Of a DNA stretch of 37,566 nt, positions 1 through 37,566 are shown piece by piece; the stretch's first letter is position 1, and every line of letters starts with the position of its first letter. The position numbers and the translations under genes were made by a program. Below the pieces are notes generated by a model. That model was given only the letters and a program-made list of their open reading frames with translations. It was not told the origin of the DNA and ran no database searches. Source of the DNA: Sulfurovum sp. (GTDB taxonomy: Bacteria > Campylobacterota > Campylobacteria > Campylobacterales > Sulfurovaceae). The DNA is taken from the NCBI GenBank assembly GCA_026996325.1, contig JALWLU010000036.1:1-37566 (forward strand), written 5' to 3'.

Positions 1-1025
1 ACCTTTTTGGCTACATCACCGTGCGGGCCGGCTTTGCCTTCATGATCGCCTTCATCTTCACCCTTGTCGCGATGCCAAAGTACATCCGCTGGTCGGCATC
101 CAAAGAGGCCAGCCAGCCCATCAGCAAGTTCGTCAAGGCGCATGAGAGCAAAAGCAAAACCGCCACCATGGGCGGTGCGGTTTTTCTGGCAGGCACCCTT
201 CTTGCCGCACTGCTGACAGTCAACCTTGCCAACCCCTACATCTGGGGCGGTATCATCACCCTTGTAGGCTTCGGTGCGGTGGGAATGAAAGACGACCTTG
301 GCAAAATACTCTCCGGCGACAACCTCGAAGGGCTCAGCCCCAAAGGGAAAATGGCCCTGCTTGCCGTCATCGCTGCAACGGCAACGGGTCTACTCGTCTA
401 CACAGGCTTCCCGACAGACTTCTATATCCCATTCTACAAAAAACCGCTCTTTGATATGGGAGTTTTCGCCATCTTCTTCTGGGTAATCGTCTTCCTTGCC
501 ACCACCAATGCCGTCAACCTCACGGACGGCCTGGACGGTCTGGCCACCGCACCGAGCATCATCGCGCTCTTCACGCTGGGTATCATTGTCTATATCACCG
601 GACACGCCATCTTCTCAAGCTACCTCCTCATCCCCAACATCAAAGGGGTAGGTGAAGTGATGATTTTGGCAGCAGCCCTTGGTGGCGGGCTGATGGGCTT
701 TCTGTGGTACAATGCCTACCCGGCGGAGATCTTCATGGGTGATACCGGCAGCCTCGCTGTTGGCGGCTTTCTCGCCTATCTCGCCATCCTTGGCAAGAGT
801 GAAGTGCTGCTTGTACTCATCGGCTTCATCTTCGTCATCGAAACCATATCGGTCATCATTCAGGTAGCCAGCTTCAAACTCCGTGGCAAACGCGTCTTCC
901 TCATGGCCCCCATCCACCACCACTTCGAACTCAAAGGGTGGCCCGAAAACAAGATCATCGTCCGCTTCTGGATGATCGCCTTCATTACGAACATTATGGC
1001 GCTGATAAGCTTTAAGTTCCGATAA
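1..1025 (+). CDS. mraY: Phospho-MurNAc-pentapeptide transferase MraY, 5' end outside the window
   Basis: MraY is the integral membrane enzyme that moves phospho-MurNAc-pentapeptide from UDP to undecaprenyl phosphate, giving lipid I. The reading frame is open to the left edge (frame 3, reading [10 protein letters not shown] before any start), so the N-terminus is missing; the GTG at 21 is internal. About 340 of the usual roughly 355 residues are present. Diagnostic stretches are the early PTMGG-like segment (TATMGGAVF), [26 protein letters not shown] and the C-terminal [12 protein letters not shown], with about ten hydrophobic segments. In related Campylobacterota murD follows directly; here a four-helix-bundle cassette starts 7 bp after the stop codon. 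Identification is secure. Confidence 0.97.
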
Positions 1026-1032
1026 CAAGTAA

Positions 1033-1063
1033 ATGAGTAATGAGCAATGAGTAGTGAGCAACC
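1033..1063 (+). repeat. Left terminal inverted repeat of four-helix cassette (heptamer units)
   Basis: Four 7-bp units, ATGAGTA, ATGAGCA, ATGAGTA and GTGAGCA, followed by ACC. The 31 bp match the reverse complement of 1436-1466 at 27 positions. The third unit supplies the ATG of the downstream gene at 1047. The units belong to the RTGARNA heptamer family seen elsewhere in the window. Confidence 0.85.
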
Positions 1064-1430
1064 GAAATTTAATGACCCACTCAGTGAAAAAAGTTTCAAG
1101 TTCTCTTTGCGTATTGTAAAGCTGTTCAAGTATCTGCAAAACGAACATAGAGAATACATTCTTTCCAAACAGCTTTTACGAAGTGGTACGGCGATTGGAG
1201 CACTGGTACGTGAAGCGAAGTATGCCCAGTCCAAAGCGGATTTTTTGCATAAATTGATGATCGCGCTAAAGGAAGCCAACGAAACAAAATATTGGCTTGA
1301 TCTGCTTTACCACTCCGATTATCTGAACGACAAGATGTATCAAAGCATTCTACCAGATATTAACGCACTTTTAAAAATGCTTGTATCCAGCACAAAAACC
1401 ATTAAACAAGGCTCTCAATGTATACAATAA
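1047..1430 (+). CDS. Four-helix-bundle protein of the 23S rRNA intervening-sequence (S23) family
   Basis: A 127-residue protein with the signature of the four-helix-bundle family first seen in 23S rRNA intervening sequences (PF05635/TIGR02436 type). The core runs SKQLLRSGTAIGALVREA, then AQSKADFLHKLMIALKEA and NETKYWLDLLY. It is predicted to be all-helical and cytosolic. The molecular function of the family is not established. The ATG at 1047 lies inside a 7-bp repeat array, and no good Shine-Dalgarno sequence precedes it beyond the purine-rich repeat, so the start is uncertain. The gene sits alone in a cassette bounded by inverted heptamer repeats and separates mraY from murD, whereas known family members often lie inside rRNA genes. 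Family assignment is firm; any role is unknown. Confidence 0.9.
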   Translation: MSSEQPKFNDPLSEKSFKFSLRIVKLFKYLQNEHREYILSKQLLRSGTAIGALVREAKYAQSKADFLHKLMIALKEANETKYWLDLLYHSDYLNDKMYQSILPDINALLKMLVSSTKTIKQGSQCIQ

Positions 1431-1435
1431 CCCTC

Positions 1436-1466
1436 GGTTACTCATTACTCATTACTCACTACTCAT
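1436..1466 (-). repeat. Right terminal inverted repeat of four-helix cassette (heptamer units)
   Basis: GGT followed by TACTCAT, TACTCAT, TACTCAC and TACTCAT, which on the minus strand reads ATGAGTA, GTGAGTA, ATGAGTA, ATGAGTA, ACC. It mirrors 1033-1063 with four mismatches. Together the two repeats delimit 434 bp (1033-1466) between mraY and murD. Confidence 0.85.
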
Positions 1467-1471
1467 TCAAT

Positions 1472-1488
1472 GAAAAACGGAGTTTTTC
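1472..1488 (+). promoter_or_regulatory. Hairpin covering the murD ribosome binding site
   Basis: GAAAAAC, GGA loop, GTTTTTC: a perfect 7-bp stem ending one base before the murD ATG at 1489. The Shine-Dalgarno GGAG (1479-1482) falls in the loop and first stem base, so folding could limit ribosome access. The stem is mostly A-U and therefore weak. Regulation is an inference. Confidence 0.4.
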
Positions 1489-2808
1489 ATGAAACCCTCT
1501 CTCTTTGGTTACGGTCTAACCACCAAAGCCATCGCCAAAAAACTTGGCGGGGGCTGTACTTTTTTTGACGACAACTGTAAGGAGCCCTATACCGATGATA
1601 TGGGCAACCGCATTCTGCCTTCACATCTATTCGACCCTGATGCAAGCGAACTGGAGATCACCACGCCCAGCCTCAAACCCGACCATCCGCTCATCAAAAG
1701 CGCCAAGCACCTGTTGAGTGAATACGACTTTTTCTTAGGGAAAAGGGAAAAGGGAAAAGGGAAAGCATCGCAAAGCGATGCATACCACAACTCTTCACTC
1801 TTCACTCTTCAGAAGGTGAATTGCGAAGCAAGAGAAACTCCCCTGGGGGACTCTTCACTATCCAAACCGTTCACGGTTTGGATAAGCGGTACCAACGGCA
1901 AAACCACCACGACCCAGATGCTTACCCACCTGCTTGAAAAGCGCGGTGCGGTCAGCGGCGGCAACATCGGTACGCCACTGGCGGAGCTCGACCCGGATGC
2001 GAACATCTGGGTGCTGGAGACCAGCTCCTTTACCCTTCATCACACCCGCTACGCGTCACCCGACATCTACCTGCTGCTGCCAATCACCCCCGACCACCTC
2101 GACTGGCATGGCACACCCGAAGCGTACGAAGCGGACAAACTGCGTCCCCTTATGACAATGCGGGAGGGAGAGCTGGCACTGGTACCCAAAGGGCTCAACC
2201 TGCCCGAAACTGACGCCTTTGTCGTAGAGTACGACAGCAACGACTTTCTCTGCGACTACTTCGGTCTTGACGCTTCAAAACTCAACTACCGCGGCGCCTT
2301 TCTGCAAGATGCCCTTCTCTCGCTCGCCATCACCAAGGTACTCTTTGATGAAACCAACTACGACCTGCTTAACCGCTTCAAGCGCGATGCCCACCGACAG
2401 GAGGAGTTCACCGATGCCAAGGGGCGCCTCTGGGTCAACGACTCCAAGGCCACCAACCTCGATGCGGCGATCCAGGCGGTAAAAGGGTATGCCGACCGCC
2501 ACATCCACCTCATCATCGGTGGTGACGACAAAGGCGTCGACCTCACGCCGCTCTTCGAACTCATCGCGCCGATGGAGCTGACGCTCTACAGCATCGGTGC
2601 CAACAGCCAAAAGGTCAAAGCGCTTGCCGACAAGTTCGGCATCGACCTCAAAGAGGCCGGCACGCTTGAGAGTGCCGTAACAATGATAGACAGGGTTCTC
2701 GATGAAAAGAGCGTCGCACTTCTCTCTCCTGCAGCGGCCAGCTTCGACCAGTTCAACTCCTACAAACACCGCGGAGAGACCTTTGTGAACCTTGTCAAAG
2801 CGCTTTAA
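1489..2808 (+). CDS. murD: UDP-N-acetylmuramoylalanine--D-glutamate ligase MurD with an in-frame repeat insertion
   Basis: MurD is the cytosolic ATP-dependent ligase that adds D-glutamate to UDP-MurNAc-L-Ala. The 439 residues include a Campylobacterota-like N-terminus (SLFGYGLTTKAIAK), the ATP-binding loop SGTNGKTTTTQ at residues 133-143, GNIGTPLAELD, LETSSFTLHHT, PITPDHLDWHG and the C-terminal LSPAAASFDQF. Residues about 83-126 do not look like MurD: they are low-complexity, encoded by 7-bp tandem repeats and short palindromes, and lie between SEYDFF and TVWISGTNGKT. That is the linker just before the P-loop, so the enzyme may tolerate the insertion. The frame is intact throughout. The start at 1489 is fixed by GGAG six bases upstream. 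Paired with mraY in the peptidoglycan precursor pathway. Confidence 0.96.
   Translation: MKPSLFGYGLTTKAIAKKLGGGCTFFDDNCKEPYTDDMGNRILPSHLFDPDASELEITTPSLKPDHPLIKSAKHLLSEYDFFLGKREKGKGKASQSDAYHNSSLFTLQKVNCEARETPLGDSSLSKPFTVWISGTNGKTTTTQMLTHLLEKRGAVSGGNIGTPLAELDPDANIWVLETSSFTLHHTRYASPDIYLLLPITPDHLDWHGTPEAYEADKLRPLMTMREGELALVPKGLNLPETDAFVVEYDSNDFLCDYFGLDASKLNYRGAFLQDALLSLAITKVLFDETNYDLLNRFKRDAHRQEEFTDAKGRLWVNDSKATNLDAAIQAVKGYADRHIHLIIGGDDKGVDLTPLFELIAPMELTLYSIGANSQKVKALADKFGIDLKEAGTLESAVTMIDRVLDEKSVALLSPAAASFDQFNSYKHRGETFVNLVKAL
1738..1882 (+). repeat. Repeat-rich in-frame insertion inside murD
   Basis: Four GGGAAAA-type heptamers at 1738-1765, a 7-bp-stem hairpin GCATCGC/GCGATGC at 1765-1781, three TCTTCA(C/G) heptamers at 1792-1812, a small palindrome TTGCGAAGCAA at 1821-1831, another TCTTCAC at 1852-1858, and a 9-bp-stem hairpin TCCAAACCG/CGGTTTGGA at 1861-1882. 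The total keeps the murD frame open. It resembles palindromic elements that insert in frame in some Rickettsia genes, but the sequence family is different as far as I can tell. Confidence 0.75.
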
Positions 2809-2864
2809 AGTTACAAAAAAGGAAAAAGTGCCTGATTTCTAAATATTTTTTAAGGTTACATAGC

Positions 2865-2870
2865 TATAAT
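2865..2870 (+). promoter_or_regulatory. -10 element upstream of tRNA-Phe
   Basis: A consensus TATAAT lies 23 bases before the first tRNA base, within AT-rich DNA (GCTATAATTTC). No clear -35 is seen, which is usual for sigma-70 promoters in this phylum. Confidence 0.55.
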
Positions 2871-2893
2871 TTCATCCACTTCACGACATTAGT

Positions 2894-2969
2894 GGCTCCG
2901 TAGCTCAGTTGGTAGAGCAATGGATTGAAAATCCATGTGTCGGCGGTTCGATTCCGTCCGGCGCCACCA
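2894..2969 (+). tRNA. tRNA-Phe (GAA)
   Basis: A complete cloverleaf with encoded CCA: acceptor 2894-2900 with 2959-2965, D arm 2903-2918, anticodon stem ATGGA/TCCAT with loop TTGAAAA (anticodon GAA at 2927-2929), variable loop 2937-2941, T arm 2942-2958, discriminator A and CCA at 2966-2969. The acceptor stem has one mismatch at pair 4-69 (T opposite C); the other six pairs are canonical. The last 22 bases plus the next 3 bp are duplicated at 4176-4200, marking this gene as an integration site. Confidence 0.95.
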
Positions 2970-2972
2970 CTT
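2948..2972 (+). repeat. attL-like direct repeat (3' end of tRNA-Phe)
   Basis: These 25 bp, covering the T-loop to just past CCA, are identical to 4176-4200. A direct repeat of a tRNA 3' end is the classic footprint of tyrosine-integrase site-specific insertion. Confidence 0.85.
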
Positions 2973-3086
2973 CAAAGTAATCACGATTCAACACCTCTAT
3001 TAATTTCACACTCATTTCATATACTCACACATACATTTAAAAGTTAGCGCTGTTTCATACCACCATTTTCAATAAATGAAAGCAAC

Positions 3087-3115
3087 TTGACAATATGAAC
3101 TTTATTACATACAAT
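3087..3115 (+). promoter_or_regulatory. Sigma-70 promoter of the island gene pair
   Basis: A consensus -35 TTGACA (3087-3092), a 17-bp spacer and -10 TACAAT (3110-3115), about 37 bp before the start codon at 3153. The -35 is far stronger than is typical in this phylum, in keeping with an accessory module that brings its own promoter. Confidence 0.75.
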
Positions 3116-3150
3116 ATAGGTAATAAAAACTACACTATAGGTGGTATTAC
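3103..3150 (+). promoter_or_regulatory. Putative autoregulatory operator of the winged-helix protein
   Basis: TATTAC (3103-3108) and its inverse GTAATA (3120-3125) flank the -10, and TATTAC recurs at 3145-3150. The motif TATAGGT also occurs twice, at about 3115 and 3137. Repeats over the -10 and start of transcription suit autorepression by the first gene, as in many toxin-antitoxin operons. This is inferred only. Confidence 0.45.
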
Positions 3151-3152
3151 AT

Positions 3153-3482
3153 ATGTTAGAGGTATTGTTAGGCTCCAAGAACAGAGAACGGGTGCTACAG
3201 TTCATCCTTGCCAAGGGTGAAGGCTATGCAAAAGAGATCGCCGATTTCTACGGCACCAGTCTCGACCCAATTCAGAAGCAGCTGGAGAAACTTGAACTTG
3301 GCGGTGTGCTTGTCAGCAAAAGTGTCGGTCGCACACGTCTCTTTGTCTTCAACCCACGATATGCTTTCAGAAATGAACTGCAGGCGCTTCTGGAAAAAGC
3401 AAGAGAGTATTACAGCCCCGATGAGATAGAACGGCTGACTATGAGCCGAAAACGTCCAAGACGCACAGGGAAACCGTTATGA
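3153..3482 (+). CDS. Winged helix-turn-helix DNA-binding protein, probable antitoxin/regulator
   Basis: A 109-residue protein with a winged-helix fold: KEIADFYGTSLDPIQKQLEK forms the helix-turn-helix and GGVLVSKSVGRTRLFVFNP the wing, followed by a charged helical tail. This type of N-terminal wHTH often accompanies nucleotidyltransferases. The ATG at 3153 is preferred over the in-frame GTG at 3141 because AGGTGG (3139-3144) is well placed before it. The stop overlaps the next start as ATGA, so the two are translated together. Inverted repeats over its own promoter suggest autorepression. By analogy with AbiE-like and other wHTH/NTase pairs it could be the antitoxin, but I see no family match that proves this. 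Confidence 0.8.
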   Translation: MLEVLLGSKNRERVLQFILAKGEGYAKEIADFYGTSLDPIQKQLEKLELGGVLVSKSVGRTRLFVFNPRYAFRNELQALLEKAREYYSPDEIERLTMSRKRPRRTGKPL

Positions 3483-4009
3483 AACCTGTTGCTGACATGA
3501 GTATGGAAGAGTTGGCGGCATATGTGTGCAGCCAGCTTGAAGCAGCAGGCATAGAAACCGTACTGTCTGGCGGATCATGTGTACAGATCTACTCGGAAGG
3601 CAAATACACCTCTGACGATATCGACCTGATCGACCGCTTCAATGGTGGACATACACGCATCAAGCAGGTTATGTTCGATATGGGCTTTAAAGAACACAAC
3701 CGCTACTTCGTACATGAAGATACGGAGTATTTCATAGAGTTTCCACGAGGTCCGCTTGGTGTCGGAGATGCACCGGTACATGATATCGCTACCCTGGAAG
3801 AGGAGACAGGTATTCTAAAACTTCTCACACCAACCGACTGCATCAAAGACAGACTTGCCGCCTACTACCACTGGGATGATGCCCAAAGCCTTGAGCAGGC
3901 TGTATGGGTAGCACAACAAAACCCGTTCGATATGAATGCGGTCAAAACGTGGTCAGAGCAGGAGGGTATGATGAAGAAATTTACTGTGTTCTATCGGAGA
4001 CTAATGTAA
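3479..4009 (+). CDS. Nucleotidyltransferase-fold protein, possible toxin partner
   Basis: A 176-residue protein with the core motif of the DNA polymerase beta-like nucleotidyltransferase superfamily: LSGGSCVQIYS (residues 29-39) followed by SDDIDLI (45-51), with the acidic pair D47 and D49 in the metal-binding position. FIEF (about 81-84) could supply the third strand. It resembles AbiEii- or DUF6036-like NTases from two-gene modules, but I cannot name the family with certainty. Its start overlaps the wHTH gene by 4 bp. It sits in a tRNA-Phe island with no other gene, so the pair must be self-sufficient, for example as toxin-antitoxin or phage defence (inference). No signal peptide or membrane segment. 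Confidence 0.75.
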   Translation: MKPVADMSMEELAAYVCSQLEAAGIETVLSGGSCVQIYSEGKYTSDDIDLIDRFNGGHTRIKQVMFDMGFKEHNRYFVHEDTEYFIEFPRGPLGVGDAPVHDIATLEEETGILKLLTPTDCIKDRLAAYYHWDDAQSLEQAVWVAQQNPFDMNAVKTWSEQEGMMKKFTVFYRRLM

Positions 4010-4175
4010 GCAGACTTGTACGCGTGTACGCTGAAATGTACGTTTTTTGTTCTGAAACAGTTCTGTAAAGTGCAGACCAAGGAGCATGTCGAACATGATT
4101 TCAATACGCTTCAAGTGCCCACTACATGGGCAAAACCTCTATATTTAGGCACCCGTAAGAACTTCCATTAACTAA
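4010..4175. other. Gene-free tail of the mini-island
   Basis: No supportable ORF is present. A GTACG-rich stretch at 4019-4040 followed by TTTTTT could be a weak terminator for the two-gene operon, but the stem is poor. Confidence 0.3.
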
Positions 4176-4200
4176 TCGATTCCGTCCGGCGCCACCACTT
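4176..4200 (+). repeat. attR-like duplicate of the tRNA-Phe 3' end
   Basis: Identical over 25 bp to 2948-2972, beginning in the T-loop and ending just after CCA-CTT. No other part of a tRNA precedes it, so it is a remnant rather than a second gene. The 3' acceptor strand carries the same C69 that mismatches in the intact tRNA. Confidence 0.85.
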
Positions 4201-4404
4201 AAAACCTCCTTTCAAAATAATCACTTTTCAAAATCTTTTCATTTGACTTGCGGATAAATGGTCCATACTACAATGTTAACCATTTCATTGACACTTGACT
4301 TATAAAACCCTCTTTTCATTCCAATATGTGAGTAGCAATCACATAGATGCATAGGCGATGAGAGGGATACTTTGCTGAATTTTTTTTAAATTTTAAGAAA
4401 AATC

Positions 4405-4418
4405 TTGATGCAAATCAA
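4405..4418 (+). promoter_or_regulatory. FNR/CRP-family binding box upstream of the porin
   Basis: TTGAT-GCAA-ATCAA is a perfect FNR-type palindrome. It is centred about 44 bp upstream of the TTGACA at 4456, hence roughly 80 bp before the expected transcription start, a distance compatible with class I activation. The rest of 4201-4404 is AT-rich with no gene. Confidence 0.6.
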
Positions 4419-4455
4419 GAATATTAATGATTTATTAACTTTTTGTTCATTTTTA

Positions 4456-4485
4456 TTGACATATCGTTTTCTTTTCTGTTATGCT
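4456..4485 (+). promoter_or_regulatory. Probable porin promoter
   Basis: -35 TTGACA (4456-4461), then -10 TATGCT (4480-4485) after 18 bp. The leader to the ATG at 4516 is about 25 bases and contains AAGGAG at 4503-4508. Confidence 0.55.
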
Positions 4486-4515
4486 TCCCTTATCATTACC
4501 ATAAGGAGAAATAAA

Positions 4516-5787
4516 ATGAAAAAGACACTTTTACTTTCAGCGGCAGCTTCAGCAATGCTGATGGCGGGCGGGGATATTGCCCCGGTAGTACAAGAGGAAG
4601 CTCCGGCTCCGGCAGAGTTCCTGATCTTCAACAACATCTATGCAAAAGGTGAAATCAGACCAAGATATGAGTATGTCGATGCTGACAATGGTAAAGGTGA
4701 CGCAAACGCATATACCAACAGACTGACACTGGGTATCGGTGCGGACTTCATGCAGATCGACGGACTTTCAATTTACTTGGAAGGTACCAATGTTATGGGC
4801 AGTGGAGATTTTGATAGTCTTTCCGCATCTGACAGCAATGCAGGTCTCTATCAGGTAGTTGCCGATCCTGACCAGACAAGAATCACACAGGCATATATGG
4901 ACTACAAATTCAGTGACACGCTCATCCGTGTCGGTCGCCAGGGTGTCAACCTCGACAACCAGCGTTTTGTAGGTACCGTCGACTGGAGACAGATGCCACA
5001 GACGTATGATGCGGCAGCGATCATCAACAACTCCATTGAAAACCTGAGCCTGATGGCTGCTTACGTTTGGAGAGTCAATACAGTTTTTGACGCAGATACA
5101 ACAAAAAATGTTGGAAGTGACTTTGATACAAACTCTGTACTGCTTCATGCAGCCTATACTTTCATGCCTGAGCTGACACTGACTGCATATGACTACATTA
5201 TCGAAGACTATGCAGATACTTATGGAATCGCAGCTACCGGTAAAATCGGGATGGGTGGCGCAACTATCTCTTACCGTGCAGAGTATGCCCATCAAGCAGA
5301 CCCTACTAATGGTGATAGACTCGATATAAATGGTAACATACTCAATGTAGACGCAGACTACTATAACCTCCAGGCAACTGCAAATATCAGCGGTTTCCTC
5401 GTAGGTGCACAGTATGAAGTACTTGGAGCAGGAGACAAAGTTGGTGATCCAGCATTTGGTACACCACTTGCAACACTCCACGCACACAACGGTTGGGCGG
5501 ACATGTTCCTTACTACACCGGATGACGGTCTTGTCGACTTCAACGGTATGATTGGATACAAGGCTGACTGGTTCGGACTTGCAAAAGTTGTCTACCATGA
5601 CTTCTCTGCAGACAGGGGAAGTGCTGACTACGGTACTGAGTGGGATGCGATCTATAAAAACAAGATCCCTGGTGTCAAAGGGCTTTCCGGTATGCTGAAA
5701 GCATCTTGGTTCAACAGTGATAATGTAAATTATGTCGACACAACAAAAGTATGGGTAATGCTCGACTACAAGTTCAGCACCAAGTAA
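4516..5787 (+). CDS. Outer-membrane porin-like beta-barrel protein
   Basis: A 423-residue exported protein. It starts with a signal peptide (MKKTLLLSAAASAMLMAGG), continues with a short Ala/Pro/Glu-rich linker, then alternating aromatic and polar beta strands (KGEIRPRYEYVDAD, AYTNRLTLGIGADF, YMDYKFSDTLIRVGRQ) and ends KVWVMLDYKF, with an aromatic near the C-terminus as in barrel proteins. It resembles the abundant porins of sulfur-oxidising Campylobacterota; substrate unknown. ATG 4516 is chosen over the upstream in-frame start at 4405 because AAGGAG lies directly before it and the signal peptide begins there. It stands alone between a promoter with an FNR-type box and a strong terminator. 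Its codon bias and promoter suggest high expression. Confidence 0.8.
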   Translation: MKKTLLLSAAASAMLMAGGDIAPVVQEEAPAPAEFLIFNNIYAKGEIRPRYEYVDADNGKGDANAYTNRLTLGIGADFMQIDGLSIYLEGTNVMGSGDFDSLSASDSNAGLYQVVADPDQTRITQAYMDYKFSDTLIRVGRQGVNLDNQRFVGTVDWRQMPQTYDAAAIINNSIENLSLMAAYVWRVNTVFDADTTKNVGSDFDTNSVLLHAAYTFMPELTLTAYDYIIEDYADTYGIAATGKIGMGGATISYRAEYAHQADPTNGDRLDINGNILNVDADYYNLQATANISGFLVGAQYEVLGAGDKVGDPAFGTPLATLHAHNGWADMFLTTPDDGLVDFNGMIGYKADWFGLAKVVYHDFSADRGSADYGTEWDAIYKNKIPGVKGLSGMLKASWFNSDNVNYVDTTKVWVMLDYKFSTK

Positions 5788-5814
5788 TTCTAAACCGCGA
5801 AACGCTCTTTCTCT

Positions 5815-5836
5815 GAAAGGGTGTTCGCACCCTTTC
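5815..5836 (+). terminator. Rho-independent terminator after the porin
   Basis: A 9-bp stem GAAAGGGTG / CACCCTTTC with a TTCG tetraloop, followed by the pyrimidine-rich CCTTTCTCTCTTCC. It starts 27 bp after the porin stop codon. Confidence 0.8.
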
Positions 5837-5856
5837 CCTTTCTCTCTTCCCATTTA

Positions 5857-5865
5857 TGCTATACT
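5857..5865 (+). promoter_or_regulatory. Extended -10 element for rimO
   Basis: TGC-TATACT, 35 bases before the rimO start. Similar TGCTATAAT sequences precede mntA, so this may be the local promoter form. Confidence 0.45.
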
Positions 5866-5900
5866 TCCACCATATATAACCCTATTTTTAACGGATACCT

Positions 5901-7214
5901 ATGTCAAAAAAACTACACCTTGTCAGCCTTGGCTGTACCAAGAACCTTGTCGACTCGGAAGTGATGCTCGGACGCCTTCAGGAGTATGAGATCACCGACG
6001 ACAACACCGAAGCGGATGTGATCATCGTCAACACCTGCGGCTTCATCGATGCGGCAAAGGAGGAGAGCATCAACACCGTGCTCAACCTCCACGACGAACG
6101 CAAAAAAAACTCCGTGCTTGTAATGGCAGGCTGCCTCTCGGAGCGCTACAAAGAGGAGTTGATGCAGGAGCTTCCCGAAATCGACATCTTCACCGGGGTG
6201 GGCGACTATGAAAAGATCGATGCACTGATTGCCAAGAAGCAGAGCACTTTCTCTCCGGAGGTCTATCTCGCCACTGAAGAGAGCGGCAGGGTCATCACAG
6301 GCTCGAACTACCACGCCTACATCAAGATAGCCGAAGGGTGCAACCAGCAGTGCAGCTTCTGCGCCATTCCAAGCTTCAAGGGCAAGCTCCACTCACGCAG
6401 CCTCGAGTCGATCGTCAAAGAGGTGAGCATGCTGGCAGAGAACGGCTTTTTTGACTTCTCGTTCATCTCTCAGGACAGCTCCAGCTACGGACGCGACATG
6501 GGACTCAAAGATGGTCTGCGCGATCTCATCAAAGCCGTAGAAGGTATTGAGGGGGTACGAAGCGCACGCATTCTCTACCTCTACCCCTCTACGACCACCT
6601 TCGAACTCATCGACGATATCGCCGACTCGAAGATCTTTCAGACCTACTACGACATGCCCATCCAGCATATCGACGACCGTGTGCTAAAAACAATGAAGCG
6701 CGGCTTTGGCGAAAAGCAGACCATTGCCCTGCTTGAGCATATGAAGCGCAAACCGGATGCTTTCATCCGCACTTCCGTCATCGCAGGACACCCGGGAGAG
6801 AGTGAGGAGAGTTTCGACAAGCTCTGCAGCTTCATGGAGAGCTTCGGCTTCGACCGTTTCAACGTCTTTTCCTACTCCAACGAAGAGAGTACCGCCGCCT
6901 ACACGATGGAGCAGCTGCCGCAGGAGGTCATAGAAGCGCGCACCCTGAAACTGGGAGAAATTGCAGAAAAGACGACAAAAGCCTCCCTTGAAAAGATGGT
7001 CGGCAAAACCGTGGAACTTGTTATCGACGGCGAAAGCGACGAACACGAATTCCTCCTCTCCGCTCGCCCCCTGCAGTGGGCAGTCGACATCGACGGCGAA
7101 GTGCTCATCAACGACACCAACGACCTGCCGGTCACCTACGGGAAGGTGTATAAGGCAAAGATCACAGAGTTGGCTGGCATGCAGCTGCTTGCGACGCTCA
7201 TCAGTGAAGCCTAA
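5901..7214 (+). CDS. rimO: Ribosomal protein uS12 methylthiotransferase RimO
   Basis: RimO is a radical-SAM enzyme that adds a methylthio group to the conserved aspartate of ribosomal protein S12. The 437-residue protein has three parts: an N-terminal UPF0004 domain with cluster cysteines C12, C46 and C78 (LGCTKNLVDSE, NTCGFID, AGCLSERY), a radical-SAM core with C147, C151 and C154 (EGCNQQCSFCAIP), and a C-terminal TRAM domain from about residue 370. The opening VSLGCTKNLVDSE is characteristic of RimO rather than MiaB. The ATG at 5901 follows an AT-rich leader without a strong Shine-Dalgarno. In Campylobacter rimO lies next to tilS; here a MntA-HepT pair separates the two. Confidence 0.96.
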   Translation: MSKKLHLVSLGCTKNLVDSEVMLGRLQEYEITDDNTEADVIIVNTCGFIDAAKEESINTVLNLHDERKKNSVLVMAGCLSERYKEELMQELPEIDIFTGVGDYEKIDALIAKKQSTFSPEVYLATEESGRVITGSNYHAYIKIAEGCNQQCSFCAIPSFKGKLHSRSLESIVKEVSMLAENGFFDFSFISQDSSSYGRDMGLKDGLRDLIKAVEGIEGVRSARILYLYPSTTTFELIDDIADSKIFQTYYDMPIQHIDDRVLKTMKRGFGEKQTIALLEHMKRKPDAFIRTSVIAGHPGESEESFDKLCSFMESFGFDRFNVFSYSNEESTAAYTMEQLPQEVIEARTLKLGEIAEKTTKASLEKMVGKTVELVIDGESDEHEFLLSARPLQWAVDIDGEVLINDTNDLPVTYGKVYKAKITELAGMQLLATLISEA

Positions 7215-7313
7215 ATATCTGTAAAGGGGGCGTCCCCGGACAAGACCAAAAGCAGATGCACAAATCATAAAAATACATCTAAAAAACACTTCCCAAATCA
7301 ATACCGTGAAATA

Positions 7314-7322
7314 TGCTATAAT
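7314..7322 (+). promoter_or_regulatory. Extended -10 promoter of mntA-hepT
   Basis: TGC-TATAAT ends 26 bases before the mntA ATG, with AGAGGAAA as ribosome binding site at 7335-7342. Confidence 0.6.
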
Positions 7323-7348
7323 TTTCAAAAAGAGAAGAGGAAACGGGC

Positions 7349-7648
7349 ATGACGACACGTGACGAGATTCTAACCTACCTTGCAGAGCATAAAGATGTGT
7401 TTGCAAAAGAGTACGGTATTGTCAAAATCGGTCTGTTTGGCTCCTTTGGTAGAGGTGATGCCAACGAGACAAGCGATATCGACCTTCTCATAGAGCTTCA
7501 AAAAGGATTAGAGCATATCTATGAAAAGAAGCGAAACTTCAAAACACGGTTAGAGTCTCATTTCAATCGGCCTGTCGATATTGCACGGGAGAAGTATCTT
7601 ACGCACCGTGCCAGAAATGCGATCAACCAAGACCTCATCTATGTCTAA
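7349..7648 (+). CDS. mntA: MntA-type antitoxin nucleotidyltransferase
   Basis: A 99-residue minimal nucleotidyltransferase with GLFGSFGRGDANETSDIDLL: GSFGRG at residues 31-36, metal ligands D43 and D45, and a third acidic residue D77 in RPVDIA. In characterised MntA-HepT systems this protein is the antitoxin and adds AMP groups to the HepT toxin, blocking its RNase activity. It overlaps the following hepT by 8 bp. The pair has its own promoter and lies between rimO and tilS, genes that are neighbours in Campylobacter, so it looks like an accessory insertion. ATG 7349 has a good ribosome binding site. Confidence 0.88.
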   Translation: MTTRDEILTYLAEHKDVFAKEYGIVKIGLFGSFGRGDANETSDIDLLIELQKGLEHIYEKKRNFKTRLESHFNRPVDIAREKYLTHRARNAINQDLIYV

Positions 7649-7979
7649 AGAGCTTCTTGCACTGCAAACCATCCTTGAGTCGGTCGATACGATCTTTCTC
7701 TACTCAAAAGAGAGTTCCACTGCCGACGATTTTTACCACGACCGAAAAAGTTTCGATGCGTGCATGATCCACTTCATCAACATTGGAGAGATGATCGACA
7801 GGATCAGCATGGATTTTCGCGACTCTCATTCCGAAGTGCCCTGGCAGGAGATCAAAAATTTTCGCAATATCGTTGCCCATAACTATTTCGGTATAGATGC
7901 GGAAGAGATCTGGGATATTATCGAACACCATCTACCTGAGCTGAAAACCAATATTAAATCTTTGATACATACATTATGA
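7641..7979 (+). CDS. hepT: HepT-type toxin (HEPN RNase)
   Basis: A 112-residue all-alpha HEPN protein. The catalytic R-X4-H motif and the modified tyrosine are intact as RNIVAHNY (R75, H80, Y82). HepT cleaves RNA when free; the partner MntA modifies the tyrosine of the RX4HXY motif. The ATG at 7641 overlaps the last 8 bp of mntA, giving tight translational coupling. An upstream in-frame start at 7581 would lie well inside mntA and lacks a ribosome binding site, so it is rejected. The intact catalytic residues suggest a working system. Confidence 0.88.
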   Translation: MSKELLALQTILESVDTIFLYSKESSTADDFYHDRKSFDACMIHFINIGEMIDRISMDFRDSHSEVPWQEIKNFRNIVAHNYFGIDAEEIWDIIEHHLPELKTNIKSLIHTL

Positions 7980-8011
7980 TCTCTATCTCCAACACTAAAA
8001 CAGATAAAGCA

Positions 8012-8017
8012 TATAAT
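8012..8017 (+). promoter_or_regulatory. -10 element immediately before tilS
   Basis: A consensus TATAAT only three bases from the ATG at 8021. If used, transcription would start at or just after that ATG, so translation would begin further in, perhaps at TTG 8042 or TTG 8084. Confidence 0.4.
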
Positions 8018-8020
8018 TAA

Positions 8021-9055
8021 ATGACTGAAAATAGACTCTCGTTGCTCACTGTTCACTGCTCACTGCTCACTAAAAAAAATTTATTGGCTTTTTCTGCTGG
8101 CATTGACTCTTCCGCCCTCTTCTTTCTCCTCATAGAGAGCAACATCAAATTTGACATCGCCATCGTCGATTACGGCGTGCGGGAGCAGAGCAAAGAGGAG
8201 GTATTGCACGCACAATCTCTGGCAAAAGAGTACAACCTAAAATGTCATACAGCCAACGCACCGCAATTCACGTCACACTTTGAAGAAAATGCCAGAAAAT
8301 TCCGCTACGACTTCTTTGAGTCGCTCATTCATACGTACGGCTATGAGAACCTGCTTACTGCCCATCAGCTCAACGACAGGCTGGAGTGGATGCTGATGCG
8401 GCTTGCCAAGGGTGCGGGAGTGGTGGAGATGACGGGGATGGAGGCTGTAACACCAAAAGAGAACTATACCCTGCTACGCCCCCTGCTTGGCTACAGCAAG
8501 GCAGAGCTGCTGGCCTACCTTGAAGCGAACAACCACCCCTATTTTGTCGATGAGAGCAATAGTGACGAACACTTTGAGCGCAACCGCTTCCGAAAACACT
8601 TCTCCGACCCGCTGATTGACAAATACACAGAGGGGATCAAACGCAGTTTCGACTATCTTGAAGCGGACAGAGAAGAACTTCTTTCAGGCTATGAGATTGT
8701 TTTTGAACACAAGGATCTCCGTCTGCTCAAACTATACAGCCCCGCAGCGAAAACAAGAGCCGTCGATCGCACACTCAAAGCGCTTGGCTACCTCCTCTCC
8801 GCCTCACAGCGTCAGGAGATAGCACAAAGTAACAGCCTTGTGGTTGGACGCAAATGGGCCATTGCACATACCGGCACATACGTTTTCATTTCCCCCTACC
8901 GTACTGCAAATATGCCAAAGGCTTTCAAAGAGAAGTGCAGGGTTCTGAACATACCCTCCAAGATACGCCCCTACCTTTTTGAAGAGGGGATCGACCTGGA
9001 AACAATACGCAGACACGTATTGTTTGGTAAAGAGAGAATAGTGAATAGTGAATAG
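8021..9055 (+). CDS. tilS: tRNA(Ile)-lysidine synthetase TilS
   Basis: TilS converts C34 of the CAU-anticodon tRNA-Ile to lysidine, using ATP, so that it reads AUA. The PP-loop is LLAFSAGIDSSALFF (SAGIDS at residues 25-30, with Ala in place of the usual first Gly), followed by the VDYGVREQS and LLTAHQLNDRLEWMLMRL motifs typical of the family. The frame gives 344 residues. The first 17 or so residues are encoded by four 7-bp repeats (8044-8071) and are unlike TilS N-termini; the last residues and stop codon are made by three GAATAGT repeats (9036-9056). The start is therefore unsure: ATG 8021 lacks a ribosome binding site and abuts a TATAAT. Function is secure. Confidence 0.93.
   Translation: MTENRLSLLTVHCSLLTKKNLLAFSAGIDSSALFFLLIESNIKFDIAIVDYGVREQSKEEVLHAQSLAKEYNLKCHTANAPQFTSHFEENARKFRYDFFESLIHTYGYENLLTAHQLNDRLEWMLMRLAKGAGVVEMTGMEAVTPKENYTLLRPLLGYSKAELLAYLEANNHPYFVDESNSDEHFERNRFRKHFSDPLIDKYTEGIKRSFDYLEADREELLSGYEIVFEHKDLRLLKLYSPAAKTRAVDRTLKALGYLLSASQRQEIAQSNSLVVGRKWAIAHTGTYVFISPYRTANMPKAFKEKCRVLNIPSKIRPYLFEEGIDLETIRRHVLFGKERIVNSE
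8044..8071 (-). repeat. Four heptamer repeats at the tilS 5' end
   Basis: GCTCACT, GTTCACT, GCTCACT, GCTCACT on the plus strand, which read as RTGARNA-family units (GTGAGCA-type) on the minus strand. They are translated within tilS as SLLTVHCSLLT. Confidence 0.85.
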
Positions 9056-9056
9056 T
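9036..9056 (+). repeat. Three GAATAGT heptamers forming the tilS 3' end
   Basis: Three perfect copies of GAATAGT. The tilS stop codon (9053-9055) lies in the third, so the C-terminal residues IVNSE derive from repeat sequence. Confidence 0.85.
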
Positions 9057-9176
9057 GTCGGTATGCATTGCGTCGCAATACTTTTGTTGATGTAGGGTGC
9101 GTAGCCACGCATCTTTTTGAAGTGTTTGTGAAAAATCGCTATTCCGCTGCTCTGCGTCTCTACGGTGCGAGATTTC

Positions 9177-9253
9177 GCACCCTGCGAAAGCAGGAGTCTT
9201 TACGTCTATAAGCCAAACCTACGTCAAGATCCCGGATCGGAGTCCGGGATGAC
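9177..9253. repeat. Two-hairpin dispersed repeat, copy 1
   Basis: A first hairpin around CTGC-GAAA-GCAG (9182-9193) and a second ATCCCGGA / TCCGGGAT (9229-9248) ending in ATGAC. It is a diverged copy of the element at 13723-13799. The remaining intergenic DNA between tilS and the recombinase holds more small palindromes, for example GGTGCGA/TCGCACC at 9164-9181, TGCGT/ACGCA at 9098-9111, and a degenerate heptamer run near 9265-9291. No gene is seen. Confidence 0.7.
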
Positions 9254-9281
9254 AGAACCAAAACTCCTCACTCCTACTTCC

Positions 9282-10121
9282 TCACTCCTCCTTAACAAGC
9301 GGGTGCGCCTTCATATACTCCTGCATCTTCTTGACGCTGCCAAGCTTGGTGTAGACCTGTGTCGTCGCCATCGTTTCATGGCCGAGCAGTTCGCTGACAT
9401 CTGCGATGCGTGCGCCGTGGTTGAGCAGGTGGGTGGCAAAGGAGTGGCGCAGCTGGTGGGGGGTGGCCTTGATGCCCGAAGCCTTGAAGAGTTTGGTCAG
9501 TTTGTAGCGAAGCTGCGCGGCGTTGAGCGGCGCGTTTCCCTTTTCAAAGAGATACTTTTTGGGCTGCGCCTGTGCCTGATGCACCTCCAGAAGTTCCCTG
9601 ATGGCAGGCAGCAGCGGCAGTTCACGCACCTTGTTGCCCTTTCCGTGCACCTGCACCCATTCGGACTTGATATCCTCAAGCTTCAGCGAAGCCAGCTCGG
9701 AGATACGCAGTCCAAGCCCGTAAAGCATCGAGACCAGCAGCTTCTCCTCCACAGTCGCCTTCTCCAGCACCTCATCGATGTAAACCTCTTCAATGGGTTT
9801 TGGAAGGCTTTGCGGTACCTTGATGGATTCATCCCCAATCATTCTGATGTTCAACTGCCGCTGATCCTCAAGATATTTGACAAAGGAGCGCACCGCAGAG
9901 AGTTTCTTGACAATGGTCTTTTTGTTGTTCTTGACGATCTTGAAGCGAAACGGGGTCAGGTCGAGCACCCATACCCCATCCTCTTCATAGAAGTGTGCCG
10001 AGGCAGCCATCTGGGAGAGCGCGATCTCATAGGTCTCCACCGTCACCTCCGTATACCCCCGCACACTCAACAGATAGTCCAGAAAATCCTCAATCCATCC
10101 CCCTAACTCTTCACTCTTCAC
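9282..10121 (-). CDS. Xer-type tyrosine recombinase
   Basis: A 279-residue tyrosine recombinase with a SAM-like N-terminal domain and a complete catalytic set: R139 (GLGLRISEL), K161 (GKGNKVRELPL), H222 and R225 (HQLRHSFATH), H248 (LLGHETMATT) and nucleophile Y257 (QVYTKLG). XerH of Helicobacter and Campylobacter is some 350-360 residues, so this is closer in size to XerC/XerD; I leave the symbol open. It could resolve chromosome dimers or act on islands in trans. The apparent start is a GTG (10119-10121) inside four 7-bp repeats, giving MKSEEL; a start within the repeats elsewhere is possible. The upstream DUF374 gene ends inside the same repeat array, so the two are probably co-transcribed. 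Confidence 0.9.
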   Translation of the reverse strand: MKSEELGGWIEDFLDYLLSVRGYTEVTVETYEIALSQMAASAHFYEEDGVWVLDLTPFRFKIVKNNKKTIVKKLSAVRSFVKYLEDQRQLNIRMIGDESIKVPQSLPKPIEEVYIDEVLEKATVEEKLLVSMLYGLGLRISELASLKLEDIKSEWVQVHGKGNKVRELPLLPAIRELLEVHQAQAQPKKYLFEKGNAPLNAAQLRYKLTKLFKASGIKATPHQLRHSFATHLLNHGARIADVSELLGHETMATTQVYTKLGSVKKMQEYMKAHPLVKEE

Positions 10122-10135
10122 TCTTCACTCTTCAC
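10108..10135 (-). repeat. Four GTGAAGA heptamers at the recombinase start
   Basis: Four perfect TCTTCAC units on the plus strand (GTGAAGA-type on the coding strand). They fill the junction between the DUF374 stop (10135-10137) and the recombinase start, and supply both the GTG start and purine-rich GAAGAG stretches resembling Shine-Dalgarno sequences. Confidence 0.85.
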
Positions 10136-10755
10136 TAAACAATCGTGTGTTCAAGCATCTTCTCTTTCAAAAACACTTTCGCCTCTTCCAGCGTCATCCC
10201 CTCAAGAGAGAGACTCTGAATGTAGAAGTCGATCTTCCCAAAGGGCTTTGGAATGACAAACCTGTCCCAGCTGCCAAGCTGCCAGTAGGCGGATGCCTGG
10301 TAGTTCATTACGAAGATAGGCAGTTTGCTTTTAAGCGCAATGCCGATGGCACCGTCACTCATGCTGTGTCTGGGACCTCTTGGTCCATCAGGAGTGATGA
10401 GTACCTCTTCACCGTCGCGAATACGCTTGAACGCCTGAAGAAGCACCTGTCTTGCGCCCTTTTTGCTCGAGCCCCGAAGTGCGTCGATGCGCAGCAGCTT
10501 CAGCGTGCCGGCAATAAGAGAGCCGTCAAAGTGTGCGGAGATGATGGCCGATGCCTTGTGTCGGGGATGGATTTTCCGGTACGCCTGCGGGCTCATCAGC
10601 AGTTCGGCATGCCAGCAGACACAGACATGCTGACGCTCGTCGATGGGGGTGATGAAGTGAAAGGTCTTGCGGTTGGTGTACCACAGCAGACGCATAATCA
10701 GATAAAAAAGCGGCGGCAGCACCACCGCTCCGAGCTTTCGTGTAAATGCTTTCAT
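10135..10755 (-). CDS. DUF374-family lysophospholipid acyltransferase
   Basis: A 206-residue membrane-associated protein with one N-terminal hydrophobic helix (VVLPPLFYLIMRLLW), then motifs of the DUF374 acyltransferases: CWHAELL, ISAHFDGSLIAGTL, ALRGSSKKGARQ, ITPDGPRGPRH and PIFVMNYQA. The family is related to lysophospholipid and lauroyl acyltransferases; the acceptor is not known from sequence. It lies 2 bp after miaB, and the order DUF374-miaB-HP0268 homologue matches what I recall for H. pylori (HP0270-HP0268). Probably co-transcribed with miaB. Confidence 0.88.
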   Translation of the reverse strand: MKAFTRKLGAVVLPPLFYLIMRLLWYTNRKTFHFITPIDERQHVCVCWHAELLMSPQAYRKIHPRHKASAIISAHFDGSLIAGTLKLLRIDALRGSSKKGARQVLLQAFKRIRDGEEVLITPDGPRGPRHSMSDGAIGIALKSKLPIFVMNYQASAYWQLGSWDRFVIPKPFGKIDFYIQSLSLEGMTLEEAKVFLKEKMLEHTIV

Positions 10756-10757
10756 CG

Positions 10758-12065
10758 TTACAATCCGCTGAGGAGCACTCCGTCAAGCGCACCGCGTGAA
10801 GTCTTGACGATCTTCACATCGGCGATCTTCCCAAGCAGCTCTTCGCTGCCCTCGACAAAGACCAGTTTGCCGTCGTCACTGCGTCCTGCGACACGGTTGC
10901 CGGGTTTGAGCTCCTCAAAGTAGACCTTGTGCATCTTTCCAAGCTGTGCGTCCATAATCTCGTCAAGGATCTCCGTATGGCGTTTTTGCAGTCTTGTCAG
11001 ACGTGCAGAGGCCACCTCGTCGGGTACCTGGTTGTCGTAGGTTGCCGCTTCGGTATGGGGGCGCGGGGAGTATTTGAAAGAGAAGAGCTGATCGAAGCGC
11101 ACTTTTTCCAGCACATCCATCGTATCTTCGAAGTCCGCATCGCTCTCTCCGGGGAAGCCCACGATGATGTCCGTAGAGATGGCAGCTTCCGGACAGAGGG
11201 TGCGAATCTTCTCACAGCGGTTGAGGAACCACTCTTTGGTATAGCCCCTTTTCATCGCCTTTAGAAGCTCTGTCGAACCGCTCTGCAGCGGTACATGAAT
11301 CTGCTTGCAGATCTTCGGGTTGGAGGCGAACTCCTCGAGGAAGGCGTCATCCATATGCAGCGGATGGGGAGAGGTGAAACGGATACGCTCCAGCCCCTCG
11401 ATAGCTGAAATCTTTTGCAAGAGTCCTGTAAAGTCGATCTTCTCCTCAGCAGCGCCGAAACGTCTGCCGTAATTGTTGACGTTCTGCCCCAGCAACATCA
11501 CCTCTTTGGCACCGCTTTCGACCGCTTTGGTGATCTCCTGTACCAGAAGATTGCTGGGGATGGAGATCTCGTCACCGCGCGTTGCGGGAACGATGCAGAA
11601 TGTACACGCCTTGTCGCAGCCGATGGAGATGTTCACCATCGCTTTGAAGGGATTGGTGCGGTACTCGCCAAAGGCGTAGGTACTCTCGTCATAGTCGGTA
11701 CTCACTTCGACGGCATGTTTTTTCTCCACCACTTCGGTGATCTTGGAGACGTTGCGTGCCCCCAGTACAAAATCGACTGATGGGGCACGCTTGATGATCT
11801 CTTCACCCAGATGGCTTGCAGTACAGCCTGCCACGCCTATCTTGGCACCCTCTTTTTTCTTTTTGTTGAAGACCCCTATCTCGGAAAAGAGCTTCGCTAC
11901 GGGCTTTTCACGCACCGAACAGGTGTTGATGATGATCAGATCCGCCTCTTCAAGCGTTTCGGTCAGTTCATAATCCTCTTTGGTACTCAGCTCGGCGATC
12001 ATATGCTCCGTGTCACGCACGTTCATGGCACACCCAAGCGTTTCGATAAACAGTTTTTTACTCAT
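10758..12065 (-). CDS. miaB: tRNA-2-methylthio-N6-dimethylallyladenosine synthase MiaB
   Basis: A radical-SAM methylthiotransferase that converts i6A37 to ms2i6A37 in tRNAs reading U-starting codons. The 435 residues include the N-terminal cluster cysteines C12, C49 and C81, the radical-SAM cysteines C150, C154 and C157 ([12 protein letters not shown]) and a C-terminal TRAM domain. The start [15 protein letters not shown] separates it from RimO. Its substrate i6A is made by MiaA, also in this window (24786-25679). It is followed closely by the DUF374 gene. The start codon at 12065 agrees with family alignments. Confidence 0.96.
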
Positions 12066-12146
12066 TTGATATACTCGTTTTGAAGGGGATGGTTGGATAG
12101 TTTGTTAAAGAAAGAAAAAGATAGAAAGCGCACAAAGGCACCTTCT

Positions 12147-12386
12147 TTACACAATGATATGTACTTCGTAGATATATTCATTGTCGTCAAGACCGTACTT
12201 GACCTCTCTCATATAGACCGAGTAGCCCTTCTCTTCGAAATATTCGATCATCTCTTTAAGCTCTTTGTGTGAGTTGTCTTTGTCAAAATAGAAGATGGAG
12301 CGGTTTGAGAGTTCATCTTCGATCTTTTTGAGCTCTATGCTTTTGGGCTTCGCTTTCAGCGTGGTTCTCGCCAGTTTCAGTTTCAT
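12147..12386 (-). CDS. HP0268-like small protein
   Basis: A 79-residue protein beginning MKLKLARTT, with IELKKIEDELSNRSIFYFD in the middle and YEVHIIV at the end. Length and pattern agree with H. pylori HP0268, an alpha/beta protein reported to have nuclease activity in vitro; its biological role is unclear. The ATG at 12386 is chosen over the more upstream start at 12410 because AAAGGA lies eight bases before it and the homologue starts there. Its place beside miaB is as I recall it in H. pylori. It is divergent from nusA. Confidence 0.8.
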   Translation of the reverse strand: MKLKLARTTLKAKPKSIELKKIEDELSNRSIFYFDKDNSHKELKEMIEYFEEKGYSVYMREVKYGLDDNEYIYEVHIIV

Positions 12387-12471
12387 TGAGTCGTCCTTTA
12401 TAGTCGTCACTTTTCGTTATGCATGCTATTTTGACTGATTATACTTTATTTTCAGTAAAGGTTTGGTTAGC

Positions 12472-12477
12472 TATAAT
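12472..12477 (+). promoter_or_regulatory. -10 element for nusA
   Basis: TATAAT in the context GCTATAATTTT, about 100 bases before the nusA ATG. The same local sequence precedes tRNA-Phe. The long leader (12484-12575) has no obvious ORF. Confidence 0.45.
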
Positions 12478-12575
12478 TTTATACTTCAAAACGAGACCCT
12501 CCCAGACGTACTTGACACTGTTATGTTACCTCTTGTAGCGGCAGGATTGAAGCGTAACCATAGAAGGATTTTGCA

Positions 12576-13706
12576 ATGGAAAAAATACTCGATATCATCG
12601 AAGCGATCGCACACGAAAAGAATATTTCAAGAGAGAATGCCATAGAAGCGTTCAAAGATGCCCTGATCAATACGGCAAAGAGACTGACAACACCCTCGAG
12701 TGACTTTGAGGTGATCATCGACAACGACACGAAGACATACAGTGTCAACAAGGTTATCACTGTCGTACCCGACGATGACGAGAGACTCGAGGAGGAACCC
12801 GATAGCTACATCCCCCTGAGTGAAGCCAAGGAGTTCGACGACTCCATCGAAGTGGGCGATCAGCTTAAAGAGGAGTTCGTGCTTGAAGATTACGGCCGTA
12901 CCGCTTCAGCGAACCTCTTCAGAGAACTCGAATACCACGTACAAAGACGTATCGAGCAGGACCTTTTCGAAAAATACAGAGAGAAGGTCGGCACGGTGAT
13001 GCTGGGAACTGTCAACCGTATTGACAACGAAGACAACACCCATGTCGAAATCGGTGAGCTGAAGGGAATCATGTCACGAAGAAACCGTATCAAGGGTGAA
13101 ACCTTCAAGCGCGGCGATACCATCAGGGCGCTCCTTCGCTACGTCAGCGTCGATCCACAGTACGGACTCTTCCTTGAACTGACACGTACCTCTCCAAAGT
13201 TCCTTGAGGCGCTAATGGCAAATGAGGTACCGGAGATCGCCGACGGCATTGTAGAGATCGTCGCTGCTGCAAGAATCCCGGGAGAGCGGGCGAAGATCGC
13301 GCTCAAGACTGATCAGATGAACGTTGATCCTATCGGGGCGGCTGTCGGTGTCAAAGGGGTACGTATCAACGCGGTAAGCGAAGAGCTCAACGGAGAGAAT
13401 ATCGACTGTATCGAGTACTCTCCTATTCCGGAGATCTTCATCACCAGAGCGCTCTCACCGGCGATCACGCAGAACATTAAGGTTGATGCAGAAGCGAAGA
13501 AAGCCGTTGTCGACATCACAGGAGACCAGAAAGCCAAGGCAATTGGAAAAAGTGGTATCAACATCCGCCTTGCGTCGATGCTGACAGGCTACGATATTGA
13601 ATTGAATGAAGTTGAGGGTATTACAGAAAGACAGAGCGAAGGTGGCAGCACCGCCGAACCAGAGAAGACTACCGATACTGCGGCACTTGAAAGCCTGTTT
13701 AAGTAA
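12576..13706 (+). CDS. nusA: Transcription termination/antitermination factor NusA
   Basis: NusA binds RNA polymerase and nascent RNA and modulates pausing, termination and antitermination. The 376-residue protein has the N-terminal polymerase-binding domain (MEKILDIIEAIAHEKNIS), an S1 domain at about residues 135-200 (VGTVMLGTVNRIDNED), and two KH domains (GERAKIALK through VKGVRINAVSEELNGENIDCIEYS, and AKAIGKSGINIRLASMLTGYDIEL). It lacks the C-terminal acidic repeats of E. coli NusA, as usual outside Gammaproteobacteria. AAGGA at 12564-12568 fixes the start. The gene stands alone and is followed by a dispersed repeat. Confidence 0.96.
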   Translation: MEKILDIIEAIAHEKNISRENAIEAFKDALINTAKRLTTPSSDFEVIIDNDTKTYSVNKVITVVPDDDERLEEEPDSYIPLSEAKEFDDSIEVGDQLKEEFVLEDYGRTASANLFRELEYHVQRRIEQDLFEKYREKVGTVMLGTVNRIDNEDNTHVEIGELKGIMSRRNRIKGETFKRGDTIRALLRYVSVDPQYGLFLELTRTSPKFLEALMANEVPEIADGIVEIVAAARIPGERAKIALKTDQMNVDPIGAAVGVKGVRINAVSEELNGENIDCIEYSPIPEIFITRALSPAITQNIKVDAEAKKAVVDITGDQKAKAIGKSGINIRLASMLTGYDIELNEVEGITERQSEGGSTAEPEKTTDTAALESLFK

Positions 13707-13722
13707 GAAAAGCTTAAACTTC

Positions 13723-13799
13723 GTCATTCCTGCGAAAGCAGGAATCCTTGCATCAATTAGTTGAAAAGCTTCAAGATCCCGGATCAAGTCCGGGATGAC
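13723..13799. repeat. Two-hairpin dispersed repeat, copy 2
   Basis: A 77-bp element from GTCAT to ATGAC. Hairpin 1 is ATTCCTGC-GAAA-GCAGGAAT (13726-13745); hairpin 2 is ATCCCGGA / TCCGGGAT (13776-13796). It is preceded by AAGCTTAAACT, as is the copy at 25823-25899. It may also serve as terminator for nusA. Confidence 0.85.
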
Positions 13800-14055
13800 A
13801 GATCTCCTGGAGTCGAGTGCTTCAGCATCACCTTCATGCTATCTGGATAAACAATATTTGGCAGGACTGAAAATCTCCGCTTCCAAAAGAATACATATTC
13901 ACCTATTACCGAAAATGAATTTTCGGTTCCAAAAAGCTTCGGAAGTGAAAATTCATCTTCACCCTAATGCTAATTAGCCTCATGACGTTTAGCGAAGCTA
14001 TCCCACAAAAGAATTCCCGGTTCCAATAGATGACAGTAGACATACTCCCAGCTCC
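13800..14055. other. Intergenic DNA between nusA repeat and tpiA
   Basis: No coding gene is supported. The only structure noted is a 7-bp hairpin CCGAAAA-TGAA-TTTTCGG at 13909-13926. The convergent arrangement of nusA and tpiA explains the lack of promoters. Confidence 0.5.
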
Positions 14056-14745
14056 CTACTTCAATATCATCTCGGAAAAGCTCTCCACATCGAGCGATGC
14101 GGAGCCTACAAGTACACCGTCTACATTATCTATGGCTGTAATCTCCGTAATATTGGCAGGTTTTACAGAACCTCCGTAGAGCAGCGGTACGGTAACTTTA
14201 CTGCGCAGTGCGGCATGGGTCGAGGCGATGGCCTCTGTCGTTGCGGAGCGGCCTGTGCCGATGGCCCAGATAGGCTCGTAGGCGACAATCAGTTTCTCAT
14301 AGGAGAGGTCAATACCCTCAAACTGGGCGAAGAGATACGCTTTTACAGCCTCCTCTCCGGCTTCACGCACTTCCAGCGGTTCACCGATGCAGTAGATGAT
14401 CTCGAAGCCATGCTCTTTGAAAAAAGAGAACTTCTTTGCCACCATCTCCTGCGATTCGCCCAGTAGTTCACGCCGTTCACTGTGGCCGATGAGAATGGTT
14501 CTTATGTCAAACTCTTCGAGCTGTTCGAGGCCGATTTCTCCTGTAACCGCACCGTTTTGTACCGGATAGGCATTCTGTGCACCTACGGTGAAATCTCCCT
14601 CGTAACGGTCAAGTGCCGTTGCGGGAGGAAAGACCATCACACGGTCTTCCGCACGTTTGGGAGCAATTGTCTTGGCCAGCTGTTTCAGGTAGGCGGCAGT
14701 CGAACTGCGCGTATGGTTGGTTTTGAAGTTGGCTGCAAAGATCAT
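14056..14745 (-). CDS. tpiA: Triosephosphate isomerase TpiA
   Basis: It interconverts dihydroxyacetone phosphate and glyceraldehyde 3-phosphate. All catalytic residues are visible: N6 and K8 (AANFKTN), H88 (IGHSERR) and E157 (AYEPIWAIGTG), with the phosphate-binding LYGGSVKP near the end. At 229 residues it is shorter than the usual 250, as in Campylobacter. It is the last gene of gap-pgk-tpiA, starting 8 bp after the pgk stop codon. Confidence 0.97.
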   Translation of the reverse strand: MIFAANFKTNHTRSSTAAYLKQLAKTIAPKRAEDRVMVFPPATALDRYEGDFTVGAQNAYPVQNGAVTGEIGLEQLEEFDIRTILIGHSERRELLGESQEMVAKKFSFFKEHGFEIIYCIGEPLEVREAGEEAVKAYLFAQFEGIDLSYEKLIVAYEPIWAIGTGRSATTEAIASTHAALRSKVTVPLLYGGSVKPANITEITAIDNVDGVLVGSASLDVESFSEMILK

Positions 14746-14753
14746 CGCAGTAC

Positions 14754-15950
14754 CTAATTCTCAAGCGCTTCGATACCGGGAAGTGTCTCGCCCTCGATCA
14801 GCTTCAGGCTCGCACCGCCGCCGGTACTGACGAAGGTCATCTCATCTACATCCCCGGCACGCTGTGCCACATCTGCCGTATCTCCCCCACCGACAATTGT
14901 CGTTGCGTGGGTCTCGGCAATGTGATGCGACATCATAATGCTTCCTTTGGAGAATTTGTCCATCTCGTAGACACCCATCGGGCCGTTCCACATGATCGTC
15001 TGGGCATCGTTAAGTACCTCTCTGAAGAGTCTGGAAGATGCCGGACCGGTATCGAGCCCCATCCAGTCATGAGGGATCTCCTGTGACGGCAGGTACTTCA
15101 CTGCCGTATTCTCCGAAAACTCTGGAGCGACAACGAAGTCAACCGGAAGGTAGAACTTCACACCGAGCGAGTGGGCTTTCTCCATAATATCTCTTGCCTC
15201 ATCCAGCAAGTCGTCCTCTACCAGTGATTTGCCGATCTCATAACCCTGCGCTTTGAGGAATGTAAAGGCCATTCCACCGCCGATGATGACCTTGTCGACT
15301 TTATGAATGAGGTTCGTAATCGCCTGAAGCTTTCCGGAAACCTTGGAGCCTCCAACAACCGCGACAAATGGACGGACAGGATTTTCAAGCACTTTACTGA
15401 AGAAGTTGACCTCTTTGCTCAGCAGGAACCCTGCCGCTTTGTGCTCTCTGTCGAAAAACTTGGTGATCGCATAGATGGAGGCGTGCTTTCTGTGGCAGGC
15501 ACCGAATGCATCGTTGACATAGATATCTGCAAAAGAGGCAAGCTCCTTGGCAAACGCTTCGTCGTTTTTGGTTTCACCCGCTTCAAACCGGAGATTCTCC
15601 AGAAGCAGGATATCTCCCGCTTCCAGCTTGTCCGCTTTCGCTTTGGCATCGGGGCCTACGACATCTTCTGCCATATAAAGCTCGTTCTTGATCTTCAACA
15701 GCGTATGCAGACGCTTGGCTACAGGTTTGAGTGAGTACTTCTCCTCGAACTTGCCGGGCTCCGGACGTTCGAAGTGCGATGCGAGGATGATCTTGCAGTC
15801 ACGGTCGATACAGTAGCGGATCGTCGGCAGTGCCGCGCGGATACGGCGGTCGTCGGTGATGTTGCCAAACTCATCCTTTGGCACGTTGAAATCACAACGG
15901 ATAAAAACACGTTTGCCTTCGATATCGATATCTTTGAGGGTTCTGAGCAT
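14754..15950 (-). CDS. pgk: Phosphoglycerate kinase Pgk
   Basis: It transfers phosphate between 1,3-bisphosphoglycerate and ADP. The 398-residue monomer shows the N-terminal [67 protein letters not shown] and the C-terminal [13 protein letters not shown] and [13 protein letters not shown] motifs. It starts with AGGAAAG before ATG 15950 and follows gap by 12 bp. In an autotroph the enzyme would run mainly in the gluconeogenic direction (inference). Confidence 0.98.
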
Positions 15951-15962
15951 CTTCTTTCCTTC

Positions 15963-16958
15963 CTATTTTTTGCTAATGTGTACGGCCATGTCGACCAGTC
16001 GGCAGGAGTATCCCCACTCGTTGTCGTACCAGGAGAGTACCTTAACCATCTTCTCACCGATCACCTGAATGGTATCGAGCGGCACGACGGTACTGAGTTC
16101 TTCACCTACGAAATCCTGTGAGACGCGGTACTCCTCATCGACACCAAGAATCCCCTTGTGCGACCCCTCTGCAGCCATCTTGAACGCCGCTTTGACCACC
16201 TCTTCGGTGACACTCTGCTTGAGTGTCACTGTCAGGTCCACCATCGACACATCGGCGGTAGGGACACGTACCGCCTGTCCGTTGAGCTTTCCTGCAAGGC
16301 TTGGCAGCACTTTCGAGATCGCCTTAGCCGCGCCTGTGGATGTCGGCACGAGGTTGGTCGCCCCGGCACGCCCTTTACGCGGATCTTTTTTGTGTTTTGC
16401 ATCGAGAATCGGCTGCGAGGAGGTGTAGGAGTGGATCGTCGTCATGAGCCCATGCTCGATACCGAACGCATCGTCGAGCACCTTGGCGACCGGCGCCAGA
16501 CCGTTTGTGGTACACGACGCATTGGAGACGATAGGCTCTCCCGCATAATCATCGGCATTGGCACCGATAACAAATGTGGGCGTGTCATCTTTGGCAGGTG
16601 CTGAGAAGAGCACCTTTTTAATGCCGTTGTCAAGGTAGGGCTGTACACTCTCCTGCGTCAGGAAAGCACCGGTACACTCCAGAACCAGCTCTGCACCGTA
16701 GTCGGCAAAGTTGAGTTTGGCAGGGTCACGCTTGGAGAGAATCTTCGCCTTGTCGTTTCCAATACTGAGATAGCCGTCGCTGACCTTGACATCTTTACGG
16801 GTACCGTGTACGGAGTCGTACTTCACGTTGTACTCGAGCATCTGCTCGGTACCGCTGGCATTGACCGCTACCAGTTCAATATCGTCTCTGTCGGCAATGA
16901 TGCGGGCCACACATCTTCCGATCCTTCCCAGTCCGTTTATCGCTACTTTTACTGCCAT
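15963..16958 (-). CDS. gap: Glyceraldehyde-3-phosphate dehydrogenase, type I
   Basis: The NAD(P)-dependent phosphorylating dehydrogenase of glycolysis/gluconeogenesis. The 331 residues have the nucleotide-binding GLGRIGR near the N-terminus, catalytic C149 in SNASCTTNGLAP, the activating His in TIHSYTSSQ, and YDNEWGYSCRLVDM near the C-terminus. Start ATG 16958 has AAGGA upstream. It is the first gene of the gap-pgk-tpiA operon, divergent from nadD across 131 bp that must hold both promoters; a TGCTAAAAT at 16991-16999 could be the -10 for nadD. Confidence 0.98.
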   Translation of the reverse strand: MAVKVAINGLGRIGRCVARIIADRDDIELVAVNASGTEQMLEYNVKYDSVHGTRKDVKVSDGYLSIGNDKAKILSKRDPAKLNFADYGAELVLECTGAFLTQESVQPYLDNGIKKVLFSAPAKDDTPTFVIGANADDYAGEPIVSNASCTTNGLAPVAKVLDDAFGIEHGLMTTIHSYTSSQPILDAKHKKDPRKGRAGATNLVPTSTGAAKAISKVLPSLAGKLNGQAVRVPTADVSMVDLTVTLKQSVTEEVVKAAFKMAAEGSHKGILGVDEEYRVSQDFVGEELSTVVPLDTIQVIGEKMVKVLSWYDNEWGYSCRLVDMAVHISKK

Positions 16959-17089
16959 CGTTGTCCTTCAATAACTCTTGTGGTGTAATATGCTAAAATG
17001 CGGTCAATCCGAAAGAGGGCAAACGCCTTTTCATAGCGGAACAGCGCGCATTTGAGTGTGTGCAATTTTACAGTAAATGAGGTTAGCAT

Positions 17090-17656
17090 TTGGTTAATAG
17101 CGCAGGGCTGGAAGTTGCCGTTTTCGGGGGGAGTTTTGACCCGCCCCATGCAGGGCACCAGCAGATCGTACAGGCGTGCATCTCACAGCTTGACATCGAC
17201 CGTCTGATCGTGCTGCCGGTCTACCTGAACCCGTTCAAGTCCGGTTCGCTTGCCAATGCCGACATGCGTCTGCAGTGGTGCAGGGAGCTTTTTGGCAGCC
17301 TGCCCGGTGTGACCGTCAGCGATTACGAGATACGACAGGGACGCAGTGTTAAAACAGCCGAGAGCATCAGGCACTTCCAGAAGCTCTACCGTGTCAAGTA
17401 CCTTGTCATCGGAGCTGACAACCTGTCAACATTGACACAGTGGCACGACTTCGAGTGGCTCAACGAACAGATCACATGGGTGATCGTAAGCCGTCCGGGC
17501 TACGACATAGAGACAGACGCACTGCGTAACTGGCGTCTGGTTACGCTCAATGTCCCTGTCAGCTCTTCGCAGATACGGCAGGAGCAGGATCTAAGCAGCA
17601 TTGACACAAAAATTGCACCCTCTGTCAAAGAGATATTAAAAGGAAATGACATATGA
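17090..17656 (+). CDS. nadD: Nicotinate-nucleotide adenylyltransferase NadD
   Basis: It makes deamido-NAD from nicotinate mononucleotide and ATP. The 188-residue protein has the nucleotidyltransferase signature GGSFDPPHAGH at residues 13-23, KYLVIGADNLSTLTQWHDF and the C-terminal VSSSQIRQ. The start is TTG at 17090, supported by GAGG at 17079-17082, seven bases upstream, and by lack of an ATG before the conserved core. It overlaps rsfS by 4 bp (ATGA), a common pairing. Confidence 0.95.
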   Translation: MVNSAGLEVAVFGGSFDPPHAGHQQIVQACISQLDIDRLIVLPVYLNPFKSGSLANADMRLQWCRELFGSLPGVTVSDYEIRQGRSVKTAESIRHFQKLYRVKYLVIGADNLSTLTQWHDFEWLNEQITWVIVSRPGYDIETDALRNWRLVTLNVPVSSSQIRQEQDLSSIDTKIAPSVKEILKGNDI

Positions 17657-18000
17657 CCATAGAAGAGAGAATAGAAACCATCGTCAACGTACTTGACGAG
17701 AAAAAAGCGGAAGAGATCGAAGTGTTCAACCTCGATGACGCAGACTACATCGCAGACCGCGTCGTCATTGCCAACTCGCTCAACCTCAAACATACCCAGG
17801 CGCTCTTTGACCAGCTCAAAGAGGCGCTCAAGCCAAAGGGAGAGACCTTCCTGCACGCCGATACAAGCGACGAGTGGGTCGTAGCGGATTTGGGAGATAT
17901 TCTGGTGCACATCATGATCCCAGAGTACCGCCAGCGCTACAGCCTCGAGCAGTTCCTGAGCGAACTGGTAGAGAACCAGAAAAAGGCCAAAGAGGCGTAA
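17653..18000 (+). CDS. rsfS: Ribosome silencing factor RsfS
   Basis: RsfS binds L14 on the large subunit and blocks subunit joining in starvation. The 115 residues cover the family core: KKAEEIEVFNLDD, ADRVVIANSLNLKHTQAL, WVVADLGDILVHIMIPEYRQRYSLEQF. It is translationally coupled to nadD through ATGA. The downstream hairpin 18023-18040 probably ends the transcript. Confidence 0.95.
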   Translation: MTIEERIETIVNVLDEKKAEEIEVFNLDDADYIADRVVIANSLNLKHTQALFDQLKEALKPKGETFLHADTSDEWVVADLGDILVHIMIPEYRQRYSLEQFLSELVENQKKAKEA

Positions 18001-18022
18001 GCAAACCGCTTCTGCATTGTCA

Positions 18023-18040
18023 CTCCTGCCAATGCAGGAG
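18023..18040. terminator. Bidirectional hairpin between rsfS and a convergent gene
   Basis: CTCCTGC-CAAT-GCAGGAG, a perfect 7-bp stem between convergent genes. It resembles half of the two-hairpin dispersed repeat (GTCACTCCTGC), so it may be a repeat remnant acting as terminator. Confidence 0.5.
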
Positions 18041-18057
18041 AGTTGATACCAAACTTT

Positions 18058-18399
18058 CTAAAAGAGCGAACCCCACACATCCTCATAGCGTGACCCCTGC
18101 AGCAGTGAAAGTGCCACAAAAAGCACGATCGTAACCACCGGAGAGAAGATCAGCCACCAGAGATACCTGTCTCTAAAGAGATAGTAGAGCAGTCCCAGCC
18201 ATGCAAAGACGATCAGCACGATATGGGCAAGAAAGAGCGGAATGATAGGGCGTGTGATGTTGCCCATGATCCCAAGCGAGATCAGCACGATGAAGCTCAA
18301 CAGTGCAATCAGCAGTTTTTTGCCGTCCCTGTTCCTGCTGTAGAGAAGAAATATCAATCCGAACGTAAGCAGTATAGCAAGAATCAAAAGTGCTTTCAT
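18058..18399 (-). CDS. Small membrane protein of unknown function
   Basis: A 113-residue protein with four predicted membrane segments: LLILAILLTFGLIFLLY, LLIALLSFIVLISLGIM, PLFLAHIVLIVFAWLGLLYY and WLIFSPVVTIVLFVALSL. I do not recognise the family. ATG 18399 is chosen over the upstream start because AGGAAGAT lies just before it and the protein then begins MKALLILAIL. It lies 45 bp after argS on the same strand... reading minus-strand order, it is downstream of argS start region and convergent with rsfS. Nothing points to a function. Confidence 0.65.
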   Translation of the reverse strand: MKALLILAILLTFGLIFLLYSRNRDGKKLLIALLSFIVLISLGIMGNITRPIIPLFLAHIVLIVFAWLGLLYYLFRDRYLWWLIFSPVVTIVLFVALSLLQGSRYEDVWGSLF

Positions 18400-18444
18400 A
18401 ATATCTTCCTCTCCGTAGCGGTATGACAATGTGTCAGGAAATAT

Positions 18445-20142
18445 TTAGAGTCTGTCGACCACCTGTATGCCGAGTATAGCCAGTCCCTGCTTAATGCTTT
18501 TTGCCGTCAGGTCCGCCAGCATCAGACGGGAAAGCCGTGTACGCTCATCGACACCCTCTTTGAGTATCGGATTGCGCTCGTAAAAACGCATAAAGAGCGT
18601 TACCAGCTCGTAGAGATAGGTCGTAATCTGGTTGGGAGCCGCATCTTCTGCCGCCTTGTTGAGCACATCTTCAAAACGCAGCAGCATCACCGCCAGCTTG
18701 TGCTCGAGCTCGTCACCGATGACGATCTCTCCCTCTATTTCCTTTCCGTATTTGCGGAAGATACTCTGAATCCGCGCATAGGCGTACTGCATATAGAGCG
18801 ACGTATTCCCCTCGAACGAGAGCATCTTGTCCCAGTCGAAGATGTAGTTAGATTCGCGGTTGATTGCAAGGTCGGCATACTTCACCGCACCGATTCCCAC
18901 GATACGCGCGATCTTCTCCAGCTCCGCTTCGCTGTAGTTCTCCTTAGAAGTGATCGCCGCCTTGGCACGCACCACCGCCTCATCGAGCAGGTCGATCAGC
19001 TTGACTGTCCCGCCGTCACGTGTCTTGAACGGTTTGCCGCTTTTGTCCATCATCGTTCCGAATGCCACATGCTCAAGCTTGACATCTTCGGGCACGAAGC
19101 CCGCTTCCTTGGCAACACGGAATACCTGCTTGAAGTGTCCGCTCTGGCGCGCATCGACCACATAGCTGATACGCTTGGCACCAAGCACGTTCGCACGGTA
19201 GTAGAGTGCCGCAAGGTCGGTCGTGGCATAGAGGTAACCTCCGTCACTTTTACGGACGATCACCGGCACCTCATCACCCTCGAGGAAGACACACTGTGCA
19301 CCGTCGCTCTCTTTGAGCATACCTGCCTTGTCTAGATCTTCGACAACCTTGACGAGGGTTTCATTGTAGAAACTCTCCGCCCGTACATCCTCACGACTCA
19401 GGTTGACATCGAGCTTCTCATACACCTCTTCACAGTGGCCCAGGGAGATATCGATGAACTTCTTCCAGAGCGTCAGACAGTGTGCGTCACCGCTCTGGAT
19501 CTTGACGACATATTCACGTGCCTTGTTGGCAAACGTTTCATCCGCATCGAAACGGCCCTTGGCATCTTTATAGAACTGTTCAAGGTCTTTGAGCGATCCG
19601 TTGCCCTCCTCTCCCATCTCTTCGAGGTAGGCGATGAGCATACCAAACTGCGTTCCCCAGTCACCGATGTGGTTCTGGCGTATCACCTCGTCTCCAAGGA
19701 ATTCAAGTAGGTTCGCCAACGTGTCACCGATGATCGTTGAACGCAGATGTCCTACATGCATCTGCTTGGCCATATTGGGGCCGGAGTAGTCCACAACCGC
19801 TTTGATGGGATTCTCTTTTTTGCCGATGCCAAGCCTTTCATCCTGCTCCGCCTTTTGGCAAGAAGCAGCTATCCACTCAGGATTGAGCCAGAGGTTGATG
19901 AAACCCGGTCCCGCGATTTCAGCCTTTTGGAGCATACCGCCAGTCTCTAGGCTGTCCAGAATCGTCTGGGCGATCTGGCGGGGATTCTGCTTGAGCTGCT
20001 TGGCAAGTGCCATGGCGCCGTTGAATTGAAAGTCACCAAACTCCGGCTTGGTCGCGTCTGTCACGGTGATAGGTTCGGCTTCGATGCCGGCTTTGGCAAA
20101 CGCCTTTTTGATAAGGGTATTGACTTCTTCTTTTAGTTTCAT
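18445..20142 (-). CDS. argS: Arginyl-tRNA synthetase ArgS
   Basis: A class I synthetase that charges tRNA-Arg in the cytosol. The 565-residue protein has the N-terminal ArgS domain (PEFGDFQFNGAMALAK), the SGPNMAKQMHVGHLRSTIIG signature with HVGH at residues 129-132, the NHIGDWGTQFGMLIAYL segment, FGTMMDKSGKPFKTRDGG in the KMSKS-loop region, and a C-terminal anticodon-binding DALR domain ending in LGIQVVDRL. It follows tatA by 107 bp, a gap with two short hairpins (GTGC-rich at 20194-20207 and GGCGC/GCGCC at 20227-20239). The order poly-E, gmk, tatA, argS matches H. pylori HP0322-HP0319 from memory. Confidence 0.97.
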   Translation of the reverse strand: MKLKEEVNTLIKKAFAKAGIEAEPITVTDATKPEFGDFQFNGAMALAKQLKQNPRQIAQTILDSLETGGMLQKAEIAGPGFINLWLNPEWIAASCQKAEQDERLGIGKKENPIKAVVDYSGPNMAKQMHVGHLRSTIIGDTLANLLEFLGDEVIRQNHIGDWGTQFGMLIAYLEEMGEEGNGSLKDLEQFYKDAKGRFDADETFANKAREYVVKIQSGDAHCLTLWKKFIDISLGHCEEVYEKLDVNLSREDVRAESFYNETLVKVVEDLDKAGMLKESDGAQCVFLEGDEVPVIVRKSDGGYLYATTDLAALYYRANVLGAKRISYVVDARQSGHFKQVFRVAKEAGFVPEDVKLEHVAFGTMMDKSGKPFKTRDGGTVKLIDLLDEAVVRAKAAITSKENYSEAELEKIARIVGIGAVKYADLAINRESNYIFDWDKMLSFEGNTSLYMQYAYARIQSIFRKYGKEIEGEIVIGDELEHKLAVMLLRFEDVLNKAAEDAAPNQITTYLYELVTLFMRFYERNPILKEGVDERTRLSRLMLADLTAKSIKQGLAILGIQVVDRL

Positions 20143-20249
20143 ATGTGGTTCCGAAAATTGTTAATGTTCAATATTGTTCAAGTATATGGAGGGTGCAAAA
20201 TGCACGGGAGGGGGTTTCGACGCTTGGCGCCTTGCGCCCGGCACCGTTG

Positions 20250-20477
20250 TTACGCGTTTTCTCTCTTTTTCTCTTCGCTCTTTGTCTCGACCTGTTTCTC
20301 TTCACTCTGAGCGATCTCTTTGACGTCCTCTTTCTCTTCTTCCTCTTTCATGGCACCTTTGAACTCTTTGATACCTTTACCCATTCCCTTTGCAAGTTCT
20401 GGTATTTTTTTCGCTCCGAAAAGCAGTACAACGATCGCCAATACGATCAAAAGTTCCGGCATACTTGGCATACCCAT
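20250..20477 (-). CDS. tatA: Twin-arginine translocase subunit TatA
   Basis: A 75-residue TatA/E protein: one membrane helix ([16 protein letters not shown]), the conserved hinge [21 protein letters not shown], then an amphipathic helix and a highly charged Glu/Lys tail. It forms the translocation pore of the Tat system for folded proteins. The ATG at 20477 is preferred to the TTG six bases upstream since AAAGGA precedes it by seven bases. It lies between gmk and argS on the same strand. Confidence 0.93.
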
Positions 20478-20557
20478 AGTCAATCCTTTGAACTCGTTAC
20501 CGAGTGTGGTTAAAATTTGAATAATTATACTTAAATTTGTTTAAGGTCACCTCAGCC

Positions 20558-21178
20558 CTACTGCAGCCACCGGGCTATGAAAGCCTCTTCCTCTTCCCTA
20601 CTCTGTTTGAGTCTTGCGGCCTTTGCGACAATGACGAACTCTTTGGCCGCCTCTTCGACGCTGTCGTTGATGATCGTAAAGTCATATTCGCCAAGTGCCA
20701 GAATCTCCTCTTTGGCATTCTCGATACGCCGGTTGATCACTTCGTCACTGTCTGTACTCCTTGAACGCAGCCGCTGCTCAAGCTCCCTAAGTGTCGGAGG
20801 CGTGATGAACGCCGAGGTGGTGATGTCGTTCATCTTTTCCCGCACCAGCCGATGCCCCTGCACGTCGATATCGAAGATAACAAGTTTCCCTGCCTCAAGC
20901 GCCTCTCTTACCGGCTTGAGGGAGGTACCGTAGTAATTGCCATGTACCTGCGCATACTCCAGAAAGTTGCCCGCTTTGATATCCTCTTCGAACTCCTCTT
21001 TGGTAACGAAGAAGTACTCCCTGCCGTGCTGCTCACCCTCTCTTGGTGCTCTTGTTGTCGTGGAGATGGAGAAGTAGTACTCACCTATTTCGGGAGCTGC
21101 AGCATTGATAATGGTACTTTTACCCGCACCGCTTGGACCTGACAGTACCAGTATAGCACCCCTGTTCCTCCTCTCCAT
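20558..21178 (-). CDS. gmk: Guanylate kinase Gmk
   Basis: It phosphorylates GMP to GDP. The 206 residues hold the P-loop GPSGAGKS at 14-21, STTTRAPREGEQHGREYFFV (GMP-binding) and the lid and C-terminal helices with DSDEVINRRIENAKEE. Its ATG overlaps the stop of the poly-E gene by one base (TAATG), so the pair is translationally coupled. Confidence 0.97.
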   Translation of the reverse strand: MERRNRGAILVLSGPSGAGKSTIINAAAPEIGEYYFSISTTTRAPREGEQHGREYFFVTKEEFEEDIKAGNFLEYAQVHGNYYGTSLKPVREALEAGKLVIFDIDVQGHRLVREKMNDITTSAFITPPTLRELEQRLRSRSTDSDEVINRRIENAKEEILALGEYDFTIINDSVEEAAKEFVIVAKAARLKQSREEEEAFIARWLQ

Positions 21179-22041
21179 TATGCTTCATCCTTGAACTTGA
21201 TGGAGATGTGCACTTCGGCATTTTTGAGCAGCTTCCTGATCTTCTTGGGTTTCATGTTCTCGATCGCGGCAAGCAGTGCCTCTTCGAACGTAAAGACCTC
21301 CTCGTCAGCCTGCTTCTTTTTCTTCTTTTTGCGTTTCTTCTCTTTTTTCAAGGGTTCCGGCTTCTTCTCTTCGCTGCTGAGCGCTTCGATGATCTCCTGT
21401 TCGGCGACGATCTCCAGCCCGTCCTCTTCGAGTTTCTGTGTGATCACTTCGACTTTCCGTGCTTCGTAGTCTGTCTCTTCCTCCTGCAGGGGGAAGATCT
21501 CTTCATCGCTCTCTTCAAGCAGTGCTTTGATCTGGTCGATTTCGTTGCTGTCAAGTACCTTGGGAGCCTCTTCCTCATCGCTCTCCATGAGTGGAATATC
21601 GTCAGTTTCCTCTTCTGAAGCTTCCTCTTCGGAGGAGGCAAGAGGGAAGATAAAGTGCTCCTCTTGCGATACATCATCGGTCTCTTCCAAAGCGATTTCC
21701 TCAGAGACAAGTTCATTCTCCTCTACGATAGACATCTCATCAATAACCGCCTGTATCTGCGAAGGAAGAAAAGGTTTCTTGATCACACGATCAAAAGCAC
21801 CGCCTATCTCCTCTCCGCTGTCCCTGCTGGAGAAGAAAACGATCTTCTTTGTATCGAGTGCAGAGAGAAAAGCTGCCGCTTCATTGTCATAGGAGGCATC
21901 ATCGACAAAGACGATGTCGTAGGCAGTACCGCCCACTTCGGAAATAGCGGAGACTTCCCTGTAGGTAATCGTATCGTCACGCATGCAGAGGGAGACCAGA
22001 CGGGAAACCACAGGGTTGGTATTGAGCAGCAGGATATTCAT
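21178..22041 (-). CDS. Poly-E-rich protein with receiver-like N-terminus
   Basis: A 287-residue protein. Residues 1-110 look like a response-regulator receiver fold: MNILLLNTNPVVSRLVSLCM, then YDIVFVDDASYD with an acidic pair in the phosphoacceptor region, IVFFSSRDS and FDRVIKKPFLPSQIQAVI with the conserved Lys-Pro. Residues about 110-215 are very acidic, followed by a Lys run (KKEKKRKKKKKK) and a C-terminal helix pair. The gene before gmk in H. pylori (HP0322) is annotated as poly-E-rich, and this is its positional counterpart. No output DNA-binding domain is seen. ATG 22041 is preferred because GGAG lies six bases before it. Function unknown. Confidence 0.82.
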   Translation of the reverse strand: MNILLLNTNPVVSRLVSLCMRDDTITYREVSAISEVGGTAYDIVFVDDASYDNEAAAFLSALDTKKIVFFSSRDSGEEIGGAFDRVIKKPFLPSQIQAVIDEMSIVEENELVSEEIALEETDDVSQEEHFIFPLASSEEEASEEETDDIPLMESDEEEAPKVLDSNEIDQIKALLEESDEEIFPLQEEETDYEARKVEVITQKLEEDGLEIVAEQEIIEALSSEEKKPEPLKKEKKRKKKKKKQADEEVFTFEEALLAAIENMKPKKIRKLLKNAEVHISIKFKDEA

Positions 22042-22096
22042 ATAGTACTCCAAAATAGATTGTCATAATTATAGGATAAATGTGGTTAGAAAGAAG

Positions 22097-22173
22097 TGGT
22101 ACACTCTACAGGATTCGAACCTGTGACCTTCGGTACCGCAAACCGATGCTCTATCCAGCTAAGCTAAGAGTGC
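22097..22173 (-). tRNA. tRNA-Arg (GCG)
   Basis: A full cloverleaf with encoded CCA: acceptor 22167-22173 with 22101-22107 (first pair G-U), anticodon stem TCGGT/ACCGA, loop TTGCGGT with anticodon GCG (22137-22139 complemented), T arm ACAGG-TTCGAAT-CCTGT. G34 here would read CGC and CGU directly, whereas most bacteria use an ACG anticodon edited to inosine. Confidence 0.93.
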
Positions 22174-22225
22174 ACACAAGAAGTATACTGCGATATTTGG
22201 TGAGCGAATTGTAGCGAAAAAAACT

Positions 22226-22927
22226 TTACTTTTCAAGTAGTTGCATCGGACCGAAGAGTTCCAGTGCCTTTTCATTGCCTATGAAGGTATGGTTGTAGGG
22301 GTGTTCGAGCTCGACTGTTTCAAAAGCTTCAAGATCGAGTGAGCGCTTCAGTGCTTTGGCATGCGTACCGAAGAGAATCAGCTTAGGCGCATCTTCTGCC
22401 AAGGCATTGAGCAAATACTGCATGAAGGGCTGCCACGCTTTGATGTGTTTGGATGAACTCTTTTTGTCCGTAAAGATGAGGGCAGTGTTGAGCAGCAGCA
22501 CACCGTTCTTTTCGAAGTTGTGGCGGAGTTCGAGGATGGAATCTATCAAATCGCTTTTGTCAACAGTAGCGATCACATCCTGTGACGTATCGTCAATATC
22601 CAGGTCGCCACGCGCCACCAGTGCCATCTTGATGAAGTTTCGCAGCGATGTTGCACGGTTGACCTCTTTGCTCAGTCCGTTTTCGGAGAAGAGCCTATTT
22701 ACTTTTTCATCGATGAAAGCATAGCCGCCTGCACTCTCTTCTCTTGGGTAGGGGTCCTGCCCGAAGAGAATGTAGCGCACCCTGTTTCTTGGAAGGGTTT
22801 TGAACGCGTTTAGATAATTGGCTTTGTTCGGGAAATAGCCGTTGTCCGCTTCAAGAAAGGAACGGTAGTCTGCATCGAGTGCTGCGTATGCGCCTTCGAG
22901 GATCTCCTGCCAGCTATGATGGGGCAT
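22226..22927 (-). CDS. Uracil-DNA glycosylase family protein, divergent
   Basis: A 233-residue member of the uracil-DNA glycosylase superfamily. The water-activating loop reads GQDPYP at residues 56-61, followed by AGGYAFID, then LLNTALIFT and a C-terminal LILFGTHAKAL and EHPYNHTFIGNE. Canonical family 1 Ung has GQDPYH and HPSPL, so the last His of motif 1 and the Leu-loop are both different here. It probably removes uracil or another base lesion from DNA, but the exact substrate is uncertain. ATG 22927 overlaps the upstream gene by 14 bp; an upstream in-frame TTG is less likely. Confidence 0.8.
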   Translation of the reverse strand: MPHHSWQEILEGAYAALDADYRSFLEADNGYFPNKANYLNAFKTLPRNRVRYILFGQDPYPREESAGGYAFIDEKVNRLFSENGLSKEVNRATSLRNFIKMALVARGDLDIDDTSQDVIATVDKSDLIDSILELRHNFEKNGVLLLNTALIFTDKKSSSKHIKAWQPFMQYLLNALAEDAPKLILFGTHAKALKRSLDLEAFETVELEHPYNHTFIGNEKALELFGPMQLLEK

Positions 22928-23249
22928 GCTCTTTTTTGATCCTGTCAAACTTGATAATCAGCAATACCTTGCTCTCAGGAATCCCCAGCGCTTCGGAGAT
23001 CTGTGCAACGCTTTTGCCCTCTTCTACAAGCTTCATCACATCCCCATGCATCGAAAAGTTCTCGATGACATCTTTGACCGCCACACGCGACGCCTGCAGG
23101 TTGTCGATGGTCTTGTCCTTGACGGCAATAATCTCGTCAGCCTTGCGTTTCGCCTCTTTGAGTTCCCGGTTGTTGCTGTAGCACACCATCAGCATCACAA
23201 GCTCTATCACTACGGCCGCTGCCAGCAGCCACACTATCGCTTCACCCAT
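22914..23249 (-). CDS. Membrane-anchored protein with C-terminal helix-turn-helix
   Basis: A 111-residue protein: one N-terminal membrane helix (WLLAAAVVIELVMLMVC), a charged helical linker (NNRELKEAKRKADEIIAVKDKTI), and a C-terminal segment DVMKLVEEGKSVAQISEALGIPESKVLLII that fits a helix-turn-helix of the resolvase/Hin or HTH_23 type. A membrane-bound HTH could tether DNA or sense a membrane state; I do not recognise the family. It starts directly after the stop of the UbiA-family gene and overlaps the glycosylase gene, so all three are likely one transcript. Confidence 0.7.
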   Translation of the reverse strand: MGEAIVWLLAAAVVIELVMLMVCYSNNRELKEAKRKADEIIAVKDKTIDNLQASRVAVKDVIENFSMHGDVMKLVEEGKSVAQISEALGIPESKVLLIIKFDRIKKEHAPS

Positions 23250-24125
23250 CTACATCACCTCCAGTATAATCAAAATCAGAAACACAAACCCAAGATAGCC
23301 GTTGACGGTAAAAAAGGCCCTGTCTATCTTTGTAAAGTCCTTGTTGACAAGGTAGTGCTCATACGTCAGCATTAGTGCCGCAAACACCACCGCCGTCTTC
23401 GCCCAGAGACCAAGCCCGGCGTCAAGCACAAAGAGCCACCAGAGCAACACTGTCAGCAGATGAAACACCCGGGCGATACGCATCGTATTTGCTGCACCGA
23501 AACGCGAAGGGATGGAGTGGAGGTTGTGCGCCTTGTCAAACTCCATATCCTGCAGCGAATAGAGCAAGTCGAAGCCCGCTACCCAGAACATCACTCCCGC
23601 TGCCAGCAGTACCGACCACCATGGAATGGTACCCAGCACGGCAATCGCACCGGCTATGGGAGCAAGCCCGAGACTCACTCCCAAGATGAGATGTGCCAGT
23701 GCGGAAAAACGCTTGAAAAGGGTGTAGGCACCCAGAACCAGCAGAATAGGCACGGAGAGTTTGAATGCAAGGTCGTTGATAAAATAGGCCACCATGACAA
23801 AGGCTGCACCGTTGAGAATGATGAAACCGATCATCTGTGCAGAGGTTACCCTGCCGTCAACGGAGGGACGGTGCTTCGTTCTTGGGTTGAGCCTGTCAAT
23901 ATCCCTGTCAAGGTAGCGGTTGACACCCATAGCGAAGTTTCTTGCACTGACCGCCGCAAGGGTACCAAGCAGCAAGAGCCTCCAGCCAAACCACCCGTCA
24001 GCCGCCACCAGCATCGCAATGAAGATGAACGGCAGCGAAAAGACTGAATGTTGAAACATCACCAGCTCTGAAAAGTCGTTCAGCTTTTTAAGCAATCCGC
24101 CCTTTTTTATCTCTTCACTCTTCAC
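23250..24125 (-). CDS. UbiA-family prenyltransferase, probably menaquinone (MqnP-type)
   Basis: An integral membrane prenyltransferase of 291 residues with about eight helices. Both Asp-rich motifs are present: NRYLDRDID (about 69-77) and YSLQDMEFD (about 188-196). Menaquinone is the only quinone of most Campylobacterota, made by the futalosine route, in which MqnP attaches the side chain; that is the most likely role. 4-hydroxybenzoate octaprenyltransferase (UbiA) is the alternative. The apparent start is a GTG within a 7-bp repeat array and gives MKSEE, the same N-terminus as the recombinase at 9282-10121. It follows pssA by 16 bp. Confidence 0.88.
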   Translation of the reverse strand: MKSEEIKKGGLLKKLNDFSELVMFQHSVFSLPFIFIAMLVAADGWFGWRLLLLGTLAAVSARNFAMGVNRYLDRDIDRLNPRTKHRPSVDGRVTSAQMIGFIILNGAAFVMVAYFINDLAFKLSVPILLVLGAYTLFKRFSALAHLILGVSLGLAPIAGAIAVLGTIPWWSVLLAAGVMFWVAGFDLLYSLQDMEFDKAHNLHSIPSRFGAANTMRIARVFHLLTVLLWWLFVLDAGLGLWAKTAVVFAALMLTYEHYLVNKDFTKIDRAFFTVNGYLGFVFLILIILEVM

Positions 24126-24139
24126 GCTTCACCCTTCAC
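24112..24139 (-). repeat. Four heptamers between pssA and the UbiA-family gene
   Basis: TCTTCAC, TCTTCAC, GCTTCAC, CCTTCAC on the plus strand (GTGAAGN units on the coding strand). They fill the whole space between the two genes and supply the GTG start at 24125. Confidence 0.8.
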
Positions 24140-24141
24140 TC

Positions 24142-24702
24142 TCATGGGTGCGGTATTTTCAGTTTGGAGTTCAGTGACCATGCAACTGCCAGCACCAGCC
24201 CTGCAACCACATAACCGTTTGCCAACACACCATAGGCTGTCAACAGATAGACAAGCCAGAGCAGTATGGCACCAAGCGGTGTAGGAACGCCTTCGAAGTA
24301 CTTGGCCACTTCACCCGCATCGACTTTGAGGTTGAACTCAACAAGGCGTCTGAGCCCGGAGATGATGTACCAGATGAAGACAACCCCAAGCACTACCTCT
24401 GCAGTAAAAGAGAGTTGCATATAGTGTTTGACAGCATAAAAGAGCAGGAATGCCGGCATGACGACAAAGGAGAGAAAGTCTGCAAAACTGTCAAGCTGGA
24501 TACCAAACTCCGTAGAGAGATTGTACTTCCGTGCCACCTTGCCGTCAGCAATATCAAGTGCACCGGCAATCCAGGCAAGCACGATCGCTGCAAAGAAGTT
24601 GTTCTGCTGTATCAGATACATCGCAGCTACACCACAGGCGATGTTGCCAAAGGTGATGATATTGGCGATATTGAAACGGTTGTTCTTGTCAAACAGCCCC
24701 AT
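24142..24702 (-). CDS. pssA: CDP-diacylglycerol--serine O-phosphatidyltransferase PssA
   Basis: A membrane CDP-alcohol phosphotransferase of 186 residues that makes phosphatidylserine, the precursor of phosphatidylethanolamine. The family signature D-G-x2-A-R-x8-G-x3-D-x3-D is intact at residues 53-75 (DGKVAR ... GIQLDSFAD), in a bundle of six hydrophobic helices. The short N-terminus NRFNIANIITFGNIACG is typical of PssA rather than PgsA. ATG 24702 is chosen since GGGAG lies just before it. The assignment to serine rather than glycerol phosphate is by overall similarity. Confidence 0.87.
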   Translation of the reverse strand: MGLFDKNNRFNIANIITFGNIACGVAAMYLIQQNNFFAAIVLAWIAGALDIADGKVARKYNLSTEFGIQLDSFADFLSFVVMPAFLLFYAVKHYMQLSFTAEVVLGVVFIWYIISGLRRLVEFNLKVDAGEVAKYFEGVPTPLGAILLWLVYLLTAYGVLANGYVVAGLVLAVAWSLNSKLKIPHP

Positions 24703-24785
24703 ATAGACTCCCAAAATGTAATACACAATTCTACCCTCTTCGCACTTAACCCTTCACCTTAACCCGAAAGTGTTATGATTACACT

Positions 24786-25679
24786 ATGAAGCATTTTGAA
24801 CAACTTGCCATCATCGGCCCCACTGCATCAGGTAAAACCTCACTGGCTATTCATGCAGCAAAGCAAAAAAATGCCCTCATTCTCTCACTTGACTCCCTTG
24901 CCATCTACAAAGAGATCAACATTGTCTCGGCAAAACCTACACCTGAAGAGAGAGAGGGTATTCATCACTACGGCATTGATTATCTTTACCCCAACGAACC
25001 CTTCGATGTCACCACGTTCATCAACCTCTACAAAGAAGTATACCAGGAGTGCAAAACTGCGAAAAAGCATCTTATCATCGTCGGTGGTACCAGCTTCTAT
25101 CTGAAAATGCTCCTTGATGGAATCAGTGAACTGCCTCCACTCTCAGAGGAGCAACAAAGAGAGGTTACTACGCAGATGCAAAACCCAAAAAGTGTTTACG
25201 ATATACTTGCCAAATTGGACCCTGACTATATGCGCCAAATTGCACCTGGTGACACCTACAGAGTACAAAAAGCCCTGGAGGTCCATGTGGCAACAGGGAA
25301 AGCACCCAGTATCCATTTTGCTGCAAATCCTCCAAAACCCGCCATCGATGGCCCCTTGCCTATTTATGAAATCCTCTGGCCCAGAAATGCACTTCGCAGG
25401 CGTATCCGTCTCAGGACAAAACTGATGCTAAAGCAGGGACTCATAGACGAAGTCATCGCCCTTGAGAAGAGATATACCCGTAGTCCAAGCTGCATGAAAG
25501 CCATCGGCATCAAAGAGACACTGGCCTACCTTGACGGGGTCTACGACAAATCTACCCTCGAAGAGAAGATCGCCGTCAATACAGGCCGCCTTGCCAAGCG
25601 GCAGGAAACCTTTAACCGGTCGCAATTTACAGATGTTATCCGGGGAGATTTGGATGAGATTGAGAAAATGCTGTTGTAA
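24786..25679 (+). CDS. miaA: tRNA dimethylallyltransferase MiaA
   Basis: It adds the dimethylallyl group to A37 of tRNAs reading UNN codons, preparing the substrate of MiaB (10758-12065). The 297 residues have the P-loop GPTASGKT at 11-18, LSLDSLAIYKEINIVSAKP, HHYGIDYLYPNEPFDVTTF, IIVGGTSFYLKML and a C-terminal MKAIGIKETLAYLDG. The ATG at 24786 lies seven bases after a TGT-TATGAT -10-like sequence (24771-24779), so the mRNA may be leaderless. Its stop codon TAA is the first base set of a 15.5-copy heptamer array. Confidence 0.95.
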   Translation: MKHFEQLAIIGPTASGKTSLAIHAAKQKNALILSLDSLAIYKEINIVSAKPTPEEREGIHHYGIDYLYPNEPFDVTTFINLYKEVYQECKTAKKHLIIVGGTSFYLKMLLDGISELPPLSEEQQREVTTQMQNPKSVYDILAKLDPDYMRQIAPGDTYRVQKALEVHVATGKAPSIHFAANPPKPAIDGPLPIYEILWPRNALRRRIRLRTKLMLKQGLIDEVIALEKRYTRSPSCMKAIGIKETLAYLDGVYDKSTLEEKIAVNTGRLAKRQETFNRSQFTDVIRGDLDEIEKMLL

Positions 25680-25784
25680 TGAGTAATGAGTAATGAGTAA
25701 TGAGTAATGAGTAATGAGTAATGAGTAATGAGTAATGAGTAATGAGTAATGAGTAATGAGTAATGAGTAATGAGTAATGAGTAA
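25676..25784 (+). repeat. 15.5-copy GTAATGA tandem array after miaA
   Basis: A 109-bp run of identical GTAATGA units (circular form ATGAGTA), without a mismatch. It begins within the miaA stop codon. The unit is the same as in the terminal repeats of the four-helix cassette at 1033-1466. Perfect identity indicates recent expansion or active homogenisation. Confidence 0.95.
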
Positions 25785-25822
25785 ATTTTGCATGGGTTGG
25801 TTGAAGTGAAGCTTAAAACTAC

Positions 25823-25899
25823 GTCATTCCTGCGAAAGCAGGAATCTTTGCGTCAACCTTCCAAAGAACGTCAAGATCCCGCATCAAGTGCGGGATGAC
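25823..25899. repeat. Two-hairpin dispersed repeat, copy 3
   Basis: 77 bp from GTCAT to ATGAC. Hairpin 1 is identical to that at 13726-13745; hairpin 2 reads ATCCCGCA / TGCGGGAT, with a paired G-to-C and C-to-G change relative to copy 2, which keeps the stem. Confidence 0.85.
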
Positions 25900-26000
25900 A
25901 ACTTTAGTGGCCAAACTACTTCAGATTGTCATCGAAGCTTTCCATGGAATGGCAGGTATTTGACAATCCGTCAGGACATCAGCTTTTCTTTTTTCTTTGC

Positions 26001-26048
26001 TTCGTTTCTCTTTTTCTTTGTGCTGCCACAAAGAAAAAAGAAATGAAG
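26001..26048. repeat. Long imperfect palindrome
   Basis: A perfect 12-bp core TTTTTCTTTGTG / CACAAAGAAAAA (26011-26038, loop CTGC), extended by nearly complementary CTTCGTTTCTC and AGAAATGAAG. It looks like a mobile palindromic repeat; no function is evident. The rest of 25785-26197 has no gene. Confidence 0.65.
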
Positions 26049-26071
26049 AAACATGTTCACAAACAACATTA

Positions 26072-26103
26072 ACGTCAAGATTCCGGATCAGGTCCGGGAT
26101 GAC
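26072..26103. repeat. Half copy of the two-hairpin repeat
   Basis: Contains ACGTCAAGATTCCGG and its partner TCCGGGATGAC, the second hairpin of the element only. One stem pair is G-U (T opposite G). Confidence 0.7.
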
Positions 26104-26197
26104 GAATATGCTTCCCAATATACCAATAACCAATACACCAGTAACAAATATATTACAAAAAAGAGGAAGAGAGGTTAAAAGATAGAAAGATAGAAAC

Positions 26198-26218
26198 GTT
26201 CGGCGAATATCGCCGAAC
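26198..26218 (-). terminator. Terminator of the nuo operon
   Basis: A 9-bp stem GTTCGGCGA / TCGCCGAAC with a 3-base loop, 11 bp past the nuoN stop. On the minus strand it is followed by T-rich GTTTCTATCTTTC. Confidence 0.75.
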
Positions 26219-26229
26219 AGGATCTCGCA

Positions 26230-27720
26230 TCAGTATCCTGAAGCGGAGATCATGTAGTAGAGGTAGGAGACCAGCGGCTGGACGTAGAAGATAGCTGCAA
26301 TAGTCGTAACTGCTGCAAAACCGATGACTACCATCAGCGGCTTTGAGAGGTTGTAGTAGACCGTATCTACATCCTTCACCGGGTCCTTGAGGAACATGTA
26401 GACTACCAGCTTGAGGTAGTAGTATGCAGCGATTGCCGCGTTGAGTCCCATGATGATCGCAAGCCATACGTAGCCGGCGTTGACCGCTGCCTGCATGACA
26501 TAGATCTTGCCCCAGAAGACAGAGAATGGCGGTACACCTGCCAGTGAAAGCATGAAGAGTGCCATGATCACCGCACCCATAGGCATGATCTGTACCAGAC
26601 CCGCGAACTTCGAGAACGGATGGTCATAGCGTGCATCAAATTTTCTGACTTTGTGGCGTGAAATCCAGAGCATCGCGAACGCACCCAGGTTGGTGAACAT
26701 GAAGAGCGCGTAATAGAGGAAGATACTTGTCGTACCCTCTGTCGTATCGAGCGCCAGTGCCGCCATGATGAAACCGGCATGTGAAATGGAAGAGTAGGCC
26801 AGCATACGCTTGACATCCTCCTGCACCAGTGCCATCACATTCGCAAGTGTCATCGTAACGATTGCCAGAATAAGGATCATCACTCTTACCCACTCGATAC
26901 CAAGATCAAGGTACATACCGAAGATTCTGATCGCAACGACGAATGCCGCGATTTTCGGTACGATCGCCATGTAACCCGCAAGCGGTGCAGAGGCACCCTC
27001 GTAGACATCCGGTGCCCATGTATGGAACGGGAAGAGCGAAAGCTTGAACGCCAGTGTGACCATCAGCAGTACGGACGATCCGAAGATCGCCGCCATGATA
27101 CCGGTCTCACCCAGACGTGCAGAGAGTACCTGAGCGACCTGGTAGAGTTCGATGGAACCTGTCAGTGCATAAACCACTGCTGCACCCATAGCGAAGAAAC
27201 CTGCTGCAAGCGCACCCATCGTAAAGTACTTCACAGCCGCTTCGTAAGAGTTGCTTCTGTTGTGCAGCGCAATCAGTGTATAAAGTGAGAGCGACGCCGT
27301 CTCAAGACCGACAAAGATCAGGATCAGGTTGTCACTTGCCACCATGAACTGGAAGCCTGCCACCATGAAGAGGAAGAGCGCGAAGAACTCGGGGTACGAG
27401 TACTCGTGGAAACGCTTCGACGTCAGGGCAAGCGGCGTAAAGAGTATCGACGCCACGATGATCAGCAGCTGCGATATAATCGAGATGCCGTCGATGAGCA
27501 TAACATCGAAGAAGCCGCGCTCGTTGACATTCAGACCGATTGTCGCACCGAAGTCGACTACCAGGATGAGGATCGTCAACATCACGTAGAGCGACTTGTG
27601 CAGCTTGCTATTGATCAGGTCGAGAACCAGAATGACAAGACCTCCGGCAATGGCGATCAGCATCGGTGCCAGGGTAACGAGGTTCAGACTCTCCAAACTT
27701 ACTTTAATTGGTTCAAACAT
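26230..27720 (-). CDS. nuoN: NADH-quinone oxidoreductase subunit N (proton channel)
   Basis: An antiporter-like membrane subunit of complex I, 496 residues with about 14 helices. Visible marks are GLETASLSLYTLIALH, LFPFHTWAPDVYEGASAPLAGYMAIVPK and LAYSSISHAGFIMAAL, covering the conserved Glu, the channel Lys residues and the broken helix. It is the last gene of the operon and overlaps nuoM by one base (TAATG). Confidence 0.97.
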   Translation of the reverse strand: MFEPIKVSLESLNLVTLAPMLIAIAGGLVILVLDLINSKLHKSLYVMLTILILVVDFGATIGLNVNERGFFDVMLIDGISIISQLLIIVASILFTPLALTSKRFHEYSYPEFFALFLFMVAGFQFMVASDNLILIFVGLETASLSLYTLIALHNRSNSYEAAVKYFTMGALAAGFFAMGAAVVYALTGSIELYQVAQVLSARLGETGIMAAIFGSSVLLMVTLAFKLSLFPFHTWAPDVYEGASAPLAGYMAIVPKIAAFVVAIRIFGMYLDLGIEWVRVMILILAIVTMTLANVMALVQEDVKRMLAYSSISHAGFIMAALALDTTEGTTSIFLYYALFMFTNLGAFAMLWISRHKVRKFDARYDHPFSKFAGLVQIMPMGAVIMALFMLSLAGVPPFSVFWGKIYVMQAAVNAGYVWLAIIMGLNAAIAAYYYLKLVVYMFLKDPVKDVDTVYYNLSKPLMVVIGFAAVTTIAAIFYVQPLVSYLYYMISASGY

Positions 27721-29255
27721 TACTTCACCTCCCCTGCATTAGTTGCTGACTGCGGTACTTTGATAATATCCTTCGCTTCAGCCGTGATCGCTTTCTCTTC
27801 CATGAAGACCAGCATCGCGTTGACCGATTTGTTGATAGGATCGAGCACCGGTTTTGGATAGACACCAAGCCAGATGACAATGGCAACCAGCGGTACCAGT
27901 GACCATGTCTCTTTGGCTGTGAGGTCTTTGAGATTTTTGTTCTCCTCTTTGGTTACAGGACCAAAGAAACTCTTCTTGAATACAGAGAGCATATAGACCG
28001 CTCCAAGGATGATGGATGTTCCTGCAAGAATGGTCATTACCGGAGAGATCTCATAGAATCCAAGCAGAACAAGGAATTCACCGACGAACCCGATGGTAAG
28101 CGGCAGACCTACCGATGCCATCAGCATGATCCCGAAGATGACTGCATACTTTGGCATCACTGCTGCCAGTCCGCCAAATTCGCTCATCAGCTTGGTGTGT
28201 CTTCTGTCATAGATGATACCTACGAGCATGAAGAGTGCACCCGAGACGATACCGTGTGAGAGCATCTGGAACACAGAACCACCGATACCCTCGCTGTTCA
28301 TCGCGAAGATACCGATCATGATGATACCCATGTGTGAAACGGACGAGTAGGCGATAACCTGCTTCATATCCTTCTGCGCGTAAGCGACCATCGCTGTGTA
28401 GATGATCATGATGATCGAAAGTACAGCGATCGGTGTGATCATCATCACGGATGCATCAGGGAACATCGGCAGAGAGAATCTGACAAACCCGTAGGTACCC
28501 ATCTTCAGCAGAACTGCAGCAAGGATAACCGAACCGATGGTCGGTGCCTGACCGTGCGCGTACGGAAGCCAGGTGTGGAACGGGAACATCGGTACCTTGA
28601 TCGCAAAGCCAAGGAAGAATGCCGCAAAGAGCCAGAGCTGGTAGTTTACCGGCAGTACCAGTGCATACCAGTCAGTGATCGCAAAGCTCCATACCCCTGT
28701 AAGGCTGTGGTAGACGTAGGCGACAAACAGCATACCTACCAGCATAACCAGTGAACCCATGAAGGTGTAGAGGAAGAACTTGATCGCCGCATATACTCTC
28801 AGCGGTCCGCCCCACGCACCGACGATGTAGAGCATTGGTACCAGTGAGAGCTCCCAGAAGAGATAGAATACGATCGCATCAAGTGCAACGAAGACACCGA
28901 CCATCGTCATCTCGAGGAAGAGAAGCGTGATGATCATGTTCTTGATGTCTTTCTCGATGCTCATACTCACCATACCGATCAGCGTCATCAGTGTCGTCAT
29001 CAGAATGATAAACAGAGAGATACCATCCACGCCAAGGTAGTAGCTTACACCGAAATCAGGAATCAGCGGGATCATCTCCACAAACTGCATACCGGCATTG
29101 CCCGTATCGAAGCTGAACCAGAGCCATAAAGAGAGCAGGAACTCAATGGCCGCAACGGTGATACCGTACGCCCTCGCGCTCTTCTTGTCGACCACGAATC
29201 CAAGCAATCCGGCGATTGCAGGGAAGAAAATCAATACACTTAAAATATTATCCAT
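27720..29255 (-). CDS. nuoM: NADH-quinone oxidoreductase subunit M (proton channel)
   Basis: An antiporter-like complex I subunit of 511 residues. FYLFWELSLVPMLYIVG carries the conserved Glu, PMFPFHTWLPYAHGQAPTIG and LLKMGTYGF the channel lysine region, and IAYSSVSHMGIIMIG the later broken helix. The start at 29255 has AAGGAGAG before it. It lies 10 bp after nuoL. Confidence 0.97.
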   Translation of the reverse strand: MDNILSVLIFFPAIAGLLGFVVDKKSARAYGITVAAIEFLLSLWLWFSFDTGNAGMQFVEMIPLIPDFGVSYYLGVDGISLFIILMTTLMTLIGMVSMSIEKDIKNMIITLLFLEMTMVGVFVALDAIVFYLFWELSLVPMLYIVGAWGGPLRVYAAIKFFLYTFMGSLVMLVGMLFVAYVYHSLTGVWSFAITDWYALVLPVNYQLWLFAAFFLGFAIKVPMFPFHTWLPYAHGQAPTIGSVILAAVLLKMGTYGFVRFSLPMFPDASVMMITPIAVLSIIMIIYTAMVAYAQKDMKQVIAYSSVSHMGIIMIGIFAMNSEGIGGSVFQMLSHGIVSGALFMLVGIIYDRRHTKLMSEFGGLAAVMPKYAVIFGIMLMASVGLPLTIGFVGEFLVLLGFYEISPVMTILAGTSIILGAVYMLSVFKKSFFGPVTKEENKNLKDLTAKETWSLVPLVAIVIWLGVYPKPVLDPINKSVNAMLVFMEEKAITAEAKDIIKVPQSATNAGEVK

Positions 29256-29265
29256 CTATCTCTCC

Positions 29266-31164
29266 TTAACCTATCGCCGCTGCGGATATAGCCGCGACTA
29301 CCAGGAATAACACTGCACCAACCGCCATCCAGTTCAGATAGTTGGAGAGGTTACCCGTTTGCATTTTTCTTGTCTCGTCACCCGTCTTGTAGAGGAACTT
29401 GGCGATACCGTCAACCGTCGCATCGACGATCTTCATATCGACCTTGTTCCACATCGCATCGGAGATCATTGCGTACGGCTTGGAGATGAACTCCTCGTAC
29501 AGCACAGGGATGTAGTACTGGTTTGCAAGCAGCTTGTAGTACCAGCTGTTCTCCAGCTTCTCGTCACGCTTGAGACCATGGTAGTACTTCTTGTATGCCA
29601 GTGCGATACCGCCGACTGCAAATACCAGTACGACCAGTCCAAGGATCCACGCAATGTGGTGCGTGTGCTCACTCATATGGTAGTCAGGCAGGAGTTTGGT
29701 CACAAAGTGCTCGAAGCCCTCCATACCGAATCCTGCAACCACTGCCAGCACAGCAAGCGGAGACATCGCGATCAGTACGTAGCGGTACATCTCATGCGGA
29801 TGGATACCGTACTGCTTGTAGCGCTCGTCACCCTCGAAGGTCAGGAAGACCTGTCTGAAGCTGTAGAATGCCGTCATTCCCGCAGTTACAACCAGGATCG
29901 CCCAGAGTACGATAGTCCCTTCGTTCCATGCCGTCTCGATGATGGCATCTTTGGAGAAGAAGCCTGCGAAGAACGGAATACCCGCCAGTGCCAGGGATGC
30001 GATACCCATATAGAGGTAGGTCCACTTCATCACCTTCTTAAGGCCACCCATCTTGAAGATGTCAAGCTCGTCGTGCATCGCGTGCATGACGTTACCCGCA
30101 CCCAGGAAGAGCAACGCTTTGAAGAAGGCGTGTGCCGCAAGGTGGAAGAGTGCGATCCAGTATGCACCCAGACCTGCAGCTGCGAACATGTACCCAAGCT
30201 GTGAGAGTGTCGAGAAGGCGATGATACGCTTCAGGTCTCTGTTCACAAGCGCCATCGATGCCGCGAAGAAGGCAACGAAGGTACCCAGTGCCGCGATAAA
30301 GTAGCTCACTTCAGGCGTAAGGCTGAAGAGCGGGTTTGCACGGATAACGAGGAATACACCCGCCGTAACCATCGTTGCCGCGTGGATCAGTGCCGATACC
30401 GGAGTAGGACCCTCCATCGCGTCTGTAAGCCAGGTGTGCAGCGGGAACTGTGCCGATTTACCCATTGCTCCGATGAAGAGTGCAAGGGCAGCCGCGTTGA
30501 GTACCGTGCCGTCAAGGAACGGTACTGCCGCAAAGACTTCGTCATACTGCAGGCTTCCTACATTCCAGTAGAGGATGAAGAGCCCGATCAGCATTCCAAG
30601 GTCGGCGATACGGTTCATAATGAACGCTTCGTTCGCCGCCCATGATGGAGAAATCGACGGGTTCTCCTCTCTTGAGACGTCCGGCTTGTGGTACCAGAAG
30701 CCGACCAGCAGCCATGAACAGACACCAACCCCTTCCCAGCCGATGAATAGTCCGGCGAAGTTGTCGGACATGACCAGTACCATCATCGAGAAGACGAATG
30801 CGGAAAGATACGAGAAGAAGCGGTTGAAGCTCTTATCGTGGTCCATATATCCGATAGAGTAGATGTGAACGATCGTAGAGACCAGTGTCACAACCGTCAT
30901 CATCGTTACGGATACCTGGTCGACAACGAAACCAAACGGAATGCGCAGGTCACCTGCGTTGATCCAGTCCATCATCGTTACATGTACGGCGTGTCCCGTT
31001 CCATAGACATAGAACGCCAGCATTGCCGACGCTACAAAGGAGATCGTCAGCAGTATCGATGCGACAACCCCTACAAAAATCTTCCGCTCGCTCATTCCGA
31101 ACAGCGCTGCAAAGAGTGAACTTGCAAACGGTGCAAAGAGCGCGATATATACTAAACCTTCCAT
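29266..31164 (-). CDS. nuoL: NADH-quinone oxidoreductase subunit L (proton channel)
   Basis: The distal antiporter-like subunit of complex I, 632 residues, with the long C-terminal lateral helix region (about 530-600). Motifs are LFIGWEGVGVCSWLLVGFWY, FPLHTWLTDAMEGPTPVSAL and IIAFSTLSQLGYMFAAAGLG. It is followed closely by nuoM and preceded by nuoK with 2 bp between. Confidence 0.97.
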   Translation of the reverse strand: MEGLVYIALFAPFASSLFAALFGMSERKIFVGVVASILLTISFVASAMLAFYVYGTGHAVHVTMMDWINAGDLRIPFGFVVDQVSVTMMTVVTLVSTIVHIYSIGYMDHDKSFNRFFSYLSAFVFSMMVLVMSDNFAGLFIGWEGVGVCSWLLVGFWYHKPDVSREENPSISPSWAANEAFIMNRIADLGMLIGLFILYWNVGSLQYDEVFAAVPFLDGTVLNAAALALFIGAMGKSAQFPLHTWLTDAMEGPTPVSALIHAATMVTAGVFLVIRANPLFSLTPEVSYFIAALGTFVAFFAASMALVNRDLKRIIAFSTLSQLGYMFAAAGLGAYWIALFHLAAHAFFKALLFLGAGNVMHAMHDELDIFKMGGLKKVMKWTYLYMGIASLALAGIPFFAGFFSKDAIIETAWNEGTIVLWAILVVTAGMTAFYSFRQVFLTFEGDERYKQYGIHPHEMYRYVLIAMSPLAVLAVVAGFGMEGFEHFVTKLLPDYHMSEHTHHIAWILGLVVLVFAVGGIALAYKKYYHGLKRDEKLENSWYYKLLANQYYIPVLYEEFISKPYAMISDAMWNKVDMKIVDATVDGIAKFLYKTGDETRKMQTGNLSNYLNWMAVGAVLFLVVAAISAAAIG

Positions 31165-31166
31165 GC

Positions 31167-31469
31167 TTACCCCCTCATCGTTGCAAGATCATCAAGATCG
31201 AGACTGCCGTGTTTTTTATACAGAACGATCAAAATTCCAAGACCGACTGCCACTTCACTTGCCGCAATGGCGATGATGAAGAATGCGAACATCTGGCCTG
31301 TCAGATCGTTGTAGTAGTGTGAAATCGCCGCAAATGCGATATTGACCGCATTGAGCATTACCTCGGTCGCAAAAAAGAGCATCAGCAGGTTTCGTCTTCT
31401 CAGTACGCCCATAAGGCCGATAGAGAAGAGGATCGCCGATACGATCAGATAGTGTGAGAGGCCAATCAT
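31167..31469 (-). CDS. nuoK: NADH-quinone oxidoreductase subunit K
   Basis: A 100-residue, three-helix membrane subunit. The two conserved membrane glutamates are visible: FFATEVMLNAVN and AASEVAVGLGI. It overlaps nuoJ by 4 bp (ATGA) and has AAAGGA upstream. Confidence 0.96.
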   Translation of the reverse strand: MIGLSHYLIVSAILFSIGLMGVLRRRNLLMLFFATEVMLNAVNIAFAAISHYYNDLTGQMFAFFIIAIAASEVAVGLGILIVLYKKHGSLDLDDLATMRG

Positions 31470-32035
31470 TTTGCATCCTTTTGTTTGAGTATTTCATCTT
31501 CGTCATCGACGCTGGTATCTTTGGTCAGACTCTGATCCATCTTCTTGCCAGCAAGGATGATACCTGCGATCATCGCAACCAGCAGCATCACTGCGGCCAC
31601 TTCGAACGGTACAAGGTACTTCGTAAAGAGTACGATACCGACATCCTGTGCGTTGCCGACACCCTCATGCATCGGGTAGAGTGCCTGGATCGCTTCGGAG
31701 TGGATAGGGCCTGCGAACATCAATACCAGCACCAGCGCACTGAGTCCGCCAAGCAGGAAGACCAGAGATGCAGGTGTATTCTTCTCCTTGATGTCACGTG
31801 TCGCATCGAAGAACATCATTGCAAACGAGTAGAGTGCCATGACCGCTCCGACGTAGACGATCAGCTGGACCACACCGAGGAAATCCGCTCCGAGGATAAA
31901 AAAGAATCCCGAAATCAGTACCATTCCCGCAGCCAGTGACGTCATCGCGTAGAGGACGTTCTTGCTCATTACCGTAATAAGGAAGAGCCCGATGGTCAGT
32001 GCCGAAAAGAGGTAAAAGGCTATAGCTTCATACAT
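31466..32035 (-). CDS. nuoJ: NADH-quinone oxidoreductase subunit J
   Basis: A 189-residue membrane subunit with five helices, containing the pi-bulge region VQLIVYVGAVMALYSFAMMF. The start has AAGGAG before it. It sits between nuoI and nuoK in the standard order. Confidence 0.95.
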   Translation of the reverse strand: MYEAIAFYLFSALTIGLFLITVMSKNVLYAMTSLAAGMVLISGFFFILGADFLGVVQLIVYVGAVMALYSFAMMFFDATRDIKEKNTPASLVFLLGGLSALVLVLMFAGPIHSEAIQALYPMHEGVGNAQDVGIVLFTKYLVPFEVAAVMLLVAMIAGIILAGKKMDQSLTKDTSVDDEDEILKQKDAK

Positions 32036-32044
32036 ATGTTCTCC

Positions 32045-32668
32045 TTAATACGCTAACGGCGTTTTTTTAATGTTCTCATCCGCATTAGGCGTTACGGCAC
32101 CAAAGCCGTCGTACTCCTGCTGCAGGTTGAGCTTGTCGATCGGTGTGAGCATATCTTCAAAGAGTGAGAAGCTCGCTCTCTGCTCCGATGCCGTCTCGTA
32201 GCGCGGTCCGTGAACGATCGCAAGTTCCGGACACACTTCCGCACAGTATCCGCAGAAGATACAGCGTCCGAAGTTGATCGTATACTCGCTCACCTCTTTA
32301 CGCTGGTTCTCGTCGTAGCGTGTATCCATCGTAATACAGTTGGAGATACAGATCTTTTCACACAGTCCGCATCCGATACAGCGGTAGTGGCCGCTCTCAA
32401 GCAGTCTGAGCATCTCATGGATCGCTCTGTAGCGCGGTGAGATCGGCAGCTTCTCGAACGGATACTTGATCGTGTGCATCTGCCCTCTGAAAAGCGCGTT
32501 GATCATTTCACGCATCGTGACGCCAAGTCCTACAAACAGCTCAGGCTTGAAGGTACGCTTGACAACCTGTTTGAATTTACCCATCGGGCTCTGAGGCGTA
32601 TGCTCGAGATCGAGCAGTACATACTCCTGCTGGCCGACGTTTCTGTTTTTAAATTGTTCTAAACCCAT
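32045..32668 (-). CDS. nuoI: NADH-quinone oxidoreductase subunit I (two 4Fe-4S clusters)
   Basis: A 207-residue peripheral subunit that passes electrons from NuoG to quinone. The two ferredoxin motifs are CIGCGLCEKIC (C97, C100, C103, C107) and CIFCGYCAEVCP (C136, C139, C142, C146). The first lacks the usual Pro after the fourth Cys. It lies between nuoH and nuoJ. Confidence 0.96.
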   Translation of the reverse strand: MGLEQFKNRNVGQQEYVLLDLEHTPQSPMGKFKQVVKRTFKPELFVGLGVTMREMINALFRGQMHTIKYPFEKLPISPRYRAIHEMLRLLESGHYRCIGCGLCEKICISNCITMDTRYDENQRKEVSEYTINFGRCIFCGYCAEVCPELAIVHGPRYETASEQRASFSLFEDMLTPIDKLNLQQEYDGFGAVTPNADENIKKTPLAY

Positions 32669-32677
32669 GACTGCTCC

Positions 32678-33730
32678 TTATACCATCATCACTATACCGG
32701 TGATTACGACGTTGATTACCGCGATCGGCATCAAGACTTTCCAACACAGCCACATCAGCTGATCTGGTCTGACATGCGGCCACGCTGCTCTTACCCACAG
32801 CATCAGGAAGAAAAAGAATGCGATCTTCAGCATGATCCAGAGCCATCCGAGTCCCTCTGTGCTGTATCCGCCAAGGAAGACGATCGCCGCGATAACGGAG
32901 ATCGTAATCATGTTGGCGTACTCACCGATGAAGAACATACCCCATCGCATTCCCGAGTACTCTGTCGCGTATCCGGAAACTACTTCCGCTTCATGCTCAA
33001 GCAGGTCAAACGGTGTTCTGTTGGTCTCCGCAAACCCTGCGATGAGGAAGAGGATGAATGCAACCGGCTGCTTCCATACAAGCCAGTTCGCAATACCACC
33101 CGCCTGTGCAGCGTTGAAGTCCACAAACGAAAGAGAACCGACAATCATGATCGGTGCAAGGATGGAGAGCCCTGTAACGACCTCATAAGAGAGGAACTGG
33201 ATCGCCGTACGCGCCGCACCGATGATACCCCACTTGTTCGCCTGTGCCATACCCGCAAGCAGCGGACCATAAAGCCCTGCTGCCATCATACCCAGAACGA
33301 AGAGGATACCGACGTTCAGGTCAGAAGCGATAGAGGGTACAAATGTACCGCCGATTACCGGAATCCACTCCGGGATCGTAAAATCGGGAAATACCGGTAC
33401 CGCCGCAAGCGCGATGAATGCGGTTGCTGCTGTAATGACCGGTGCGACCATAAAGATGAACCGGTTGGCATTCTGCGGTACGATATCCTCTTTGGTAAAG
33501 AGTTTGATACCGTCAGCAATGATCTGCAGCAGTCCGTACGGTCCGACATGCATCGGCCCCAGCCTTCGCTGCATGAACGCAAGTACCTTTCTTTCAACGT
33601 AGGTACCGAATCCCGCGATCGCAGAGATGACTGCCAGAATGATGATCGCCTTGATCCATACACCCAATGCGGTCACTTCAGGGAGATGCTGTACGAACGT
33701 CTCAACGTTTTTATAGCTTACTACTTCCAT
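32678..33730 (-). CDS. nuoH: NADH-quinone oxidoreductase subunit H
   Basis: A 350-residue membrane subunit forming the quinone-binding junction. Family segments are ERKVLAFMQRRLGPMHVGPYGLLQ and AETNRTPFDLLEHEAEVVSGYATEYSG, with eight or so helices. It starts one base after the nuoG stop and precedes nuoI. Confidence 0.97.
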   Translation of the reverse strand: MEVVSYKNVETFVQHLPEVTALGVWIKAIIILAVISAIAGFGTYVERKVLAFMQRRLGPMHVGPYGLLQIIADGIKLFTKEDIVPQNANRFIFMVAPVITAATAFIALAAVPVFPDFTIPEWIPVIGGTFVPSIASDLNVGILFVLGMMAAGLYGPLLAGMAQANKWGIIGAARTAIQFLSYEVVTGLSILAPIMIVGSLSFVDFNAAQAGGIANWLVWKQPVAFILFLIAGFAETNRTPFDLLEHEAEVVSGYATEYSGMRWGMFFIGEYANMITISVIAAIVFLGGYSTEGLGWLWIMLKIAFFFFLMLWVRAAWPHVRPDQLMWLCWKVLMPIAVINVVITGIVMMV

Positions 33731-33731
33731 A

Positions 33732-36209
33732 TTACACCTTTCTTATCGTTACTTTTCTGTAGCGTGACGGCCCAAAGAGGCTGTAGACATCCGCTTCGCT
33801 TTTGAAGTCTGCAAGTGCGGTGATATCTCCCTCCATACGCTCATCTTCGATGACATCGACCGTGATGCTCCTGCCGCCAAAGTCGATCTCGACCTTTTCG
33901 CCAAGTGCTTTCGCTTTCTCCGGCGCTGCGTAGAGTCCGAAGCCCTCGAAGATCTCGTGCGCTTTGTCGGTAAAGTCGTTGAACTGTCTTTGAGGGTTGC
34001 AGCGGTAGACGATCTCACCCTCAAGCACACTGTTCTCGTCGATCTTCTCTACCGAAACCGCATCGGCTTCACACGTGATGTTCTCAAGCGCGTATCCGCG
34101 ATTCTCGGTACCGTCATTGAGGTAACCGTTTGGCAGGTCGTCGAACTTCGCTGTTTTGAAGCCTTTTTCTACAGGAAGCTTTTCTGTCCAGTCCACTGTC
34201 AGCTCCGGTGCTCCGACAAGCACTTTCATCAGGTCGTTGAGTTCGTACCCGTTGTACTCCAGTGCCGCGTTTGTCGGTGTGACACGCTTGTGCATGTTGG
34301 TCAGTGTTCCCTCCTGCTGGTTCATCGCAGGCATATCCAGGTCACCGTCACCCAGCGCGGAGAGTCTGAAATCTCCGTTCTCGTTGTATCCGATCGTGTA
34401 TCCTGTTGCCTCATCGTCAAGATCACAGATGAGTGCGACACCCAGAGAGTTGGTCTTTGGCGGGATCATTGCGACACGTACCGGTGTCGTCTGCTCGATG
34501 AGTGCGATCAGCTTCGCGATATTCTCCGCTCTGTCGTGGAAGTAGAGATCTTCACCGATGATCATCGAGAAGCTCTCTTTCTTCTTCATCATCTTCTCGA
34601 AAGCAGCATCGAAGGCATCGCTATCCTTGCCAAGCAATTCCACCAGTCCGTTCTTCTCGACAGTGACCTCTTTTTCGACCATCTCAGGTACCTTCTTGGT
34701 CACTTGCTTCTCTTCACCTGTCTCTTCGTCGATCACCGTCTCGGTAACCTCTTTCATCACCTTCTCTTTAACGGTTTTCGTTGTCGTGCTCTTGAAGCTC
34801 TCAAGGTAGGACTTGACATCTTCGGGAAGCTTCTCTTTGTCAGCGAAGAGATCGAGCACAAGATAGAGTGCCGCCTCTTCAAGACCAACTTTATGGGTAA
34901 AGACTTCGATGTTCTTTCCGAATGTCGGCACGAGATTATCGCCTACCGGGTGGAAGTAGAGTCCCGCACCCTTGTTCATCTTCTGGATGTTGTTGAACGC
35001 ATAGCGCGCGTTGGGGTTGTCGTTACGCAGTGACGCACCCACGCTGATCACGAAGTCTGTTGCCATCACCTCTTTGAAGTCGTAGCTGTAGAGTGACTGT
35101 CCTGCCGCTTTCGCATAGGCCCCCAGGAACTTCTGGAACGCTCTTGCGTCAGGGTTTACCAGCTTGAGGCCCATCTTCTCTTTGAGGGTCTGAAGCATCA
35201 GCGCCTCTTCGTTGGTGATGACAGAGTTGAAGCGGATCGTCTCCGCCTTTTTGAAGGCCTCGACGGCCGCATTGAATGCCGCTTCGTCTTTGCCCTCTAC
35301 CCTGTTTTCGAAGTCATACCCATAACGTCCCGCACCGCAGAGAGAGACATAGTTCCACTCATTGGTGACACGGTAGATCTTCTCACTTCTGTCAAAGACG
35401 GATGTGTGCTTCTTCTCGTAGTAGATCTGGCATCCGGAGCTGCAGTGTGCACAGGTAGCTGGTACACGCTCGAGCTCCCACGCATTTGACGTATAGACGA
35501 AATCGCGTCCTGTCAGTGCGCCGACAGGGCAGACCGCCGTACACTCGCCACAGTCCGAACAGTTGGTGTAGTCCGTACCGTTGCTTGGCGCGATGATCGA
35601 TTTTTGCAGCTTGTTCCACATCGCGTAGGCATCTTTTGGCATCGTCTCCTTGTACGCCTTGTCCAGAGGCTCTCCGCCTCTTTTTGTCGTACTGATCGCC
35701 GCATCACCGATCATATCCTTACAGACGGTTGTACAGCGTTCACAGACGATACAGAGTGCCGCATCGTAGTGAAGTACCGTACTCCAGTCCTTCACTTCAC
35801 GCTTGGTATCCTGGATCGCATAGCTCTGGGAATCGACCGCCAACTCCAGCGTATAGTTCTGCAGCTCACACTCGCCACTCTTGTCACACACACCGCACTG
35901 CAGCGGGTGGTTGACATCGTAAACCTCCATGATCGCACGGCGCTCTTCGAGGATATTCGGCGTATCGACCGTGATCTCCATACCATCCTTGACTTTGGCG
36001 TTACAGGCATAGACCTGCTTGCCGTCGGCTTCGACCAGACAGAGGCGGCATGCCAGTGTCGGGCTGCATCGTGTCAGGTAGCAGATTGCGGGGATGAATA
36101 CATCGTTCGCGCGTGCCGCGTTGAGTATGTACTCTCCCTCTTTCGCCTGATAGGTCGTGCCATCGATCGTGATGGAGACCATATTCTCTACTGTTTTAAC
36201 TTCACTCAT
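33732..36209 (-). CDS. nuoG: NADH-quinone oxidoreductase subunit G, downstream copy
   Basis: An 825-residue Fe-S subunit of the complex I peripheral arm. N-terminal 2Fe-2S ligands fit C43, C54, C57 and C69; H101, C105, C108 and C114 fit the His-ligated 4Fe-4S cluster; C153-C163 and C217-C227 give a further ferredoxin-like pair; C253, C256, C260 and C291 fit the N7 site. The rest resembles a molybdopterin-oxidoreductase domain without visible cofactor ligands. Residues about 473-520 are a charged Lys/Glu/Val/Thr-rich stretch that looks like an insertion. The start overlaps the end of another nuoG-like gene by 8 bp, so two NuoG proteins are made in tandem. Confidence 0.95.
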   Translation of the reverse strand: MSEVKTVENMVSITIDGTTYQAKEGEYILNAARANDVFIPAICYLTRCSPTLACRLCLVEADGKQVYACNAKVKDGMEITVDTPNILEERRAIMEVYDVNHPLQCGVCDKSGECELQNYTLELAVDSQSYAIQDTKREVKDWSTVLHYDAALCIVCERCTTVCKDMIGDAAISTTKRGGEPLDKAYKETMPKDAYAMWNKLQKSIIAPSNGTDYTNCSDCGECTAVCPVGALTGRDFVYTSNAWELERVPATCAHCSSGCQIYYEKKHTSVFDRSEKIYRVTNEWNYVSLCGAGRYGYDFENRVEGKDEAAFNAAVEAFKKAETIRFNSVITNEEALMLQTLKEKMGLKLVNPDARAFQKFLGAYAKAAGQSLYSYDFKEVMATDFVISVGASLRNDNPNARYAFNNIQKMNKGAGLYFHPVGDNLVPTFGKNIEVFTHKVGLEEAALYLVLDLFADKEKLPEDVKSYLESFKSTTTKTVKEKVMKEVTETVIDEETGEEKQVTKKVPEMVEKEVTVEKNGLVELLGKDSDAFDAAFEKMMKKKESFSMIIGEDLYFHDRAENIAKLIALIEQTTPVRVAMIPPKTNSLGVALICDLDDEATGYTIGYNENGDFRLSALGDGDLDMPAMNQQEGTLTNMHKRVTPTNAALEYNGYELNDLMKVLVGAPELTVDWTEKLPVEKGFKTAKFDDLPNGYLNDGTENRGYALENITCEADAVSVEKIDENSVLEGEIVYRCNPQRQFNDFTDKAHEIFEGFGLYAAPEKAKALGEKVEIDFGGRSITVDVIEDERMEGDITALADFKSEADVYSLFGPSRYRKVTIRKV

Positions 36210-37566
36210 CGTTGTTTCCTATCTTATCGTTGTTGCACTTCTCAAATGACAGTCTGCTAAATCTGTAAGAGGATAGCAAAGATGCACTTAATCCCATGTC
36301 AAACGTGGGGTTAAGCGCGATCGTTCCCTTCATCTCTGTATCGATTTTAAACATGCGTTCAAAGCGTACTCCGTCTATCTCAAAAGAGATATGCTCGCCA
36401 TCTTTCAGCTTCGTCACTGTCGCAAACTGCTGCGAACCTGTCAGCACCGCCTCCTGCGCAAGCAGCGGCGATTTCGCCGTAAACGGCGAGAAGTGGTCTT
36501 CAGGGTTGCAGCGGTAGACTACCGCGCCATCGAAGGTGTCAAGCTCACCTACCTCTTCGAGTGCGAGCTCCTCTGCCACCTCCTGCGGCGCAAGCAGGTA
36601 GCCGCGGTGTTCGTTGCCCACCATGTCGAAATATTCTGGCAGATCGTCGAACGCTACGGCTTTGAAGCCGGCTACCTGCGGAAGCTGCACGGTATAGTCG
36701 ATCGTGTAGGTAGCCTTCAGCCCCAGTGCATTGGCAATGTCGTTAAGCACATAACCGCCATACGGAAGCGCCACATGCATCGGTACGACACGCTTGTCCA
36801 CCGTTGTCAGTGTCCCCTCCTGCTGGTTGAGTGCCGGCATGTCCAGATCACCGTTTCCAAGTGCGGAGAGGGTAAAGTCTGCCTTGACGTTATAGCCGAC
36901 AGTTTTCCCCTCAGCCACTTCGTCAAGATCGCATATCAACGAAACACCTATCGCGTTGCCGGCCGGCGGTACGCATATGACGTTGAACCCGGCATAGCGC
37001 TCGAGCAGTGCCACCCACGCAGCGATCTGCTCGGCACGCGGATGGGCATAGAGGTCTTCACCTACCACCAGCGAGAAACCGTGACGCTTCAGCAGCGACT
37101 TGCGCAGCGCTTCAAGCTCCTCTTCGCCGATGTTGCTCTCGGCACTCAGGTTGCCGATATCAAGATCGTCCAGTACGCTTCGCACACTTTCGGGAATATC
37201 GGCATCGGCAAGCAGGGTGTGCGCCAACAACGCCGCAGCCCCCTCTTCGCTTCCGGCCTCATACTTGATGAACTGCGTGACGATATGCTGCATCTCGCTA
37301 TCTTCGATCGGGTGCATGTAGGCTACACGCGCACGCTGCCATTTGCTTGCCATATTGATGTGGTACTTCAACGTCGGCGAATCGTCGTTGATACGCGTTC
37401 CAAGCACGATGACCCCCTGCGACTCTGAGAGCGCTTTGAGGTTTCCGCCATAGAGACTTTTGCCGCTGACCCTGCTGTAGGCTTCCATGAACTTTTGGTA
37501 GCTGCGTGCCTCATGGCATACCAGCTTGAAGCCGAGCTTCTCTTTGAGCTTCTGAAGGATCAGCGC
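36202..37566 (-). CDS. Second NuoG-like subunit, upstream copy, 5' end outside the window
   Basis: The frame is open to the window edge, beginning ALILQKLKEKLGFKLV; the visible ATG at 37488 is internal. The 454 residues align by eye with the C-terminal half of the downstream nuoG from about residue 336: DLDMPALNQQEGTLT matches DLDMPAMNQQEGTLT and VYRCNPEDHFSPFT matches VYRCNPQRQFNDFT. It lacks the charged insertion at 473-520 of the other copy. Its Fe-S half is not visible. It overlaps the next nuoG by 8 bp. Tandem nuoG copies are, as I recall, found in other Campylobacterota, where complex I often lacks canonical NuoE/NuoF and uses another electron donor. Confidence 0.9.
   Translation of the reverse strand, partial: ALILQKLKEKLGFKLVCHEARSYQKFMEAYSRVSGKSLYGGNLKALSESQGVIVLGTRINDDSPTLKYHINMASKWQRARVAYMHPIEDSEMQHIVTQFIKYEAGSEEGAAALLAHTLLADADIPESVRSVLDDLDIGNLSAESNIGEEELEALRKSLLKRHGFSLVVGEDLYAHPRAEQIAAWVALLERYAGFNVICVPPAGNAIGVSLICDLDEVAEGKTVGYNVKADFTLSALGNGDLDMPALNQQEGTLTTVDKRVVPMHVALPYGGYVLNDIANALGLKATYTIDYTVQLPQVAGFKAVAFDDLPEYFDMVGNEHRGYLLAPQEVAEELALEEVGELDTFDGAVVYRCNPEDHFSPFTAKSPLLAQEAVLTGSQQFATVTKLKDGEHISFEIDGVRFERMFKIDTEMKGTIALNPTFDMGLSASLLSSYRFSRLSFEKCNNDKIGNNDE

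Follow-up and report, generated by a model that had tools for sequence, protein, structure and literature searches.

The closest described systems to the locus studied here are the intervening sequences (IVSs) of 23S rRNA. In Coxiella, the S23 open reading frame of the IVS is preceded by three tandem GACAGAT heptamers, and 28-bp terminal inverted repeats form a stem that is cut by RNase III (PMC4990558). Older proposals, reviewed in the same paper, regard IVSs as mobile or as remnants of transposition (PMC4990558). S23 genes are also found in cas loci, where they have been listed among CRISPR-Cas-associated functions (PMC3936711). At the protein level, the S23 family member Xcc0516 is reported to form a pentameric ring, and the related Avd is an accessory protein of diversity-generating retroelements (PMC10053308). 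Tandem heptamers have been described in their own right. An excerpt of PMC4679880 covers the STRR arrays of cyanobacteria and the TAACTGA arrays of Beggiatoaceae, and an excerpt of PMC2700814 covers four-heptamer elements in Geobacter metallireducens.

The window, which is the whole stretch of DNA that was analysed, comprises 37,566 nucleotides from Sulfurovum sp. and contains an S23 gene between mraY and murD (Table 1). Profile matches assign the gene to PF05635 (E 3.5e-26) and TIGR02436 (E 2.7e-29), and mraY, S23 and murD are all on one strand. A preliminary description of this DNA had bounded the gene by inverted repeats of 31 bp. The inverted repeat was confirmed, with arms of 34 nt rather than 31, and each arm has a period of 7. 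When the upstream flank is compared with the reverse complement of the downstream flank, the locus has an arm score of 22, where a score of at least 14 was used as the threshold. The boundaries of the whole cassette are based on cross-site comparisons, in which the ends of such cassettes coincide with the arms. Within these boundaries, S23 is the only open reading frame of note, and no transposase reading frame was found. The predicted RNA fold of the cassette pairs the two arms and has an energy of -118.2 kcal/mol (z -3.95 versus its own shuffles). In the hairpin directly outside the right arm, the 3′ half is native and is present in the empty site of the relative G034, and the 5′ half is its inverted copy. 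An Rfam search of the window returned two tRNAs only. The source genome contains 10 S23 genes.

Table 1. Positions of the S23 cassette and of related elements in the window.
Feature	Position	Strand	Remarks
Whole cassette, arm to arm	1032..1467	+	between mraY (end 1025) and murD (start 1489)
Left arm	1032..1065	+	four-plus AATGAGT heptamers; overlaps S23 start codon; pairs with right arm in RNA fold
S23 / 23S_rRNA_IVP four-helix-bundle gene	1047..1430	+	127 aa
Right arm	1434..1467	-	inverted left-arm copy, 30/34 matching
Hairpin ATGAAAAAC-GGA-GTTTTTCAT	1470..1490	+	directly outside right arm; murD ribosome-binding GGA in loop
In-frame insert in murD	1734..1811	+	AGGGAAA array, hairpin GCATCGCAAAGCGATGC, right arm of GAGTGAA-type cassette
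Cassette remnant, rimO-tilS junction	7985..8073	+	likely S23 tail (TCCAACACTAAAACAGATAAA) and right arm CTCACTGTTCACTGCTCACTGCTCACT
Half element at tilS end	9029..9080	+	left arm (GAATAGT), GGTATGC, hairpin
Solo ACTCTTC array	10100..10141	+	start of xerH-like gene
Solo CTCTTCA array	24110..24142	+	
Expanded AATGAGT array after miaA	25673..25787	+	15.6 copies; gene absent, inverted partner absent

Comparison with relatives shows that the window cassette is an insertion at the mraY-murD junction. The two genes, which the preliminary description took to be normally adjacent, lie no more than 21 nt apart in 15 relatives with an empty site. The junction is occupied by an AATGAGT-type cassette in G000, the genome of the window, and in G035, and by a GTGAAGA-type cassette in G013, G015 and G019. 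Scarred sites are found as well, with two arms kept and S23 mostly deleted in G029, arms without the gene in G009, and one arm each in G017 and G020. The flanks of the empty site in G034 and the occupied site in G029 are near-identical, and a 6-bp GATAAA sequence is a candidate for a target duplication in this single case; no other clear target duplication was found, and none is evident in the within-genome copies L306 and L322. The ispG and rimO-tilS junctions are likewise empty, occupied or scarred among relatives. At rimO-tilS, whole cassettes are present in seven relatives, and arms have been turned into the last RimO codons and the first TilS codons. The empty site that the preliminary description had proposed to look for at mraY-murD therefore exists, and it has counterparts at the other two junctions. 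Neither of the outcomes that the same description had named against itself, namely the gene without repeats in all relatives or S23 genes elsewhere that lack heptamers, was found.

The arms and the S23 gene form one unit, which is present or absent at each junction and has related copies at different junctions. In the S23 tree, the cassettes that G013, G015 and G019 carry at mraY-murD group with those of the ispG site, apart from the G000 and G035 cassettes. When relatives from the two sites are aligned, similarity begins with the left arm's first base and stops where the right arm ends; outside these points, the flanks are site-specific. The within-genome pairs L306/L322 and L319/L321, from two unrelated genomes, also have arm-to-arm homology and unrelated flanks. 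Because copies from one lineage at different sites are homologous arm to arm, the arms and gene constitute a mobile unit. Together with the empty sites, the within-genome copies support the earlier suggestion of a compact mobile unit with S23 as its sole gene. Only two within-genome copy pairs were seen, both of them diverged (76-88% identity), and cassettes at the same site are mostly old and vertically kept. A separate arrangement was observed in a SAR324 genome (G073), where two adjoining S23 copies (L348 and L353) are 92% identical over 554 nt.

S23 genes with such arms are found genus-wide and in more than 10 phyla. In the combined genus and order set, 44 of 78 S23 loci have an arm score of at least 14, and 76% of the loci in this set lie above the 99th percentile of shuffles, compared with 8% when arms are swapped between loci. 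A broad set, which covers the NIAEG-type S23 subfamily only (the S23 protein of the window is a member of the other one), was drawn from Bacteroidota, Bacillota, Chloroflexota, Desulfobacterota, Patescibacteria, Atribacterota, Planctomycetota, Cyanobacteriota, Pseudomonadota and others. In this set, 44/80 loci (55%) reach the threshold versus 4/320 swaps. Fifteen further genomes from the broad set, taken whole and holding both subfamilies, gave 57/68 loci versus 9/304 within-genome swaps, a rate that is somewhat favoured because these genomes were chosen mostly for one strong-armed locus. Random positions never reached this score (0/360, comprising 0/120 in the window and 0/240 at other loci). 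The arms have a median length of 28 nt, identity at lag 7 of 0.68-0.82 versus 0.23-0.34 at almost all of the remaining lags (up to 13), and a C content of only 4-10% in the left arm. True arm pairs have a duplex energy of -30.1 kcal/mol versus -7.3 kcal/mol for swapped arms, and the arm-arm stem is present in 54 of 55 folds of genus cassettes. A plasmid search for S23 relatives gave 25 records, and plasmids of Nostoc and Dolichospermum carry perfect 36- and 31-bp arms with AATTCGT units. No S23 relatives were found in phage records or on viral contigs, the latter searched for close relatives only. The earlier expectation that heptamers flank S23 genes more often than random genes is borne out for inverted arrays, which are far commoner at S23 genes than at random positions, but the RTGARNA motif in which it was framed would miss most of them.

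The cassettes also have a pronounced orientation, with 113 fully sense and 3 fully antisense, and S23 has the same direction as the gene that follows it in 93-96% of loci versus 72% for control neighbours. An exception to the sense rule is a plasmid of Anabaena cylindrica (L285), in which the S23 cassette lies between cas2 and cas1 and is antisense to both. With dN/dS values of 0 to 0.18, including several pairs saturated at synonymous sites, S23 is, as estimated from sequence divergence, under purifying selection. The AF2 model of the window S23 protein has a pLDDT of 95.5, and Foldseek matched it to 2rld (E 4.8e-10, 54% identity) and 2gsc (E 1.6e-4), each of which contains five chains. Weaker matches were obtained to Avd, including 4dwl (TM 0.70/0.82, but E 0.07) and 8ube. 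Given the accessory role of Avd in diversity-generating retroelements, the modelled fold makes a nucleic-acid-binding role for S23 plausible.

The heptamer sequence changes freely, while the arms within a cassette stay complementary. Among 51 clean-armed genus elements there are 35 distinct heptamers, and the left and right consensus heptamers are identical in 30 elements and one position apart in 16. Between cassettes at the same site, 99 heptamer positions show the same change in both arms versus 54 with a change in one arm (32 left only, 22 right only), which is a trend rather than a test, as these are non-independent pairwise counts on related sequences; 19 further positions changed otherwise. 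The ATGAGTA-type heptamer of the preliminary description is therefore not common to the cassettes, as each S23 cassette has its own heptamer. A fixed heptamer (RTGARNA) recognised by S23 was ruled out by this diversity and by change of the heptamer within one lineage. In one mraY-murD cassette (L095, G019), the left half is GTGAAGA-type and the right half GTGAGGA-type, so that the arms differ, and by eye this cassette appears to be a recombinant or mosaic.

As the cassettes do not share an end sequence, recognition presumably depends on a shape, of which the stem is the simplest candidate. We consider it likely that the cassette is an IVS-type stem element residing outside rRNA and recognised by structure rather than by sequence; its putative continuity with the rRNA IVSs draws on a published paper and not on a shared tree. 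Under this proposal, the element consists of one S23 gene within two inverted arms of approximately four heptamers (about 28-34 bp). The arms would pair into a stem of approximately 30 bp, formed either by the transcript or by single-stranded DNA, and the mobility and maintenance machinery would recognise this stem and not its sequence. RNase III may cut the stem in the transcript, as in rRNA IVSs, which would allow the insert to be tolerated in operons. S23, a probably pentamer-forming relative of the nucleic-acid-binding protein Avd, may in turn bind its own stem and help the element persist or move, and the enzyme that inserts the DNA is probably a host function. No RVT_1 match was found in the near-complete carriers G013, G015, G019, G023, G029, G033 and G043, nor in G000, an 85% complete genome, and no Y1 transposase was found in the S23 carriers G019, G033 and G043. 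A reverse transcriptase in trans and a Y1 transposase in trans were both rejected, as each is missing from several carrier genomes, and neither can be required in present-day carriers. A wider claim is that S23 is the sole gene of a cross-phylum mobile class with stem-recognised, rewritable ends, and that it acts as a mobility factor without a transposase, recombinase, nuclease or reverse transcriptase of its own; we regard this as doubtful.

Matched arms could also be produced by template switching of the DNA polymerase, with one arm serving as the template for its partner, together with slippage that keeps each array uniform. S23 would then be an ordinary gene at junctions rich in repeats; the stem would play no part at the RNA level and would not be under selection. 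Hairpins are known to be both generated and preserved by template switching, which during replication can hold inverted arms matched without selection (PMC8794818). In keeping with this, short hairpins outside the arms of many genus cassettes have a host-gene end or start as one half and its inverted copy as the other, as in TCGAATTTTC-GTA-GAAAATTCGA at ispG sites and GCAAAAAGCGT-TAA-ACGCTTTTTGC at L046. Such hairpins reach a stem score of at least 7 in 25% of genus cassettes versus about 1% of shuffles, and the signal is weak in the broad set (8%). The arms of L061 are each uniform yet different (TGAAAAA versus TGAGAAA), which indicates that arrays homogenise on their own. Arm mismatches in the sense RNA comprise 24 G.U versus 63 A.C-type in the genus and 28 versus 44 in the broad set, non-independent counts in which the A.C-type excess is due in part to arms that differ throughout at a single position of the heptamer. 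G.U wobble, considered as a sign of RNA selection, thus gave the opposite outcome, and the lack of a sense-strand G.U excess fits template switching and speaks against strong selection on a sense RNA stem. The genus mismatches are also lopsided, with A or T in the left arm where the right arm retains the partner of G. Template switching nevertheless leaves unexplained why S23 genes in unrelated phyla have arms and random positions do not, as well as the sense bias and the joint movement of arms and gene. As a full account of the cassettes we consider it unlikely, though it can operate together with the IVS-type explanation.

The terminal inverted repeats, precise ends and empty sites are also features of a non-autonomous, MITE-like DNA transposon, which would be mobilised by a transposase supplied in trans, S23 being a passenger or a regulator. 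This is very unlikely, given that the ends vary between cassettes so that no single transposase with sequence specificity could act on all of them, that the Y1 transposase, the transposase family covered by the search, is absent from the three carriers above, that no consistent target duplication was found, and that a DNA transposon would not be expected to insert with such a strong sense bias. The least probable origin is a retroelement in which a reverse transcriptase acting in trans copies the RNA and S23 serves as its Avd-like partner. This would fit the Avd fold of S23 and the sense-only insertion, which is compatible with an RNA intermediate, but it is at odds with the undetected RVT_1 in seven near-complete carriers and in G000.

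In addition to the complete cassette, the window contains gene-free arrays, half elements and remnants (Table 1). The in-frame murD insert, with its array, hairpin and right arm, looks like a half element, and its hairpin and arm recur at the murD start in G008. We take this insert to be reminiscent of the Rickettsia palindromic elements. At the rimO-tilS remnant, the right arm CTCACTGTTCACTGCTCACTGCTCACT now encodes the TilS start, and the order of elements at the tilS end matches the left ends of ispG-site cassettes. The heptamer was confirmed to be present without the gene after miaA, as had been reported earlier, and its 15.6 copies are perfect. Long perfect heptamer arrays were observed both here and in the G000 contigs C24, C40 and C130. 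Because several G000 contigs start inside such arrays, heptamer arrays probably break the assembly of this genome. Beside the S23 remnant at rimO-tilS, the window also has a nucleotidyltransferase-like and HEPN-like gene pair (7349-7979), by eye a probable MNT/HEPN toxin-antitoxin, and a similar pair lies at rimO-tilS in G014 (L157), where arms are absent.

S23 is a very common 'four helix bundle protein' gene in many thousands of bacterial genomes, and its cassettes are linked here to the insertions that split some ribosomal RNAs. If the IVS-type stem element is the correct explanation, such genes are accounted for as cargo of IVS-type elements that spread via ordinary operons, beyond rRNA, and the 30-year-old question of IVS origin and movement becomes testable in culturable bacteria with many copies. 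Ends that change in sequence yet remain complementary would be an uncommon way for a mobile element to be recognised. The cassettes are also a possible source for part of the unexplained bacterial heptamer arrays, and an S23 gene found within an operon, for instance a cas operon, may be an insertion rather than a partner. The preliminary description held the mobility to be unreported. This stands in that no account of S23 outside rRNA as heptamer-armed mobile cassettes was found in the open-access literature, although an earlier description elsewhere is possible, and does not stand for the rRNA IVS versions, whose mobility has already been proposed (PMC4990558).

Among known systems, insertion sequences and transposons differ from the cassettes, which have no transposase gene and no conserved terminal sequence. 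Avd (4DWL, 8UBE; PMC10053308) shares the four-helix-bundle fold, whereas diversity-generating retroelements differ in that no reverse transcriptase or template and variable repeats were seen beside the cassettes. The heptanucleotide arrays of cyanobacteria, Beggiatoaceae and Geobacter are similar in having tandem heptamers, often in approximately four copies, between and inside genes, and the gene-free arrays of the window may be their counterpart; in the excerpts of PMC4679880 and PMC2700814, however, they are described as direct repeats or regulatory elements and are not connected with S23. The S23 genes reported from cas loci (PMC3936711) represent the same family inside operons, as in the cas2-cas1 locus of Anabaena cylindrica, and insertion of a mobile cassette explains their presence equally well. 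The 23S rRNA IVSs of Coxiella, Leptospira and others resemble the cassettes in their sense S23 open reading frame, terminal inverted-repeat stem and heptamers before the reading frame (PMC4990558). The window cassette likewise has an S23 protein, a long terminal stem and a reading frame sense to the host transcript, but we do not file it as an rRNA IVS because it lies between mraY and murD and not in a 23S rRNA helix. Six conserved rRNA probes detected no rRNA signatures in the fetched S23 loci. The cassettes described here further differ from rRNA IVSs in lying between protein genes, in being present many times per genome, each with its own heptamer, and in carrying an S23 gene that appears to be under purifying selection, whereas the S23 gene of rRNA IVSs is decaying.
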